From NCBI RefSeq assembly GCF_003340475.1, contig NZ_QBKA01000002.1:505501-569500 (forward strand): DNA of 64,000 nt. Reading direction: 5' to 3'. The notes below the pieces were generated by a model. It saw nothing but the letters and a program-made list of their open reading frames with translations, was not told the DNA's origin and did not search any database. This stretch comes from Alteripontixanthobacter maritimus (GTDB taxonomy: Bacteria > Pseudomonadota > Alphaproteobacteria > Sphingomonadales > Sphingomonadaceae). Position numbers and translations under genes: made by a program. Shown here in pieces: positions 1 through 64,000 of this stretch (its first letter is position 1; each line of letters begins with the position of its first letter).

Positions 1-104
1 GGTTTGAGCGATTTTGCCCAGCCTTCATAACCGTCCTTGTTGACGAGGTGGATGGCGGTGGCGGTCTGCCCGCGATCGGGCGCAATCAGGTCTGTCTTGG
101 TCAT
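1..104 (-). CDS. N-terminal fragment of a probable M17 leucyl aminopeptidase family protein (cut by window edge)
   Basis: Only the first 34 codons are visible; the gene continues beyond base 1. The ATG lies on the minus strand at 104. The start reads MTKTDLIAPDRGQTATAIHL, which I recognise from memory as the typical opening of sphingomonad leucyl aminopeptidase (M17) proteins, cytosolic metallopeptidases that release N-terminal residues. No catalytic region is in view, so the call rests on the N-terminal pattern alone. It is divergent from map, with about 80 bases between the two starts. That would place two peptide-processing enzymes side by side, but this could equally be an unrelated protein. 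Confidence 0.5.
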   Translation of the reverse strand, partial: MTKTDLIAPDRGQTATAIHLVNKDGYEGWAKSLK

Positions 105-186
105 AAACGCGCGCAATGCCGTATCGCGCCCTTCGATGCGAGCGGAATCTCTCGCAAAATCCCGGTGCGCTCGCTATGTGAGGGGT

Positions 187-1014
187 ATGAACGAATATCA
201 GACGATCACTGCCGACGACACCGTACTGCGCGACGGCACCATCAAGCTGCACGGGCCCGAAGGGTACGAGGGAATGCGCAAGGCGGGCAAGCTCGCCGCG
301 TCCATTCTCGACGAGATGGCGAACCGGGTGAAGCCCGGGGTGAGTACGGAAGAGCTCGACCGGGTGGTGCGGGAAATGACGCTGGATGGCGGCGCGGTTC
401 CGGCGACGCTCGGCTATCGCGGCTACACCCATAGCTGCTGTATCTCGATCAACCATGTCGTGTGCCACGGCATCCCGTCGGACCGTACGCTGAAGGACGG
501 GGATATCGTCAATATCGACGTCACCCCGCTGCTCGACGGGTGGCATGGCGATACCAGCCGGATGTTCCTGGTAGGCGATGTTTCGCTGCGCGCGCGACGG
601 CTGGTGGATATCACGCATGAGTGCCTGATGATCGGGATCGACAAGGCGCAGCCGGGTGCACGGCTAGGCGATGTCGGTGCGGCGATCGAGGACCACGCAC
701 GGCAGTTCCGTTACGGCGTGGTGCGCGAATTTTGCGGCCATGGCCTCGGCCGCCTGTTCCACGATGCGCCGGAAGTGGTCCATGCAGGCACACCCGGCAC
801 CGGCCCCGAATTGCGCCCGGGAATGTTCTTCACCATCGAACCGATGATCAACCTTGGCAAGCCGCACGTAAAGCTGCTGCGCGACGGCTGGACCGCGGTG
901 ACGCGCGACAAATCGCTATCGGCCCAATTCGAACATTCGATCGGCATTACCGAGACGGGCAACGAGATTTTCACGGCTAGCGAGAAGGGCCTGCACAAGC
1001 CCGGCGATTATTGA
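187..1014 (+). CDS. map: Type I methionine aminopeptidase
   Basis: Removes the initiator methionine from nascent proteins in the cytosol. The protein is 275 residues from ATG 187. A longer frame opens at 37, but homology begins around residue 25 of the short form and a GAGGGG stretch sits just before 187, so the short start is preferred. The five metal ligands of the pita-bread fold are all present: D111 (NIDV), D122 (WHGDTS), H185 (GHGLG), E218 (TIEPM) and E249 (FEHSI). Each is offset by 14 from the E. coli numbering (97, 108, 171, 204, 235). It converges on ccmB with only 14 bases between stop codons. Confidence 0.96.
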   Translation: MNEYQTITADDTVLRDGTIKLHGPEGYEGMRKAGKLAASILDEMANRVKPGVSTEELDRVVREMTLDGGAVPATLGYRGYTHSCCISINHVVCHGIPSDRTLKDGDIVNIDVTPLLDGWHGDTSRMFLVGDVSLRARRLVDITHECLMIGIDKAQPGARLGDVGAAIEDHARQFRYGVVREFCGHGLGRLFHDAPEVVHAGTPGTGPELRPGMFFTIEPMINLGKPHVKLLRDGWTAVTRDKSLSAQFEHSIGITETGNEIFTASEKGLHKPGDY

Positions 1015-1028
1015 AGTCAGGCTAATTC

Positions 1029-1697
1029 CTAACTCTCGCGCGCTGCCCTCAATGCTGCGCCTGCCGCGAACGGGGCAAGCGCAACCAGTACCAGACTGAC
1101 CACTGCCGCCAGCGCGATGCCGCTGCCATCGGGGCGCGCCAGCGTTCCGGCACCGAACAGCAGGATGGGTGCGGCAAGTGGGATCAGCAGCAGTCCCGCG
1201 AGCGCAGCGCTTCCGCGCAAGGTCGCAGTCAGTGCAGCGATTGTCACACCGATTGCGGCCAGACCCGGCGTACCGACCAGCAGCCCCGACAGAACGATTT
1301 GCAATGTCGGACCGTCCAGCGAAAGCAGTGCTGCCGCCGGGATGCAGGCCAGCAGCAACAGCGGTGCGAAAGCGAGCCAGTGGGCGATAATCCGCACCAG
1401 CATCGCAGCCTCGTCCGACACGCCGCGCAGGGCCAATTGGTCGAACACTCCCGCTTCTAGATCACCTGCCACCAGACGTTCCAAAGGCAGGATCGCAGCT
1501 AATAGCGCAGCCACCCAGATGACCCCGCCCCCGGTTTGCGCCAACAGGTCCGGCTCTGGCCCGACGGCGAAGGGGAACAGCATCGCCACCGCGAGGAAGA
1601 ACAATAGCGGCAACAGCCCGCTTCCGCCATTTGCACCCAATCCCGGAAGCAGGCGTACGACATCGCGTCGCAGCAGAAGTGTGAGAGCGCGTATCAT
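1029..1697 (-). CDS. ccmB: Heme exporter protein CcmB (ABC permease)
   Basis: Membrane subunit of the CcmAB exporter that works with CcmC/CcmD in cytochrome c maturation (system I), delivering or releasing heme-loaded CcmE in the periplasm. The 222-residue protein begins MIRALTLLLRRDV and has about six hydrophobic segments, the usual size and topology for CcmB. The frame stays open upstream to 1769, but the start at 1697 overlaps the ccmA stop by 4 bases (ATGA), the typical translationally coupled arrangement. No ccmC, ccmE or ccmF is visible nearby, so the rest of the pathway must lie elsewhere. Confidence 0.9.
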   Translation of the reverse strand: MIRALTLLLRRDVVRLLPGLGANGGSGLLPLLFFLAVAMLFPFAVGPEPDLLAQTGGGVIWVAALLAAILPLERLVAGDLEAGVFDQLALRGVSDEAAMLVRIIAHWLAFAPLLLLACIPAAALLSLDGPTLQIVLSGLLVGTPGLAAIGVTIAALTATLRGSAALAGLLLIPLAAPILLFGAGTLARPDGSGIALAAVVSLVLVALAPFAAGAALRAARES

Positions 1698-2275
1698 GGC
1701 GCGTACCCTCCCAGCTCGCATTGCCGCGCCGCCACCGTGTCGATCGTTTGGTGGGAGGCGAAGGCGCACACACCGCCGCCCGCGCAGTGTTCACTGATCG
1801 CCGTCTCGACCAACCTGCGGGACCGGGCGTCCAGCCCGCTCATCGGTTCATCCAGCAGCCAGATCGGTGCCGCCTGCAATGTAACGCGGGCGAGGGCCGC
1901 GCGCTTGCGCTGGCCGGTTGAAAGATACTGCACCGGCACATCCGCCAGATCGTCCAGAGCCAGCCGTCGCATTACCTGCGCGCAGGCATCATGACCGTCC
2001 ATCGCTGCCCAGAAGCCAAGCGCCTTGCTTAGCGGCTGGTCCGGGTCGAGCGCGGGCCGCTCGTCCAGCAGTGCTGCACTGCCTTGGCGGTGCACCTCTC
2101 CCGAAAACGGCCGCAGCAGCCCGGCCAGAATTCGCAGGAGGCTAGATTTGCCGATGCCGTTCGCACCGGTGATATGCAGGGCGTCGCTCGGCTCCAGCGC
2201 GAGCGTTAGGCCGCGAAACAGCAGCCGGTCGCCGCGAAGGCAGGCGAGATCGGTGGCTGCGAGACGCACTTGCAT
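1694..2275 (-). CDS. ccmA: Heme exporter ATP-binding protein CcmA
   Basis: ABC ATPase that drives the CcmB permease in cytochrome c biogenesis. Length is 193 residues, normal for CcmA. Walker A is GANGIGKSS at 37-45 (the family more often has GPNGAGKSS), the ABC signature is LSTGQRKR at 118-125, Walker B is WLLDEP at 139-144 with the D-loop SGLD after it, and the H-switch is in ASHQ near the end. It is first in a two-gene operon with ccmB and is divergent from phhB, with 73 bases between the starts that must hold both promoters. Confidence 0.92.
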   Translation of the reverse strand: MQVRLAATDLACLRGDRLLFRGLTLALEPSDALHITGANGIGKSSLLRILAGLLRPFSGEVHRQGSAALLDERPALDPDQPLSKALGFWAAMDGHDACAQVMRRLALDDLADVPVQYLSTGQRKRAALARVTLQAAPIWLLDEPMSGLDARSRRLVETAISEHCAGGGVCAFASHQTIDTVAARQCELGGYAP

Positions 2276-2348
2276 GGCCCGCGGCGTTAGGCGAAAGCAC
2301 CGCTGCTAACAAGAACGCCACTTACAAGATTACCAGCGGAGCCGGATT

Positions 2349-2648
2349 ATGAGCGTTGCCCAATTGACCAAAACCGAACGCGATGCGGCCTTAGCCGATC
2401 TGTCCGGCTGGGCGCTCGCCCGCGATGGCGATGCTATCCAGCAGAAATTCAAGTTCAAGGATTTCAGCGAGGCATGGGGCTTTATGTCGCGCGTGGCGCT
2501 GCTCGCCGATGCGCAGGACCACCATCCAGAATGGTCCAACGTCTACAACACCGTCGATATCACGCTGACCACGCATGACGCCGGCGCGAATGGCGGTCTG
2601 TCGCAGCGGGATGTGACGTTGGCCAAGGCGATCGACGCGTTGCTTTAA
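2349..2648 (+). CDS. phhB: 4a-hydroxytetrahydrobiopterin dehydratase (pterin-4a-carbinolamine dehydratase)
   Basis: Dehydrates 4a-hydroxytetrahydropterin, recycling the cofactor of aromatic amino acid hydroxylases; in bacteria the family is also linked to pterin chemistry in molybdopterin enzymes. It is a complete small protein of 99 residues. The family motif HHPEW is at 58-62, with H58 and H59 as the expected active-site residues, followed by the N-V-Y-N-T-V strand and the C-terminal D-x-x-L-A helix. No phenylalanine hydroxylase is nearby. The gene converges on the SDR with 9 bases between stops. Confidence 0.93.
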
Positions 2649-2657
2649 GCGGCCGGC

Positions 2658-3464
2658 CTACTGGCCAAGCGGGCGGAGCGACCCGCGCGCCATCTTGCGC
2701 ATCCGGGCGGGCACCCACCGTGCAGCAAAGCGCACGCGTCTGGCCGTCTTGCCGACCACCACATGCAGATCGTCACCATGTACGGCGTTCCAGGCGGCTT
2801 GTGCCACATCCTCGACCGGCGTAATTTCCAGACCGGCGTCGAGCACGCGCTGGCGCACGTTTTCGTTGGTTTTGGCGTTGGGGTTCTTGTCCAGCAACGG
2901 TGTTTCGATGAAGCTGGGCATCAGGTCGGCGACCTTGATCCGGTCCTCCGCCCATTCCGCATCCAGCGATTCCGTTATACCGCGCACGCCGAACTTGGTG
3001 GCGCAATAGATCGATGCGCCCGCGGTGCCGTAAATTCCCGCCGCGCTGGCAGTGTTCAGCAAGCAGCTATCAGGCGCGGTTTCCTTCAAGTAGGGATACA
3101 CCGCCTGTGCGCCGAACAGCACGCCTTTGAGATTGATGTCGAGGCAGCGCTCGATCTCGTCCACGCTGTTGTCCGCGAGCTGGCCCCCCACCGGAATGCC
3201 TGCATTGTTGGCCAGCACATGGATCTTGCCGCCCGCGGCAAGCGCGAACGCCCCGAGCGCGGTATCCCACGCCTGCCGGTCGCGAACATCCAGCCGGTGC
3301 GAATAGTTGAAACCATTATCCAGCAGGCGCGCCGTTTCCGCCATGCCCGCCTCGTCGATATCGCCCAGACCCACGAACCAGCCCTTCGCGCCGAAATGAA
3401 GCGCAATCGCGCGCCCGATGCCCGATCCGCCGCCGGTGATGAAGATTGCCTTGCGTTCGCTCAT
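2658..3464 (-). CDS. SDR family oxidoreductase, substrate unknown
   Basis: Classical short-chain dehydrogenase/reductase of 268 residues, using NAD(P)H to interconvert an alcohol and a carbonyl. Visible motifs are the Rossmann glycine motif TGGGSGIG at 10-17, NNAG at 86-89, catalytic S140 and the YxxxK pair Y153/K157. The acidic residue after beta-2 (GLGDID, about 33-37) favours NAD over NADP. The C-terminus has a basic tail (RRVRFAARWVPARMRKMAR) that may touch membranes or nucleic acid. It is transcribed alone, so the context gives no substrate. Confidence 0.88.
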   Translation of the reverse strand: MSERKAIFITGGGSGIGRAIALHFGAKGWFVGLGDIDEAGMAETARLLDNGFNYSHRLDVRDRQAWDTALGAFALAAGGKIHVLANNAGIPVGGQLADNSVDEIERCLDINLKGVLFGAQAVYPYLKETAPDSCLLNTASAAGIYGTAGASIYCATKFGVRGITESLDAEWAEDRIKVADLMPSFIETPLLDKNPNAKTNENVRQRVLDAGLEITPVEDVAQAAWNAVHGDDLHVVVGKTARRVRFAARWVPARMRKMARGSLRPLGQ

Positions 3465-3494
3465 GCTGGAATTCCCGTACCGTAGATGACGCTG

Positions 3495-4112
3495 TCAGAG
3501 CGCCGGGTTGTCGTAGCAATGCCATGTGAAAATCGCCAGCGCCCCGCGATGCGGCTGCCAGGCCTGCGCCATGACTCGCAGTTCCTTTTCCGAAGGACGG
3601 CTCGCCAGACCCAGCAACTTGCCGATACCCGCCTGCACGGCGAGGTCGCCGGCCGGCCAGATGTCACTACGGCCTTCGGCAAACAGCAGGTAGATTTCGG
3701 CCGACCAGCGACCGATGCCCTTGATCCGGGTCAGCTCCGCAATCGCTGCCTCGTCATCGGCAGGCAGGCTCTCCAGATCGAGTTCCTGCGCCGCGACCAG
3801 TTCGCATAGCGACCGCGCATAGCCCTGTTTCTGGCGTGACAAGCCGCAAGCGCGCAACGTGTCATGATCGCGGGCGAGCAGCTCTGCGGGGGGCATGTCC
3901 TCGCCCAGTTCCGCTTCCATCTTCGCCCACACGCTGGCCGCGGCTGCCACGCTGACCTGCTGGCCGACAATGGTGCGCAGCAGCGTGCGATATCCGGTCG
4001 GGCGGATGCGCGGTTCGGGATAGCCGACGAGCTTCGCCGCCCGCGCAAAAGCTGGTTCGGCAGCACACAGGATGTCCAGCGATTCGGTGATCTGTGCGGC
4101 GGTCAAACCCAT
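3495..4112 (-). CDS. DNA-3-methyladenine glycosylase, AlkA type (HhH-GPD)
   Basis: Base-excision repair enzyme that removes alkylated bases from DNA. The protein is 205 residues, a short AlkA-like form lacking the N-terminal TBP-like domain of E. coli AlkA (282 residues). The helix-hairpin-helix is LTRIKGIGRWSA at about 127-138, and the catalytic Asp is expected at D156 in WPAGDLAVQ. An upstream QQVSVAAA helix at 51-58 is characteristic of the family. It is divergent from the ferredoxin gene, with about 155 bases between starts. Confidence 0.9.
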   Translation of the reverse strand: MGLTAAQITESLDILCAAEPAFARAAKLVGYPEPRIRPTGYRTLLRTIVGQQVSVAAAASVWAKMEAELGEDMPPAELLARDHDTLRACGLSRQKQGYARSLCELVAAQELDLESLPADDEAAIAELTRIKGIGRWSAEIYLLFAEGRSDIWPAGDLAVQAGIGKLLGLASRPSEKELRVMAQAWQPHRGALAIFTWHCYDNPAL

Positions 4113-4267
4113 ATTGCTTTACCCTCCCCGACTGCCTCGCCCCGAATGACCTGAAAGCCACCGGGCCGAGGCGGTATTCTTGCCAAGCCAGCCACCCTGC
4201 CTTAGCAGCCGCACCCGAACGCCGCTTCGTAATGGCTTGCAACGCCGCCGATACAGGAAATTTCTTT

Positions 4268-4585
4268 ATGCCCAAGCTGATTGTTACCAACCGTTCCGGC
4301 GAAGAATCCGCTATCGACGTTGAAGACGGCCTGACCGTGATGGAAGCAATCCGCGACAATGGCTTCGACGAATTGCTGGCACTATGCGGCGGCTGCGCAT
4401 CGTGCGCAACCTGTCACGTGCATGTGGACCCCGCGTTCAAGGACAAACTGCCCCCCATAGGTGAGGATGAGGACGACCTTCTCGAAAGCACCGACACGCG
4501 GGACGAGAACAGCCGCCTCGCCTGCCAGATTCCGTTCGCGCCGGAGCTTGACGGGCTGAAAGTCACGATCGCCGAAGAAGACTGA
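4268..4585 (+). CDS. 2Fe-2S ferredoxin, adrenodoxin-like
   Basis: Small electron carrier of 105 residues. The cluster ligands C40, C46, C49 and C86 follow the adrenodoxin-type C-x5-C-x2-C...C pattern; C43 is an extra cysteine between the first two. The frame is open upstream from 4094, but the domain starts at ATG 4268, which has an AGGAAA ribosome-binding site, so the short form is chosen. The C-terminal half is strongly acidic, typical of ferredoxins that dock on basic partners. Possible partners include P450s, Fe-S assembly or redox enzymes; nothing adjacent decides this. Confidence 0.93.
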   Translation: MPKLIVTNRSGEESAIDVEDGLTVMEAIRDNGFDELLALCGGCASCATCHVHVDPAFKDKLPPIGEDEDDLLESTDTRDENSRLACQIPFAPELDGLKVTIAEED

Positions 4586-4648
4586 GTTGCCGGGCAGGTA
4601 GCGCAAGCCGCGTTGCGCAAGTTAGGCGCGCGCACTAGGTTTGGCAGT

Positions 4649-5680
4649 ATGACCGAAATAGTACCGTTGACCCAGCTTCCTGCCACCCGATCCAAAACGC
4701 TCGACCTCATTGGCAACACGCCGCTGGTGCTGCTGGCCGGGCCTAGCGAGGCTGCGGGTTGCGAAATCTATGGCAAATGCGAATTTGCCAATCCGGGCGC
4801 GTCGGTAAAGGATCGCGCTGCGCTGTATATCGTGCGCGATGCGGAACAGCGCGGCGCGCTGAAACCGGGCGGCACCATCGTGGAAGGTACGGCGGGTAAC
4901 ACGGGGATCGGCATGGCGCTGGTCGCCAACGCGCTGGGCTACAAAACCGTGATCGTCATGCCCGACAATCAGTCCACCGAAAAGATGGACACATTGCGGG
5001 CGCTGGGGGCCGAGCTGGTACTGGTACCGCCGACCAAGTTCGCCGACCCGTGCCACTTCGTCCACACATCGCGGCGGCTGGCAGAGGAAACGCAAGGGGC
5101 GGTGTGGGCCAACCAGTTCGACAACACTGCCAATCGCAAGGCACATATCGAAACCACCGCTCCCGAAATCTGGGAGCAGCTGGAGGGCCGTGTGGACGGG
5201 TTCACCTGCGCGGCGGGCACCGGCGGCACGATTGCCGGCGTCGGCATGGCCCTGAAGGAACGCGACGAGAATATTCGCATCGCGCTGACCGATCCGCATG
5301 GTGCAGCGCTGTATAGTTATTATGCTACCGGCGAACTGAAATCCGAAGGCAGCTCCGTTGCGGAAGGAATTGGGCAGGGCCGCATCACCGCCAATCTGGA
5401 AGGCGCGCCGATCGACACTCAATTCCGTATCTCGGACGAGGTGGGACTGGAATGGGTCGCGCGGTTGCTGCGCGAAGAAGGCCTGTGCCTGGGGCTGTCG
5501 TCCGGCATCAATGTGGCGGGCGCAGTGGCTCTCGGGCGCGAACTGGTGGCAGAAGGACGCAGGGATGCACGCGTCGCGACGATCCTTTGCGATACGGGGT
5601 TTCGCTATCTCTCCTCGCTTTACAATGCTGAATGGCTGAAAGGAAAAGGCCTTCCTGTGTTTGACTGGTTGAAGGCGTAG
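4649..5680 (+). CDS. cysK: Cysteine synthase (O-acetylserine sulfhydrylase family)
   Basis: PLP enzyme making cysteine from O-acetylserine and sulfide, the last step of the sulfur assimilation whose earlier steps are encoded at 36-40 kb. Length is 343 residues from ATG 4649; a TTG 36 bases upstream also opens the frame but adds no homology. K54 in NPGASVKDR is the Schiff-base lysine, TAGNTG (81-86) is the substrate-binding loop and GTGGT (190-194) holds the PLP phosphate. A pyridoxal enzyme of the same fold with another substrate, such as a CysM-type protein, cannot be excluded. Confidence 0.88.
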   Translation: MTEIVPLTQLPATRSKTLDLIGNTPLVLLAGPSEAAGCEIYGKCEFANPGASVKDRAALYIVRDAEQRGALKPGGTIVEGTAGNTGIGMALVANALGYKTVIVMPDNQSTEKMDTLRALGAELVLVPPTKFADPCHFVHTSRRLAEETQGAVWANQFDNTANRKAHIETTAPEIWEQLEGRVDGFTCAAGTGGTIAGVGMALKERDENIRIALTDPHGAALYSYYATGELKSEGSSVAEGIGQGRITANLEGAPIDTQFRISDEVGLEWVARLLREEGLCLGLSSGINVAGAVALGRELVAEGRRDARVATILCDTGFRYLSSLYNAEWLKGKGLPVFDWLKA

Positions 5681-5786
5681 GGCGATTTTCGGCACGCTGT
5701 AGCCAAAGCCGCAGCTTGTTCCACCGCTTGGCCTGAAGCCTTGCTTCCCGATTGACTGACGCTGCGATGGGTATAGCCTGTACGAT

Positions 5787-6215
5787 ATGAGCCTGCCAGA
5801 CATCCTCTCCTCTCTAAAGCCGAATGCGATGCGCGACGGGCGGTCGAGCGGGGGGCAGTCGAACGGGGGGCAGTCGGGCGGGGCCGAGCCTGTGGCACCG
5901 GGGCCGCTTGGCGGAACCCGCTCCCAGAACCAGCAGCGGCTGTTGATTGCAGCTTCCGGCATCGGCGGCATCATGCTGGTGTTGGGACTGGCGACCGTCA
6001 TAGGTGAGCGCGTGCAGGAAACAGAAGCAACGGCTGTGCCGGAAGCAGCGGCCACGGTGGCAGCCGATCCAGCCCTTGACGATATTGCCGACCCCTTGGT
6101 CGATGCAGGCGTAGTACCGGATCTGCCAGCAGAACCGACACCGGAAACCACGACAGTTCCCGCCACCGGCGCACCGCGTCCGCCCGAGGATACGGGCGCG
6201 CCGGCGGGGCAATAG
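5787..6215 (+). CDS. Hypothetical single-pass membrane protein
   Basis: Not recognised. It has 142 residues: a hydrophilic N-terminus with a GGQS repeat (about 22-31), one membrane helix at about 53-73 (LLIAASGIGGIMLVLGLATV), and a proline/threonine/acidic-rich tail likely in the periplasm. The repeat is also visible in DNA as two GGGGGGCAGTCG units. The stop is immediately followed by the ATG of the next gene at 6216, so the two are probably co-translated and may act together in the envelope. Confidence 0.7.
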   Translation: MSLPDILSSLKPNAMRDGRSSGGQSNGGQSGGAEPVAPGPLGGTRSQNQQRLLIAASGIGGIMLVLGLATVIGERVQETEATAVPEAAATVAADPALDDIADPLVDAGVVPDLPAEPTPETTTVPATGAPRPPEDTGAPAGQ

Positions 6216-7067
6216 ATGACCCGTACGAATAGCAGGATCGCCATAGCACTGGGTGTGCTTGCGCTGGCGGCCATGGCTGTGGCTGGCTGGGGCTTTGCCA
6301 CGTCGCGCGATGGATCGCGCGGGTTGGAGCGGGAACGCATAGGCCTGATGACCAGCCTGCCCCTCTACTGGCCCGAAACGCGCCGGTTCTCCGATTATCT
6401 CGATGATGACACCCCGCCGCATTGGGTACGGGCGCGTCTGGAGGAGCGTTACAGGCTGGAACCGCTCGATACGCTGGCGTTTCAGCCGATTGCCGGAAGC
6501 GAGGGTACAGGGCGTAAGGGCAACGGGCGCGAGGGCGGGGGGCCGCTGGCCGGATTGTCGGGACTGATACTGGCGCAGCCGGCCGGGCTGACACCGGCGG
6601 AATATGTCGCGCTCGACAATTGGGTGCGTGGCGGCGGCCGGGTGCTGGTATTTGCCGATCCCATGCTGACCGGTCATTCGGGCTACCCCATCGGTGACCC
6701 CCGCCGCCCGCAGGACGCTGTGTTGATCTCCCCCATCCTAACGCGCTGGGGTCTGGAACTCACGTTCGATGCTGCCCAAGCCGAAGGCCGTAGCTTGGTA
6801 TCCCTACCGGACGGCGCGAAACTGCCGGTGGAACTGTTCGGCACCTGGTTGAACAATGATCCGCCGGGTGGTGAGCAGGTTAGCCAGCAAGGCAACGCTG
6901 AGTGTTCAATTATGGCCGAGGGTCTGCTGGCGGACTGCGCTATCGGTAAAGGGCGCGCGCTGTTGATTGCCGACGCGGCGCTGCTCGAAACGCCGCATGA
7001 GGGCGAGGCGGGCGCTCGCGAACAAACCGCTTTCGATGCGCTAACTGTGCGCGCATTTCAGGACTGA
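6216..7067 (+). CDS. Membrane-anchored protein resembling GldG/DUF4350-type domains
   Basis: 283 residues with an N-terminal signal anchor (about 9-28) and a periplasmic domain. The pattern LILAQPAGLTPAEYVALDN...GGRVLVFADP matches the class of domain found in GldG-like, ABC-transporter-associated proteins, where a 'lead the chain to a filled or empty container' fold is predicted; the substrate is unknown. The start directly abuts the preceding stop. No ABC ATPase or permease is adjacent, which is unusual for that family. The protein precedes the dcw promoter region, but a functional link is only positional. Confidence 0.6.
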   Translation: MTRTNSRIAIALGVLALAAMAVAGWGFATSRDGSRGLERERIGLMTSLPLYWPETRRFSDYLDDDTPPHWVRARLEERYRLEPLDTLAFQPIAGSEGTGRKGNGREGGGPLAGLSGLILAQPAGLTPAEYVALDNWVRGGGRVLVFADPMLTGHSGYPIGDPRRPQDAVLISPILTRWGLELTFDAAQAEGRSLVSLPDGAKLPVELFGTWLNNDPPGGEQVSQQGNAECSIMAEGLLADCAIGKGRALLIADAALLETPHEGEAGAREQTAFDALTVRAFQD

Positions 7068-7077
7068 TTCCACAATC

Positions 7078-7093
7078 GCGGGAAAGTGCGGGT
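7078..7093 (+). promoter_or_regulatory. Putative MraZ box pair (array A, plus-oriented)
   Basis: Two GCGGGW hexamers, GCGGGA at 7078-7083 and GCGGGT at 7088-7093, lie exactly 10 bases apart in the same orientation. E. coli MraZ is known to bind tandem GGG-containing repeats (TGGGN) with 5-base spacers, which gives the same 10-base period. They lie just after the stop of the upstream gene and about 325 bases before the mraZ start. Two GANTC (CcrM-type) sites, GATTC at 7066-7070 and GAGTC at 7103-7107, flank the pair. The assignment is inference. Confidence 0.45.
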
Positions 7094-7230
7094 GGAGCGC
7101 GCGAGTCCAACAAAAAGACGCTGTAAAACAACATGCAGAGTACTGGAATTAACCACGCCGGCTACCCAAGCCAGAAAAAGTACCAGCAAATTACACTTTA
7201 TAATCAACGGTTTATCTCGACTGGATAAAA

Positions 7231-7270
7231 TTCCCGTGTTTTGGTCTTTTCTCCCGCACTCTCCCGCGTT
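7231..7270 (-). promoter_or_regulatory. Putative MraZ box array (array B, minus-oriented) in the mra promoter region
   Basis: On the minus strand, GCGGGA occurs at 7262-7267 and 7252-7257, and ACGGGA at 7232-7237. The spacings are 10 and 20 bases, so three of four phased positions are filled. This is an inverted copy of array A, about 150 bases away. The 7191-7250 interval between them is unusually AT-rich for this genome and contains TATAAT at 7199-7204, though no good -35 element is seen at the right distance. The 7068-7418 stretch holds no gene that I can support; it is best read as the mra regulatory region. Confidence 0.5.
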
Positions 7271-7418
7271 AATACCTTCGTTCATCGGACACACTGTCTC
7301 GTAACCCGCATCGCTTTTCCCATTCGGGCTGGCTTTGCGGACTGCCCGCACTCGGCTGCTGGCGGTCACGGGGAAGCTTTGTCCGCACGAGAGGCACCCG
7401 ATAAAGGGAACGGGTCAG

Positions 7419-7916
7419 TTGGCGGGAGCGGAAGTCAATTTTAACGGACAGGGCTTTTCGCCAGCGGGCGACAAGAGCCGTTTCGTACTGCCTCCCAAAT
7501 TCCGCAAGAAGATTATCGAGGCGAGCGAAGGCCGTACCTTGTGTCTGGTCGCCGATGACACGCTGAACTGCCTTGTCGGTTTCGGCCTTTCGCGCGAAAA
7601 CCAGCTGAGCCAGCAGCTCGAAAACGAAAAACGCGCTGCCGAAACGCTGGGCAAACCCTTCGATTACGTCACCCGATCGCAGCAGCTGTTCGGGTACGAG
7701 GAAATCAGCTTTGACGATAGCGGCCGCTTCGTCATGCCGTCCTACCTCGCCAGCCTCGCGAATATTTCGGGCGGCTTGTACTTTCGTGGTGGTGGTCCGT
7801 TCTTTACCCTTTGGGCACCGGAAGAACTACACAAGATGGGCCCCGGCTGGGCGCAGGCGAAGGCCGGCTGCGCCGAGATGGAAGCGCAAGCGCAGGCCAA
7901 GGCGAAGAAGAAGTGA
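7419..7916 (+). CDS. mraZ: Transcriptional regulator MraZ
   Basis: First gene of the dcw cluster; MraZ is an AbrB-fold DNA-binding protein that represses its own operon. The chosen start is TTG 7419, giving 165 residues that begin (M)[19 protein letters not shown] lies about 10 bases upstream and the homology begins here. A longer frame from 7335 has no better signal. The two duplicated AbrB-like halves are visible as D-K-S-R at about 18-21 and D-S-G-R at about 100-103, each followed by F-V-x-P. The C-terminus is a Lys/Ala-rich tail. The rsmH start overlaps the stop (GTGA). Confidence 0.9.
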
Positions 7917-8878
7917 CCGGCGCAAGGGACCATAGCGCCGCCGACGCGCCGCACACGCCCGTCCTGCTGGACGAAGTGGTGGATGCGCTCGCTCCGGTCG
8001 CCGGCGACGTGCTGGTCGATGCCACGTTTGGCGCTGGCGGTTATACCCGCGCGCTGCTGGATGCTGGTGCCACCGTACATGCCTTCGACCGCGACCCCGA
8101 CGCCATTGCTGCGGGCCGCGCATGGAGTGAAACCCGTGCCGATCCGCCTCGGCTGGTGCTGCACCAGCGTCGTTTCTCCGAAATGGTCGCGGCACTTGCT
8201 GAGGTAGGTGTCGATCAGGTCGATGGCATAGTGCTGGATATCGGCGTATCCTCGATGCAGCTCGACCAGCCGGAGCGTGGGTTCGCTTTTTCCAGCGACG
8301 GCCCGCTCGACATGACGATGAGCCAGTCCGGCCCCAATGCCGCCGACTTTCTGAATACTGCCGACGCCGACGCGATCGCCGATGTGCTCTACCAATATGG
8401 CGAGGAGCGCCAGTCTCGCCGCGTGGCCCGCGCGATCGTGGCCGCCCGCCCATTGGCAACGACCGGCGATCTGGCACGTGTGGTGCGCAAGGCTATGGGC
8501 TACCATGCAGGCGCGCCAAAAGATCCTGCCACACGCACGTTCCAGGCCGTCCGCATCCACGTGAACGGCGAACTGGATGAACTGAAAGAGGCGCTGGCTG
8601 CGTCCGAGATACTGCTGCGCCCTGGCGGCAAGCTGGCAGTCGTAAGCTTCCACAGTCTCGAAGACCGGATCGTGAAGCATTTCCTGCGTGACGCGTCGTC
8701 GAAAGTTTCGGGTTCGCGCTATTTGCCCGAAGTCGAACAGGCTCCGGCAGTGTTCGACAATATCTCCAAGGCAGTGCGCGCTGGCAAAGGCGAACTGGCC
8801 CGCAATCCGCGGTCGCGTTCGGCAATCCTGCGCTTTGGTGTCCGTACCGCTGCTCCCGCGCGGCAGGTGGCGGCATGA
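7913..8878 (+). CDS. rsmH: 16S rRNA (cytosine-1402-N4)-methyltransferase
   Basis: SAM-dependent methyltransferase (old name MraW) that modifies C1402 of 16S rRNA in the decoding centre. 321 residues from GTG 7913, overlapping the mraZ stop by 4 bases. The family opening [13 protein letters not shown] is present, followed by the SAM-binding motif [11 protein letters not shown] and the [10 protein letters not shown] loop, with [14 protein letters not shown] near the C-terminus. All are hallmarks of RsmH. The stop overlaps the ftsL start. Confidence 0.96.
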
Positions 8879-9411
8879 GCGGTTCGGCACCCCTGCGCGC
8901 GGCCAAGCTGCACAATGGCAGCCGCATCAGGCAGGCGGGTTGGGCTGTGGCTCTGGTCGCGTGCGTCGCCGGCCTTGCCGGGCTGACGGTGGGTGTGAAC
9001 TCCGTGAAAAGCGAGGTGCGGTTGGTCGAGCGTCAGATCATCGCGCTGGAGCGGGAGAAGACGCTGCTGGAAACGGAATTTCAGGTCCGTGCGAACCAGC
9101 AGCAACTCGCCAACTGGAACGAGGTGGAGTTCGGCTACCGCGCGCCCGATGCGCAGCAATATCTTGAAAGCGAACGCCAACTGGCGGGGCTTGGGGCGCC
9201 GCGCGCCGTCGGTGCTCCAGCGCCGATCCGCGTGGCGCGCGCGCCTGTAAATCCGGCAAACGGAGATGTGGGCGATGATCGCCCCGCACCGCAAATGGTC
9301 AGCCCGTTGACCGGCAAGCCGGTGACCGCGCAGCCGAAGGACAGCCGCCAAAGTTTCGCCGAACGGTTTGCCGCCCCCGTCGCAAGCAGCGCGCTGGAAG
9401 CAGCGCAGTGA
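8875..9411 (+). CDS. ftsL: Cell division protein FtsL
   Basis: Small bitopic divisome protein that with FtsB and FtsQ relays the activation signal to FtsWI. 178 residues, longer than E. coli FtsL (121) because of a proline/alanine-rich periplasmic tail. A membrane helix spans about 21-41 and is followed by a heptad-rich helix at about 43-80 ([19 protein letters not shown]) that should coil with FtsB. Position between rsmH and ftsI makes the call firm despite poor sequence conservation in the family. It overlaps both neighbours by 4 bases. Confidence 0.88.
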
Positions 9412-11129
9412 ACCAGATGACCTACAGCACGGCGATTGCCACGCACCGGGTTCAGCTGGTGAACGAGCGCCAGCGCGCCGTCACTTTCGCGCGCATGCGA
9501 GTGCTGTGGATCGTGGTCATTTTCGGCCTCGTCGCGCTGGTTGCCTTGTCACGGATCGTATTTCTGGGCCTGTCCGACAACGCACTACGTTCGGCCAGCC
9601 TGGAAGAGGCGCTGCTGCCGCCGCGCGGCGAAATCGCCGACCGCAACGGGGTACCGCTGGCGCGTGCTTTCCCCGCCTATGCGCTGTGGTTCAATCCCAA
9701 GGCGATGGGAGAAGACAATCCGCTGGTGAAATCGCCCCAACGCATTGCGGCAGAGCTGAAGGCCATCTTTCCCGACCTTGAAACGCACCGCGTGATTGAG
9801 AAACTGGCCAAGGGCCGCTCCGCCTATCTGCGTCGCCGCGTACTGCCCGAACAGGCCAGTCGCGTGCAGGCTATCGGCGAACTGGCTCTGGAACTGCCGC
9901 GCGAAACCGACCGCCATTATCCGCAAGGTACGATGGCCGCCCACATCCTCGGCTATATCGATCCCGACGGGAATGGGCAGGTTGGCATGGAGCAGGTGCT
10001 GGAACCGAAGCTGACAGACCCCGCCCAGCGCGGCGAGGCCCAGCTGCTGTCGATCGATATGCGTGTGCAGGGCGCGCTGGAAAGCGAGCTGCGCCGCGGA
10101 ATGCTGGCCACCAATGCCATGGGCGCGGCAGGCATCGTGCTGGATGTCGATACGGGCGAAGTCATGGCGCTGGCGTCTCTTCCCGAATTCGACCCAAACA
10201 AGGTCGATGCGTCGGACAATGACCGCATCTTCAACCGCGTAACCAACCAGGTTTACGAGCTTGGCTCCACGTTCAAGCCCATCACCGTGGCCGCTGCGAT
10301 CGACGCGGGCGTCGTGCGTGATTTTGGCAAGCGGTATCAGGCGGATCGCCCGCTGGAGCTGGGCGGGCACAAGATACGCGACAGCCACTATCTTGGCGCA
10401 ACTTTGAATGTGGCAGAGACGCTGATCAAATCCTCCAATATCGTAACTGCCAAGATTGCGGACGATCTCGGCGAGAACCGGATGCGCGAAACGCTGGAAG
10501 AGCTTGGTATGAATGCCCGACCGCAAATCGAATTGCCGGCCAAGGGCAAGCCGATCTGGCCGGGCGACAAATGGGGCCGCCTGACCAACATGACGGTCAG
10601 TTACGGTCACGGCATCGCGGTCACTCCGCTGCACCTCGCCAACGCGTATGCCGCGATGGTGAATGGCGGCGTGTGGCGCCCGGCGACCCTGTACAAGCTG
10701 AAAGCTGGCGAGGCCCCGCGGGGCCGGCGTGTGTTCAAGGCCTCCACCAGCAGCCGGATGCGGCAGTTGCTGCGGATGATCTCGGTCTATGGCACCGGCA
10801 AAAGTGCCGATGCGCCGGGCTTCCGCGTGGGCGGCAAGACCGGCAGCGCGGAAAAGCCCGGCGTGGGCGGATATCGTCGAAAATCGCTCGTTTCGACCTT
10901 TGCCGCTGCCTTCCCGATGGACCGTCCGCGCTATGTCGTGATCGCCATGCTGGATGAGCCCAAGGGCACTACTGCCAGCAGTTTCCAACGCACCGCCGCG
11001 TGGAACGCCGCCCCCATCGTCGGGCGGCTGGTGCCGCAGATCGGACCGATGCTGGGCATACGGCCCGATACCACGCGCGATGTCGATATCAGCGATTTGC
11101 GCCCGCTCATTTCGAGCGACAAGACATGA
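9408..11129 (+). CDS. ftsI: Peptidoglycan D,D-transpeptidase FtsI (PBP3)
   Basis: Septal transpeptidase, class B PBP, and beta-lactam target that works with FtsW. 573 residues. A cytoplasmic N-terminus precedes a single membrane helix at about 33-53, then the pedestal domain with the R-G-x-I-x-D-R-N-G motif (73-81). The transpeptidase motifs are S287-T-F-K290, S342-S-N344 and K477-T-G479. The GTG start at 9408 overlaps ftsL; an ATG three codons later (9417) is an alternative. Confidence 0.97.
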   Translation: MNQMTYSTAIATHRVQLVNERQRAVTFARMRVLWIVVIFGLVALVALSRIVFLGLSDNALRSASLEEALLPPRGEIADRNGVPLARAFPAYALWFNPKAMGEDNPLVKSPQRIAAELKAIFPDLETHRVIEKLAKGRSAYLRRRVLPEQASRVQAIGELALELPRETDRHYPQGTMAAHILGYIDPDGNGQVGMEQVLEPKLTDPAQRGEAQLLSIDMRVQGALESELRRGMLATNAMGAAGIVLDVDTGEVMALASLPEFDPNKVDASDNDRIFNRVTNQVYELGSTFKPITVAAAIDAGVVRDFGKRYQADRPLELGGHKIRDSHYLGATLNVAETLIKSSNIVTAKIADDLGENRMRETLEELGMNARPQIELPAKGKPIWPGDKWGRLTNMTVSYGHGIAVTPLHLANAYAAMVNGGVWRPATLYKLKAGEAPRGRRVFKASTSSRMRQLLRMISVYGTGKSADAPGFRVGGKTGSAEKPGVGGYRRKSLVSTFAAAFPMDRPRYVVIAMLDEPKGTTASSFQRTAAWNAAPIVGRLVPQIGPMLGIRPDTTRDVDISDLRPLISSDKT

Positions 11130-12598
11130 AGCTTTCCAAACTCCTCGATCGCGCTGGACTAAGCTCAGCTGTTACTGATAACACCGATGTCAACGTGACC
11201 GGCTTCGCGATCGACAACCGCAAGGTCGCGCCCGGCGATGTGTTCGGCGCGTTTCGCGGCGGCACCGTCAATGGTGAGGACTTCATCCCTGCTGCCATCG
11301 CCGCCGGAGCGGTCGCCGTGGTCGCTGCGCCTGATGCGGTGGTGACGGGTGCGACACACATCGCCGTGGCCGAACCACGGCAGGCCTTCGCCAATCTCGC
11401 AGCTGGCTTCTTCACGCCGGTGCCTGAAACCATCGTCGCGGTGACAGGCACCAATGGCAAGACTTCTACCGTGGAGATGACACGGCAATTGTGGCGCATG
11501 GCCGGGATGGCGGCGGCCAGCATCGGCACGCTGGGAGTGACAACGCCCGACGAAAGCGTGTCTACCGGCCTGACAACGCCCGACATCGTGACATTCCTTG
11601 CCAATATGTCGGGCCTCGCCCGCGAAGGCGTGACCCATGTCGCTTACGAAGCATCCAGCCATGGCCTTTCGCAATTCCGCAACGAGGGGTTGTCCGTGGC
11701 AGCGGGAGCATTCACGAATTTCAGCCGTGACCACCTCGATTACCATGCCTCGATGGAAGAATATTTCGACGCCAAAATGCGGCTGTTCGATGAGGTCGTC
11801 CGCGATGGCGGAATAGCTGTGCTGTGGGCCGATGACGAGCACTCCAGCGCAGTGGCGGACCGGGCCAAAGCGCGTGGACTGTCGCTTTATACGGTCGGCG
11901 CTGAAGGCCATGATATCAGGCTTGTCGGACGGACTGCCACGCGGCTTGGCCAAGATCTCGTCATAGAGCATGGCGGTGCGCAGCGGACTGTTAAACTGCC
12001 GCTGATTGGCGAATATCAGGCCGCAAACGCACTGCTTGCCGCGGGTCTGGCGCTGGTCACCGGCGGCGATCCCGACCGGGTGTTCGACGGTATCTCCCGC
12101 CTCAGCCCCGTGCGTGGACGGCTGGAACGCGCCGTTATCTCTCCCAGCGGAGCGCCGGTCTATATCGATTACGCGCATACGGCGGACGCCCTGGAAGCAG
12201 CGATCGCCGCGCTTCGTCCGCATGTTAAAGGCCGGCTGACCGTCGTGTTCGGCGCAGGAGGCGACCGCGATCAGGGCAAGCGTGCGGATATGGGCCGCGT
12301 GGCCGCTGCTGCCGCTGACATCGTCATCGTGACCGACGACAATCCGCGCGGCGAGGACCCTGCGGCCATCCGTCGCGCGGTCCTTTCCAAAGCGGCGGGC
12401 GCACGCGAGATCGGTGACAGGCGCGAAGCGATTGCGCAGGCCATTCGCGGCGCGGCGCGCGAAGATATCGTACTTATTGCCGGCAAGGGCCATGAACAGG
12501 GCCAGATTGTCGGCGCAGGAGACACCATGAAAGTCCTTCCCTTCGACGATGTCGCCGTGGCCCGCGAATGCGCCGCTGCCAATGGAGCTTCGGCATGA
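11126..12598 (+). CDS. murE: UDP-N-acetylmuramoyl-L-alanyl-D-glutamate--2,6-diaminopimelate ligase
   Basis: Adds the third stem residue of peptidoglycan. 490 residues starting at ATG 11126, whose TGA overlaps the ftsI stop; a much longer open frame upstream is out of register with ftsI. The P-loop GTNGKT is at 108-113 and the SRDHLDYH motif follows in the central domain. DNPR at 405-408 is the diaminopimelate-recognition motif (lysine-type enzymes differ here), so the peptidoglycan should be meso-DAP type, as expected for a Gram-negative. Confidence 0.96.
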   Translation: MKLSKLLDRAGLSSAVTDNTDVNVTGFAIDNRKVAPGDVFGAFRGGTVNGEDFIPAAIAAGAVAVVAAPDAVVTGATHIAVAEPRQAFANLAAGFFTPVPETIVAVTGTNGKTSTVEMTRQLWRMAGMAAASIGTLGVTTPDESVSTGLTTPDIVTFLANMSGLAREGVTHVAYEASSHGLSQFRNEGLSVAAGAFTNFSRDHLDYHASMEEYFDAKMRLFDEVVRDGGIAVLWADDEHSSAVADRAKARGLSLYTVGAEGHDIRLVGRTATRLGQDLVIEHGGAQRTVKLPLIGEYQAANALLAAGLALVTGGDPDRVFDGISRLSPVRGRLERAVISPSGAPVYIDYAHTADALEAAIAALRPHVKGRLTVVFGAGGDRDQGKRADMGRVAAAAADIVIVTDDNPRGEDPAAIRRAVLSKAAGAREIGDRREAIAQAIRGAAREDIVLIAGKGHEQGQIVGAGDTMKVLPFDDVAVARECAAANGASA

Positions 12599-14139
12599 GC
12601 GCGCAAGCCACGCTGGCAATCGACGCATTGCGCCAGTGGCCCGTACGCCGGCGCGACAGCCTGCCGCTGGCCTTGTGGGATGCGGATGCAGTCGCTGATG
12701 CCACCGGTGGTACTGCAAACGCCGGTTTTCAGGTGTCCGGCGTTGAAATGGATTCGCGCGATGTGCGTCCCGGCGATCTGTTCGTGGCCCTTAAGGGCGA
12801 GGCGATGGATGGCCACAAGTTCATCGACAAGGCTTTTGCCGCTGGAGCCGCCGCCGCCATCGTCGACCGTCCGGTGGACTGGCCGCATGTGCTCGTGAAA
12901 GACACCACCGCAGCGCTGCACGCACTGGCTGCTGCTGCTATCCGCCGAGCCGATGCGGTGCGGATTGGGGTAACCGGCTCGGTGGGCAAAACCGGCGTGA
13001 AGGAAGCTATCTTCGCCGCGCTCGACCGCAGCAGCCGGGGCGCGGCCCATCGCAGCGTGCGCAGTTACAACAACCATGTCGGCGTTCCGCTCAGCCTCGC
13101 AAGGATGCAGGCGCGCAGCCGCTTCGGCATATTCGAAATGGGTATGAACCATGCGGGCGAACTGTCCGGCCTGACGCAGCATGTTCGCCCGCATGTGGCG
13201 GTTATCACCACCATCGCACCCGCCCATATCGAGAATCTTGGCTCGGAAGAGGCTATCGCGGACGCCAAGGCAGAGATTTTTGAAGGCCTGGAAAAAGGCG
13301 GCACCGCCGTCATCCCGGCCGACAGCCCGCATTTCGAGCGATTGCTTGATCATGCCAGCCGTTCCGGCGCGCGCACCCTTTCCTTCGGGCGTGCGGACCA
13401 TGCCGACGTGCGGTTGCTCGACGCCATACCCAGTGCCAATGGCGGCTCGCTCGTCACGGCACAGATGGGGCGGGGGCCGGTAACGGGCCGAGTCTGCTTC
13501 ACCGTGGCGGAGCCGGGCGAACATTGGATTTCCAACGCGTTGTGCGTGATGGCGGCGGTACAGGCGGCAGGCGGCGATCTGGCTGCCGCCGGGCTGGCGC
13601 TCGCCGAAATGGGCGGGCTGAAGGGGCGCGGGGCACGGCACAGGATTGCTGCGCCCGGCGGTCATGCGCTGGTGATCGACGAGAGTTACAACGCCAATCC
13701 CGCTTCCATGCGGGCGACCCTGCGCCAGCTTGGCCAGACCCCCGCGACGCGACGCGTGGCAGTGCTCGGCAGTATGAAGGAGCTGGGCGATTTTGCACCC
13801 CGGTTCCATGCCGACCTGGCTGAACCGCTGGCTGAGGCGAATGTCGATCTTGCCATATTGGTTGGCGAGGAAATGCGCAGTCTGGCCAGCCAGCTGCACC
13901 GGAACCAGTTGGGGAAATCGGCTGCAGGCACGGTTGGCAGCGGACCGGCCTTCGCCCATTGCGATGGACCGGCCGAAGCCATCGGTGCGTTGGAAGAATT
14001 CGGTATCACGGCAGGCGATGCCGTGCTGGTGAAGGGGTCCAATTCGATTGGCCTTGGCCGGGTGGTCGATCATTTCACTCGGCTTGCCAACACCGGCCTT
14101 TCCATGAACGGACGGGCCACAACTGCCCGGGACGCCTGA
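12595..14139 (+). CDS. murF: UDP-N-acetylmuramoyl-tripeptide--D-alanyl-D-alanine ligase
   Basis: Adds D-Ala-D-Ala to complete the pentapeptide. 514 residues, with a Mur ligase N-terminal domain, P-loop GSVGKT at 128-133, central-domain motif FEMGMNHAGE and C-terminal DESYNANPASM. It is about 50 residues longer than typical MurF; the extra length comes mainly from the N-terminus and a loop before the C-terminal VLVKGSNSIGL segment. The start overlaps murE by 4 bases and the stop abuts the mraY ATG. Confidence 0.95.
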   Translation: MSAQATLAIDALRQWPVRRRDSLPLALWDADAVADATGGTANAGFQVSGVEMDSRDVRPGDLFVALKGEAMDGHKFIDKAFAAGAAAAIVDRPVDWPHVLVKDTTAALHALAAAAIRRADAVRIGVTGSVGKTGVKEAIFAALDRSSRGAAHRSVRSYNNHVGVPLSLARMQARSRFGIFEMGMNHAGELSGLTQHVRPHVAVITTIAPAHIENLGSEEAIADAKAEIFEGLEKGGTAVIPADSPHFERLLDHASRSGARTLSFGRADHADVRLLDAIPSANGGSLVTAQMGRGPVTGRVCFTVAEPGEHWISNALCVMAAVQAAGGDLAAAGLALAEMGGLKGRGARHRIAAPGGHALVIDESYNANPASMRATLRQLGQTPATRRVAVLGSMKELGDFAPRFHADLAEPLAEANVDLAILVGEEMRSLASQLHRNQLGKSAAGTVGSGPAFAHCDGPAEAIGALEEFGITAGDAVLVKGSNSIGLGRVVDHFTRLANTGLSMNGRATTARDA

Positions 14140-15210
14140 ATGCTGTATCTGCTGGCCGAATATATGGGGTTCGAAGGCATCTTCAACCTCATCCGTTACC
14201 AAACGTTTCGCGCGGGCGCGACGCTAATGACTGCGCTAATGATCGGCCTGTTTATCGGGCCGCGCTTCATCGCTATGCTGCGCGTACGGCAGGGGAAGGG
14301 CCAGCCCATTCGCGCCGATGGACCCGCCAGCCACCAGGCGAAGGTCGGCACCCCCACGATGGGCGGGCTGATGATCCTGATCGCGCTGTTCCTGGCGCTG
14401 ATGCTGTGGATGGATCTGCGCAATCCGTTCGTCTGGGCTTGCCTGGCGGTGACTGCCGGGTTTGGCTTCATCGGGTTCCTCGACGACTACGACAAGGTCA
14501 CGAAGAACAGCCATCGCGGCGTACCAGGCAAGGTCCGGTTGCTGATGGAATTCGTCGTGGCGGGCATCGCCGCCTATGTCATCGTCAGCCAGATCAACAC
14601 CTCGCTTTACGTGCCGTTCGTGTCCGACCGGGCGATCCCGCTGGGGCCATTTTACTACGTGTTCGCCGCCATCGTGATGGTGGGCGCGGGCAATGCCGTG
14701 AACCTGACCGACGGGCTGGACGGGCTGGCAACCATGCCGGTGATTGTAGCGGCGGGTGCGTTTGCCATAATCAGCTATCTTGTGGGACGCGCCGATTACT
14801 CGGAATATCTCGGCATTCCGCACGTCCCGGGCGCGGGCGAGCTGGCTATCGTGTGCACCGCGATCATGGGGGCGGGACTCGCGTTCCTGTGGTTCAACGC
14901 GCCACCCGCCGCCGTCTTCATGGGCGACACCGGAAGTCTCGCCCTTGGCGGAGCGCTGGGGGCCATCGCGGTGGCCAGTCACCACGAAGTCGTGCTTGCC
15001 ATTGTCGGCGGGTTGTTCGTGTTCGAAGCACTGTCCGTGATCATCCAGGTGTTCTGGTTCAAGCGAACGGGCAAGCGCGTGTTCCGCATGGCGCCCATCC
15101 ATCACCATTTCGAACAGCTCGGCTGGAGCGAAAGCAAGGTCGTGATCCGGTTCTGGATCGTGTCGATCATCCTCGCGCTGATCGGTCTCGCTACGCTGAA
15201 GCTGCGGTGA
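14140..15210 (+). CDS. mraY: Phospho-N-acetylmuramoyl-pentapeptide-transferase
   Basis: Integral membrane enzyme that moves phospho-MurNAc-pentapeptide to undecaprenyl phosphate, making lipid I. 356 residues with about ten membrane helices. The catalytic aspartates D115/D116 lie in FLDDYDKV, the [10 protein letters not shown] loop supplies further active-site residues, and MGDTGS and the HHH cluster (APIHHHFE) near the C-terminus complete the signature. It begins at the base after the murF stop. Confidence 0.97.
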
Positions 15211-15222
15211 GGTGACGGCGGC

Positions 15223-16641
15223 GTGATTACCTCCCCCTTCTTTGCCGGCAAACGCTACGCCGTACTTGGTCTTGCGCGCAGCGGGCTGGCGGCGGTGGAA
15301 AGCCTGCTGGAAAGCGGGGCGCAGGTGACCGTCTGGGACCGGCAGGACGAAGCTCGTAGCGCATTGGCGGACAGGTTCGGCGACCGGGTGACGCTGGCCG
15401 ATCCGCTGGAAATTAGTCTCGCCGGGTTCGACGGGGTCGTGGTATCGCCCGGCGTTCCCCTGAATACACACCCGATCAGCGCCCGCGCCGCGCAATTCGG
15501 TGTGCCGGTCATCGGCGATATCGAACTGTTTGCACTCGCCCGCGCCGCACTGCCGCCGCACCGTGTCATCGGCATTACTGGAACCAACGGCAAATCCACA
15601 GCAACTGCGCTGGTCGCCCATCTCTTGGATGCCGCGGGCTTGCCGGTTCGGATGGGCGGCAATATCGGGTTGCCGGTGCTGGCTGAAGACCCCCTGCAGC
15701 CGAACGATGCGGGCGCCGGCGTCTATGTGCTGGAACTGTCGAGCTACCAGATCGACCTGACCCGTTCGCTTGCGTGCGAAGCCGCGGTATTGCTGAATGT
15801 CACGCCCGACCATCTCGATCGGTATGACGGGTTCGAAGCTTATGCGTTTTCCAAATCGCGCCTGTTCGCCATGCAGGGCAGCACGCAATTCGCGGTGTTC
15901 GGGTCGAGCGATGCCGTCACGCGCGGGTTTATGAACGCAGCGGCCGAGCGCCGGCCCGAAGGACGCATCGTCTCGATCGGTGCGGTGATAGGACGCGAAG
16001 GTCTGGCCGCACTGCAACCGGCTTGGCCATCCTTGCAGGGGCCGCACAATCTTGAAAACACTGGCGCTGCCGTCGCGTTGGTCGAAGCGATGGGCGTGAC
16101 CCGTTCGCAATGGGAACCGGCGCTCGCCAGTTTCAGTGGACTGCCGCACCGGATGGAGCGGTTGGGCACGCATGACGGTGTGCTGTTCGTAAATGACAGC
16201 AAGGCTACCAATCAGGCCTCCACCGCCCCTGCACTTGCCGCATTTCCGCCCGCCGATGACGCAAGGCCGCGTATTCATTGGATCGTCGGCGGTCTGGCCA
16301 AGGAAGACGGGCTGGGTGAATGCGAGGCACAGCTAGGCTGTGTCGCCGCCGCCTATACAATTGGCGAGGCTGGACCGCGTTTTGCCGAAATGCTGGAAGG
16401 ACGCGTGCCGGTCACGCAATCTGAAATGCTGTGCGAGGCGGTGCGAGGCGCGATTGCCGCCGCAAAGCCAGGCGATGTGGTATTGCTCAGCCCGGCCTGC
16501 GCCAGTTTCGACCAGTTCCGCGATTTCGCGAAACGCGGCGACGCGTTTCGCCATGCCGTCAGCGTTCTTGCGCAGGACAATCTTGCAGGCGACCCATGCT
16601 TGTTCCCTGCGGACGCCGGTAAAAAGACGTCCAGCGCATGA
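15223..16641 (+). CDS. murD: UDP-N-acetylmuramoylalanine--D-glutamate ligase
   Basis: Adds D-glutamate to UDP-MurNAc-L-Ala in the cytosol. 472 residues from GTG 15223, following mraY by 12 bases with a GAGGTGA ribosome-binding site. The N-terminal domain has a Rossmann-like GLARSGLAA loop (16-24), the P-loop GTNGKS is at 120-125, and LLNVTPDHLDR and FVNDSKATN are the central and C-terminal Mur ligase motifs. The 3' end overlaps the ftsW start by 4 bases. Confidence 0.95.
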   Translation: MITSPFFAGKRYAVLGLARSGLAAVESLLESGAQVTVWDRQDEARSALADRFGDRVTLADPLEISLAGFDGVVVSPGVPLNTHPISARAAQFGVPVIGDIELFALARAALPPHRVIGITGTNGKSTATALVAHLLDAAGLPVRMGGNIGLPVLAEDPLQPNDAGAGVYVLELSSYQIDLTRSLACEAAVLLNVTPDHLDRYDGFEAYAFSKSRLFAMQGSTQFAVFGSSDAVTRGFMNAAAERRPEGRIVSIGAVIGREGLAALQPAWPSLQGPHNLENTGAAVALVEAMGVTRSQWEPALASFSGLPHRMERLGTHDGVLFVNDSKATNQASTAPALAAFPPADDARPRIHWIVGGLAKEDGLGECEAQLGCVAAAYTIGEAGPRFAEMLEGRVPVTQSEMLCEAVRGAIAAAKPGDVVLLSPACASFDQFRDFAKRGDAFRHAVSVLAQDNLAGDPCLFPADAGKKTSSA

Positions 16642-17870
16642 GCAGCGCACCTGAAGCCGTACGCCCTTCACCCGCCGGAAATGCGGCCAATCCTTATGCC
16701 GCACAGATTGCCCATGCAGCGCAATCGGAGATAAAGATCTGGTGGCGCGAAATCGACCGCTGGCTGATTGTGTTGGTTTTGATGCTGATGGCGATCGGAA
16801 CTGTCGCGGTAGCCGCTGCCTCGCCTGCCAGCGCGCGTAGGCTTTCTACGGCGGAAACGACCCTGCCGGATTTGTATTTCTACTGGGCGCATATTCGCTG
16901 GCAGATACTGGGCTTGCTGGTGATGTTCGTAACATCGCTGGTGCCGAAGGAACGCGCACGGCGCGGCTCGATCCTGCTGGCGGGGCTGATGCTGTTCCTG
17001 TTGCTGCTGGTGCCGGTCATCGGATATGAGGTGAACGGCGCGAAACGCTGGATACGCTTCGGCGTGGGCGTGCAGCCGAGCGAGTTTCTCAAGCCCGCTT
17101 TCGCTGTTACTTTGGCATGGATATTGAGCTGGCGGCTGCGCGATCCCGATCTGCCGGTGCTGTGGGTGGCGACGGGAGCGATGGCGCTGGTCGGCGCGCT
17201 GCTGATGTTGCAACCCAATCTGGGCGCGACCCTGCTGTTCGGCGGCGTGTGGTTCGCCATGTTGCTGCTGTCCGGTGTGTCGATCAGCCGCATCGGGGGA
17301 ATTGCAGCCTTGGGTACGGCGGTGCTGACCATCACCTATTTTCTTTACGACAACGCCCGCCACCGGATCGACAGTTTCTTTGGTGGCGGCACGGCGTTCG
17401 ACCAAGTCGATCTTGCTTCCCGAACTCTGCTGGCAGGCGGTTGGACGGGCAGCGGGTATGGTCTCGGCATCCGTAAGTTCAACCTGCCCGAAGCGCACAC
17501 GGACTACATCTTCTCCGTGATCGGCGAGGAATTCGGACTGATCGTCTGCGCGGTCGTTGTTCTGCTATATCTCGCCATCGTTGTGCGCGTGCTGGTGCGG
17601 CTGGCGAATGAGGAAGATCTGTTCACCCTGCTGGCAGGCGCCGGACTGACCGCCTTGCTGGGGGGGCAGGCGTTTATCAACATCCTCGTCAATTTGCAGC
17701 TTTTCCCGTCGAAAGGCATGACTTTGCCGCTAGTGTCTTATGGCGGGTCGTCCACCATCGCGATATGCTTTACAGTCGGTCTCCTGCTCGCGATCACGCG
17801 GCGCAACCCGTTCCTCAAGCGTGAGGTGCCGGGGCTGAAGGCCATGCTGGACAAGGATACGCCGCGATGA
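16638..17870 (+). CDS. ftsW: Septal peptidoglycan polymerase FtsW (SEDS family)
   Basis: Membrane glycosyltransferase that polymerises lipid II at the septum together with FtsI. 410 residues: a roughly 45-residue hydrophilic N-terminus and about ten membrane helices. GAKRWIRFGVGVQPSEFLKPAF is the conserved SEDS stretch (near residues 132-153), and LPLVSYGGSS near 360-370 is the C-terminal FtsW/RodA signature. Position between murD and murG is canonical. Confidence 0.95.
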   Translation: MSSAPEAVRPSPAGNAANPYAAQIAHAAQSEIKIWWREIDRWLIVLVLMLMAIGTVAVAAASPASARRLSTAETTLPDLYFYWAHIRWQILGLLVMFVTSLVPKERARRGSILLAGLMLFLLLLVPVIGYEVNGAKRWIRFGVGVQPSEFLKPAFAVTLAWILSWRLRDPDLPVLWVATGAMALVGALLMLQPNLGATLLFGGVWFAMLLLSGVSISRIGGIAALGTAVLTITYFLYDNARHRIDSFFGGGTAFDQVDLASRTLLAGGWTGSGYGLGIRKFNLPEAHTDYIFSVIGEEFGLIVCAVVVLLYLAIVVRVLVRLANEEDLFTLLAGAGLTALLGGQAFINILVNLQLFPSKGMTLPLVSYGGSSTIAICFTVGLLLAITRRNPFLKREVPGLKAMLDKDTPR

Positions 17871-19198
17871 ATGCCACCACGGATAAAGGCGCGGCCGGCG
17901 CGCAGCCCATTCCTGGCGGCGCAAACAGGCATTTCGTCCTGGCAGCGGGCGGAACCGGTGGCCATCTGGTGCCCGCATTTGCGCTGGCGGCGGAACTGGA
18001 ACGGCGCGGCCACCATGTCGCCTTGATAACCGACGAACGCGGCGCGGACATTCCGGGCAAACCCGATTTCCTGCCCGCTCACGTCCTTCCCGCAGGCCGC
18101 TTCGGCAAGAACCCGCTGACCTGGATCAAGGGCATCAAGGCCGTGTGGGAAGGGCGCAGGATGGCGCTTCGCCTGTTCGAAAGCTTCCAGCCGAGCGCCG
18201 TCATCGGCTTCGGCGGATACCCTGCCTTACCCACGATGCTGGCGGCAACATCCGCCGAAATTCCCGCGATCGTCCACGAACAAAATGCCGTATTGGGGCG
18301 TGTGAACCGGCTGATGGCCGGACGGGTCGATGCCATTGCGACCTCCTACCCCAAGGTGGAGCGTCTGGCTGGCAAACACGCGAACAAGGCGCATTTGGTT
18401 GGCAACCCGGTGCGTCCGGCTGTGCTTTCCCTGCGCGATGAACCATTTCCCGAACTGTCCGAGGACGGGTTGTTGCGCGTGCTGGTGACAGGGGGAAGCC
18501 AGGGTGCGCGGGTCTTGTCAGAAGTGGTGCCGGACGGTCTCGCCATGCTGCCGCCTGCCTTGCGCAGCCGTCTGCAGGTCACGCAGCAATGCCGCGCAGA
18601 GGATGTGGACGCGGTGCGGGGGCGGTATGCGGACCATGGCATCCCCGCCGAACTCGGTACTTATTTCGAGGATATGGAAGCGCGCCTCGCCGATGCGCAT
18701 CTGTTCATCGGCCGCGCGGGTGCATCGACAATTGCCGAACTTACCGCCGTGGGCCGGCCTGCCATCCTGATCCCGCTCCCCATCGCGACCGACGACCATC
18801 AGGCTGCCAACACCCGCGAAATGACGAAGGCAGGCGGCGCGCGCATGATCCGGCAGCCGAAAAGCACTATTGATGATCTAAGCCGCAAGGGTGAGGAAGC
18901 GAACAAGCAGCGTCTGAAACAATCGGACGAATTGCAGAAGTTGGCGAAAGAAATTTGTCGCCAGATCAGGGTTCTTGCCGATCAGCCGGACGCGCTTGCC
19001 AACGCCGCCCATGCCGCATGGAATTGCGGGCGACCCAAGGCGGCGAAGGACTTGGCCGATCTGGTCGAAAGCTTCGGCGGGGCAGAATTGATGGATGTGA
19101 TCCGGGTCGGCGGCAACAATGCGCGCGGCGCTACGCAGGGCCATGCGGTGGGCCAGACCGCCACGCGCGACAGCGTAACCGAAAAGGGCGCGAAATGA
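17867..19198 (+). CDS. murG: Lipid II synthase MurG with an internal insertion and C-terminal extension
   Basis: Peripheral glycosyltransferase adding GlcNAc to lipid I at the inner membrane face. GGTGGH (28-33) and GFGGYP (115-120) are the N-domain loops; HEQN (137-140) and the RAGAST/E motif (283-291) are also intact. The protein is 443 residues against roughly 360 usual. Apart from about 20 extra residues at the N-terminus, a highly charged stretch of about 20 residues (roughly 336-357) sits where family members continue directly from I-R-Q-P-K into the last helices, and a tail of about 30 residues follows the normal end near 410. Confidence 0.92.
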
Positions 19199-20622
19199 GC
19201 GGCGTTTCCACCGATATCGGGACCATCCACTTCGTCGGCATCGGCGGCATCGGCATGTCCGGCATCGCGGAAGTGATGCACAATCTGGGCTACACCGTGC
19301 AGGGTAGCGACATTGCCGAAGGGCCCAGCGTGGAACGCCTGCGTGCGCGCGGTATCGAAGTATCCATCGGCCATGCGGAAGAAAATGTCGACGGCGTGGC
19401 GGTGGTTGTCACTTCGACTGCAGTGCGCCGCACGAACCCCGAAGTGGCCGCCGCGCTGGAAAACCGCATTCCCGTGGTACGTCGCGCCGAAATGCTGGCC
19501 GAACTGATGCGGCTGAAGCGCACCGTTGCGGTCGCCGGAACGCATGGCAAGACCACTACCACCAGCATGATCGCTGCATTGCTCGATGCAGGAGGGGTTG
19601 ACCCGACTGTCATCAACGGCGGCATCATCAATCAGTACGGTTCCAACGCCCGGCTGGGTGACAGCGAATGGATGGTTGTGGAAGCCGACGAAAGCGACGG
19701 CAGCTTCCTGCGTCTGGACGGTCAGATCGCGGTCGTGACCAATATCGATCCCGAACACCTCGACCATTATGGCAGCTTCGACGCCGTAAAAGACGCGTTC
19801 GTGGAATTTATCGAGAACGTGCCGTTCTACGGCGTGGCGGTGCTGTGCATCGACCATCCCGAAGTGCAAGGCGTCATCAGCAAGGTGCGCGACCGGCGCG
19901 TGCTGACATATGGCTTTTCCGCGCAGGCCGATCTGCGCGGAGAGAATATTCGCAGCGAAGGCGGCTCCAACGTGTTCGATGCGGTGCTGCGAGCCCGCGA
20001 TGGTAGTGTGACGCGGATCGATGACATTCGCCTTCCCATGCCCGGACGGCACAATGTCCAGAACGCGCTGGCAGCAGTGGCCGTAGCGCTGGAAATGGGC
20101 TGCGACACGGACATCATCTGCAATGGTTTTGCACAGTTCGACGGGGTGAAGCGGCGCTTCTCGCATGTCGGCGAGACTGGCGGAGCCGCGATAATAGACG
20201 ATTATGCCCATCACCCGGTGGAAATTCGTGCCGTGCTGTCGGCAGCGCGCGAAGCGGTCAGCAGCGCGAAAGTCCCGGGCCGGGTCATCGCGGTAGCGCA
20301 GCCGCATCGCTATTCCAGGCTGGGCGATCTGATGGAGGACTTCCAGACCGCCTTCAACGATGCGGATATCATCTATGTGACACCCGTCTACACGGCCGGC
20401 GAAGACCCTATCGAAGGCGTTAGCGCTGACGCTCTTGTGTCTGGCCTACGTGATCGCGGCCACCGGTCCGCTTCCGTCGTGGCCAATGCCGAGGAGTTGG
20501 CAGTCGAACTGGCAGGAGTGGTCCAGGAAGGCGATATGGTTGTCTGCCTTGGTGCGGGCGACATAACCAAATGGGCCGCCAGTCTTGCCGATGCTGTCGA
20601 TACCAAACGAGCTGCGGCATGA
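19195..20622 (+). CDS. murC: UDP-N-acetylmuramate--L-alanine ligase
   Basis: First Mur ligase, adding L-Ala to UDP-MurNAc. 475 residues from ATG 19195, overlapping the murG stop by 4 bases; the longer frame to 18955 lies inside murG and is discarded. The N-terminal Rossmann motif GIGGIGMSG (15-23) and the P-loop GTHGKT (115-120) are diagnostic of Mur[11 protein letters not shown] follows in the C-terminal half. The stop overlaps the murB ATG. Confidence 0.96.
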
Positions 20623-21596
20623 CACAGCCGGGTGATTTCGAACCAGGTGAACAGGGCGCCGCTCCCGACGGTGACGGCAATCTGGTTGGCCGCGGAAGTT
20701 TGCCCGGCCCGGTTTCGATGCACGGCATATCCGGCAAGCTGACGGCGAACGCTCCGTTGGCGAAGCTGGTCTGGTTCAAGGCGGGCGGCGCAGCGGACTG
20801 GCTGTTCGAGCCTGCCGACGCCGCCGATCTGCGCGAATTTCTGGCGCGCGTCGGCGGGGCTATGCCGGTCATGGCGTTGGGTCTCGGATCCAACCTCATC
20901 ATCCGTGACGGGGGTGTGCCCGGCGTGGTGGTGAAGCTGGGCAAACCGTTCGCGAATGTTGAAACGAACGCCGACCATATCGTTTCATGCGGCGCTGGCG
21001 CCCATGGGATACTGGTCGCATCCGCCGCGCGCGATGCGGGCATTGCCGGGCTGGAATTCCTGCGCGGCATACCAGGCACCGTGGGCGGCTTCGTGCGGAT
21101 GAATGGCGGGGCGTACGGCGCGGAAGTATCCGACATACTGATCGATTGCGACGTCGTGATGCCGGGCGGCGCATATATGACGTTGCCTGCCGCCGACCTG
21201 CAATACTCCTACCGCCATTCGGCCTTGCCCGAAGGCGCGGTGGTGGTCTCCGCCCGCTTCCAGGGGAAACCCGGCGACCCTGCGCACATTGGTGCGGAAA
21301 TGGACCGGATTGCCGAAGCGCGCGAGGAATCGCAGCCGCTGCGTACCAAGACCGGCGGATCGACTTTCAAGAACCCCGAAGGCGGGAAGGCCTGGAAGCT
21401 CGTCGACGAGGCGGGTTGCCGCGGCTTGATGCTGGGCGGCGCACAAGTGAGCGAGAAACACACCAACTTCCTCATCAACACCGGCGATGCGACCAGTGCG
21501 AATATCGAAGGGCTGGGTGAGCTGGTGCGCGACAAGGTGAAGGTCCAGTCAGGCTACGCGCTCGAATGGGAAATTCAGCGGGTAGGCAGGCCATGA
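20619..21596 (+). CDS. murB: UDP-N-acetylmuramate dehydrogenase (UDP-N-acetylenolpyruvoylglucosamine reductase)
   Basis: FAD enzyme that reduces UDP-GlcNAc-enolpyruvate to UDP-MurNAc. 325 residues. FAD-binding motifs are [12 protein letters not shown] (88-99) and GIPGTVGG (150-157); the catalytic serine is expected at S248 in TGGSTFKNP. About 30 Gly/Pro/Asp-rich residues before the usual start are unusual; the first ATG overlaps murC, but an internal start such as M34 would give the family length. Type II MurB, lacking the extra C-terminal loop of the E. coli type, is likely. Confidence 0.94.
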
Positions 21597-22546
21597 ACGA
21601 TCTTGCGAAACTTCACATCGCCGTATTGATGGGCGGCTGGGCGGCGGAGCGCGAGGTGTCGCTGATGTCCGGCAGTGCCATTGCCGATGCGCTGGAAGCC
21701 AAGGGCCACCGCGTGACCCGGATCGACATGGACCGTGACGTGGCCACGCACATCGCAGCCGCTGCGCCCGATGTCGTGTTCAACGCGCTTCACGGCGTGC
21801 CGGGAGAAGACGGCAGCGTGCAGGGAATGCTCGATCTGATGGGCGTGCCCTACACCCATTCCGGGCTCGCCACCTCGGTCATCGCGATCGATAAGCAGCT
21901 AACCAAACAGGCACTGGTACCCGCCGGTATCCCTATGCCGGGCGGGCGGATTGTCCGCAGCGAAGACTTGTTCGCAGCCGACCCTTTGCCGCGCCCATAC
22001 GTCCTGAAGCCGGTTAACGAAGGGTCGTCCGTCGGCGTTGCGATCGTGACGGACGAAAGCGATTACGGCCAGCCTATCGCGCGCGATGCGACGGGCCCGT
22101 GGCAGGATTTCGCACAACTTCTGGCCGAGCCTTTCGTCCGGGGCCGCGAAATGACTACTGCCGTGGTCGACACGCCGGACGGGCCGCGCGCTCTGGGTGT
22201 GACGGAACTCGTCATCGCGAATGGCTGGTACGATTACGAACACAAATACACCGAAGGCCAGACCGACCACATCTGTCCCGCCGAAATCCCGGATGATATC
22301 GCCCGGTTATGCCATCAATACGCGCTGACTGCACACAAGGTGCTGGGGTGCCGTGGCATCAGCCGAACGGATTATCGCTGGGACGACAGCCAGGGCGAGG
22401 ATGGATTGTTCGTGCTGGAAACCAATACGCAGCCCGGCATGACGGCGCTCAGCCTGGCGCCGGAACAGGCCAAAGCGGCCGGGATCGAGTTCGGCGACTT
22501 GCTCGAAATGATCGTGGCAGCGGCTTTGGAGGATGCAGATGGCTAG
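21593..22546 (+). CDS. ddl: D-alanine--D-alanine ligase
   Basis: ATP-grasp enzyme producing the D-Ala-D-Ala used by MurF. 317 residues, beginning with the family opening VLMGGWAAEREVSLMSG. The ATP-grasp motif is PYVLKPVNEGSSVG, the YDYEHKYTEG stretch forms the omega-loop region, and ETNTQPGMT near the end carries the metal-binding residues. The start overlaps murB by 4 bases and the 3' end overlaps ftsQ by 8 bases. Confidence 0.95.
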   Translation: MNDLAKLHIAVLMGGWAAEREVSLMSGSAIADALEAKGHRVTRIDMDRDVATHIAAAAPDVVFNALHGVPGEDGSVQGMLDLMGVPYTHSGLATSVIAIDKQLTKQALVPAGIPMPGGRIVRSEDLFAADPLPRPYVLKPVNEGSSVGVAIVTDESDYGQPIARDATGPWQDFAQLLAEPFVRGREMTTAVVDTPDGPRALGVTELVIANGWYDYEHKYTEGQTDHICPAEIPDDIARLCHQYALTAHKVLGCRGISRTDYRWDDSQGEDGLFVLETNTQPGMTALSLAPEQAKAAGIEFGDLLEMIVAAALEDADG

Positions 22547-23447
22547 CACTATCAAGCGCGGCGGGCGCAATGTCCGTCGCAGCGCCGCCGCCAGCAAGCG
22601 CGCCGCCACCACGCGCCGGGCAAAGGCACGCGGCGGCTCGATGATCGACGGTGCCATGGCGCTGCTTCCCTTTACCGAGGAGCAGCTGCACCGGATATTC
22701 ATGGCCATCATTCTGGGCGGCGCGGTCGCGCTTGCGTGGTTCGTAGCAAGTCTTGCAGGTGTCCCTGCCATGGCGCAGCACCAGCTCGCAATCATCGCCA
22801 GCGATGCGGGTTTCGAAGTGCGCCGAGTGCAAGTGACCGGCGTCGACCGGATGAACGAACTGAAGGTTTATGAACGCGCGCTAGGTCAACGTGATAGACC
22901 TATGCCGCTCGTCGATTTGGCAGCGTTACGTGAGGAGCTCGTCGAACTGCCATGGGTGAAAGACGCGCGGGTATCCCGGCAATTGCCCGATACGCTGGTG
23001 ATCGACATTGTGGAACGCACCCCGCACGCGGTTCTGAAGCGGCCCGACCGGCTGATGCTGATCGACGAGAGCGGCGAGGAGCTGGAGCCAATTTCCGCCG
23101 CCAATGCCAAGGGTATGCTCACCGTCGCTGGCCCCGGTTCGAGCAAGCAGATCGCCGCGCTGACGGGTTTGCTGCAGGCGGCTCCCGCCTTGAAACCGCA
23201 AGTGAGCGAAGCGGAGTGGATCGGCAACCGTCGCTGGAACCTGACATTCAAAACCGGGCAGGTTCTGGCCTTGCCGGAAGGGGACAAGCAGGCGTCCGGT
23301 GCGCTGGTGAATTTCGCGCGGCTTGATGGTGTGAACCGTTTGCTTGGCGGGAAGGTTGCGACATTCGACATGCGCGCGCCGGAGCGTATCTATATGCGTA
23401 TTCCCGGGCGCGAGGCGCGCGAGCTCGATCCCAAGGGCGGCAGTTAA
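22539..23447 (+). CDS. ftsQ: Cell division protein FtsQ
   Basis: Bitopic divisome protein with a periplasmic POTRA domain that binds FtsL-FtsB. 302 residues from ATG 22539; ATG 22533 is in frame but too close to the GGAGG site at 22528-22532, whereas 22539 is spaced correctly. The Arg/Ala-rich cytoplasmic N-terminus (1-35) is typical of alphaproteobacteria. One membrane helix is at about 54-75; the POTRA domain follows at about 93-165 (VRRVQVTG...), then the beta domain. It overlaps ddl by 8 bases. Confidence 0.92.
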   Translation: MASTIKRGGRNVRRSAAASKRAATTRRAKARGGSMIDGAMALLPFTEEQLHRIFMAIILGGAVALAWFVASLAGVPAMAQHQLAIIASDAGFEVRRVQVTGVDRMNELKVYERALGQRDRPMPLVDLAALREELVELPWVKDARVSRQLPDTLVIDIVERTPHAVLKRPDRLMLIDESGEELEPISAANAKGMLTVAGPGSSKQIAALTGLLQAAPALKPQVSEAEWIGNRRWNLTFKTGQVLALPEGDKQASGALVNFARLDGVNRLLGGKVATFDMRAPERIYMRIPGREARELDPKGGS

Positions 23448-23451
23448 GATC

Positions 23452-24735
23452 ATGGGCAAACCGCGCATCGCCAAAGTCTACGCTGCCGTGAATATCGGCA
23501 GTTTCCGCATCTCGGCCATGATCATGGGTGTCAGCGAAACGGGCGAGAACGTCATCCTTGGTAGCGCTCACCGGCAAAGCCAGGGGATCAGGCGCGGCTA
23601 CGTCACCGACATGACCGCCGCCACTTACGCTATTCGCGATGCGGTGGAGCGGGCCGAGAAAGCTGCAGGTACCAGCGTGTCGAGCGTGTGGATCGCCTGC
23701 GCCGGTGCAGGGCTCACCAGCCAGGTAGCCCATGTCGAAATCGATATTGGCGGGCGGCGGATAGAAGACGACGATGTCGAACATCTGCTGTTTGCCGCGC
23801 GCGACAACATCCAGCCCGATGGTCGGATGGTATTACACGCACAACCGGCGCATTACACCCTCGATGGCGCCCATGGCGTAGCCAATCCGCGCGGTCTTCA
23901 CGCAGAGCGTCTGGGTGTAGATATCCACGTGATGCTGGCCGATGGCGCGCCGCTTCGCAACTTGTTGGAAGCGGTGCAGAACGCGCATCTCGATGTTGAG
24001 GCGGTGGTCGCCGCACCGGTCGCAGCAGGCTACGCTTGCCTGACGCCGGAGGAACGCGAGCTGGGCGTCGCGCTGGTGGAAATTGGCGGGCAGGTCACGA
24101 ATGTGGCACTGTACGGTTCGGGAATGTTGCTCGGCCTGAAGCCTATTCCCTTCGGTTCGGACGACATCACGGATGCGCTGGCGGGCGCGTTCGGAATCCG
24201 CCGGTTCCAGGCGGAACGGCTTAAATGCGTCGCCGGTTCGGCAATTGCTGCCCCATCCGATCACCGCGAAATGATCCCCGTCTACGGCCCGGGAGACGAT
24301 GGTGAGAGCTTGCCTCATGCGCGCGGGGCGGACGACCGCAACCGGGTGCCGCGCGCCGAGATCGTCTCGGTCGTGACGGAACAGTTGGGGCGCCTCAGTA
24401 CTGAAATCAGCAAGGCACTGAAGACCATGGGGTTTTCCGGTGCTCGCAGCAGCCAGTTGACCCTTACAGGCGGCGGGGCGGAAATGGCGGGTCTGGCTGA
24501 ATTCATGCAAGGCGCCATCGGCTGTCCGGTACGAGTTGGGAAGCCGCCGCAATTGCGCGGCCTGCCGGAAGCACACGCAACACCCGGTTTCGCCATGTTG
24601 GCGGGGCTATGCCTCTATGCCGCCGATGATCCGATGGATATTCGTGCGGCCGGTTCAGGATACCAGAAAACCATTCGCCCGACCGGCGTTGGTATGCTCC
24701 AGCGGGTGTTTGGCGCGATGCGGGAGTATTTCTGA
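23452..24735 (+). CDS. ftsA: Cell division protein FtsA
   Basis: Actin-fold ATPase that tethers FtsZ to the membrane. 427 residues from ATG 23452, 4 bases after the ftsQ stop. The actin-like phosphate loops are represented by AAVNIGSFRISA near the start, EIGGQVTNVALYG and LTGGGAEMAG, and the C-terminus ends in an amphipathic segment (VGMLQRVFGAMREYF) that serves as the membrane-targeting sequence. The usual phosphate-1 Asp is replaced by Asn (VNIGSF, where most FtsA have a D-I-G-x pattern), which is worth checking. Confidence 0.94.
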   Translation: MGKPRIAKVYAAVNIGSFRISAMIMGVSETGENVILGSAHRQSQGIRRGYVTDMTAATYAIRDAVERAEKAAGTSVSSVWIACAGAGLTSQVAHVEIDIGGRRIEDDDVEHLLFAARDNIQPDGRMVLHAQPAHYTLDGAHGVANPRGLHAERLGVDIHVMLADGAPLRNLLEAVQNAHLDVEAVVAAPVAAGYACLTPEERELGVALVEIGGQVTNVALYGSGMLLGLKPIPFGSDDITDALAGAFGIRRFQAERLKCVAGSAIAAPSDHREMIPVYGPGDDGESLPHARGADDRNRVPRAEIVSVVTEQLGRLSTEISKALKTMGFSGARSSQLTLTGGGAEMAGLAEFMQGAIGCPVRVGKPPQLRGLPEAHATPGFAMLAGLCLYAADDPMDIRAAGSGYQKTIRPTGVGMLQRVFGAMREYF

Positions 24736-24829
24736 TGACTGCCCGCGCACCCACTGCGAACCATGACAGGTTCCGGCAATTCCCAGCAGTTTCGCAAGGT
24801 TACTCTGTACCACCATGCGTTCCCGGCCC

Positions 24830-24838
24830 TGTGGATAA
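24830..24838. promoter_or_regulatory. Perfect DnaA-box consensus upstream of ftsZ
   Basis: TGTGGATAA at 24830-24838 is the exact reverse complement of the DnaA box TTATCCACA. It sits 91 bases before the ftsZ ATG, in the 193-base gap between ftsA and ftsZ. A GATTC (GANTC, the CcrM methylation site of alphaproteobacteria) lies 12 bases further on at 24851-24855. In Caulobacter, DnaA and CcrM both affect ftsZ transcription. This match suggests direct DnaA control here but is an inference from the sequence. Confidence 0.5.
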
Positions 24839-24928
24839 GGCTGTGGGAACGATTCCGCCCCGAACCCGGTTGTGGCACACTGGACTATCTTTGGTTAATT
24901 CAAGCGCACGCTCCCGAAGGGACATTTC

Positions 24929-26812
24929 ATGAGTATCAATATCGGCCCACCAGAAACCGACGATCTGAAACCACGCATTACCGTGATCGGTGTGGGCGGG
25001 GCCGGCGGTAACGCCATCGCCAACATGATCGACGCAGAGATCGAAGGGGTGGACTTCATCGTTGCCAACACCGATGCGCAGGCGCTCGGCTCGTCCGCAG
25101 CGGAGCAGCGCATCCAGCTCGGCCCTGAAATTACTGGTGGTCTTGGCGCGGGCGCACGTCCCGAAGTGGGCAAGGCTGCTGCAGAAGAAACCGTCAGCGA
25201 AATCGAAGAGTCGCTGAAGGGCGCGAACATGTGCTTCATCGCCGCCGGCATGGGTGGCGGCACCGGCACCGGTGCGGCGCCCGTAATCGCGGAAACCGCC
25301 CGCAATATGGGCGTGTTGACCGTCGGTGTGGTGACCAAGCCGTTCCTGTTCGAGGGCACCCGCCGGATGCGCGCTGCCGAGGCAGGCATCGAGGAGTTGC
25401 AGCGTCACGTCGACACGCTGATCGTGATTCCCAATCAGAACCTGTTCCTGATCGCGAAGGCCGAAACCACTTTCAAGGAAGCGTTCGAACTGGCCGACGA
25501 AGTGTTGCAGCAGGGTGTGCGCTCGATCACCGATCTGATGGTGATGCCGGGTCTCATTAACCTCGACTTTGCCGACGTGAAATCCGTGATGGAGGAAATG
25601 GGCAAGGCGATGATGGGTACGGGCGAGGGCGAGGGTGAAAACCGCGCCTTGGAAGCCGCCGAACGCGCAATCGCCAACCCGTTGCTCGACGGGGTCAGCA
25701 TGGCGGGTGCGAAAGCGGTCATCATCTCGATCATTGGCGGCGACGACATGAAGCTGCTGGAAGTGGACGAAGCGGCCAACCACATCCGCGAACTGGTGGA
25801 CGAGGATGCGAACATAATCCTCGGCTCCGCCTTCAATCCCGATATCTCTGGCAAGATCCGCATCTCCGTCGTCGCGACCGGTATCGAGCAGGACGGTCAG
25901 TCGGCTGGGCCGAGAGCCGGTTCGCGCGACACGAGCTCGTTCCAGCTGGGTGACAGCCGTCCGCCGAGGCGGCCAGTGCTCGACCTGACCGGCGATGATG
26001 ATGAGAACGGTGCCTTCGCTGGCGATGCAGATGATGGTGCCAGCGACAGCGCCAGAGATGGGAAAGGCGACGATGCGGCAGCAGAAGGCTTGCTCGCTTC
26101 CAAGGCTACGGGCGATTTCAGCGCACCGAAGCGCGCGCCGCTTGACTTGTCTACCATGGGCGCGGCCGAGGACTTCGGTCACGAAGACGGCGAAGGTAAC
26201 ACTGGCGATACGAATGATGGCGAAGACGACGTCGAAGGCATCGTCGATCCGCTCGCCGGAATGCGCAATCGAGATCCCGAACCGTTCGAGCTACGCGGTG
26301 GTGAAAACGCAGACGAAACCGGCGGCGACAATGGATCTGACAGCAATGGCGGGATCGAGCCTCCGGCAGAAGATGGCGGAGTGGGTGTCGTTGGTGACGG
26401 CGGCTTTGGTGGCAGCGAGAAAGCGAAACCACCCAAACCCAAGGTATACTCCGACGATGACGATTGGGGCGGCGACAGCGATGGCGCACGTAAACCCCTG
26501 AACCTGTCAGCCAGCGAGACCGGCACTGCGGGCCCGGAAGGTGGCTCCGACGATGGGGACGAGCTGTTGCTGGATGCAGATCGTCTCGCAGAAGAGAACG
26601 CACCGGTTCAACAGGGCGGCAGACGACGCGGACTGGTGTCGGGCAGCGAGAGCAAGGCCGCCGGTGGCGGAACGCTGTTCGAACGCATGGCCAACCTGTC
26701 GCGCGGCAGCAACTCCGACGAAGACGATGGTGATGATGACGAAGGCGGCGACGACAACGGCTCCGGCGCGATCAATATTCCGCGCTTCTTGGGCCGTCAG
26801 AACAATCAGTAA
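24929..26812 (+). CDS. ftsZ: Cell division protein FtsZ with a very long acidic linker
   Basis: Tubulin-like GTPase that forms the Z-ring. 627 residues, well above the 380 of E. coli and about 500 typical of alphaproteobacteria. The GTPase core ends near residue 315 and has [10 protein letters not shown] (21-30) and the tubulin signature GGGTGTG at 109-115. About 300 residues of Asp/Glu/Gly/Ser-rich, low-complexity linker follow, and the protein closes with the conserved C-terminal peptide NIPRFLGRQ used to bind FtsA and other partners. Ribosome-binding site GAAGGGA precedes the ATG. The cluster appears to end here. Confidence 0.95.
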
Positions 26813-26861
26813 GAACGGACTACCCGATCGGGGGTATTTGGCCCTTGTGTAAGGGTTTGCT

Positions 26862-26902
26862 GGCGGGGATAGTCTCAGGGCTACCCCGCCGGCATTCGTT
26901 TT
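26862..26902 (+). terminator. Possible terminator after the dcw cluster
   Basis: GGCGGGG at 26862-26868 pairs with CCCCGCC at 26884-26890, with TAG/CTA extending the stem inward past one bulged base. TTTT follows at 26899-26902, about 8 bases past the stem, so it is a weak or imperfect intrinsic terminator. The 26813-27067 gap holds no gene that I can support. Confidence 0.35.
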
Positions 26903-27067
26903 GACGGACCTGTTGCCCGTCCCGGCCCGGATCGACGGGCCTGTTCTGTGGCCGTTCAGCACCTGCGCGATACCGGTCGGCCTAGCAGATGCAGCGCTGC
27001 CAGGCTCGTAATGGCTCTTGCACCGCTGGCTTGCATAATGCCCATTAGCTTGAGATTATAGCCTTAC

Positions 27068-29005
27068 ATGTCCCGCCATTCATCCGCATCACCGATCCGT
27101 ATCGTGTCCCGTCTCACTCTGGGAATGGGCGTCGGGCTGGCTTCCTTCGCTTCTCCCGTAGCGATTTCTGCACAGGAGGTCGTGCAGGCATTGCCGCCTG
27201 CCGGGGTGGCCGATTTGAACGAGGCTTTACGGCGTTTGTCCCGTAACGAACTGGACTTGGGTGCACTGATCGCAGCAGGCAACGCCTCGCTCGATGTGGG
27301 TGACATCGACGCTGCGATTGGTTTTTTCGGGCGCGCAAAGGAACTCGCGCCGGACGATTCCCGGATCAAGGTCGGACTGGCTGCAGCCTACATGCGGTCG
27401 GAACGACCGATGGATGCGCTGCGCTTGTTCTCGGAAGCGGAGGCCGCTGGCGCTTCTACCAGCCTGATGGCGGCCGACCGCGCGCTGGCTTATGATCTGG
27501 TCGGCGACAATGGCCGGGCGCAGGAAAATTATCGGCGGGCGCTGCAAGCCAGGCCGCAGGACAAGCAGTTGCTTCGCAAGCTGGCGCTGAGCCAGGCTAT
27601 CGCAGGCAACCGTATCGGCTTCGAAGCGACATTGCGTCCGCTGCTGGATCAGCGCGACTTCGGCGCGTACCGAAGCCGCGCGTTCGGGCTCGCGATTTTG
27701 GGCGAAGTTGATGACGCAATCGCAATCGCCGACGCAGTGATGCCGCGCAATTTGGCAAAGGAAATCGCCCCATATCTGCGCACGATGCCGCGCCTTACTC
27801 CCGCGCAGCAGGCTGCTGCTGCGAATTTCGGTATATTTCCCGAAGCGAGCGAGATTGGCCGAGACGATCCGCGTATCGCAGCGTTTGCCGGAACGAAAAC
27901 TCCTCTCCCTTCGCAAGCCGACCGCCGTCTCGCGCCAACCGGTCCCGCTTTAGGGACTGCGTCCGGTCCTGCCGATGCGGCGCCAAGGACGTCCAGCTCT
28001 ACAGCCAGAACCGCTCCTACCCCGGCAGCCAGACCCGCGCGTCAGGCGAGTGGTAATACGCGCCGCGACACATCCGGAAACCGTGCGCTTGCGGCCCAGC
28101 GCCGTGCGGACGAACGCAGGCTGGCAGCTGAGCGGGTATCTCGGCAGGAGGCGCGTAACCGTGCGGCACAAGTAGCGACCGAGCCGTCGCGCGTACCCGC
28201 AGCGACTTCTGCCACGACGACATCACAGGCAGTATCCGCTACGGCGCTTCCCGACGTCGCGACACGCGAATTGCCCGCTGCCAGCACTTCTACTTCCCAG
28301 CAAACAGTGACCTTCCGGCCCGTTACGGCCAGTCCTGAAAGAAGCGACGCCGCAACACCTTCTATCGACCTGGCGCAGGGGTCGGAGCCAATCGCCAGTT
28401 TTGAACTGCCTGCCTCCGTCCCTGCGTCGACGTCGGCATCGGCATTGGCAACGGATAATTCGTCTGGAACGCGAGCTGCCGAGCCGGTGGTGATTGCGTC
28501 TGGCTCTCAGATTTCGGAGCCTTCAGTATTGCAGCGCCCGAATGCCGCCCCGCCGACCGCCGCAAACCCTCCCGCAAGCACCACTGCCAGCGTCGCCGAT
28601 GCTTTTGCAAATTTCGACCTGAAAACTGCCGGCTCTACGCCAGGCGCTTCGGATGCTGTCGATATTACAAAAATTGAGGCACCTCGCGAAACCAGTGCGG
28701 CCATCCCTAAGGCTGTGGCAGCGGAACCGGATAATGCAGCCCGCATATGGGTTCAGGTTGCCACCGGCAGGGCACGCGACGCGTTGCGCTTCGATTGGCG
28801 GCGTATCCAGCGCGGTTCGGATGGTGTGCTCGATGGCAAGTCGGCTTTCGTGGCGCAATGGGGCCAGACCAACCGGTTGCTTACGGGGCCTTACGAAACC
28901 GGAACTGCGGCCCGCGCCGCGATCAACGCCTTGGCGGCGGCCGGGATCGACAGCTTCATGTTCGAAAGCGTTGATGGGCAGGCGGTCGATCCGCTTGGTC
29001 GTTAA
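27068..29005 (+). CDS. Secreted TPR protein with C-terminal SPOR domain
   Basis: 645 residues. A signal peptide ends near residue 35 (AISA|QE). Tetratricopeptide repeats occupy about 50-180 (GDIDAAIGFFGRAKELAPDD is one clear unit). About 280-555 is a Pro/Ser/Thr/Ala-rich, probably disordered region, and W561 opens a SPOR-like domain (WVQVATGRARDALRFDW) that should bind denuded septal glycan. A SPOR protein just downstream of ftsZ suggests a division or septal peptidoglycan role. The gene may have its own promoter in the 255-base gap after ftsZ. Confidence 0.82.
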   Translation: MSRHSSASPIRIVSRLTLGMGVGLASFASPVAISAQEVVQALPPAGVADLNEALRRLSRNELDLGALIAAGNASLDVGDIDAAIGFFGRAKELAPDDSRIKVGLAAAYMRSERPMDALRLFSEAEAAGASTSLMAADRALAYDLVGDNGRAQENYRRALQARPQDKQLLRKLALSQAIAGNRIGFEATLRPLLDQRDFGAYRSRAFGLAILGEVDDAIAIADAVMPRNLAKEIAPYLRTMPRLTPAQQAAAANFGIFPEASEIGRDDPRIAAFAGTKTPLPSQADRRLAPTGPALGTASGPADAAPRTSSSTARTAPTPAARPARQASGNTRRDTSGNRALAAQRRADERRLAAERVSRQEARNRAAQVATEPSRVPAATSATTTSQAVSATALPDVATRELPAASTSTSQQTVTFRPVTASPERSDAATPSIDLAQGSEPIASFELPASVPASTSASALATDNSSGTRAAEPVVIASGSQISEPSVLQRPNAAPPTAANPPASTTASVADAFANFDLKTAGSTPGASDAVDITKIEAPRETSAAIPKAVAAEPDNAARIWVQVATGRARDALRFDWRRIQRGSDGVLDGKSAFVAQWGQTNRLLTGPYETGTAARAAINALAAAGIDSFMFESVDGQAVDPLGR

Positions 29006-29188
29006 CGGCGCGGTATCCATCAGAAGAGCCGGAAATGGCCTTTTGCACAGGCTTTGAACAAGCCAGTTGAGTTACCCCCAGCGTCCTTGGACAAGCCGAT
29101 TGCACCGTCCCCGTCCACTGGTCCATCGCCGGGTCATGGACATGACGGGACATGAAATAATGCATTTTCAGATCAGATCGGGCGTCCG

Positions 29189-29692
29189 GTGAGAGCAGCG
29201 CGCGTGGAAATTCCCGCCAGCGATGCGGCCCCGGTGGAGATGTTGACCGCCTTGTTCGAAGCGCGCGGCTGGACCTGCGAAGCGCAATCACCCGGCGAAA
29301 TGTCGGGCGAAGTGCAGGGCAGCTGGACCCGTTACCAGCTGCGCGCGATACTGCGCGAGGAGGACCGGGTTCTCCAGTTCCTTTGCCTGCCCGACGTGCG
29401 TGTTCCGGAGGATCGGCGCGATGCCGCGATCGAACTGCTCGCCATGGTCAATGAGCAGATGTGGCTGGGACATTTCGATATCTGGTCGCAGGGCGACGTG
29501 CTGGTCTATCGGCATGGGCTTTTGCTGGGAGACGACGGTTTGCTCAGCCTTGCTCAGGCTCAATCGATGGTGGAAACCGCCATCGACGAATGCGACCGGT
29601 TCTATCCGGCATTCCAGTTCGTATTATGGGGCGGGAAGGACGCAAAGGAGGCGCTCGACGCAGCCATGGTAGACGCGTTGGGGGAGGCCTGA
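29189..29692 (+). CDS. YbjN domain-containing protein
   Basis: 167 residues from GTG 29189 (GTG 29204 is an alternative). YbjN is a small cytosolic fold of unknown biochemical function, linked in E. coli to motility and stress. Recognised from GSWTRYQLRAILREEDRVLQ, LPDVRVPEDRR and the WLGHFDIW...RHGLLL pattern. It overlaps the 5' end of the proC frame, so the two are likely co-transcribed. Confidence 0.75.
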   Translation: MRAARVEIPASDAAPVEMLTALFEARGWTCEAQSPGEMSGEVQGSWTRYQLRAILREEDRVLQFLCLPDVRVPEDRRDAAIELLAMVNEQMWLGHFDIWSQGDVLVYRHGLLLGDDGLLSLAQAQSMVETAIDECDRFYPAFQFVLWGGKDAKEALDAAMVDALGEA

Positions 29693-30537
29693 TTATCCCT
29701 GAACAGCAGGTCCAATCCGCCCCGCAATCGTCGCTCGGCTCGATCCTGATTGTGGGATATGGCACCATGACGCAGGCGATGGTCGAAGGCTGGCTTGCTG
29801 GCGGCATCTCGCCTGACCGCTTCACGGCTTATCATCCTACGCGAAAACAGGCCGCACACGGGATCGCGATGACCAACCGGCTCGAGGTCGGCACTTACGA
29901 TACCGTTTTGTTGGGCATAAAGCCGCAAATGCTGCCCGAACTGGCGCCGCAGGTTGCGCCGCTTGCGACAGGTAGCGTCACGGTACTTTCCGTACTGGCC
30001 GGCATCACGCTGGATGGTTTGGCGGTGCATTTCCCTAACGCCAGCGGTGTGGTCCGATTGATGCCGAACCTTGCCTGCGGGGTTCGCAAATCGCCGATCG
30101 CGCTGATCGGGCGTGGGATGGGCGAGCCGCTGGCGGACGATGTGCGGCAGAAACTGACACAGCTTGCGGCAGTGCTCGGCAGTGCGGAATGGATTGCCGA
30201 TGAAGGGCAATTCGACCTAGTGACTGCGCTGGCGGGATCGGGACCTGGTTTCACCTATCGGTTTATCGACGCGCTGGCCCGCGCTGCAGCGCAGCTGGGT
30301 TTGCCGGACGATCAGGCGCGGCGGCTATCGCTGGCCATGGTGGAAGGGGCAGTGGCGCTGGCTGCCGCATCGGACGTATCGCCAGCGGACCTTGCCGCGC
30401 GCGTCGCCAGCCCCGGCGGGATGACACAGCGCGGCCTCGACGTGCTGGATGATGACGATGCGTTGCTGAGTTTGCTTACCCGGACGTTGCGCGAAACGCG
30501 TGATCGCGGGGAAGAAATGGGGCGCACGCGTCCTTAA
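29626..30537 (+). CDS. proC: Pyrroline-5-carboxylate reductase
   Basis: Last step of proline synthesis; the earlier enzyme proB is 3.4 kb downstream. Rossmann motif SILIVGYGTMTQAM near the N-terminus and the family signature GSGPGFTYRF(I)DAL in the middle are clear. The start is uncertain: the only ATG before the Rossmann strand is 29626, which overlaps ybjN by 67 bases and adds a basic N-terminus of about 35 residues. A strong GGAGG at 29683-29687 is followed in frame by CTG 29689, ATT 29692 and ATC 29695, which would give about 280 residues, the normal length. Confidence 0.93.
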   Translation: MGREGRKGGARRSHGRRVGGGLIIPEQQVQSAPQSSLGSILIVGYGTMTQAMVEGWLAGGISPDRFTAYHPTRKQAAHGIAMTNRLEVGTYDTVLLGIKPQMLPELAPQVAPLATGSVTVLSVLAGITLDGLAVHFPNASGVVRLMPNLACGVRKSPIALIGRGMGEPLADDVRQKLTQLAAVLGSAEWIADEGQFDLVTALAGSGPGFTYRFIDALARAAAQLGLPDDQARRLSLAMVEGAVALAAASDVSPADLAARVASPGGMTQRGLDVLDDDDALLSLLTRTLRETRDRGEEMGRTRP

Positions 30538-30692
30538 GTGTCTATGATCAAGATGTTAGGCGTCTTATGAAGGGTTAACGCCGAAGGGCTTGGTTTGGGC
30601 CTGTTTGCCTTGTAATTTCATGCCGGAACGCCGATATTGGCTCACATAAGCGGTGCGGCAGGTCGCCCGCGCATTTTTGGAGTTTGGATCGA

Positions 30693-31436
30693 ATGGCCAA
30701 TTGGAACGAGCGCAATACGCAGCGCCCCGGTTTCGGCACGGTACCTCGCGCAGGCGGCGAGATGGCTCGCGGAGAAACCTTCGACGCGGGTTTGCGCCAG
30801 CATATGCTCGCAATTTACAACTATATGGCGTCGGGGGTCCTGCTGACGGGTCTCGTCGCGATGCTGACCGCGAATAGCGGGCTTGCCGCAAGCTTCGCGA
30901 GCGGGCCGCTGATGTGGATTGTCGCTCTGTCGCCTTTGGCAATCGTGTTTGCGATGAGCTTCGGCCGCAACAAGTTCAGCAAAACCACGCTGCAGGCGAT
31001 GTATTGGGGCTTTGCCGTACTGATGGGTCTGTCGCTCTCGACTATCTTCCTGGTTTACACCGGCGCCAGCATTGCAGTGACGTTCTTCGCCACCGCCGGC
31101 GCATTCGCGGGTCTTAGCCTGTTTGGTTACACCACGAAGAAGGACCTGTCCGGAATGGGCAGTTTCCTCATCATGGGCGTGATCGGGCTGATTATCGCCA
31201 GTATCGCCAACGCGTTTATCGGTTCGGCACCGTTTTCCTACGCGATCAGCTTCCTTGGTGTGCTGATTTTCGCGGGTCTTACGGCCTATGATACCCAGCG
31301 TTTGAAGACCGAATACGAATATTTGCGCGGTACGGACTTTGCGGGCAAGGCCGTGGTTCTGGGGGCGCTCAGCCTGTATCTGGACTTTATCAATATGTTC
31401 CTGTTCCTGCTGCGCTTTCTCGGCAATCGCGAATAA
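30693..31436 (+). CDS. Bax inhibitor-1/YccA family membrane protein
   Basis: 247 residues with a hydrophilic N-terminus of about 50 residues and seven hydrophobic helices. The family signatures are the conserved L-F-G-Y-T-T stretch (SLFGYTTKKDLSGMG) and the C-terminal GLTAYDTQRLK motif, whose acidic residue belongs to the di-aspartyl pH-sensing site known in the family. Members act as pH-dependent calcium-leak channels or as partners of FtsH. The start at 30693 is preferred over an upstream TTG (30684). A strong terminator follows the stop. Confidence 0.88.
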   Translation: MANWNERNTQRPGFGTVPRAGGEMARGETFDAGLRQHMLAIYNYMASGVLLTGLVAMLTANSGLAASFASGPLMWIVALSPLAIVFAMSFGRNKFSKTTLQAMYWGFAVLMGLSLSTIFLVYTGASIAVTFFATAGAFAGLSLFGYTTKKDLSGMGSFLIMGVIGLIIASIANAFIGSAPFSYAISFLGVLIFAGLTAYDTQRLKTEYEYLRGTDFAGKAVVLGALSLYLDFINMFLFLLRFLGNRE

Positions 31437-31462
31437 TCAGCGCGGAAACGGACGTGAATTGG

Positions 31463-31503
31463 AATGCCCGGGTTGTTTCCTACAACCCGGGCATTTTCTT
31501 TGC
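31463..31503 (+). terminator. Strong intrinsic terminator
   Basis: AATGCCCGGGTTGT at 31463-31476 pairs perfectly (14 bp) with 31482-31495 across a 5-base loop, followed by TTTTCTTT. This is a classical rho-independent terminator for the Bax-inhibitor family gene; the symmetric stem could also act on the other strand. Confidence 0.9.
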
Positions 31504-31602
31504 GCTGGGAAGGCGTTAAGGATCCTCGCTTCAGCAGGTAGCAAGCTTGCGCGGCCTACGCTCGGTAGCGAAGGAAACGCGCTTGCGGGAGAAGGACGCG
31601 GT

Positions 31603-32658
31603 ATGTTCGAGAACAGCACCATTCGGATAAGGACCATTACCGTCCTTGGCAGCGTGGCCGCGTTGGCCGCTTGCGCGACGCCGCCTCCACCTCCGCCACC
31701 ACCTCCACCGCCGCCACCTCCACCGGTTGCAGTCGTCATTCCTCCACGGCCGATCCCCCCACTCGCGGCTTCTACTATCATGAGCATTCCGTTTCGCGGG
31801 CCCGATGGACAGCGCCAGACGGTCAATTACGGTATCTCGCAGGCCCAGACTTTGTGGAACTTCCGCTCCGCCATGAATGTAGCCGCGTTGAACTGCCTCG
31901 CGCCGAAATATGCCCCGATCCTCGATGCCTATACGGGCCTGCTCGACAACAATAAGAAAGTTTTGAGTTCCGCCAACAAGACGGTCGAGAGCGAGTTTCG
32001 CGAACGGTACGGCAAGGCGGAATTTCGCAGCGAGCTCGATAACTATATGACGCGCGTGTATAATTATTACGCGCTGCCGCCGGTTACAAAGAACTTCTGC
32101 GACACGGCGCTGAGCATCAGCCCAGCGGTGGCAATGCTGGAAGGAGCAACTCTGCCAGCCTTCGCCATGGGCGCGCTGCCTCAATTTGAAGAAGTGTTCG
32201 AGGATTTCTATACCCAGTACGAACAGTACCGCGTCAATGTCGCCGCATGGGATGCGGAATATAATCCGCGTCCGGCTCTCGTCACGACGTTCCCCGATAT
32301 GGCTCCGCCGGAAAGCAGCGGTGTCATGTCGAATGGAGCAATATCGACGGGTGTTATGTCGAACGGCGTAATGGTAGCCAGCGATGGCAATGTCGGCACC
32401 AGTGATCAGAACCCGATGATCGATCCGGCGTTCGGCACCAGCACGACGAATGGCAACGGGCTGACGGTTTTTCAACCTGCCCCTTCCGTCGTCACAAACC
32501 CTGTGGAAGAAACCCCGGTCCCAATGGGTCCGGTCGTGCAACCTATTCCGGGTGTGAATGATAACGACGCCTCTGCTACGGCTACGGAAACCGATGATAA
32601 GGGCGACGAGATACCGGATATGACAGCTTCCGTCGGTCCGGTAATCGACAGCAAATAA
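31603..32658 (+). CDS. Putative lipoprotein with a 15-proline run
   Basis: 351 residues from ATG 31603; the frame is open further upstream but the lipobox L-A-A-C (C24) fixes the start. Cys24 would be lipidated, and Pro27-Pro41 is an uninterrupted polyproline segment that should stall ribosomes without EF-P. The middle (about 60-220) is a probably folded domain (SIPFRGPDGQRQTVNYGIS...), and the last 120 residues are Ser/Thr/Pro/Val-rich with V-M-S-N-G repeats. No function is known; the neighbour downstream is obgE, in a separate transcript. Confidence 0.7.
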   Translation: MFENSTIRIRTITVLGSVAALAACATPPPPPPPPPPPPPPPVAVVIPPRPIPPLAASTIMSIPFRGPDGQRQTVNYGISQAQTLWNFRSAMNVAALNCLAPKYAPILDAYTGLLDNNKKVLSSANKTVESEFRERYGKAEFRSELDNYMTRVYNYYALPPVTKNFCDTALSISPAVAMLEGATLPAFAMGALPQFEEVFEDFYTQYEQYRVNVAAWDAEYNPRPALVTTFPDMAPPESSGVMSNGAISTGVMSNGVMVASDGNVGTSDQNPMIDPAFGTSTTNGNGLTVFQPAPSVVTNPVEETPVPMGPVVQPIPGVNDNDASATATETDDKGDEIPDMTASVGPVIDSK

Positions 32659-32673
32659 ATTGAGTTTGCTCAT

Positions 32674-32699
32674 CGGGGCGGGTCTTTTGGCCCGTCCCG
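32674..32699 (+). terminator. Possible terminator hairpin before obgE
   Basis: CGGGGCGGG (32674-32682) pairs with CCCGTCCCG (32691-32699), with one G-T wobble and an 8-base loop. There is no uridine tract after the stem, so it is at best a weak terminator or rho-associated structure. The following 100 bases before obgE presumably hold its promoter. Confidence 0.3.
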
Positions 32700-32799
32700 C
32701 CGGTAACCAGTCACTTGCGGCGATACTGCAACCGGTATGCCTGTGCTCCGACTGATGAAATAACTTTCCCTACGGTCCCCCGACACCATATGGGTAGCC

Positions 32800-33855
32800 A
32801 TGCATTTTCTCGACCAGGCAAAAATCTATCTTAAATCCGGCGCAGGCGGGCCCGGGGCGGTCAGCTTCCGCCGGGAAAAATACGTCGAGTTCGGCGGTCC
32901 GGACGGCGGTAACGGCGGCAAGGGTGCAGACGTTATCATGGAGGCTGTCGCCGGCCTCAACACCCTCATCGACTTCCGCTATTCGCAGCACTTCAAGGGT
33001 GCGCGCGGGATGCACGGACAGGGGAAGAACCAGACGGGTGCGGGCGCGAAGGACCTGATCGTAAAAGTGCCCGTTGGCACGCAGGTTTTGTCTGAGGACA
33101 AGGAAACCGTGATTGCCGACTTCACCGAGGTTGGCCAGCGCATTACCTTGCTCGAAGGGGGTATGGGCGGGCGCGGCAACGCGAGTTACAAGTCCAGCAC
33201 AAACCGCGCCCCGCGCCAGCATCAGCCCGGGACTCCGTTCGAGGAAATGTGGGTCTGGCTGCGTTTGAAACTGCTGGCCGATGTCGGCCTGCTTGGCCTG
33301 CCCAATGCGGGCAAATCCACCTTCATCAATGCGGTGTCCAACGCCCGGGCGAAAGTGGGCGCATATGCGTTTACAACGCTGGTGCCAAAGCTTGGCGTGG
33401 TCAGCCACAAGGGTCGCGAATTCGTAGTGGCGGATATCCCCGGCCTGATCGAAGGTGCAGCGGATGGCGCGGGAATAGGCGACCGGTTCTTGGGGCATAT
33501 CGAACGTTGCCGCGTGCTCATCCATTTGATCGATATTGCCGGGACCGATCCGGCTGAAGCGATGCGGATCGTGGAGGACGAACTCGCCGCCTACGGCGCA
33601 GGCCTCGAGGACAAACCGCAGCTGATCGTGCTCAACAAGATCGATCTGGCAGATGAGGAACTTGCGGCCGCTTTTGCCGAGGAACTGCTGGAAGCCGGTG
33701 CGGAAAAGGTTTTCACCGTGTCCGGCGCAACGGGGAAGGGCATTCCCGCATTGCTCGATGCCGTACTGTCCTATCTGCCCGATCGCACAGTGACCGAGCA
33801 TCCGCAGGGGGAGGTGGAAATAGAAGAGGAAGCGGCAGAGTGGTCACCCATCTGA
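32800..33855 (+). CDS. obgE: Ribosome-assembly GTPase ObgE (CgtA)
   Basis: Essential GTPase associated with the 50S subunit, stress response and chromosome cycle. 351 residues. The glycine-rich Obg fold occupies about 1-158, then the GTPase domain with G1 GLPNAGKST (166-174), G3 DIPG (212-215) and G4 NKID. The C-terminal region is short and acidic (EIEEEA), as in many alphaproteobacterial ObgE. The ATG lies behind a GGTAGCC; no rival start is better. Confidence 0.96.
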   Translation: MHFLDQAKIYLKSGAGGPGAVSFRREKYVEFGGPDGGNGGKGADVIMEAVAGLNTLIDFRYSQHFKGARGMHGQGKNQTGAGAKDLIVKVPVGTQVLSEDKETVIADFTEVGQRITLLEGGMGGRGNASYKSSTNRAPRQHQPGTPFEEMWVWLRLKLLADVGLLGLPNAGKSTFINAVSNARAKVGAYAFTTLVPKLGVVSHKGREFVVADIPGLIEGAADGAGIGDRFLGHIERCRVLIHLIDIAGTDPAEAMRIVEDELAAYGAGLEDKPQLIVLNKIDLADEELAAAFAEELLEAGAEKVFTVSGATGKGIPALLDAVLSYLPDRTVTEHPQGEVEIEEEAAEWSPI

Positions 33856-33923
33856 CAGTTCTGTATTTTCTTTACACTATTAACTTGGTTCCAAAGGGCG
33901 CGTAGCGCCGCTACTCGATAATT

Positions 33924-35054
33924 ATGCCTATCGCCCGCCTTTCCGATCTGTCGGATGCTTCTGTATGCCCCGTACTGGTGCTCAAGGTTGGCTCGTCGTT
34001 GCTGGTCGGCACCGACGGACAACCGCGCCCTGAATGGCTGGCTTCGCTGGCTACCGAGATTGCAGCGGCGCGGACCCACGGCCAAAAAGTGATAGTGGTA
34101 AGTTCCGGCGCAATCGCACTTGGCGCTTCGCGGCTCAAAATGGCGAAGGGCGGACGCGGTAGCCTCGCCGATGCGCAAGCTGCCGCTGCCGTCGGGCAAA
34201 TTGCGCTTGCCGGCCTTTGGTCGGAAGCCTTGCAGGCGGTAGGTATGGAAGCCGCGCAATTGTTGGTAACTCTGGACGATCTGGAAGATCGCCGCCGCTA
34301 TCTCAACGCTGCTGCGACGCTAGATCGCCTGCTGGCGGCGGGCGCAGTGCCGGTGGTCAACGAAAATGACAGCGTGGCGACCGAGGAAATCCGGTTTGGC
34401 GATAACGATCGTTTGGCAGCGCGCGTGGCGCAGGCCGGTAATGCCAGCGCCGTGCTGCTTTTGTCGGATGTCGATGGTCTGTTCGACCGCGACCCCGCCA
34501 CACCGGACGCAAAGCTGGTTCGCACGGTTGCGAAGGTCTCCCCCGAGCTTCGCACCGCGGCGGCAGATACCTCGAATTCGGGAATCGGCACCGGCGGCAT
34601 GGCCTCGAAGCTGGAAGCAGCCGACATTGCCCAGCGGGCAGGCATCGCGCTCGCTATTGTCAACGGAACCCATAACGGCCCGATCGGGCGTGCATTGGGC
34701 AACGACATCGGCAGCATGTTCACCCCCCTTCGCAAGGAAGCCGCCAAGCGTAGCTGGTTGGGGGGGAGGATGCAGCTGACCGGTACGATTACGGTCGACG
34801 AAGGATGCCTCGCAGCGTTGCGTGGCGGGGCGAGCCTGCTCGCCAGTGGAATTGTCGCTGTGAAGGGAAGCTTCCAGCGCGGCGATGTGGTCGCGGTGAG
34901 TGATAGCGCGGCAAATATCGCCAAGGGGCTGACCGAATATTCGTCCGACGAATGCAAACGGATCATGGGCCGCAAGACGGGCGAGCAAGCCGATTTGCTT
35001 GGATATGCCCCGCGCGCAGCTGTTATTCACCGCGACCATCTGGTGCTGTTATGA
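33924..35054 (+). CDS. proB: Glutamate 5-kinase
   Basis: First committed step of proline synthesis; the product is reduced by ProA and then by ProC (29.6 kb). 376 residues. The amino acid kinase domain occupies about 1-260, with K-V-G-S-S-L-L near the start, VIVVSSGAIALG as the phosphate-binding loop and the GIGTGGMASK loop. A C-terminal PUA domain begins near 285 (VDEGCLAALRGG). It overlaps the next gene by 4 bases. Confidence 0.95.
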   Translation: MPIARLSDLSDASVCPVLVLKVGSSLLVGTDGQPRPEWLASLATEIAAARTHGQKVIVVSSGAIALGASRLKMAKGGRGSLADAQAAAAVGQIALAGLWSEALQAVGMEAAQLLVTLDDLEDRRRYLNAAATLDRLLAAGAVPVVNENDSVATEEIRFGDNDRLAARVAQAGNASAVLLLSDVDGLFDRDPATPDAKLVRTVAKVSPELRTAAADTSNSGIGTGGMASKLEAADIAQRAGIALAIVNGTHNGPIGRALGNDIGSMFTPLRKEAAKRSWLGGRMQLTGTITVDEGCLAALRGGASLLASGIVAVKGSFQRGDVVAVSDSAANIAKGLTEYSSDECKRIMGRKTGEQADLLGYAPRAAVIHRDHLVLL

Positions 35055-35959
35055 CAATCGCAATTACCGGCGGGACCGGTTTCGTCGGCCAGGCTTTTCT
35101 TGACTTGGCCGCCAAGCGCGATCTGCCGGTTCGCTCGCTGGCGAGAACGGTACCGGGCGACCGGAAAGCAGTTGGTTGGATTAGCGGCGATCTTACGGAC
35201 AAGGCATCCTTGCAGCGGTTGGTGGATGGTGCGGAAGCAGTCCTGCACATTGCCGGCCAGGTCCGCGCAGCCGATCCTGCGGAGTTCAACACCAGCAATG
35301 TGCAAGGCACACTGAATGTGATCGAGGCGGCGAAAGCCGCAGGCGTGCCGCGCTTTATCTTCGTATCGTCCCTGTCGGCGCGAGAGCCGCAGCTATCCGC
35401 CTATGGCGCTTCGAAATTGCGGGCGGAGAAGCTCGTTGCGGCCAGTGGGCTCGATTACAGTATCATCCGCCCGCCGGCGATTTATGGTCCGCGCGATGGC
35501 GAGAACCTCGATTTGTTCAAAGCGGCGAAACTGGGCGTTATTCCGATGCCGCCTGAAGGGCGCGCCTCCTGGATGCATGTGAGCGATCTAACCGAGTTAC
35601 TGGTTAAAATGCTGGAGCCAAACGAGTGCCTGACAGGCGGACTGTTCGAACCCGATGACGGCAACGAAGGCGGCTGGACCCACCGGCAGATCGCCATGGC
35701 AATCGGGCAAGCAGTCGGTCGCAAACCATGGGTTCCGCATTTATCGAAGCCTGTCCTGGAAGTTGCTGCGAAACTCGACGGGTGGCTGAGGCGCGGTGAT
35801 GCAAAGCTGACGCCCGACCGGGTTGGCTACATGACGCATCCGGACTGGGTGGCAAGCAGTCGTCATGCCGTACCCGATCATATCTGGCGGCCCACGGTTT
35901 CCCTTGAAGCAGGCGTAAAGTCCACGGCCGATTGGTACCGCAAGGCAGGCTGGCTCTAA
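35051..35959 (+). CDS. NAD(P)-dependent epimerase/dehydratase (extended SDR)
   Basis: 302 residues, Rossmann motif GGTGFVG at about 7-13 and an SDR active-site pair in S-A-Y-G-A-S-K (YxxxK). The segment SSLSAREPQLSAYGASK is typical of extended SDRs acting on nucleotide sugars or related substrates, such as the complex I NDUFA9-like group. The substrate is not evident. The ATG overlaps the proB stop by 4 bases, so the pair is probably co-expressed. Confidence 0.8.
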   Translation: MTIAITGGTGFVGQAFLDLAAKRDLPVRSLARTVPGDRKAVGWISGDLTDKASLQRLVDGAEAVLHIAGQVRAADPAEFNTSNVQGTLNVIEAAKAAGVPRFIFVSSLSAREPQLSAYGASKLRAEKLVAASGLDYSIIRPPAIYGPRDGENLDLFKAAKLGVIPMPPEGRASWMHVSDLTELLVKMLEPNECLTGGLFEPDDGNEGGWTHRQIAMAIGQAVGRKPWVPHLSKPVLEVAAKLDGWLRRGDAKLTPDRVGYMTHPDWVASSRHAVPDHIWRPTVSLEAGVKSTADWYRKAGWL

Positions 35960-36020
35960 TCCCTGTATTTACTGGTGCGATGGCTCGCGCAATCGAAACG
36001 TCCAATCCGCGCGTAAACCT

Positions 36021-36845
36021 TCAGAAATACGGATCGTACCCGGGCGGCAGATCGGCGGTATCGCCTCCGACGACTTCCTCGTCATCGGTATGGATACCGC
36101 ATTCGGTCTTGTCCCAGCCCTTCCAGCGGCCTGATCGCGGATCTTCGCCCGGTGCCACCTTGCTGGTGCATGGCGAACAACCGATGGACGGGTAACCTTT
36201 GGCGACCAGCGGGTGGCGCGGCAGGTCGTGCGTTTCGTAATAGGCCGCGATATCCTCGGCCGACCAGTCGATCAGCGGGTTGATCTTCATCCTGCCCTGT
36301 TCATCCGAAGTGTCGACCTCGAACCGAGGCAGGTTGGCGCGGGTCTCGGACTGGAACGCCTTGCGCCCGGTGAGAGATGCGTCGAACTTCGCCATGGCTT
36401 TGGCAAGCGGCAGGACCTTACGAATTTCGCAGCAACCATCGGGGTCGTAAGACCAGCGCAGACCGCTTTCGTCGCGCGTTTCCAGCATTGCCGGGTCGGG
36501 CTCGAGGATGCGCAGATCGGTTAGACCGAGCCGGCTCACCAGCGCATCACGGAAGGCGAGCGTTTCGGGAAAGTGCTTTTTGGTATCGAGAAAGTGGATC
36601 GGAGTGTCAGGCGCAATTTGGGCCACAAGATGCAGCAGGACGGCGCTGTCCGCGCCGAAACTCGACACCAGGGTCACCTCGCCTGCTATCCTGTCGAGTA
36701 GAACTGCGCGCAGAACATCGCCTGTGTCCGACCCACGGAACATGCGGTTCAGGCGTATCGCGTCAGCGTCGGTAAAGCGCGGCCCGGTGTCGATCCGGTC
36801 CGGCTGACGCGCGCTACTCAGGCTCGCCGGATCGGCCTCAGCCAT
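36021..36845 (-). CDS. cysH: Phosphoadenylyl/adenylyl-sulfate reductase (APS reductase type)
   Basis: Reduces activated sulfate to sulfite. 274 residues with the PP-loop at SSFGADSA (61-68), the iron-sulfur ligands C138/C139 (DGCCEIRK) and C223/C226 (IGCSPC), and the catalytic C249 in ECGIH. The paired-Cys motif and CxxC show an APS reductase (4Fe-4S) rather than the PAPS type. It is last in the minus-strand operon cobA-DUF2849-cysI-DUF934-cysH and overlaps the DUF934 gene by 8 bases. Confidence 0.94.
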   Translation of the reverse strand: MAEADPASLSSARQPDRIDTGPRFTDADAIRLNRMFRGSDTGDVLRAVLLDRIAGEVTLVSSFGADSAVLLHLVAQIAPDTPIHFLDTKKHFPETLAFRDALVSRLGLTDLRILEPDPAMLETRDESGLRWSYDPDGCCEIRKVLPLAKAMAKFDASLTGRKAFQSETRANLPRFEVDTSDEQGRMKINPLIDWSAEDIAAYYETHDLPRHPLVAKGYPSIGCSPCTSKVAPGEDPRSGRWKGWDKTECGIHTDDEEVVGGDTADLPPGYDPYF

Positions 36846-37332
36846 TGGCGGGCACCCCGTGACGCAAGTTCCAGATCGGGTTTTCGGTATCGGCGGCGGA
36901 TTGGTACACTTGCGGAAAGCGGCTCAGCGCTGTTTTCAAATCGTCAGCGTCGATCGGGGCATCAGGCGCGAATGCATCGAACCCGCAGCGGCGAAGATAG
37001 GCGATCTGGTCCACCAGCACGTCGCCAACCGCGCGCAATTCGCCAGCATATCCCGCCTCGCGCAGCACCCGTGCGGCGGTGTAACCGCGGCCATCGCCAA
37101 AGCTTGGAAAGTTCACCTCGATCAGCGCCAACCGGTCCAGATACGGCACCAGATCGCGCGTCTCGTCGCCCGGCTCCACTCGCACGGCGACGGCGTTGCT
37201 CTGCTCGCAGCAGTCGAGCACCGACACAGCGGGATCGGCCACCGGTTCATCATCGCGGAAGCGCAACATTGCGCCCGCTTCCGGACCGCGTCCTTCGGCA
37301 GGTGAGTTTGTGGACGGGGTGTGCTCAGTCAT
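36838..37332 (-). CDS. DUF934 protein, sulfur-assimilation associated
   Basis: 164 residues. Recognised by LALIEVNFPSFGDGRGYTAARVLRE and RAVGDVLVDQ, the core of the DUF934 family, which is almost always encoded between cysI and cysH in proteobacteria. No biochemical role is established; it may be an accessory factor of sulfite reduction. It overlaps both neighbours by 8 bases, so its expression is coupled to theirs. Confidence 0.88.
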   Translation of the reverse strand: MTEHTPSTNSPAEGRGPEAGAMLRFRDDEPVADPAVSVLDCCEQSNAVAVRVEPGDETRDLVPYLDRLALIEVNFPSFGDGRGYTAARVLREAGYAGELRAVGDVLVDQIAYLRRCGFDAFAPDAPIDADDLKTALSRFPQVYQSAADTENPIWNLRHGVPANG

Positions 37333-38959
37333 AAAGCGCTTCCTTGAAAGGCGTCATGCCGATCCGCCGGTATGTGTCGAGGAAGCGTTCGCCATCTTCA
37401 CGCTTGTCCAGATAGACATCGGTCACCGTGTCGACCGCGTCGACAATTCCATCCGCATCGAAACCGCGCCCGGTGATCTTGCCGAGCGCCGTGTCCTCCG
37501 CCTCGCTACCCCCTAATGAGAGCTGGTAGTTCTCGACGCCTTTCTTATCGACGCCGAGGATGCCAATATGGCCCGCATGGTGGTGCCCGCAGGCGTTGAT
37601 GCAGCCCGAGATTTTCACCTTCAATTCGCCCAACCTGTCACGCTTGCCGCTGGCGACGAAGCGTTCGGAGATCGCCTGCGAAATCGGGATCGAGCGTGCG
37701 TTGGCGAGGCTGCAATAATCAAGACCCGGGCAGGCGATGATATCGTCGACCTGATCGAGATTGGGTTCGCCAAGGCCAGCCTCCGCCAGTTTGGTCCACA
37801 GCGCGTGCAGATCAGCCTTGCGCACATGCGGCAGGACGATGTTCTGTGTGTGCATCACGCGGCATTCGTCGAAACTGTATTCGCTTGCGAGGTCCGCCAT
37901 CAAGTGCATCTGCTGCGCGGTGGCGTCACCCGGAATACCGCCGACCGGTTTCAGGCTGATGACCGCGCTGACATACCCACCATGCTTATGCGCGACAGTG
38001 TTGCGATCGACCCACAGGGCGAAGTCCGGATCGGACCGGTCAAGTTCGGTAGCAACGCTATTGTCGAAGGCAGGGTCTTCGAAAAAGGTGCGGATGCGTT
38101 CGAGTTCTGCCAAAGGCGGCTCCACTCCCTCGTCCAGCAGGTGTTCGTATTTCGCTTCGACCTGCTTGCGATATTCATCCGCACCCATTTCATGAACGAG
38201 GATCTTGATGCGCGCCTTGTACTTGTTGTCGCGCCGGCCGTGGCGATTGTAAACGCGCAGGCAGGCCTCGGCATAAGTCACCAACCGGTCGAGCGGGACG
38301 AACTCACGGATAAGCGGGGCGATCATCGGGGTGCGCCCCATACCGCCGCCGACATAGAATGCCGCGCCGATCTCGCCTTCTTCATTGCGCACGATCTGGA
38401 TCCCGATATCGTGCAGCCGCATCGCCGCCCGGTCGGTTTCCGCCGCGATTACCGCGATCTTGAACTTGCGCGGCAGATAGCTGAATTCCGGGTGAAAACT
38501 CGACCATTGGCGCAGCAATTCGGCGTAGGGGCGCGGATCGACCAGTTCGTCCGCCGCAGCGCCCGCGAAATGATCGGAGCTGATATTGCGGATGCAGTTG
38601 CCGCTGGTCTGGATGGCGTGCATTTCGACCTTGGAGAGGTCGGCAAGAATATCGGCCGCCTCCTCCAGCTTTATCCAGTTGTACTGGATGTTCTGGCGAG
38701 TGGTGAAGTGGCCATAGCCACGATCATACTTGTCCGCGATGTCAGCCAGCGCATGCATTTGCGCACCGGACAGCGTGCCATAGGGGATCGCGACACGCAG
38801 CATATAAGCGTGCAGTTGCAGATAGAGGCCGTTCATCAGCCGCAGCGGCTTGAACTGATCTTCCGTCAGCTTGCCATCGAGCCGGCGCTGTGCCTGGTCG
38901 CGGAACTCTGCCACGCGGGCGTCGACCATCGCCTGGTCGTATTGATCGTATTGATACAT
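37325..38959 (-). CDS. cysI: Sulfite reductase, siroheme/4Fe-4S hemoprotein subunit
   Basis: Six-electron reduction of sulfite to sulfide. 544 residues. Ligands to siroheme-bridged 4Fe-4S are C410, C416, C453 and C457 (CPGLDYC and GCINAC motifs), the usual C-x5-C/C-x3-C spacing of the nitrite/sulfite reductase family. No flavoprotein cysJ is present, so the electron donor is probably a ferredoxin, for which the 2Fe-2S protein at 4.3 kb is one candidate. The neighbours (cobA for siroheme, cysH, DUF934) exclude a nitrite reductase. It is a closely spaced operon member. Confidence 0.93.
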   Translation of the reverse strand: MYQYDQYDQAMVDARVAEFRDQAQRRLDGKLTEDQFKPLRLMNGLYLQLHAYMLRVAIPYGTLSGAQMHALADIADKYDRGYGHFTTRQNIQYNWIKLEEAADILADLSKVEMHAIQTSGNCIRNISSDHFAGAAADELVDPRPYAELLRQWSSFHPEFSYLPRKFKIAVIAAETDRAAMRLHDIGIQIVRNEEGEIGAAFYVGGGMGRTPMIAPLIREFVPLDRLVTYAEACLRVYNRHGRRDNKYKARIKILVHEMGADEYRKQVEAKYEHLLDEGVEPPLAELERIRTFFEDPAFDNSVATELDRSDPDFALWVDRNTVAHKHGGYVSAVISLKPVGGIPGDATAQQMHLMADLASEYSFDECRVMHTQNIVLPHVRKADLHALWTKLAEAGLGEPNLDQVDDIIACPGLDYCSLANARSIPISQAISERFVASGKRDRLGELKVKISGCINACGHHHAGHIGILGVDKKGVENYQLSLGGSEAEDTALGKITGRGFDADGIVDAVDTVTDVYLDKREDGERFLDTYRRIGMTPFKEALYD

Positions 38960-39256
38960 CTACGTCACCTGTTCGGCAGCGGCCGGATTATCGGGTTGGT
39001 TGGACAGGTCCATGCGGACCGTCGGGCCGAGCGCGCGCACGCGGTCCTTGATATGGGCGGGGCGGGGCACGCCATTGTCCAGTTTTGCCGGAATGGCATA
39101 GGGTACATTGACCGCGCGGCTGGCTTCCTCGCGCGCGAGTATGGCCTCGGCCTGGTCTCCGACATCGACAGCGCGGGCAATTTCCTCGCTCCAGCCATCG
39201 CCTGTCCACCAGGTAACGGCGCCTGTCTTCAAATCGTTGCCGGTCAGGATAATCAT
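38960..39256 (-). CDS. DUF2849 protein
   Basis: 98 residues, starting MIILTGNDLKTGAVTWWT, the recognised opening of DUF2849. This small alphaproteobacterial family is regularly found directly upstream of cysI and downstream of a siroheme methyltransferase; its function is not known. The ATG lies within the cobA 3' end (4-base overlap), so it is translationally coupled. A longer frame to 39601 inside cobA is spurious. Confidence 0.85.
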   Translation of the reverse strand: MIILTGNDLKTGAVTWWTGDGWSEEIARAVDVGDQAEAILAREEASRAVNVPYAIPAKLDNGVPRPAHIKDRVRALGPTVRMDLSNQPDNPAAAEQVT

Positions 39257-40011
39257 TGCGCAGCCTCCATGGCCAACTGGACCATCGCCGGGGTTTTGCG
39301 AGCGGTTACTTCGCCAATTACGATCAGCGCGGGGCTGACGATGCGTTCCCGCTCGACGAGTTCGGGCAACACGGCAAGCGGACCGCGCAACACGCGCATT
39401 TCCGGGCGCGCGGCGTTCTCGATCACGGCTATCGGCATATCCGGGGCCAGCCCGTCCGCCATCAGCTTTTCCGCGATCTGAGGGGCGGTTTTCACGCCCA
39501 TGTAGATGATGAGCGTGCGACCAGTCCCGGCCAGGCCCGCCCAATTCTGCTCCGCCAGTCCCTTGCACTGACCGGCGACGAAGCTGACGATGCTGGCACA
39601 ATCGCGGTGGGTCAGCGCAATTTGCGCCGCTGCTGCCGCGCCATTGGCGGCACTGATGCCGGGCGTCACCTCCACACGTATACCGGCGGCATGGGCATCC
39701 TCCATTTCTTCCCCGCCGCGGCCGAACACGAACGGATCGCCGCCTTTCAGCCGAACGACATCGCGCCCCGCGCGCGCTTCATGGATAAGCAGGGCGTTGA
39801 TGTCTTCCTGCGGCAGGGTGTGGCGAGCGCGTTTCTTCGCGACCGAGATCAGGCGGGCGTCCGGATGCGCGAGCTGCAGGATCGAGCGGTCGACCAGCCC
39901 GTCATGCACGATCAGCGAAGCATTTTCGATTAAACGTGCAGCGCGCAATGTCAGCAGGTCGGCATCGCCGGGTCCTGCACCTACGAGATGGATGGTTCCG
40001 GGTTTTGGCAT
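39253..40011 (-). CDS. cobA: Uroporphyrinogen-III C-methyltransferase (SUMT)
   Basis: SAM-dependent double methylation of uroporphyrinogen III to precorrin-2, the route to siroheme needed by CysI. 252 residues. Motifs are GAGPGDADLLT (11-21), RLKGGDPFVFGRG (about 88-100) and the VTPGISAANG substrate loop. It is a stand-alone SUMT rather than the fused CysG of E. coli, so the dehydrogenase/chelatase must be elsewhere. First gene of the operon; the roughly 115 bases upstream (40012-40126) presumably hold its promoter and any sulfur-responsive operator, but no motif is obvious. Confidence 0.93.
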   Translation of the reverse strand: MPKPGTIHLVGAGPGDADLLTLRAARLIENASLIVHDGLVDRSILQLAHPDARLISVAKKRARHTLPQEDINALLIHEARAGRDVVRLKGGDPFVFGRGGEEMEDAHAAGIRVEVTPGISAANGAAAAAQIALTHRDCASIVSFVAGQCKGLAEQNWAGLAGTGRTLIIYMGVKTAPQIAEKLMADGLAPDMPIAVIENAARPEMRVLRGPLAVLPELVERERIVSPALIVIGEVTARKTPAMVQLAMEAAQ

Positions 40012-40126
40012 GACCGATAAATGCTCCGGTCAAACCTGTTTCGCCAGCGAGAATGGATAACAGACCGGGTAGGAAAGCTTGCAACGGCCTATAGTAACCG
40101 GTGGATAATGTCGCCCGGGAAGGCTG

Positions 40127-41308
40127 TCAGTCCTTCGTTTCGGTAGCTTGCGCGGGCGTGTTGCCGCGTTCTTCCATGCGCTGCGTAATGGCAGCGATCA
40201 ATTGTTCGAACTGTTCGTTGCCGCGAAGATTGATGTCGCGTTGGGGGAAGGGAATCTCGACCCCGGCCTCGGCGAACTTGTCCCACAGGCTTTTAAGCAC
40301 TTCGCTTTTCACGTTGCCGATGCCTTCTTCGGGATCGGTGATCCAGCAATGGATGACGAAGTTGACGCTACTGTCGCCATAAGCGTCGAGCCAGATCGTG
40401 GGCGGGGGCATTTTGCTGACCCGTCTGACGCTCTTGGCGGCTTCCAGCATCAGTTTTTCCGCCAGATGCAGGTCGCAATTATAGCTCACGCCAACCGGCA
40501 CCTGCATCCGCACATTCTTGCTGGAATAGGACCAGTTTTCGACCTGGTTGATCATCAGGTTTTCGTTCGGGATCAAATATTCCTTCTGATCGCGTGTAGT
40601 GAGAGACACGGCGCGAATGCCGATCTTCCGGATTTGCCCGAAAGTGGACACCCCTGCCTGATCGGCAATTGCGATCACATCGCCCGGCTTGATCGACCGG
40701 TCCATCAGCAGGATAATCCCAGCGATGAGGTTACCGAACGTTTTCTGCAAGCCAAAACCGATGGCCAGGCCGAACGCACCGCCGAAAAACGCGAGAGCGG
40801 TAAGGTCAATTCCGAGCAGGTCGATCCCAATCAGGATCGCCAGCCCCCAAACGCCCATCGTAAGAAGCTTTTCGGCCAACAGACGCTGCGCGATGTCGAG
40901 CCGTGTGATGCGTTTAAGCACCCAATGCGCCGCCTTGGTGGCTAGCCAGGCAAAGGTGACGACGGCGGCAATCACTAGGATGACGACCAGGGCATCCCAC
41001 AAGGAAATGCGCGTTTCGCCCACCCTGAACGCCATGGCGTCGAACGTTTCGATTATGCCGCCAGCGGTCTCGTTCTGGTTGGTAACGGCGTCTTTGATCC
41101 CTTCCGAGGCAGCGACAGGCTCTTCTACCGGCGCTTCCTGTTCGGGTGTGGGGATTACCGGCTCGATCGGATTGCCATCCTCGTCGAACTGTTCGGTGGG
41201 TACGAGGGTAACGGTATCGCCTGCACGCAATTGTTCGGCCGGTTCGCCTGTCGGTGAGGGCGTAGGGGCCGGGCTGGACGGAGAAGCAATGCTGGCAGGT
41301 GAAGTCAT
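40127..41308 (-). CDS. MscS-family mechanosensitive channel
   Basis: 393 residues. The first 100 residues are Pro/Glu-rich and hydrophilic; hydrophobic helices follow at about 104-124, 150-166 and 168-202. The last holds the pore-lining stretch GGAFGLAIGFGLQKTFGNL with the following DRSIKPGD, hallmarks of MscS TM3 and the start of the beta domain. The protein should release solutes on hypo-osmotic shock. The start overlaps the metC stop by 4 bases, an unexpected pairing with a sulfur enzyme. Confidence 0.9.
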   Translation of the reverse strand: MTSPASIASPSSPAPTPSPTGEPAEQLRAGDTVTLVPTEQFDEDGNPIEPVIPTPEQEAPVEEPVAASEGIKDAVTNQNETAGGIIETFDAMAFRVGETRISLWDALVVILVIAAVVTFAWLATKAAHWVLKRITRLDIAQRLLAEKLLTMGVWGLAILIGIDLLGIDLTALAFFGGAFGLAIGFGLQKTFGNLIAGIILLMDRSIKPGDVIAIADQAGVSTFGQIRKIGIRAVSLTTRDQKEYLIPNENLMINQVENWSYSSKNVRMQVPVGVSYNCDLHLAEKLMLEAAKSVRRVSKMPPPTIWLDAYGDSSVNFVIHCWITDPEEGIGNVKSEVLKSLWDKFAEAGVEIPFPQRDINLRGNEQFEQLIAAITQRMEERGNTPAQATETKD

Positions 41309-42531
41309 GCGCTATCCATAGCGGCAAAGGCGCGGGTCAGGTCAAGCTGGAGGTCGCCGGCATCCTCCAGCCCGATGGAAAGGCGCACGCCCAATTTGTC
41401 GCCTGCGTCCCATCCGGCCGGCGGCCATGCGCCGTCCCGTATTGGGCCCGGATTGAACGGAATTGCCAGGCTTTCGAAGCCGCCCCAGCTATAGCCGATA
41501 CCGAACAGTTCGAGCGCGTCGATCAGCCGGGCGCGGGCTGCCTCGTCCCGGCCCTTCAGGATGAAACTGAACAGCCCGCAGCCGCCGGTGAAGTCGCGCT
41601 GCCAAAGATCGTGTCCCGCGTCGCCGGGCAGGCAGGGGTAGAGCACATGGGCAACTTCGTCGCGGGCCTGCAGCCAATATGCGAGCTCCAGCGCCGTGGC
41701 GGTTTCGCGGGTCAGCCGCACGCTCATCGTTCGCAATCCGCGCAAGGCGAGCGCAGCATCGTCGGGCGATACGACATGGCCAAGCGCCTGCGCGGTCATG
41801 CGAAGCTTTCGGTAAAGCGGCCCCCGTGCCGATGCGCTGCCCATCAGCAGATCCGAATGCCCGCCGACATGCTTCGTCAGCGACATGAGTGCGATATCGC
41901 AGCCGCGCTCCAGTGCCGGAAACCCCAGCGGCCCGGCCCACGTGTTGTCGACCATGCTGATCGCGCCACGGTCACGGGCAATTGCCGCGAGAGCTGGAAT
42001 ATCGGACATTTCCATAGTCAGACTGCCGGGAGCCTCCAGCAGCACCGCCGTATTCGCGCTACCGCCTGAATCGCTCAATATGGCGGCATAGCTGTCCAGA
42101 TCCTGCGGATCGAAGAACCTGTGCTCGACCCCGAAATTGGCGAGCAATCCTGTCGCCATGTTTCGGCTGGGATCATAAGCGTTGTCCGTCACCAGCAGAC
42201 GGTCGCCCGGACGCAGCACGGTCAGCGCGGCGGCGGTTATCGCGGCCACACCGCTGGGATACAGGACCGTGCCTTCCGCTCTGTTTTCCAGCGAGGTGAG
42301 CGCATCGGCCAGCGCCCACTGCGTCGGCGCGCCTCGTCGCCCGTAGAAGAAAGCACCGTCGGCATTGCGCGCGGATTTAAGCGCTGCGCAGTTTTCGTAC
42401 AAATGCGTGCTGCCGCGCCAGACCGGCGGGTTGACTACTGCGCCCGTCCATTCGGGACGGCGTCCTGCCTCGACGAGGCGAGTGCCGGGGCCGTGTTTCG
42501 CGGTATCAGTCCCTGATCGACTATCAGTCAT
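41305..42531 (-). CDS. metC: Cystathionine beta-lyase (Cys/Met PLP family)
   Basis: PLP enzyme cleaving cystathionine to homocysteine for methionine synthesis. 408 residues from ATG 42531, whose ATGA overlaps the sseA stop. The PLP lysine is K220 in MSLTKHVGGHSD, and the substrate loop is N-P-P-V-W-R-G-S-T-H-L-Y near 34-45. Some Cys/Met-family enzymes act on other sulfur substrates, so the exact reaction is inferred. It forms an operon with sseA and the MscS gene. Confidence 0.88.
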   Translation of the reverse strand: MTDSRSGTDTAKHGPGTRLVEAGRRPEWTGAVVNPPVWRGSTHLYENCAALKSARNADGAFFYGRRGAPTQWALADALTSLENRAEGTVLYPSGVAAITAAALTVLRPGDRLLVTDNAYDPSRNMATGLLANFGVEHRFFDPQDLDSYAAILSDSGGSANTAVLLEAPGSLTMEMSDIPALAAIARDRGAISMVDNTWAGPLGFPALERGCDIALMSLTKHVGGHSDLLMGSASARGPLYRKLRMTAQALGHVVSPDDAALALRGLRTMSVRLTRETATALELAYWLQARDEVAHVLYPCLPGDAGHDLWQRDFTGGCGLFSFILKGRDEAARARLIDALELFGIGYSWGGFESLAIPFNPGPIRDGAWPPAGWDAGDKLGVRLSIGLEDAGDLQLDLTRAFAAMDSA

Positions 42532-43376
42532 GCGGCGCCGGTTTCCTTTGGTGTGTCGGGATCGCTGCCCCATTCCATCCAGCTACCATCATAAAGCGCC
42601 ACGTCGGTCTTGCCGAGCAGATGGAGCGCGAACAGCAGCACCGAAGCCGTCATCCCGCTGCCACAGCTGGTGATGACGGGACGATCGAGGTCGATACCAG
42701 CGGAGGTGAAGGCGGCGCGCAGGGCTTCGCCGCGTTTATAGGTACCATCATCGTTCAGCACATGCGCAAACGGTACATTGCGCGCGCCGGGGATATGGCC
42801 GCCGGGCAGGTCATGCACAGTGTCGGCAGTGACTCCGGCAAACCGGCCCGTGTCGCGGGCGTCCACCACTTGCGCCGCCTGCGTCTCACAGTTCTGCAGC
42901 ATTTCAGCCTTGGTCCGTACAGCCAGTTCGCCGGAACTGGGTACTGGTTTTTCCGCAATACGAGCGTGGGATACTTTTCCGGCCTCCATCGCCCCGCCAT
43001 CAACCTTCCATTTCGCCAGCCCGCCATCCAGCACCGTAACCCGATCATATCCGGCGCGGCGCAGGATGAACCACGCGCGGGCGGAGCTTTTTAGGTTGCT
43101 ATCGTCGTACAACACGATGCGCTGATCGGGAGAAATGCCGAGCATGGCCATACGGCTGGCGACCTGCGCGGGATTGGGCAGGGCCGCAGGAACAGGTGAC
43201 CCGGCATCCTTCCATGATCCAAGATCGAGGAAGCGCGCGTGCTTTATGTGTGCAGCCGCAAACTCTGCCTTCGCATCGCGGCCGGCATTCGGAAGATGCG
43301 CGCTGGCATCCAGTATGACGAGGTCGGCTGCGTCCAGTCGCGCGGCAAGCCAGGATGTGTCGACCAGTTGTTCCAT
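42528..43376 (-). CDS. sseA: 3-mercaptopyruvate sulfurtransferase (tandem rhodanese)
   Basis: 282 residues with two rhodanese domains (about 1-140 and 150-280). The active-site cysteine is C238 in CGSGMTA, the loop form typical of 3-mercaptopyruvate sulfurtransferases rather than thiosulfate rhodaneses. The first domain lacks the cysteine, as is normal. It transfers sulfane sulfur from mercaptopyruvate, a cysteine catabolite. It lies in a minus-strand operon with the 44.8 kb gene upstream and metC downstream. Confidence 0.92.
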   Translation of the reverse strand: MEQLVDTSWLAARLDAADLVILDASAHLPNAGRDAKAEFAAAHIKHARFLDLGSWKDAGSPVPAALPNPAQVASRMAMLGISPDQRIVLYDDSNLKSSARAWFILRRAGYDRVTVLDGGLAKWKVDGGAMEAGKVSHARIAEKPVPSSGELAVRTKAEMLQNCETQAAQVVDARDTGRFAGVTADTVHDLPGGHIPGARNVPFAHVLNDDGTYKRGEALRAAFTSAGIDLDRPVITSCGSGMTASVLLFALHLLGKTDVALYDGSWMEWGSDPDTPKETGAA

Positions 43377-43387
43377 GGCCGCAACGG

Positions 43388-44788
43388 TTACCCCGCCACA
43401 GGCGGCGCGTCGATAGGCCGCTGCATCAGGGAGCTGTGCGGTTGAGGCACCCCGTCGAGGCGGAAGGGCTGCATCCGCCCGCCACGCTGAGCGGGGCGCG
43501 ATCCGATAACGTGGGTGGAGATGATCGGCGCAACAGCTTTGGCGGCGTCCGCGCTGCCGTTCGCAATCTCGATCCTCAGGCGAAGCAGAGGGACGAACAC
43601 CGCGCCCCCGCCTTGCTTGATCGGGCGCACTTCGCCGATCGGAAGCCGGATTTCGCCGGCCAGTTCAAGCGTCTCACCGGCGGCGATGGTTTGATCGACA
43701 TGCCGTTCGGGAAGGGCAAGACTGTCGTCCGCGACCTGTTCTGCGATTGGGACCTTTTGATGCGCCGTAGTCAGATCGGCCAGCACCTTCACCCCGGTCA
43801 GCGGTGTACGGCCGTTGTTGCGCAGTTTCAGCCGATAGGCAGCGGTGACGTTCATTACGCTGCGAGTCATGCGCACCGGGACGAGATCCACTGAAAGCGG
43901 TTTGGCCGAAGGGCGGATTGCGGTCGGGGATGCTGGCGGTGTCACCGTGCCAGTCAGCGGTGCGGCAGGAGCAGATGGCTGTGGAGCCGGAACATTGGTT
44001 TCGGGCGAGGGACGCGGCGCTGGGCGGGGTGCAAGTTTCGGCGCGCTTTCAGCAGGTATGGCAGCGCGTTTGCGGCGCGCCATCACTACACCCGCAACTA
44101 CTGCGGCGAGCGCGATGGCAAGGCCGAGCAACCAAGGCCATAGCGGTTTATCACCATCCTGTTGCAGGGGTGTTTCGTTCGATGACGCGTCGCCTGGCAC
44201 AGCTGGAGGAGTTGTAATCGGCCGTTCACCGGTCACTCCGGACTGTGCCGACGGATCGGCCGGAAGCTGGGGAAGCGGTGTGGCGGTGTTCGGCAGTGGT
44301 TCGGTGCGTTGGGGCCGTGCGGGCGCAGGCGTCACCGTGGCGGGTTGCGGCAGACGTGTGGCGCGCACTTCAGGTTGCGCTGTCGCGCCCGTGGCCGGGG
44401 GCAGCCTGCGTACCGGTGCCGGGGTGGCTCCCGGAGTGGTTGTCGGGGTGTTGGTGGGAATGGGAGTTGCGGTCCGTGCAGGAGCAGGCGCGGGCGTAGC
44501 TGTCGGAGTAGCGATCGGCGATGACGGACGCGTCCGCACCGGGTTCTCCGGATCGATCGGCCCCTGAACTTGCGGTGCCTGGCTGGGGGTCGGCGTCGGA
44601 CCGGGGGGAAGCTCGAAAATAGGCGGACGCGGCTGCGCTTGCGCCGTGTCGCTAACCGTTATCGCGCTGGTAAAACACACTGCGGCTGCAGCCGCCAGAT
44701 ATGCACCAGCCGCAGCGACACCGTGCTTGCGAACGCGGCGCATTGATGGAGCAGGTGGGGTGTCGGTGCGAGTCATTGGGCGGGCCAT
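43388..44788 (-). CDS. Proline/threonine-rich membrane protein, unknown function
   Basis: 466 residues. An N-terminal signal segment (about 24-50) precedes roughly 170 residues of Pro/Thr/Ala-rich low-complexity sequence with repeats of the T-P-T/T-A-T-P kind. A membrane helix (about 218-238, WPWLLGLAIALAAVVAGVVM) is followed by an R-K-R stop-transfer, another Pro-rich stretch, and a C-terminal beta-rich domain (about 300-440: VRMTRSVMNVTAAYRLKLRN) of a kind seen in surface or BatD-like proteins. I do not recognise the family. It is 11 bases upstream of sseA. Confidence 0.65.
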   Translation of the reverse strand: MARPMTRTDTPPAPSMRRVRKHGVAAAGAYLAAAAAVCFTSAITVSDTAQAQPRPPIFELPPGPTPTPSQAPQVQGPIDPENPVRTRPSSPIATPTATPAPAPARTATPIPTNTPTTTPGATPAPVRRLPPATGATAQPEVRATRLPQPATVTPAPARPQRTEPLPNTATPLPQLPADPSAQSGVTGERPITTPPAVPGDASSNETPLQQDGDKPLWPWLLGLAIALAAVVAGVVMARRKRAAIPAESAPKLAPRPAPRPSPETNVPAPQPSAPAAPLTGTVTPPASPTAIRPSAKPLSVDLVPVRMTRSVMNVTAAYRLKLRNNGRTPLTGVKVLADLTTAHQKVPIAEQVADDSLALPERHVDQTIAAGETLELAGEIRLPIGEVRPIKQGGGAVFVPLLRLRIEIANGSADAAKAVAPIISTHVIGSRPAQRGGRMQPFRLDGVPQPHSSLMQRPIDAPPVAG

Positions 44789-44919
44789 ATCGGGCTTTCG
44801 ATGAAGCGGCGCTGCATAAGCGGGTTCGTGTGCTTCGACTAGGTTTGATTGCAGGCTGAATGGACATCCCGGCCCACCCGCCGCTTGTCAGCGCCCGTAT
44901 TTGGCGGCAACAGCACCCC

Positions 44920-45378
44920 ATGACCGATCCTGCGCAGCCGCTCCATCTAGGCCAGACCACCGCCTTGCCAGCGTCGCCCGAGGCGGCAGTGCTGGATTAC
45001 GTGCCGAACCCGCGTGCCGGGACACTGTATCTGGTGCGGTTTGCAGCGCCGGAGTTCACCTCGCTATGCCCAGTGACGGACCAGCCCGATTTCGCGCATC
45101 TCGTGATCGATTATGCCCCTGGTGAAACGATCGTGGAATCCAAAAGCCTCAAGCTTTTCCTTGGCGCCTTCCGGAACCATAACGGCTTTCACGAGGACGT
45201 GACGGTCGGTATCGGACAGCGACTGATGGACGAGATGCAGCCACGCTGGCTGCGTATCGGCGGGTATTGGTATCCGCGCGGAGGCATCCCGATCGACGTG
45301 TTCTGGCAGTCTGGCACTCCGCCCGAAGGATTGTGGCTGCCCGATCAGGGTGTGGCCCCTTACCGCGGGCGCGGATAG
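44920..45378 (+). CDS. queF: 7-cyano-7-deazaguanine (preQ0) reductase
   Basis: NADPH enzyme converting preQ0 to preQ1 in queuosine synthesis. 152 residues from ATG 44920; the upstream extension to 44860 has no homology. The catalytic cysteine C50 lies in [13 protein letters not shown] with D57, and ESKSLKLFL (73-81) is the QueF signature. It is the short (unimodular) QueF subtype. It is divergent from the minus-strand Pro-rich protein, with about 130 bases between them. Confidence 0.95.
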
Positions 45379-45412
45379 TCTAAGCGCACAGTATCGGTAT
45401 TAAGTCGGCATC

Positions 45413-46231
45413 CTACGAGCCGTCGCCATCGTTCTCGAAGTCGCGTCCGATATACAGATCGCCTTTGCCGTACAGATAGGTCGGGTCGAATTGCGAATGC
45501 CGTTCCAGCGCCCGGCGGTCTTCGCACAACACGCGCCCCCGCCTGAATTCCACCAGACCCTGTTTCTTAAGGTCGCGCAGCGCGCGGTTCATGTGGATTG
45601 CCGTGGTGCCGCAGCTATCGGCCAGATCGACCTGCGTCATCGGACTTTGGAAACCATCGGGCAGGCCCATTTCCACCAGATCGAGCCGATACCATAATTC
45701 ACACATCAGATGTGCGACCCGGCGTTCGGCCTTCAGCTGTTGCAGCTTCAGGATCCATTCGCGGTGGATGGCGGCATCCAGCAGGGTGGAGAACCAGAAC
45801 ATCCGCGCCAGATGCGGTTCGGTTTCCATCACTTCGCGAAGGCGAGTATGTTTGACGTAGGCCACTTTCGCAGGGCCGTTCGTGACAAGGTTATGGTCCA
45901 GCCGCTTCAGCGCGAAGGCGTGCAGGTCAATGAAATCGCCCGGCACCTGCGCACCGACGATGTAGCGTTTGTCGTTTTGGTAGATGGTCCGCATTGCGAA
46001 CCCATCGACCAGCATGGTGGAAAAATCGCAGGACGTGCCGCGACGCAGGATTTCATGGTCAGTGTCGTATTCGGCCACTTCGTAGAACAGCGATTCCAGC
46101 ACCGCTTTCTCATGTTCCGACATGGCATGGCGGAACCTGCCGGACAGAAATCGTCCGGATAACGGATATTGGCTGATTTCGACTTCGGACAATTGACACC
46201 CCCTTGAAACCTTGGATATCCGCATCGTCAT
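45413..46231 (-). CDS. Crp/Fnr family transcriptional regulator
   Basis: 272 residues with start ATG 46231 (46225 also possible; a TTG at 46291 opens a longer frame). The cNMP-binding beta-roll fold occupies about 20-145 (VPGDFIDLHAF pattern), and the winged helix-turn-helix (TQVDLADSCGTTAIHMNRALRDLKKQG) is at about 200-226. The cyclic-nucleotide Arg/Ser pair and an FNR cysteine cluster are not evident, so the ligand is unknown. It is divergent from the DUF2339 gene and may regulate it. Confidence 0.85.
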   Translation of the reverse strand: MTMRISKVSRGCQLSEVEISQYPLSGRFLSGRFRHAMSEHEKAVLESLFYEVAEYDTDHEILRRGTSCDFSTMLVDGFAMRTIYQNDKRYIVGAQVPGDFIDLHAFALKRLDHNLVTNGPAKVAYVKHTRLREVMETEPHLARMFWFSTLLDAAIHREWILKLQQLKAERRVAHLMCELWYRLDLVEMGLPDGFQSPMTQVDLADSCGTTAIHMNRALRDLKKQGLVEFRRGRVLCEDRRALERHSQFDPTYLYGKGDLYIGRDFENDGDGS

Positions 46232-46376
46232 CCGCGAAAACCTTGTATTTGCCGGACTTTGGGCCGGGCCTCCCGACCCGTCAAGCCGCAAGCATACTTG
46301 CTATTGCCAATAGTAGGGGCAATCGTCGCACGAGGCCAATGGCTAAGGTCGGTATGGCGGATGGGGGATAGCTGAT

Positions 46377-49300
46377 ATGTTCGAATGGCTGGCTATTTTT
46401 GCCCTTTGTGCGGTTACTGCGAAATTGTGGACCCGAAGCGAAACGGCCTTGAGCGAAGCGCGGGAGCTGGCCGAAAGAGTGAGCGCGCTGGAGTGGCGGG
46501 CGAAGCGCTCCACCAAAGCCAAAAGCGAGCCGAAACAGGTTCGCGTCCCGTCGCTAACCGTGCGGACGACGGCGGATCCGCAGCAGGATACAGCCACGGA
46601 AGAGCCAGCCGAAGATAGCGAGCGGGCGCTGATACCGACCGCGATGTTGGCGAGCGACACGGGGCGGGCAGAATATGTTGCCGAAGGAGCAAATGCTGAT
46701 CTGCTGACACCCACCACTGAGGCTGAGGCTGATGGCGGATCGGCATCCTCCGATCGCTGGATCGACCGGCCAAACTTCAAGCTGCCGACATTCGATTTCG
46801 AAGAGGTTTTTGGGCGCTATTTGCCGATCTGGGCAGGCGGCATCACCCTTGCGGTCGCCGGATTTTTCCTCGTGCGTTATTCCATTGATGCGGGGCTGTT
46901 ATCGCCCGGTGTTCGAGTGGCTTTGGGCTTCACTTTCGGTATCGCACTGATCGCAGCGGCGGAGGGGGCGTATCGGTTCGAGCAGCGCCTTGCTGACGAC
47001 CGGGTCCGACAAGCGTTGGCAGGGGCTGGTATCGCAACACTGTTTGCCAGTTTTTACATGGCCGGGACGTTATACGGGCTAATCGGATCGACGGTGGCTT
47101 TTGTCGGCATGGCAACGGTGACGGCGGCCGCGATCGGGCTGTCGTTTCGCTTTGGCCTGCCATGCGCGGTGCTTGGACTGGTTGGCGGGTTCGCCGCGCC
47201 GATGATGGTGGGCGGCGAGGAGGCCAACGTGCCGCTGCTGTCGCTATACCTCGCTCTGGTAACGGCTGGGCTGGTCCTTACCGGACGCAGTCAGCAGCGC
47301 GCATGGCTCGGTATCGCGGCGATCGGTGGCGGGCTGGGCTGGGGTTTGCTCCTGCTGATTGGTGGGCTGATCGACACTGGCGACCGCGTGGCTTTCGGTA
47401 TTTATATGGTGGTGCTGGGTGCAGCTTTGCCAACCTTCGCAGCCATGCGCGGCGAAAGCGAGCGAACCACGCCTGTGATGCTGCGCATCGGTGCTGCCGC
47501 CATCGCAGCCTTGCAACTGGCGACCATGGTAGCGAGCGCCGGGTTCGAGCCGCTTTCGTGGGGCCTGTATCTGCTGCTGAGCGCCGGAGTGACTGCGTTG
47601 GGCTGGCTGGATGCGCGTTTCCGCGAAGCAAGCGGGATCGCGGGGTTGATTGCGCTCGGCCTGCTGGCCTTGTGGCCCGATCCCTCCATCGGTTTGTTTG
47701 CGCCGGTCGTTCTGGCAGCCGCTGCGATATTTGCCGGAGTGCCGCTGGCATTGATGTGGCAGGATCGTGCGCGCTGGACCGACATCGTACAGGTTGCGCT
47801 GTTCTCGCCCGCGCTGGCCGCGATCATCTACGACCAGTTCGGCGAGTATATTCTTGTTGGGGAGCCGTTGGTTGCCCTACCGATGCTGGCTCTCGCAATA
47901 CCGCCTGCGCTGGCGGCGTGGTTGCTTTGGCCGGCTACCGACAAGGATCTGACCAAGCGCGCTTTGTTGCCGGCCTGCGGGGCGTTTCTGACGGCTTATC
48001 TGGCATGGCTCGCCGGACTGCCGGTATGGATGGCGCCCATCGGAGCGTTTGCTCTCACGGCTTTGGCAGCATGGATCGCGGGGAAGCACGTCTCGGTTCT
48101 GCTTTCGGGATTATTGCGTGTGGGCGGTCTGACGGCCATCGGCAGCTGGGCACTCACAGTCGGCGTGATTTCTATCAGCTTCGATCCGGCACAAATAACC
48201 CGCGATACGCGTGACATTCTTGGAGCTTTGCAAATCTTGGGCGTCGCTGGCGCTGCGGCCATCGTTGCATGGCGAGGGCAGAGCATCCGTTGGACCAAAT
48301 TCTTCGAAATAATTGCCGCACTCGGCCTGTTTGGAGCGGGCGCGTGGGTGCTGCCGGACAAAGCGCTGGGCTGGTATACGGCGGCGTTTGCCATCATGAT
48401 CGCATGGAAATTGCCCGTGCGCAGTGCGGCAGCCGTTACCTTCGGTGCGATCGCGGGTGTTCTGGCCCTGTTTACCTTTGCCGAATGGGCGGAGCCCGCG
48501 TTCGCTTCGCTTGGCGGCGTACCGTTCCTGATGGTTGAGGAGCGTTTCACCGAGGTGGGGCTGTACCTCGCCCCGCCTTTTGCGGCTGCAGCAGGCTTGC
48601 TGGCGTTTCTTGCGCCCGATAGCGATGTGCGCCGACGGATCGTGATTGCAGCGCTCTCGATAGTCGGTCTGGCCGCAGCGCATTGGCTGTTCAAGCATGT
48701 GTTCTGGATCGATGAGGACATGCGTTTCGATCGGCTCGGCCTGATCGAGCGAACGGTCTGGCAGGCGGGCCTGTCGGGCGCGGCATTCACCGCGTGGCAT
48801 TTGCGCGGGACGCACCGCTGGTTGCCAGCCGTCGGTATTGTGTTGTCGGTAACGGCGCTGGCGCATTTCGCGGTGTACACTCTCGGCATTCACAACCCGC
48901 TATGGGACCGGCAGGCGGTGGGCGCGCTGCCAGTGCTGAACTGGTTGGTGCCCGCTTATGCCGCCGGCGTCGCCGCGATCTTGCTGGTTGCGCGAACTTT
49001 GGGCGAACGGCGCGTTCCGTATTGGGCGCGGGATGCGGCGCTGATGTTGGTCATTTCGGCCTTTGCACTGTCCCAGTTGCGGCAAGGGTTTGCAGGCTCC
49101 TGGCTCACTTCGGTGCCAATTACAGAAACCGAGGACCTGCTGCGCTCGCTCCTTGGAATCGTGTTGGCAGTAGGTTTTCTGCTGTGGGGCAGCCATACCG
49201 GGCAGCGCAGCTGGCGCGTGGGGTCGTTGGTGCTGATGTTGCTTGCCGTGTTGAAGGTTTTCCTGTTCGACACCGCCGGGCTAGAAGGGCTGGCACGGAT

Positions 49301-49445
49301 CGCGTCGTTCATGGCGCTTGGATTCAGCCTGATCGGGATCGGGTGGTTCTATTCGCGGCAACTTCGCAGCAACGGCGAGGTTGATGGCGGCGATGCGGAA
49401 GTGATGGAATCGGGCGGGTTGGAACAAGTCACGACGACGTCGTAA
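46377..49445 (+). CDS. DUF2339 giant membrane protein
   Basis: 1022 residues. A short N-terminal helix (1-20) and a coiled coil (about 22-45) are followed by a hydrophilic linker (about 50-135), then over 20 hydrophobic segments running to the C-terminus. The PNFKLPTFDFEEVFG...LPIWAGGITLAVAGFFLVRYSID passage is the signature of DUF2339, a multispan family of unknown function widespread in Gram-negatives. The gene stands alone between the Crp regulator and the type IV secretion cluster. Confidence 0.85.
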   Translation: MFEWLAIFALCAVTAKLWTRSETALSEARELAERVSALEWRAKRSTKAKSEPKQVRVPSLTVRTTADPQQDTATEEPAEDSERALIPTAMLASDTGRAEYVAEGANADLLTPTTEAEADGGSASSDRWIDRPNFKLPTFDFEEVFGRYLPIWAGGITLAVAGFFLVRYSIDAGLLSPGVRVALGFTFGIALIAAAEGAYRFEQRLADDRVRQALAGAGIATLFASFYMAGTLYGLIGSTVAFVGMATVTAAAIGLSFRFGLPCAVLGLVGGFAAPMMVGGEEANVPLLSLYLALVTAGLVLTGRSQQRAWLGIAAIGGGLGWGLLLLIGGLIDTGDRVAFGIYMVVLGAALPTFAAMRGESERTTPVMLRIGAAAIAALQLATMVASAGFEPLSWGLYLLLSAGVTALGWLDARFREASGIAGLIALGLLALWPDPSIGLFAPVVLAAAAIFAGVPLALMWQDRARWTDIVQVALFSPALAAIIYDQFGEYILVGEPLVALPMLALAIPPALAAWLLWPATDKDLTKRALLPACGAFLTAYLAWLAGLPVWMAPIGAFALTALAAWIAGKHVSVLLSGLLRVGGLTAIGSWALTVGVISISFDPAQITRDTRDILGALQILGVAGAAAIVAWRGQSIRWTKFFEIIAALGLFGAGAWVLPDKALGWYTAAFAIMIAWKLPVRSAAAVTFGAIAGVLALFTFAEWAEPAFASLGGVPFLMVEERFTEVGLYLAPPFAAAAGLLAFLAPDSDVRRRIVIAALSIVGLAAAHWLFKHVFWIDEDMRFDRLGLIERTVWQAGLSGAAFTAWHLRGTHRWLPAVGIVLSVTALAHFAVYTLGIHNPLWDRQAVGALPVLNWLVPAYAAGVAAILLVARTLGERRVPYWARDAALMLVISAFALSQLRQGFAGSWLTSVPITETEDLLRSLLGIVLAVGFLLWGSHTGQRSWRVGSLVLMLLAVLKVFLFDTAGLEGLARIASFMALGFSLIGIGWFYSRQLRSNGEVDGGDAEVMESGGLEQVTTTS

Positions 49446-49582
49446 AACGGTCACATTAGAGGCCTAGTCAGGAGCTGGGTTTGCCGGGCTGGCGAATCGA
49501 ATGCAACGATCTGATATCGCCGGTTCATTTTGGAATTGTATGGTTCGGGGTTATAACGCGTCGGAACTTGGATGGAGGGATC

Positions 49583-50221
49583 ATGTCGAGGGTTGTGTCC
49601 GGCGGGCTGATTGTGGCCGTTTCGCTGGCAATATGTACCGTTCCAGCCAAGGCGGACGTGCTTGAAATCGGTGACGACGGTGCCCGCTGGGTTACCGGCG
49701 AACGGTTGGGCCTGCCTGTTGACGGCGCTGTCGCTCTTGCAGAAACGGCGAATGTGACACAGCTATCCGCGGATTACACCGTACCCGGGGCGGCGAATAC
49801 GCACCCGGCGGAACATTCGCGCGGTGTACCGCTGGCCTATGTCAAAACCGTGCAGGACCTTTCGCGCCGGTTCGATCTCAGTCCGGCTCTGATCGAGGCG
49901 CTGGTATGGCAGGAAAGCCGCTGGCGGCATGATGCGGTATCGCCCGTGGGTGCGCGCGGGCTGGCGCAATTGATGCCCGCTACCGCCCGCGAACTGGGTG
50001 TGAACCCGGATGATCCCTTCGCCAATCTTGAAGGCGGGGCGCGGTATCTGCGCCAGCAGCTCGATACGTTCGACGGTAATCTGGAACTGGCGCTGGCCGC
50101 CTATAATGCCGGACCGAACCGCGTGCTGCGTGCCGGCGGCGTCCCGCGCATCCGCGAAACACAACATTACGTGACGGCGATACTGGGCCGCCTGTCCAAC
50201 CATTCCCGGAGTACGAACTGA
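49583..50221 (+). CDS. virB1: VirB1-type lytic transglycosylase
   Basis: Periplasmic muramidase that locally opens peptidoglycan for type IV secretion assembly. 212 residues from ATG 49583 (GGAGGGA upstream; 49481 is an unlikely longer start). A signal peptide ends near residue 22 (PAKA|D), then the SLT domain carries the catalytic Glu in WQESRW (about 110-115), [13 protein letters not shown] and AYNAGPNRV. It is first in the T4SS operon, 1 base before virB2. Confidence 0.9.
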
Positions 50222-50222
50222 T

Positions 50223-50525
50223 ATGCGCTTGCCCGCTTTTCTCGCCGCAATGACCGTGATGCTGGCGATGCCATCTGCCGCGCTGGCGCAGGCCGCCGCC
50301 GATCCGCAGGGGTCTGGCCCGATCGTATCGGCGCTGTCGTGGCTGCAAAGCACCCTGTTGGGCAGCGTGGCGACCGCAGTGGCGGTGATGGCCGTCGCCG
50401 CAGTCGGCTTCATGATGCTGACCGGGCGACTGAACTGGCGCTTCGGCGCGACCGTGATCATCGGATGCTTCATCCTGTTCGGCGCCGTCAGCATCGTCGG
50501 CGGCATCCAGGCCGCCGCCGGATAG
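50223..50525 (+). CDS. virB2: Type IV secretion pilin VirB2 (TrbC family)
   Basis: Major pilus subunit. 100 residues: a signal peptide to about residue 22 (ALAQA), then the mature pilin with two hydrophobic helices (about 40-63 and 72-97) joined by the short polar loop T-G-R-L-N-W-R-F. The size and two-helix pattern match VirB2/TrbC. It follows virB1 by one base and precedes virB3. Confidence 0.88.
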   Translation: MRLPAFLAAMTVMLAMPSAALAQAAADPQGSGPIVSALSWLQSTLLGSVATAVAVMAVAAVGFMMLTGRLNWRFGATVIIGCFILFGAVSIVGGIQAAAG

Positions 50526-50529
50526 GCTG

Positions 50530-50814
50530 ATGGAAACGCTCGCCCGCCATCCCGTCCACCGCGCGCTCACCCGCCCGCAGATGTTTGCCGGGGTGACGTA
50601 TAACTACTTCATCATCAACGCTGCGGTGACTACCGAACTGTTCCTTATAACGGGCAGTTTCCTGGCGCTGCTTGGCGCGGTAATCATGCACGTGATCGGC
50701 TATTTCGCTTGCCTGCGAGAGCCACGCTTCTTCGACCTGTGGCTGACCAAAGTGTCGAAATGCCCGCGGGTGAAGAACTGGAAGCATTGGGGGTGCAACA
50801 GCTATGCCGCTTAG
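50530..50814 (+). CDS. virB3: Type IV secretion protein VirB3
   Basis: 94-residue inner-membrane component. The N-terminal HPVHRALTRPQMFAGV is the VirB3 family signature, followed by a hydrophobic region (about 28-59) with one or two membrane helices, and a hydrophilic C-terminus. VirB3 usually works in complex with VirB4, whose gene is next. Confidence 0.88.
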   Translation: METLARHPVHRALTRPQMFAGVTYNYFIINAAVTTELFLITGSFLALLGAVIMHVIGYFACLREPRFFDLWLTKVSKCPRVKNWKHWGCNSYAA

Positions 50815-50838
50815 CGTTTCGAACGCAAAGGGTGCGCC

Positions 50839-53328
50839 ATGAACAAATGGCGCGGCGCAGCTGCATGGAGCGGCAAGGAAGCGCGGGTTGGCGAACGCCT
50901 TCCTTATGCGCGGCTGCTGGACGGGCAGACGGTGCTGCTGCGCGACGGTTCGGTCATGACCAGCCTGCAGGTGCCTGGCCTGTTGTTCGAAACGGAGGAT
51001 TCCGAAGCGCTCAACGCCCATGCCGCCACGCGCGAGGTGATGCTGCGCTCCACGTTGGATGCGCGCTTCGTCCTCTACCATCACGTTATCCGCCGCCGCG
51101 TTTCGGTGGAACTGGACACGAAGTTCGCAGATCCGCTGGCAGCGCATATCGATGCGCGGTGGAAGGAACGGCTGGCGTCGGGCTCATTGTTCGTGAACGA
51201 CCAGTTCGTAACGATCATCCGCCGCCCGGCACGCGGCAAGGCGGGCATGGCCGAACGCGCGGCGAAATTGTGGAAGCGGGCCAAGAATACCGGGGGACGC
51301 AAGACCTCCAGCACGGAAATGGAACCCGATCCGAAAGACGTGCGGGCGTTGAAAGCGGCTGCCACTGGCTTGGTTGCTTCCCTGCAATCCTATGGCGCTA
51401 TCCTGCTGGGCGATTATGCGGGAGGTCACGACAAGACCAATTCCGAGATGCTGGAACTGCTCAGCGCGCTTTACAATGGTGAGATGCGGCCTGTGCGCCG
51501 CCCATCGGACGACACCGACATCGGTGAGATGTTGCCCTATCGCCGCGCAAGTTTTGGGCTCGATGCGATGGAACTGCGCGGTTCGGGCGAGCCGGATTTT
51601 GCCGCCATTCTGGGACTGAAGGACTACCCCGACGCGACATCGCCCGGCCTGCTCGACCAGATGTTGCGCCTGCCATATGAAATGGTCGTCACCGAAAGCT
51701 ACGCGCCCGCAGAACGCCAGACCGCGCGCGAACGGATGGATCTTGCCATCAGGCGTCTGCGCTCCGCCGACGAGGAAGCCGCCGCCGAACGGGCTGATAT
51801 GATGGCCGCCCGCGATGCGCTGGGTAACGGCGCGGTGGCATTCGGGGACCACCATCTGACCGTATTGGTGCGCGAACAGACGCTGCCCGCACTGGACGAT
51901 GCCTGCGCCGCCGTGGCCGCATCGCTGGCCGATACCGGCGCGATCGCCGTGCGTGAGGATACCAATCTGGAGCCGGCCTTCTGGGGCCAGTTTCCCGGCA
52001 ACGAACATTACATCGTGCGCCGCGCCATGATCTCGTCCGCCAATATGGCCAGCTTCGGCAGTTTCCACGGATTTGCGCTGGGGCAGGCGGAAAACAACCA
52101 CTGGGGGGAAGCGGTCACGCTGTTGCAAACCACCAGCGGCACACCGTTCTTTTTCAATTTCCACCATGGCGATCTGGGCAATTTCAGCGTCATCGGCCCG
52201 TCCGGTTCGGGCAAGACAGTCGTGATGAATTTCCTCGCCGCGCAGGCGCAGAAATACACCCCGCGCACCATCCTGTTCGACAAGGATCGGGGGGCGGAAC
52301 TGTTCGTGCGCGGGATCGGTGGGACGTATGACCGGATCGTTGCGGGCGAGCCATCCGGCTTCAACCCTTTAAGCCTGCCGGACAGCGCTGCAAATCGCGC
52401 TTTCCTGCGGGACTGGCTGGCGGTCCTGCTCGACGCGGGCGGTCCGGAAGAGTTTGCCACGATCGGGCAGGCGGTCGATGCGGCTTACGCCAATGACGCC
52501 TCGCTTCGTCAATTGCGCCATTTCCGTGAGCTTCTGGCAGGCGCCAGCCGCCCACAACCCGGTGATCTGGCGGATCGGCTATCGGCCTGGATCAGACCTG
52601 CCGGTGGCAGCGAAGGGCGGGGCGGCGAACATGGCTGGCTGTTCGATAACGATGTGGACCGGCTGGACCTGAGCGTATCCACGCTGGGCTTCGACATGAC
52701 TGCATTGCTTGAAAACCCGCGCCTCCGCACGCCTGTCATGATGTATCTGTTCCATCGGATCGAGGAACGGCTGGACGGGCAACCGACGATGATTCTGATC
52801 GACGAAGGGTGGAAGGCGCTGGACGACGAGGTGTTCGCGACCCGCATTCGCGACTGGTTGAAAACCCTGCGGAAGCGCAACGCGTTGGTGGGCTTCGCCA
52901 CGCAAAGCGCGCGCGATGCTCTGGACAGCCGGATCGCCACCGCTTTGGTCGAACAAACCGCGACAATGGTCTTCATGCCCAACGCCCGCGCCCGGCCGGA
53001 AGATTACTGCGACGGCTTCGGCCTGACGCAGCACGAACTATCCCTGATTCGGACTTTGCCCGCGCATTCGCGCTGCTTCCTGGTGCGGCAACCCGATGCG
53101 AGCGTGGTGGTCCGGCTCGACCTGTCCGGCGCGCCCGAAGTACTGACCATGCTGTCGGGCCGCGAAAGCACCGTGCGCCAGCTTGACAGGTTACGCGATG
53201 CGGTGGGGGACAACCCTGCCGACTGGTTCGGTCCGCTGACCGGTCATGCGTGGCCTGGTCCGGCGCAGGATGACCTGGTCGCGCCCGCCCTCGCGTACGA
53301 GACCGCCTTCGATAAGGCAGCCGAGTAA
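50839..53328 (+). CDS. virB4: Type IV secretion ATPase VirB4
   Basis: 829-residue ATPase that energises pilus assembly. Walker A is GPSGSGKT (453-460) and Walker B is MILIDE (D655-E656), followed by R-D-W-L-K-T-L-R-K-R as in the VirB4/TraC family. The N-terminal half (about 1-430) is the large VirB4 domain. The stop overlaps the virB6 ATG by one base. Confidence 0.94.
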   Translation: MNKWRGAAAWSGKEARVGERLPYARLLDGQTVLLRDGSVMTSLQVPGLLFETEDSEALNAHAATREVMLRSTLDARFVLYHHVIRRRVSVELDTKFADPLAAHIDARWKERLASGSLFVNDQFVTIIRRPARGKAGMAERAAKLWKRAKNTGGRKTSSTEMEPDPKDVRALKAAATGLVASLQSYGAILLGDYAGGHDKTNSEMLELLSALYNGEMRPVRRPSDDTDIGEMLPYRRASFGLDAMELRGSGEPDFAAILGLKDYPDATSPGLLDQMLRLPYEMVVTESYAPAERQTARERMDLAIRRLRSADEEAAAERADMMAARDALGNGAVAFGDHHLTVLVREQTLPALDDACAAVAASLADTGAIAVREDTNLEPAFWGQFPGNEHYIVRRAMISSANMASFGSFHGFALGQAENNHWGEAVTLLQTTSGTPFFFNFHHGDLGNFSVIGPSGSGKTVVMNFLAAQAQKYTPRTILFDKDRGAELFVRGIGGTYDRIVAGEPSGFNPLSLPDSAANRAFLRDWLAVLLDAGGPEEFATIGQAVDAAYANDASLRQLRHFRELLAGASRPQPGDLADRLSAWIRPAGGSEGRGGEHGWLFDNDVDRLDLSVSTLGFDMTALLENPRLRTPVMMYLFHRIEERLDGQPTMILIDEGWKALDDEVFATRIRDWLKTLRKRNALVGFATQSARDALDSRIATALVEQTATMVFMPNARARPEDYCDGFGLTQHELSLIRTLPAHSRCFLVRQPDASVVVRLDLSGAPEVLTMLSGRESTVRQLDRLRDAVGDNPADWFGPLTGHAWPGPAQDDLVAPALAYETAFDKAAE

Positions 53329-54581
53329 TGGTTACGCCCGCCCCGACATCTGGCACCGGCGCATGTAGTCAGGCCATGGACAGCGTAGCCAGTGGGGTTG
53401 GCGCGTCGCTGCGGGCGGTGGACTGCATGGCAGGGGAAACCGCAGCCGCCGCTTTCTCGCGCCTTTTCGCCCCCGGCGGATCGCTGGCCCCGGTGCTGAC
53501 GATCCTGCTGACCCTGTATGTCGCGTTCTTCGCCATATCGCTGCTTACCGGGCGCAGTCGGCTGGGTATTTCTGCGCTGACGCCGCGTATGTTGACGCTG
53601 GGGCTGGTGCTGACATTCGTGACCAGTTGGGTGGCTTACCAATCCTTCGTCTGGAACCTGCTGATCGGTGCGCCGGACTATCTGGCGTCGCTGCTGACCG
53701 GCTCGGAAGGGTCCGCCACCACGGTGTTTGCGGACAAGATCGACGTGGTGTTCGTGGCCATTCAGCAGGCAAGCGAAAGCACATCCGGCAGTGCAGCCGG
53801 ACCCAATGGCGCCGAAAGTACCGACGTGTCCGCATTCTCGCCCGCGGGGATGATGTGGCTGGGCGCGATGATGTTGCTGCTCGGCACGGTAGGCGTGCTG
53901 GTAACCGCGCGCATCGCATTGGCCGTACTGGTGGCGCTTGGGCCTGTATTCATCGTGCTGGCGTTGTTCGGCGGCACGCGCGGGCTGTTCACCGGCTGGC
54001 TCAAGGGTGCGGTGATGATGGCTTTGGTGCCGTTGTTCGCGGTGCTGGGCGGCGGGGCCATGCTGGAACTGGCAGTACCGATCATCGGCGCGCTGACGCA
54101 GAATGCAGGCCAGCTCAATCCGCAGGCGGCTATGGCGTTCTTTCTGGTCGGGGCGGTTCACATCGCGTTGATGGTCATGGTGATAAAGGTCGCCGCGACG
54201 ATGGTTGCAGGTTGGACCGTATTCGGGCTGGTGCCGGACAAGGTGGCAGAACGGCAAACGGAACTGCTGTCGCAGCCCGTTCCTGTCCAGCAGGCAAACA
54301 CTATTGCAGCCCCGGTTCAGGCTGCCGGAGCAAATGCCGCAGCGCGCCGGATTGATATCGCGGCCATTCCGACCGGCGCGGCTGCGAACGATACGTCGCC
54401 GGCCAGCACCTCTGCCGGTGGGAGCGCTACGGGAGGTGGGTCGGGCGGCGTAAAACGGGAAGTCACGATGATGGCAGCCGCTGGCGGACCCGCGCCTGCG
54501 CCAACATCGGATTTGCGTACGCGCGGTATCGGCAATCGCTTCCGCGCCGCACCGCCGCGTTCAACGGAGAAGATGAGATGA
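53328..54581 (+). CDS. virB6: Type IV secretion channel component VirB6 (TrbL-like)
   Basis: 417 residues with about six membrane helices (roughly 45-70, 85-110, 175-205, 210-235 and later ones) and a central periplasmic loop, the VirB6 pattern. The C-terminal third is Ala/Thr/Gly-rich and soluble. The usual next gene in a vir operon, virB8, is missing; virB9 begins 4 bases before this stop. Confidence 0.82.
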   Translation: MVTPAPTSGTGACSQAMDSVASGVGASLRAVDCMAGETAAAAFSRLFAPGGSLAPVLTILLTLYVAFFAISLLTGRSRLGISALTPRMLTLGLVLTFVTSWVAYQSFVWNLLIGAPDYLASLLTGSEGSATTVFADKIDVVFVAIQQASESTSGSAAGPNGAESTDVSAFSPAGMMWLGAMMLLLGTVGVLVTARIALAVLVALGPVFIVLALFGGTRGLFTGWLKGAVMMALVPLFAVLGGGAMLELAVPIIGALTQNAGQLNPQAAMAFFLVGAVHIALMVMVIKVAATMVAGWTVFGLVPDKVAERQTELLSQPVPVQQANTIAAPVQAAGANAAARRIDIAAIPTGAAANDTSPASTSAGGSATGGGSGGVKREVTMMAAAGGPAPAPTSDLRTRGIGNRFRAAPPRSTEKMR

Positions 54582-55426
54582 GCCGCCGTTCCGTACCCTT
54601 TCGCTCTGCAACATTCGCGGCCTTGCTCTGCGCGGCGATGCTGTCCGCGCCCGCCGCCGCCGATCCACGGCTGGTGGAACGGATGTACGATCCGTCCGAA
54701 GTGGTCCAAATCTTGGGCAAGCCCAAAGTGCAGGCGACAATCCAGTTCGGCGAGGGGGAAAGCATTGAAAATGTCGCCATTGGAGATTCGCAGGCATGGC
54801 AGGTGACACCCAACAAACGCGCCAACCTGCTGTTCGTAAAGCCTTTATCCGCTAATGGTTCCACTAACATGACCGTAGTGACCAACAAGCGGACGTATCT
54901 TTTCGATCTCGTATCCAGCCCGCGCAATCGGCCCATCTACGTAATGAAATTCCTCTACCCGCCGGAGCCGGAAGAGGCCGAACCGCAATTGGCGGAAGGC
55001 AATCTTCCCGGCGCGACTGAAGCGGAACTGACGGCCGCGCGCGATCCCTATGCCGTAGTCGATCCAGCCAATCTCAACTTCGCATGGAAGCGCGAGGGTG
55101 ATGCGGCACTGCTTCCGGTACAGGCTTTCGACGATGGCGATGCGACCTTCCTGACATGGGCCGGTGGGGCCGCGGTTCCGGCCATTCTCGTCACCGATCA
55201 GAAGGGTACCGAAGGCCCGGTGAACTTCACTGTGCGCGGAGATACGATCGTTCTCAACAGCGTGCCGCCCTTTATCATCCTGCGGTCTGGGCAGGACATG
55301 GCGAAACTGACGAACACCGGCCCCGTACGGCCTGCACAATCGCCTCGAACAGCTGCGTCGCCTGCACGTACACAATCCGCCGATGGCAGAACCAGCCAGA
55401 TTGCAACGCCTGAAGGGAGCAGCTGA
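54578..55426 (+). CDS. virB9: Type IV secretion outer-core protein VirB9
   Basis: 282 residues with a signal peptide (cleavage near residue 28, AAA|DP). The VirB9/TrbG pattern is visible in WQVTPNKRANLLFVKPL and in the C-terminal beta domain (LPVQAFDDGDATFLTW, then VNFTVRGDTIVL), which should form the outer-membrane core ring with VirB10. No VirB7 lipoprotein gene is seen in front. It overlaps both neighbours by a few bases. Confidence 0.9.
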   Translation: MSRRSVPFRSATFAALLCAAMLSAPAAADPRLVERMYDPSEVVQILGKPKVQATIQFGEGESIENVAIGDSQAWQVTPNKRANLLFVKPLSANGSTNMTVVTNKRTYLFDLVSSPRNRPIYVMKFLYPPEPEEAEPQLAEGNLPGATEAELTAARDPYAVVDPANLNFAWKREGDAALLPVQAFDDGDATFLTWAGGAAVPAILVTDQKGTEGPVNFTVRGDTIVLNSVPPFIILRSGQDMAKLTNTGPVRPAQSPRTAASPARTQSADGRTSQIATPEGSS

Positions 55427-56556
55427 TGCGTCTCGCCAACAAGATACCCGCCACGCCAGCGAATGACGAGGATCCGCGCGATACCGAAAGTGCAGAAGTC
55501 ATCGATCTGGCCAGCCGCAGCGCGTTCCCGGTCGTCACCCAGCGCAAGGGAAAGGGTGACGGGCTGGGGATGGTCGCCGGAATTGCCATCGTCGCCGGCC
55601 TGGGCGCGCTGACCCTTTGGAGCATGAACTCCACCAGGATGGAGGAACCGGCAAGTGTGGGCGGGCAAGTCGCCGCGCCTCCCGTCGCAGCCCAGACCAC
55701 CCAAACCGACTTGCCTGTGCCGGTGGCCGATGCTCAACCAGTCGCGCAGACATACGCTGCGCCGCAATATGATCCATCGCCGCAACCGGTCCTTTCCCGG
55801 GCGCCCGGCGCCTCGGTAATGCCCGTCGGTAACCCCTATGCCACGCCGACCATTGTGTTCGACGCCAGCGGAGCCGCCGGTGTCACGAGTGCAACGCCCG
55901 GGCTGGCTTCCCCCGCCGATGGTAGTGCGGCATCGAACGTAGGTTCGTCCGGAGGATCGATCGGTGATTTTGCTTCCCGGATCGGCGGTGTGGGCGGGGC
56001 GACCGCGCAAGCAACCGCGATGGCCAACCCCACCACCACGGTCACGCAGGGTACGCTGATTCCGGCCATTCTCGAAACCGCGATCGATACAGATGTGCCT
56101 GGCTATGTGCGCGCCATGGTGAGCCAAGATGTGCGTAGTTTCGACGGTACCAAAGTTCTCGTCCCACGCTCCAGCCGTCTGATCGGGCAGTATCAGTCTG
56201 GTGTGCAGGGCGGGCAAAAGCGCGCATATGTCATCTGGACCCGGCTGATCCGGCCGGACGGCGCTTCGGTCAACCTGGCGTCGCCCGCCATCGGTTTCGA
56301 CGGGACGACCGGGCTGCCAGGCAAGGTCGACAACAAATTCTTTAAACGGTTCGGATCCGCCATGTTGCTATCTGTCATCGGCGGACTGTCGGCCATCGGC
56401 AGCGGCGGCGCATCGGTAGTGCTGGGCGGGGCGAGCCAGTCTGCAGCTACGGTCGCAGCGCAGCAGGACAGCCAGGTCGGCCCGACCATTCGCGTGAAGC
56501 AGGGTGAACCGATCCGGGTATTCACCGCGCGCGACCTCGACTTCAGCGGCGTCTGA
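55426..56556 (+). CDS. virB10: Type IV secretion core protein VirB10 (TrbI-like)
   Basis: 376 residues: cytoplasmic N-terminus, one membrane helix (about 46-66), a Pro/Ala/Ser-rich periplasmic linker, then the C-terminal TrbI domain beginning near residue 205 (VTQGTLIPAILETAIDTDVPG). That motif and VPRSSRLIGQYQSG are characteristic of VirB10. The antenna helices that reach the outer membrane are in the region near 300-340. It overlaps virB9 by one base. Confidence 0.93.
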   Translation: MRLANKIPATPANDEDPRDTESAEVIDLASRSAFPVVTQRKGKGDGLGMVAGIAIVAGLGALTLWSMNSTRMEEPASVGGQVAAPPVAAQTTQTDLPVPVADAQPVAQTYAAPQYDPSPQPVLSRAPGASVMPVGNPYATPTIVFDASGAAGVTSATPGLASPADGSAASNVGSSGGSIGDFASRIGGVGGATAQATAMANPTTTVTQGTLIPAILETAIDTDVPGYVRAMVSQDVRSFDGTKVLVPRSSRLIGQYQSGVQGGQKRAYVIWTRLIRPDGASVNLASPAIGFDGTTGLPGKVDNKFFKRFGSAMLLSVIGGLSAIGSGGASVVLGGASQSAATVAAQQDSQVGPTIRVKQGEPIRVFTARDLDFSGV

Positions 56557-56569
56557 TTGCGCGGCCGGC

Positions 56570-57622
56570 ATGAACCAGACAATGCATGGAATAGTGCCAG
56601 CCGAAGACAATGCCGGCGTAGGGGACGTTCCGGCAGTGGAAGCCGTTCCCGAAGCGGGTCGGAGCGTCTATCTGGATGCCTACCTTGCGCCGTTTGCACA
56701 ATGGCTGGAACGCGATACCGTCACCGAAATCATGGTCAATCGCCCCGGCGAGATCTGGGTCGAGGATGCCAGCAATCCCGGCATGACCCGGGTGGAGGCT
56801 GCGGACATAACCGACCGGCTGGTGCAGCGCCTTGCCGAACAGGTCGCGCGCGTCAGCCATCAGGGCATTAACCGCGAACATCCTTTGCTGGGTGCAACCC
56901 TGCCCGGCGCACCAGGGCAAAGCGGCGCCCGTATCCAGTTTTGCGGTCCGCCTGCAACGCGCAAGCACTGGGCAATGGCGATCAGACGGCATCGGCGGCT
57001 CGACCTGCCGCTCGACGCGTATGACACCGGACCGTTGGGCAAGGCGCAGCCCGACCCGTTACCCGACGCGCAGCAAGAACCGATCTCGTTCCTGCATGAG
57101 GCGATACGGCAGCGCAAAACCATCCTGATTTCCGGCGGTACCAGCACCGGCAAGACGACATTTCTCAACGCAATGCTGGGGGAGATACCAAGTGGCGAGC
57201 GGCTGGTGCTGGTGGAGGATACACCCGAACTGAAAATGCCGGGCGCAAACGGCGTCGGTCTGATTGCAGTGAAAGGCGATACCGGCGAGGCGAAGGTTAC
57301 GCCCAATGAATTGCTGCAGGCGGCGTTGCGCCTGCGGCCGGACCGGATCGTGCTGGGGGAATTGCGCGGCGGCGAAAGCGTCAGCTTCCTGCGTGCAATC
57401 AACACCGGCCACCCCGGTAGCTTCTCCACCATTCACGCCAACAGCGTTCATGGAGCTCTGGAACAGTTGGCGTTGATGGTGATGCAGACCGGCATTGGTC
57501 TGACCCGCGCAGATACGCTTTCCTACGCCGCCAGCGTTATCGATGTGGTCGTGCAGCTGGGGCGCGACGGGCAGGGCAAGCGCGGCATCACCCAAATTTC
57601 GACAACCGACATGCTCGGCTGA
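56570..57622 (+). CDS. virB11: Type IV secretion ATPase VirB11
   Basis: 350-residue hexameric traffic ATPase. The Walker A motif is GGTSTGKTT (189-197), Asp box/Walker B are in LVEDTPEL and RIVLGELRGGE, and the His box is in TGHPGSFSTIHAN. The ATG at 56570 is chosen because homology starts at about residue 20; a longer frame begins inside virB10. It is the last gene of the vir operon. Confidence 0.94.
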   Translation: MNQTMHGIVPAEDNAGVGDVPAVEAVPEAGRSVYLDAYLAPFAQWLERDTVTEIMVNRPGEIWVEDASNPGMTRVEAADITDRLVQRLAEQVARVSHQGINREHPLLGATLPGAPGQSGARIQFCGPPATRKHWAMAIRRHRRLDLPLDAYDTGPLGKAQPDPLPDAQQEPISFLHEAIRQRKTILISGGTSTGKTTFLNAMLGEIPSGERLVLVEDTPELKMPGANGVGLIAVKGDTGEAKVTPNELLQAALRLRPDRIVLGELRGGESVSFLRAINTGHPGSFSTIHANSVHGALEQLALMVMQTGIGLTRADTLSYAASVIDVVVQLGRDGQGKRGITQISTTDMLG

Positions 57623-57663
57623 TTGGCTTGTTACAGGAATTAGGGTTAGGAAGCCGCCGGCGC

Positions 57664-57740
57664 GCGCCCGTAGCTCATCTGGATAGAGCGCGAGACTTCT
57701 AATCTTGAGGCAGCAGGTTCGAGTCCTGCCGGGCGCGCCA
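57664..57740 (+). tRNA. tRNA-Arg (TCT anticodon)
   Basis: 77 bases with all four arms. The acceptor stem GCGCCCG (57664-57670) pairs with CGGGCGC; the T arm is GCAGG/CCTGC; the anticodon loop CTTCTAA carries TCT at 57698-57700; and CCA is encoded at the 3' end. It reads AGA codons, which are rare in this GC-rich genome, and marks the junction with the accessory region, which begins immediately after it. Confidence 0.95.
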
Positions 57741-57813
57741 ATCGTTTGTGCATTTGCATTAGCGGTGCGCTGATCAAGCAAAAGAGTGCGCCGCAGGTTT
57801 GATATCGGTCCTG

Positions 57814-57862
57814 TCGTCTTTGGGACACTGCAATGACCGCAGGCTAAGTCGTTTAGGGACAC
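57814..57862. repeat. Pair of similar repeats resembling insertion-sequence end repeats
   Basis: GTCGTCTTTGGGACAC (57814-57829) and GTCGTTTAGGGACAC (57848-57862) are near-identical direct repeats 34 bases apart. On the minus strand they read as G-T-G-T-C-C-C followed by AAA and ACGAC. Multiple ~20-base terminal repeats of this kind occur at the ends of IS21-family elements, and I recall similar sequence beside sphingomonad IstAB elements. No transposase gene is visible in the adjoining 60 bases, so this would be a remnant. The 57741-57935 gap holds no gene. Confidence 0.35.
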
Positions 57863-57873
57863 GATGATTTTCG

Positions 57874-57903
57874 TTGGCCAATGGTGATGACGGAATTGGC
57901 CAA
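57874..57903. repeat. Inverted repeat TTGGCCAAT/ATTGGCCAA
   Basis: TTGGCCAAT (57874-57882) and its reverse complement ATTGGCCAA (57895-57903) are separated by 12 bases. Each half is also nearly self-palindromic. It could be a regulator site, a transposon or recombination end, or chance. It lies just upstream of the end of the minus-strand operon. Confidence 0.35.
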
Positions 57904-57935
57904 ACCGCTTTTGCGCTGCGTAAGTCTAGCTCATT

Positions 57936-58598
57936 TCAAAACGGCAACGGGCGCGCACGCTCTATAGCGCTCCACGCTTGATAAGCGGCGAAAAGACTAT
58001 CGCTGGTTTTCTTCCGCGCCCGCGACTGAATGTATCCAAGCCACAACAGATGCGCTCGCTCTGGCGCCAACCTTGCTGCCTGCAACGACCTCGCCTGGGG
58101 CGCGATAGGGAGTTTCATCCTCTCGGCGATCTCAGTCAGAGTCGAACCAGACAGGGTCAGCAAGGACATGCCGGACGGCTGCAGATCTTCAAGAAGCCGG
58201 ATGGAGGACACGAAAAAATCACCGGTCGAAAGCATCTCCTGCCAATCCCAGAAATCGCCATAGATGGCAGGCTGCCCTAGTATGATGTGCCGGTCGGCCG
58301 ACAGCTGCGCCAGACGCTCGCACAGCGCATCCGATCCTCCCATCCCCGCAGCCGAGAGATGGTAGGTTCTGAATGTCGGTTGGCCTCTATGGATGATGAC
58401 CTCGAGCGCGCCAAAACAGGTTAGAGATCGCTTTGGCGTCCGGGCGCTCTCTACCAAGACGATCGACAGCATATTCCGCGGAAGGTTACGAAAACCGTGC
58501 ATTCCGGTATGCACCTTCTGTGGGGGGGCGGTGACCGCGGTCGCCACTGCAAATCTAAGCGGCGCGGTCGACGCTCGGGAAACGATCGGTGAATGCAA
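57936..58598 (-). CDS. Unknown protein, last gene of accessory operon
   Basis: 220 residues if it starts at 58598; an internal ATG (58502, residue 33) would give 188 residues. I do not recognise it. The only shape I can suggest is a degenerate 3'-5' exonuclease-like alternation: L-S-I-V-L-V-E near the start, I-L-G-Q-P-A-I-Y-G-D-F in the middle and a C-terminal helical segment. The acidic catalytic residues of that fold are not evident. It overlaps the next gene upstream by 44 bases with the longer start, so it is probably co-transcribed. Confidence 0.5.
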   Translation of the reverse strand: MHSPIVSRASTAPLRFAVATAVTAPPQKVHTGMHGFRNLPRNMLSIVLVESARTPKRSLTCFGALEVIIHRGQPTFRTYHLSAAGMGGSDALCERLAQLSADRHIILGQPAIYGDFWDWQEMLSTGDFFVSSIRLLEDLQPSGMSLLTLSGSTLTEIAERMKLPIAPQARSLQAARLAPERAHLLWLGYIQSRARKKTSDSLFAAYQAWSAIERARPLPF

Positions 58599-59400
58599 GC
58601 TTCATGATGTGCTCGGTCAGGGCCCTCGTGCCACGCGCCTCAACCATCTTCGTCCACTCATCCCAGCGGTCGATGCGCTCTAGGAGCCAAAGGTAGAAGG
58701 CATCGCGTGCATAGCGATCGCCATCCTCCCACGACATCGACCAGATCGTGCTGCGAAGCGGGATCTCGTCCGTAACCTTGAAGCTGACGAGCTTCACAAT
58801 CGGACAATCATCGATGCTATCGGCAGCAAATCTATTCTTCATGCGCGAAGCCACGATCTCGCGCTCCGCAATCATGTCAGCAGCCTTTGTTCGGTCGCGG
58901 TGCGGGATGAACCCACGGTTCGCGCTGATCCAAGGCAAACCCACGTCGTTCTGGCTCTCTTCTTGTGAGCGCGTAGCAATGAGCATGGCAAGCACCGCCC
59001 GACCTTCGGGCGTCAGATCCTGGTTTGCCTTAATGAAACCAGCCGTGATCATAAAAGCGGAGAAAAATTGGTCGAGATGACCATCGCCCAGAAAAATGTC
59101 TCGGATGCGCTCCTGCTGGTCGACGAATCTGCTGTCATGCACTGCTAGGTAGGACATCATGAATCCGAGAACGGCATCGACCCAGCGATAGTGAAAATCA
59201 GGAAAGCCCAGACGCCCACTCCAAAAGGCTTCTCGGACTGAGCTCCATTGCCTTCCATCTTCATCAACGAGCGGCGGTTCGCCATGCACATTGCCCGAAG
59301 AGGTCAACCAGTATCCCCAAGGCAAGTCGGGGTGCCGGCCATTGCCGTATGCTTCCCCGTCCCAGCGAAGGGTCGATTCGAAGTAAGTGCGAACCATCAT
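58555..59400 (-). CDS. Unknown protein of the accessory operon
   Basis: 281 residues, no family recognised. It is rich in aromatics (W, F, Y) and carries repeated helical segments; PDLPWGYWLTSSGNVHGEP at about 24-42 reads like a conserved motif, and LTPEGRAVLAMLIATR at about 127-142 is a likely helix. No membrane segments or signal peptide. The start overlaps the upstream gene by 4 bases (ATGA), so both belong to one transcript. Confidence 0.55.
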   Translation of the reverse strand: MMVRTYFESTLRWDGEAYGNGRHPDLPWGYWLTSSGNVHGEPPLVDEDGRQWSSVREAFWSGRLGFPDFHYRWVDAVLGFMMSYLAVHDSRFVDQQERIRDIFLGDGHLDQFFSAFMITAGFIKANQDLTPEGRAVLAMLIATRSQEESQNDVGLPWISANRGFIPHRDRTKAADMIAEREIVASRMKNRFAADSIDDCPIVKLVSFKVTDEIPLRSTIWSMSWEDGDRYARDAFYLWLLERIDRWDEWTKMVEARGTRALTEHIMKLAFTDRFPSVDRAA

Positions 59401-60140
59401 CGCTCCTCCTTCGTAGGTGGTGGTAATGCGTGAGCGGCAGCCTGCGAGCGGCTGGCGGATTTACGATCCGAAACCTGCTTCAGCCGCTTCGCGAGAGCAA
59501 CGCAGTGTTCGTAGACGTAAGACTGGTCGCGATAGACATCGGATTTGCGCGGCGTGTGATGCGGATCGCCCGGTATGAGATCGCCGGCGTGATTGGTATC
59601 GAACCCGAGCCACCACAGCTCTTCGTGCTCGAATTCGTCCTCGGTGGTCTGGACGTTTTCATAGTCCTGAACCCAGCGCGTCCGGGTTGTATGGCAGACA
59701 GTGTAACGCTCCTGGCGAGGTTTGCCCTTGGCTCGAAGTTCGGTCCGATTGACTTCGCATTCTTTGCCGTAGGTAATTCCGCCATGGACTTGGTCTGAAA
59801 TGCCAAGGGGGACTGCAGCCGCATCGAAACCGTAAAGCGGATGGTCTGGGCCGACGCCGACGTAGCCTGAGAGTGTGCCGTCGGTCTGACGAAGCATGAT
59901 GCAGCCAAAGCCAGTGTGCTCGTCGACCCAAGCGACCTTGTCTGCTTCCCTATTCCACGGCCCATTTCCCTCGGGCTTACGCTCGGGGCTATGATAAACC
60001 TGCAAGGCCGTGATTGTCGTTTTCGCAACCGGGCAACTGACAGGGGCTACATTTTGTAAGCCATCTGGAATGTCACTTTCTTCCGCTAGCTTGATCTGGC
60101 GCTTTGTGGGCTTGGAATTTCGCCCTGTGAATTTGACCAT
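59397..60140 (-). CDS. Unknown protein similar to a phage/mobile-element family
   Basis: 247 residues, cytosolic. The motifs HPLYG, VHGGITYG, WWLGFDTNHAGDLIPG and a final YRDQSYVYEHCVALA match, from memory, a family of unknown function common in phages and mobile elements of alphaproteobacteria. The basic, Ser/Lys-rich ends look disordered. No enzymatic motif is visible. It is separated from the exonuclease gene by 57 bases. Confidence 0.6.
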   Translation of the reverse strand: MVKFTGRNSKPTKRQIKLAEESDIPDGLQNVAPVSCPVAKTTITALQVYHSPERKPEGNGPWNREADKVAWVDEHTGFGCIMLRQTDGTLSGYVGVGPDHPLYGFDAAAVPLGISDQVHGGITYGKECEVNRTELRAKGKPRQERYTVCHTTRTRWVQDYENVQTTEDEFEHEELWWLGFDTNHAGDLIPGDPHHTPRKSDVYRDQSYVYEHCVALAKRLKQVSDRKSASRSQAAAHALPPPTKEER

Positions 60141-60197
60141 AGGTCAATCTCCGCTTGATTGCGTTTCGTGATGATCGTCGAGATCAAGGTGGGTCGG

Positions 60198-61118
60198 CTA
60201 ACGGTATCGGCTGAATGCATTGCGTCGAGTGATGCGCGGCCCCATCGAAGTTGAGCCTTTACCGAAGGCGTAGATTTCGGTCGCCAACCACGCTTGTTCG
60301 GTCAGAAGCTGACTATCGCTCACTTCACGCCACCACACTCGCTCGGGCGCATTCCAACGGTAGCCTCGAGCTCGCAGCGCATCCTTGGTTTCGAAAGCAG
60401 AGCCGACCGCTTCGATAAGGTGGCTGTCAGCCAGTGCATTTTCGTTGAGCTGGTAGAGCAGGGGGCAGCCGTCGGTGTCCTCATGCTGAAGTAGCTGGAC
60501 TACAGCGTCGACATCGTTGAGAGCCCTATGGCCGTCGAAAAACCAGCCAGCCTGCATGGCCAGGTAACCAAGAGAGCGACCCTCGAAGCCGGCCGCTCGC
60601 CAATCAACCTGCTCTAACGAGCAAGCCCAGGGACGGCCCGGCATATCGGGCAGGCGCTTCTCCAGCATCGGTCGGTCGAAGGCTGCGTTGTGGGCGATGA
60701 TGAGATCCGCTTCGCCGATAATCTGTTGAACGATGTCATCGTCGACAAATTGCGATGCGAGATCCCCATCCGTCAGGCCTGTGAGCGATACGATCTCGGG
60801 CGACAGCGGAAAGCCGGGATCCTCGCGCCAAGTCCAGCCGCGTCCAATCTCAACGATGATACCATTATCGTCATAGCGGAAGCGCCGCATGGCCAGTTCG
60901 GTGATGACGTCGCTTTGCGCATCGAGACCGGTCGTCTCGACATCAACTACGAGAGCTGTCGTCGTGTGACCATCAAGATCGCCAAGCCGTGTGATACCCG
61001 TGCGGATGTCGATTTTCTGCAGGGTTCGAACATCGCCCGCGTCTGAGGGGTGATCTGTCACCGCCGACTGCGGGATTGCTTCGGCATGCTGGCTCGCGGT
61101 CGCGGTCATGCCAGCCAC
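60198..61118 (-). CDS. DEDDh 3'-5' exonuclease (DnaQ/RNase T-like) with extra C-terminal domain
   Basis: 306 residues. The exonuclease core carries DVETTG (about 58-63, Exo I), HNAAFDR (about 139-145, Exo II) and the H-R-A-L-N-D-V-D-A stretch (about 190-198, Exo III, with the catalytic His), so it should be an active single-strand exonuclease of the proofreading type. A C-terminal module (about 235-280) carries A-L-R-A-R-G-Y-R-W-N and W-W-R-E-V, a small domain seen in phage and repair proteins. It is a member of the accessory operon and overlaps the upstream gene by 13 bases. Confidence 0.87.
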   Translation of the reverse strand: MAGMTATASQHAEAIPQSAVTDHPSDAGDVRTLQKIDIRTGITRLGDLDGHTTTALVVDVETTGLDAQSDVITELAMRRFRYDDNGIIVEIGRGWTWREDPGFPLSPEIVSLTGLTDGDLASQFVDDDIVQQIIGEADLIIAHNAAFDRPMLEKRLPDMPGRPWACSLEQVDWRAAGFEGRSLGYLAMQAGWFFDGHRALNDVDAVVQLLQHEDTDGCPLLYQLNENALADSHLIEAVGSAFETKDALRARGYRWNAPERVWWREVSDSQLLTEQAWLATEIYAFGKGSTSMGPRITRRNAFSRYR

Positions 61119-61504
61119 TCCTCATTGGACTCTGCTAACGCCAGGCCATGTTCGGCGAAGATCGAGTTGAGCGTGGTCGGGGCGATATCAGCAGGAAGTC
61201 CCAATCCGTGCACGAGGATTGCGAGCGAGCACGCGTCCTTACGCCTACAGGCTTCGATGGGCGGCCATCCTGCGAAAAGGTCGGAGGCCGAAAGCATCCA
61301 ATCCATCGGATCCTGCGCCAAGCCATCACGCTGGAACCGAGCACCGGTTTCGGCAGCCACACAGGCGATACGCACGATATCGACGCGGTCGACCACTATG
61401 TAATCACCCCGCTCGTCATCGAGAGGATCGAGCTGCCAAGCATCTGTCAGCTGAGCTGGATCGCGGGGTTCGAAATTTGCATCGATGGTGAAGGTCATGG
61501 CCAT
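61106..61504 (-). CDS. Small protein, first gene of the accessory operon
   Basis: 132 residues from ATG 61504, which has AAGGAG six bases upstream; longer starts (61531) lack one. The segment DPMDWMLSASDLFAGWPPIEAC followed by ILVHGLGLPAD is a pattern I recall from small sphingomonad proteins encoded on mobile regions; it loosely resembles the Xre/MbcA-type antitoxin domain (DUF2384) but that link is weak. No catalytic motif is visible. Being first, it lies next to the divergent ArsR regulator, with 134 bases between. Confidence 0.6.
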   Translation of the reverse strand: MAMTFTIDANFEPRDPAQLTDAWQLDPLDDERGDYIVVDRVDIVRIACVAAETGARFQRDGLAQDPMDWMLSASDLFAGWPPIEACRRKDACSLAILVHGLGLPADIAPTTLNSIFAEHGLALAESNEEWLA

Positions 61505-61567
61505 CGCTCCTTTGCATAAGGAACGGATCACCCGTCCTCATCTGGGAGCGCATATAGCGCATAACTA

Positions 61568-61595
61568 CAATACTACAACCATAATTGTATTATTG
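61568..61595. promoter_or_regulatory. Candidate operator for the ArsR-type regulator
   Basis: CAATACTACAA (61568-61578) and TTGTATTATTG (61585-61595) form an inverted repeat of 11 bases with one mismatch and a 6-base spacer. It lies between the divergent starts at 61504 and 61639, in the most AT-rich stretch of the region, which is also likely to hold both promoters. ArsR-family repressors bind imperfect palindromes of this size. The link is inferred from position and symmetry. Confidence 0.55.
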
Positions 61596-61638
61596 AATTA
61601 ACTTGTCGGTCCGGCAGCGCTTCGCTATTGATAGGAGA

Positions 61639-61941
61639 ATGGAAAAAGTGGAACTGTCGAACCGGCTGAGCGCCCTGGGGCATGAGACGCGATTGAAGAT
61701 CGTTCAAGCTCTCGCCGAAAGACCCGAAGGCATGTCGTCGACTGACATTGCCGAGCATGTTGGCGTGATGCCCACCAATACTTCATCCCACTTGTCCGTC
61801 CTGCGAGCCGCAGGCTTAGTGTCGTCCGAGAAAAAAGGGCGGGTTGTGACTTATCGATTGGAAACCGAGATTCTCAAGTCAGTGCAAGCCAATATCGGAA
61901 CGCTGACGAAGAACCACTCAAACGTTTCCAAAAATGCGTAA
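61639..61941 (+). CDS. ArsR-family transcriptional regulator
   Basis: 100 residues from ATG 61639, behind an AGGAG; a longer frame opens at 61603. The winged helix-turn-helix of the ArsR/SmtB family is visible as LSALGHETRLKIVQALAE (about 7-24) and TNTSSHLSVLRAAGLV (about 45-60), with a wing at about 63-72. No metal-site C-V-C motif is visible, so it is not the arsenic or zinc type; it probably senses another signal or acts as a plain repressor. Divergent from the five-gene operon. Confidence 0.88.
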   Translation: MEKVELSNRLSALGHETRLKIVQALAERPEGMSSTDIAEHVGVMPTNTSSHLSVLRAAGLVSSEKKGRVVTYRLETEILKSVQANIGTLTKNHSNVSKNA

Positions 61942-62056
61942 CAGTAGCGATCAAAATTTCTGTTCCCGGGAACTCATCATCTGGTCGCAGATGATCCGAC
62001 GACATTGATTGCCGTTCAAACCGGAACACAGGTTTCCCGGTCCGGCTTCGACGCCT

Positions 62057-63598
62057 TCACGATGACTGACGTAATCCAAAAAGGAGATTACCCAGTCCAA
62101 TCTTCCCGATCCCAGTGGCCTCCCGCCGAAAATCATCAACGAGTAGTTCGTTCATCTGCGGGGAGCTCGCCGGATCTATGTAGCTATGCAGAACCGTAGC
62201 TTTACCAAGCGACAATTCGCATGCGTCTTCCCCGAGGGTGAGGCGTTCTACAGGAAAGGCGAGCAGGACAGCAAATTTGAAGTCGCCGACCGTGGACACG
62301 GCAAATCCAACCGCTTGGTCCACTTGAGAATCAATTTTCGTGCCTTCGTGTAACTCGGCTTGGACCGAGGCATCCGAGGCGGCCAATACAGCTTCCAAGA
62401 GATGCAGATCCTCGCTTTCGTTTATGTCAGCCAGCGAGACTAATGGCTGGCTCTCAAGGTCACAGGTTAGGGTTGCGAGAAATCGCACGCGCTGAACCAG
62501 CTCCGGTGGGAGCGCAGTGTCCAATCCGCTACCGACGCTTCCTGTGAAGCCGAAAATCCGTTTGTCTTCGACCGTCACCGTAAAGTCGATCGGTCCTTGA
62601 TCCTGCCAAGAGAGGATACGAATTTTTCCCTCAAGATCGCTCAGCCGAAACCGCTGCGATCCGTCGAAGTTCGAAACAAATGAAGATTGCCCATCGCTGC
62701 GATGAACAAGCTCGAACACCGGTGTGCGGATTCGGAATGCCCAAGGGTCTCGCTCGCCTTTACCTGCGGATGCGGAGAAGACTTCGCCGTTCACCGTCAA
62801 TACCGATCCGTCAGGTCCTCTGGCGCGGACCCGGCATGCTGCTACCGGGCTTGCGTGCATCGACGCGTGCGCAATCGGCCAATCTGGAATTGGTAAAGGA
62901 ACGTCGACGCCGAAGCGTCTATCCGCCAAGCGGACGCTTTCCAATGGGATGCTCGGCGTCAGGCCGAGTTGATGATTCAACAGGGTCCACACAGAATCTA
63001 ACGGACCAATTCGAACATCGCCTACAAAGCGATCTGTCTGGTATCCCAAAGTCTCCAAAAGACCGTGCTTGACACTCGCATAGTCCTTTCCGCGATCAGT
63101 GAGTGACCGACGAAGTGTGGCAATCAGTTGTTCCGGTTCAATTCGCTCATCCTCGGTCAACGCGATAGTGACTGTCCTGCGAGCGAAGTCATCTTCATCA
63201 ACACCCCGCACAGAAAGCGTCCGGACCTTTTCCAGAATGAGGGTCATCTCGTCGGCCCACCAATGTCGCAGCCGAACGACAGGTTCGAGACCATCGCGCA
63301 TAGTGATGTGAACGATGAAGAAAGGATCCAGCGAGCGCGTCATCCGCAAGGCGTTCGAAAGACTAATGCGGGCAACCGCTCTATCCGATTTCGTCGTGGT
63401 CTTGGTCTGCACGAAGATGGCTGGAAGATCTCGCCGGAGGTCCGCCGATGCAGCGAGATTGTCGCCCTCGTCGAATTCGACGACGTGGTCCCATCCCTTG
63501 TTGTCCTCGATGCTCGGATTGCAGCTGGCACCACCGGGAAAGCTGGCCACAAGTTGCGCGAAGTAGCGCTCGCCAAATTGTCCGATTCTCTGAGGCAT
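62057..63598 (-). CDS. Large protein with a predicted nuclease-like N-terminal domain (DUF4365-like)
   Basis: 513 residues. The N-terminus (about 6-75) reads I-G-Q-F-G-E-R-Y-F-A-Q-L...G-W-D-H-V-V-E-F...V-Q-T-K-T, the E...D...QxK arrangement of PD-(D/E)XK-type nuclease domains such as DUF4365 and Mrr-like restriction proteins: E10, D37 and Q66-x-K68 are the candidate catalytic residues. The rest (about 80-513) is a mixed domain with no recognised motif. Such fusions are common in defence and mobile-element genes. It converges on the ArsR gene, with 115 bases between, and diverges from the gene at 63702. Confidence 0.65.
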   Translation of the reverse strand: MPQRIGQFGERYFAQLVASFPGGASCNPSIEDNKGWDHVVEFDEGDNLAASADLRRDLPAIFVQTKTTTKSDRAVARISLSNALRMTRSLDPFFIVHITMRDGLEPVVRLRHWWADEMTLILEKVRTLSVRGVDEDDFARRTVTIALTEDERIEPEQLIATLRRSLTDRGKDYASVKHGLLETLGYQTDRFVGDVRIGPLDSVWTLLNHQLGLTPSIPLESVRLADRRFGVDVPLPIPDWPIAHASMHASPVAACRVRARGPDGSVLTVNGEVFSASAGKGERDPWAFRIRTPVFELVHRSDGQSSFVSNFDGSQRFRLSDLEGKIRILSWQDQGPIDFTVTVEDKRIFGFTGSVGSGLDTALPPELVQRVRFLATLTCDLESQPLVSLADINESEDLHLLEAVLAASDASVQAELHEGTKIDSQVDQAVGFAVSTVGDFKFAVLLAFPVERLTLGEDACELSLGKATVLHSYIDPASSPQMNELLVDDFRREATGIGKIGLGNLLFGLRQSS

Positions 63599-63701
63599 CG
63601 ATGAGCCTATAGAGACAACTCAGGGGCGAGCGAAGTTTGATCATCGTGCACGAGAGACGCGCTCATTTGCTTATTGCCGCCAGCCAAGCCATCTGCGTGG
63701 C

Positions 63702-64000
63702 ATGGAATTGGAAGCGATGACGACAGCGGGAGCCGTGCTCGATATTGAAGCACTAACGCGGGCGAACAGCCGGCTGTGTCGACGACTGCGAAAGCTGGAT
63801 CGAAACTTGACTTGTGGCATGATCGCAGGGCTGATGCTCGATCCGGGCCAACAAGGCGGTATTCTTCGGCTGGAAGTGCTCGCCCACCTTGCGGCCGCAC
63901 ATTGCAATGGTCACGGAGAGCCCACGGCGGGGCGGATCCGAGATTTCCTCAACGATGATCTTGCGCGCGGGGCCGTTTGGCGTCTGGAGGATCCCTCTGA
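63702..64000 (+). CDS. N-terminal part of an unknown protein (cut by window edge)
   Basis: The frame is open from ATG 63702 to the end of the window (about 99 codons visible) without a stop. The translation is alpha-helical and protein-like: N-S-R-L-C-R-R-L-R-K-L near residue 21 and G-G-I-L-R-L-E-V-L-A-H-L-A-A-A around 56-71, then G-E-P-T-A-G-R-I-R-D-F-L-N-D. I recall similar N-termini in unnamed proteins but no function. No clear ribosome-binding site precedes the ATG. It is divergent from the nuclease-like gene with about 100 bases between. Confidence 0.5.
   Translation, partial: MELEAMTTAGAVLDIEALTRANSRLCRRLRKLDRNLTCGMIAGLMLDPGQQGGILRLEVLAHLAAAHCNGHGEPTAGRIRDFLNDDLARGAVWRLEDPS

Follow-up and report, generated by a model that had tools for sequence, protein, structure and literature searches.

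What lies behind the tRNA-Arg(TCT) gene near the end of this 64,000-nucleotide stretch of Alteripontixanthobacter maritimus DNA (the window), and what might the five-gene operon found there do? A first-pass annotation of the sequence had proposed a mobile island at a tRNA, carrying an operon, with co-occurring nucleases, that might serve in defence. It is now nearly certain that a Tn7-like transposon begins just behind the tRNA, with its left end inside the window, and the operon that it carries is conserved as a set and has no name in the libraries searched. The defence function is a matter of even balance and is weighed below against three rivals.

A Tn7-like transposon beside tRNA-Arg(TCT)

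The attachment target, tRNA-Arg(TCT) (57664-57740, plus strand; called by ARAGORN, with 66.9 bits to the Rfam tRNA model), was left intact by an insertion that begins 6 bp past it. The transposon measures 29,087 bp and spans 57747 to 86833, coordinates above 64000 being extended numbering beyond the 64-kb window, so that approximately its left fifth falls inside. It is bounded by a 5-bp target-site duplication, TCGTT (left copy 57742-57746, right copy 86834-86838), and by terminal inverted repeats of the TGT...ACA form, the left one being TGTGCATTTGCATTAGCGGTGCGCTG (57747-57772, plus strand) and its partner ending at 86833, outside the window. The two ends are identical at 19 of 26 positions and the duplication at 5 of 5, against 9 of 26 and 3 of 5 for the runner-up among nine candidate end pairs. 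As to the array of several TnsB sites expected of Tn7-like ends, exact copies of the repeat core TGCATTAGNNNTGCGC were found only at the two transposon ends in the 57 kb scanned, one at each, and copies with three mismatches are dispersed, some of them outside the element. The change in sequence remarked on directly after the tRNA is also seen in base composition, with a G+C content of 57.2% in the transposon and 62.5% in window positions 1-57000.

Genes for a TnsA-like protein, TnsB, TnsC and TniQ lie at the far end. The TnsB-type DDE (rve) transposase matches PF00665 at E 9e-6 (26.3 bits, under the Pfam cut-off of 32.6), and TnsB relatives at 40-67% adjoin relatives of tnsC and tniQ. The TnsC/TniB ATPase scores 38.3 bits against PF05621 (cut-off 22.4), and the TniQ/TnsD target selector matches PF06527 at E 6e-5 (24.2 bits, cut-off 27) and the PADLOC TniQ model at 3e-7. 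A Pfam scan gave no match for the TnsA-like protein, whose relatives occupy the TnsA position in other elements. Empty tRNA-nudix sites were seen in two genomes (G177 and G304), and a third (G390) carries a second Tn7-like element, likewise 6 bp from tRNA-Arg(TCT), with 21 of 26 end positions matching and a duplication of TTCCG; in G100 a decayed remnant lies at this tRNA. The transposon thus targets the position just 3' of tRNA-Arg(TCT), and the mobile island is borne out in this form.

An integrase and a repeat of the tRNA 3' end had been expected of such an island. No word of at least 11 bases from window positions 57650-57760 recurs in 57770-92000, and an integrase island with such a repeat was therefore rejected; a Pfam scan of 18 proteins of the island matched no integrase, and the other proteins were judged by eye. 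Elements in two other genomes lie at tRNA-Gln (G044) and tRNA-Phe (G290), but the scan that succeeded for the window and G390 did not find their ends, so that homing to other tRNAs is suggested by position. The frequency of tRNA genes near loci carrying gene E, the first gene of the operon, was not clearly above chance.

The element has much in common with the tRNA-homing Tn7-like transposons guided by TnsD/TniQ, as described in two published accounts (PMC8649781, PMC10293859), including the rve transposase, TniB-type ATPase and TniQ, the TGT...ACA ends with a 5-bp duplication, and insertion just 3' of a tRNA with defence cargo. Among the targets described there are tRNA-Leu, with insertion 30-33 nt downstream, and tRNA-Val, whereas the window and G390 elements sit 6 bp from the end of tRNA-Arg(TCT). 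The window element differs further in the single core repeat found per end and in having two additional proteins, p339 and p380; the profile of their family detects TnsB as well.

Other cargo adjoins or accompanies the operon. The gene starting at 63702 on the plus strand, of which 63702-64000 is in the window, had been listed as an unknown partial gene; it encodes the N-terminus of the anti-phage protein Upx. The full gene (63702-67418) specifies 1238 aa, and its complete product gives 4e-187 against the PADLOC Upx model over residues 13-1216, a full-length match to a known anti-phage protein that is a neighbour of the operon and lies outside it. The same transposon carries a QueC/PfkB-NDT/OGG-like cluster, placed elsewhere than the operon, and at one related locus (L133) such a cluster adjoins C-B. 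Its QueC protein resembles Cluster 4 of the QueC family in the CH(x)5CxxCxGCxK motif and the PfkB-deoxyribosyltransferase neighbour, but differs from that cluster in having an OGG-like gene and further genes alongside (PMC13329287).

The operon and its divergent regulator

As the first-pass annotation had described, there is a five-gene operon with an ArsR gene diverging from it. The five genes lie on the minus strand, are transcribed in the order E-D-C-B-A and are closely packed, with 4-bp overlaps at E/D and C/B; other genera have the set in the same order, which is more than chance would give. The regulator, gene F (61639-61941, plus strand), belongs to the ArsR-family winged-helix proteins (NF033788, 77.7 bits, cut-off 55); it contains no cysteines and is therefore not a thiol metal sensor. 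Between it and E lies a 28-bp imperfect palindrome, CAATACTACAACCATAATTGTATTATTG (61568-61595), a candidate operator. A similar palindrome is present in 15 of 24 homologous intergenic regions, compared with a mean of 2.9 and a maximum of 6 in 200 shuffles.

Gene D (60198-61109, minus strand) encodes a DEDDh 3'-5' exonuclease resembling the PRK09182/NF006615 proteins (273 bits to NCBIfam NF006615, cut-off 207). It retains the DEDDh residues, and of 34 D proteins compared, 31 to 33 do so at any one of the five positions. It differs from that family in being second in an operon opposite ArsR, in the company of E, C, B and A, and in PADLOC (2023) it gave only generic matches (DEDDh and PDC-S48 models). 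The other genes are E (61106-61504, 132 aa), B (58555-59400, 281 aa, the partner of C) and A (57936-58547, 203 aa), all on the minus strand and of no known family, and C (59397-60140, minus strand, 247 aa), which matches phrog_2164, a phage protein of unknown function, at E 5e-23. Matches up to E 1 to PADLOC (2023) models were sought for A, B, C and E and none was found, and searches with PDB sequence profiles gave best E values of 0.46 for E, 0.033 for C and 1.2 for B. A DUF2384-type antitoxin was considered for gene E and dropped, finding no support in Pfam and PDB profile searches.

Structure models of B and C were compared with the PDB by Foldseek and nothing was found at E 0.001 or better. 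A second comparison gave for C mostly rows of secretion-chaperone/YbjN type (Z 5.0-6.5, rmsd 3.5-4.9, 101-120 residues aligned); in B, residues 76-141 aligned (Z up to 6.6, rmsd 2.4, 63 residues) with structures that we take to be winged-helix. As all Z scores are under 8 these are hints only. Against viral models C gave four matches at E 0.001 or better, headed by a DUF7448 protein from Gordonia phage Suerte.

Upstream of Upx lies gene G (62057-63598, minus strand, 513 aa), of no family, which had been called nuclease-like. Its resemblance to PD-(D/E)XK proteins was judged by eye, and Pfam, NCBIfam, PADLOC and PHROG gave no match up to E 1, so that D is the one supported member of the proposed co-occurring nucleases and G is at most a candidate. 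The sole relative of G among gene-called loci lies near the operon at that locus (L048).

Distribution of the operon and its varied tails

Among 296 genomes of the order B occurs in 24 and C in 25, and all 24 B genomes also have C, so that the genes are co-conserved as a set by the test that the first-pass annotation had put forward; gene order is kept in 11 further loci. The possibility that C and B are plasmid genes was rejected, 72,556 plasmid records yielding at E 1e-5 no C and one B (Qipengyuania), as was the possibility that they are common phage genes, 50,697 phage records yielding one weak match to C (E 0.05) and none to B. On viral contigs, however, 11 C loci and 4 B loci came up with profile searches. 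The operon is not named in the titles and abstracts listed by open-access literature searches on the operon, its setting, the QueC cluster and Upx, and the earlier remark that the combination could not be named holds for the libraries searched.

At other loci the ArsR-E-DEDDh exonuclease head recurs with differing tails. In some relatives the place of A is held by an unrelated gene, X, and profiles built from the A, X and B families are unrelated to one another. One tail resembles the bacterial multi-ubiquitin/E1 operons (Pfam Multi_ubiq, DUF6791-ThiF); it follows ArsR-E-exonuclease in L123, has homologues in L131, and was seen at these two places only, the window operon having C-B-A instead. 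This variant lacks C and combines an AAA ATPase, a multi-ubiquitin protein and an E1 enzyme with a protein (y) that shares the C-terminal domain of B; the exonuclease head therefore appears wired to interchangeable tails.

The neighbourhood of the ArsR-E head is rich in defence genes, and this, with Upx adjoining the operon, supports the defence setting proposed for the region. Its 97 neighbouring proteins matched 188 PADLOC families, as against 2 from 76 control proteins, the figures being families matched and not matching proteins, and the controls coming from tRNA-side loci and not from other islands. ZorD, Avs2, DpdE, QatA, SIR2, a 2TM effector and a type I methyltransferase are among the 25 families listed. 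Such company may mean common island cargo and not common function.

What the operon may do

On the evidence of sequence, the chances are about equal for and against the operon being an ArsR-repressed immunity module centred on the DEDDh exonuclease and spread by tRNA-homing Tn7-like transposons. ArsR would act as its repressor at the 61568-61595 palindrome, and an infection-linked cue would lift the repression. E and the B/C pair could then be recognition or adaptor parts that aim or license exonuclease D, whose target would be foreign or damaged nucleic acid, and A or X may be an exchangeable last component. A wider reading, put forward tentatively, is of a modular immunity platform not yet described, in which a constant ArsR/E/DEDDh head is joined to tails of C-B-A, C-B-X or B-domain/AAA/multi-ubiquitin/E1/X and has spread through the Sphingomonadales on these transposons.

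The main rival, which we consider rather unlikely, is that the operon works for the mobile element: the exonuclease together with E, C and B would process or protect element DNA, tune transposition or mobilisation, or counter host defences on entry. TnsB is present in 16 of 19 genomes with E and in 19 of the 277 others, and a TnsB relative lies within 60 kb of E at 14 of 23 places, where about one would be expected. Both the occurrence of E beside tns genes without D, C and B (with ArsR in L122 and L124, alone in L128, which starts at a contig end) and that of D-D2-C-B (D2 being a second exonuclease), without E or ArsR, directly behind MobA/MobL or relaxase genes (L054, L055, L059) fit such a function, as do the C-B genes of viral contigs and the C relatives seen by eye near recombination-type genes on phage contigs. 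However, among seven genomes examined that have a TniQ relative, three (G336, G370, G390) have elements that manage without operon genes in ~40 kb and a fourth (G433) has ArsR only, one further region (G272:C8) ending at a contig end. The operon is also found with unrelated mobility genes, and the defence-rich company of the ArsR-E head argues against mere service to the element.

The reading as a DNA repair operon that responds to stress or metals, is controlled by a metalloregulator and travels with resistance cargo is improbable. Gene F does score above the cut-off of a metalloregulator subfamily (NF033788) and several related loci have metal-resistance-like neighbours by eye, e.g. efflux or arsenate-reductase-like genes, but the regulator is cysteine-free, no metal genes were recognised by eye in the transposon, and so patchy a distribution (B in 24/296) is unlike that of a repair gene. 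That the genes are ordinary debris of an island and form no functional unit is hardly credible, even with a decayed remnant including an A gene at tRNA-Arg(TCT) as all that is left in G100 and with broken loci in L056 and L135. Gene order and catalytic residues persist in relatives with as little as ~30% protein identity, which is not expected of debris, and C is found without B in one genome (G044) and B without C in none of the 296; these co-conservation counts already contradict the debris reading.

A gene cluster that lacked an explanation is now seen to belong to a mobile element of defined extent and clear target. It draws attention to a conserved nuclease operon, for three genes of which (A, B and E) the copies of Pfam, NCBIfam and PADLOC used hold no model. 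The exchange of tails, one of them a ubiquitin-like system, would make it directly testable whether protein conjugation controls a nuclease in bacteria.

The transposon at tRNA-Arg(TCT)

The window region was extended by three stretches of the contig of the same 2.68-Mb genome (positions beyond 64000 continue the window numbering downstream), and tRNA-Arg(TCT) (57664-57740), the single tRNA found in the 57 kb scanned, was found to lie just before an element of 29,087 bp, of which the first 6,254 bp are inside the window. The left end, TGTGCATTTGCATTAGCGGTGCGC, is at 57747, directly past the tRNA, the right end, the reverse complement of TGTGCGGTTGCATTAGAAATGCGC, finishes at 86833, and TCGTT stands outside both. 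A scan scored 9 TGT...ACA pairs joining the tRNA end to the stretch past tniQ; this pair matched at 19/26 repeat positions and 5/5 duplication bases, the runner-up at 9/26 and 3/5. The far end of the element encodes a TnsA-like protein without a Pfam match (80101-81000), TnsB (81338-83677; rve, 9e-6), TnsC (83726-84796; TniB, 1e-9) and TniQ (84796-86655; 6e-5, PADLOC TniQ 3e-7). It is almost certain that this is a transposon at tRNA-Arg(TCT).

Adjoining the tns genes is a related pair, p339 and p380 (77350-78369 and 78374-79516), whose relatives adjoin tns genes in other elements; their family profile also retrieves TnsB proteins and by eye they resemble TnsB paralogues without the catalytic core. 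A small protein at 74969-75448, inside the transposon, has by eye the look of a DUF4065/Panacea-type antitoxin. Outside it, VirB9-, VirB10/TrbI- and VirB11-looking genes (54578-57622) end just ahead of the tRNA.

Querying 40 genomes with the tRNA plus its upstream flank returned 30 loci, the window's own among them. Two of the 29 others (L141 in genome G304, L143 in G177) are empty sites, with no element between the tRNA and a nudix gene ~150 to 230 bp past it, the same gene that follows the window's element; the remaining 27, whose 1.5-kb flanks contained no nudix match, are uninformative. TniQ relatives were found in 17/249 genomes of the family. One of these (32-33% identity), in genome G390, closes a 20,161-bp element that also starts 6 bp past tRNA-Arg(TCT), the spacing seen in the window, with 21/26 repeat matches at its ends and a TTCCG duplication; no operon gene was seen in its cargo. 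These two elements are the only ones with verified ends at a tRNA. In genome G100 an A gene, a TniQ C-terminus (57%) and a repeat resembling the transposon end at 3 mismatches come after this tRNA; they are probably the decayed remains of a related element that once held this operon too. Benler et al. (PMC8649781) describe insertion of Tn7-like elements downstream of tRNAs, and PMC10293859 demonstrates homing to tRNA-Leu and names tRNA-Val.

The operon and its arrangements

The operon E-D-C-B-A (minus strand, 61504 down to 57936) is divergent from F, an ArsR gene (61639-61941, plus strand). D, a DEDDh exonuclease scoring above the NF006615 cut-off, is the sole part with nameable chemistry, and its five catalytic positions are conserved in 33, 33, 31, 33 and 33, respectively, of the 34 D proteins above 240 aa. 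C matches phrog_2164, and its relatives of named origin are from Tsuneonella, Alteriqipengyuania, Erythrobacter and uncultured Sphingorhabdus and Sphingomonas, which points to Sphingomonadales as the order; no Pfam, NCBIfam or PADLOC match at E 1 or better was obtained for A, B and E, bar a weak Pfam match of B (0.064). Structure models of B and C (mean pLDDT 70.8 and 76.7) yield hints only, and which operon protein recognises what would be assigned by inference. On phage contigs L107, L110 and L111 relatives of C adjoin, by eye, RecT-, Cas4- and Sak4-like genes, hinting at a link with recombination. A 28-bp palindrome lies in the gap between E and F. Palindromes (9-bp arms, at most one mismatch, gap of 4-12 bases) occurred in 15/24 homologous gaps, whereas 200 dinucleotide shuffles averaged 2.9 and reached at most 6, and the 8-mer AATTCAAT was common to 9/24 (shuffle maximum 5), both counts being inflated by relatedness.

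B was found in 24/296 and C in 25/296 genomes of the order, all 24 B genomes also having C (Fisher 2e-34 over 296 genomes, uncorrected for kinship), E in 19/296 and A in 13/296; in a class-wide sample B occurred in 2/210 genomes, both from the window's family. Surroundings were retrieved for 20 of 35 stretches matching B and some further ones, and for five C loci, and C precedes B in 25/25 of the loci L039-L063, which were picked by B or C. Four architectures became apparent. The window and 11 loci (L039, L040, L042-L048, L062 and viral contig L105) have ArsR/E-D-C-B, with A in the window, L042, L044 (by tblastn), L046, L047 and L048. In a second (L060, L063, L132 and viral contig L116) the arrangement is the same but for an unrelated gene, X, after B; E of L063 and B of L132 were missed by gene calling and found by tblastn, and ArsR was not seen in L132. 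The third, in 10 loci (L053 ends at a contig edge), lacks E and ArsR and reads D-D2-C-B, where D2 is related to DNA_pol_B_exo2, with a relaxase or MobA/MobL gene in front in 3/3 tested (L054, L055, L059); in L050, L051, L052 and L056 the front gene is divergent and by eye neither. L054 is a second C-B locus in the window's own genome (G000:C2:2588000-2607500) and probably a mobilisable element; its order is MobA/MobL relaxase, D, D2 (DNA_pol_B_exo2), C, B, A, then by eye an XRE-like plus Dam-like gene. In the fourth (L041, L049) C-B follows a ~1010-aa protein with a recombinase look by eye. Two predicted viral contigs, L117 and L119, likewise carry C-B or D-C-B. The operon is very probably one functional unit.

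Alternative tails and the link to Tn7-like elements

E occurs without C in eight genomes. The exonuclease head (ArsR, E, D) occurs with different tails, since in L123 and L131 C-B is replaced by a protein y, AAA, Multi_ubiq and E1. L123 reads ArsR/E-D-y-AAA-Multi_ubiq-DUF6791/ThiF-X (Multi_ubiq 2e-17, DUF6791/ThiF 4e-49), and in L131 the y, AAA, Multi_ubiq and E1 proteins have homologues, together with X. B's C-terminal domain is present in protein y (85% and E 6e-6 in a single profile comparison), and the B profile retrieves y of L123 (7e-7) and L131 (5e-5), reversed controls scoring 26 or worse. The set is a possible exonuclease-ubiquitin-like operon. ArsR-E stands beside tns genes in L122 and L124, with D, C and B absent within the 19.5 kb retrieved, as does E alone in L128, where the contig starts 685 bp ahead of E.

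TnsB relatives, present in 35/296 genomes, were found in 16/19 E genomes versus 19/277 others (Fisher 3e-14, uncorrected for kinship and contig breaks), and in 1/14 C genomes without E, which is background. Of 23 E places, 14 had a TnsB relative at most 60 kb away on the same contig, with ~1 expected under uniform placement, and 16 had one at most 100 kb away; these counts too are uncorrected for kinship and contig breaks. A tRNA lay in the retrieved stretch of 11/25 ArsR-E-head loci scanned: tRNA-Arg(TCT) in L125, tRNA-Cys in L042, L045, L046 and L120, tRNA-Phe in L039, L121 and L129, tRNA-Gln in L062, tRNA-Lys in L047 and tRNA-Gly in L131, with a tmRNA in L132. Given ~50 tRNA genes in a genome and stretches as long as 19.5 kb, chance alone would yield ~7, so this proximity is weak.

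Defence surroundings and possible role

The same element encodes Upx and, at 67454-71273, QueC, its PfkB-deoxyribosyltransferase partner, an OGG-like protein and 126-aa and 232-aa proteins. This QueC carries the motif of QueC 'Cluster 4' as given in PMC13329287, where a PfkB-deoxyribosyltransferase protein is found in ~89% of that cluster's neighbourhoods. In L133 homologues of the QueC cluster adjoin C-B. Up to two nearest genes per side of 27 ArsR-E-head loci (at least 100 aa, operon and tns genes left out) gave 97 proteins, which at E 1e-10 matched 188 PADLOC families, a count of families and not of proteins matched, versus 2 families for 76 control proteins from tRNA-side loci. The 188 are not independent systems because many PADLOC models overlap. 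Among the 25 listed, most matched by one protein each, are ZorD, Avs2, DpdE, QatA, SIR2, a 2TM effector, SAVED and a type I methyltransferase. The comparison is evidence of an island setting and not of function. By eye, the operon that directly adjoins E-D at L120:10728-15166 is CBASS-like (CD-NTase, E2-E1, JAB, 2TM effector).

A defence role for the operon was given about an even chance, and the alternative that it serves the mobile element was held to be rather unlikely. The operon has no name in the family libraries searched, and searches of open-access literature turned up none by title or abstract, and we know of no precedent for its head-and-tail variation. The transposon belongs to a known Tn7-like kind, and defence cargo on Tn7-like elements is already known.
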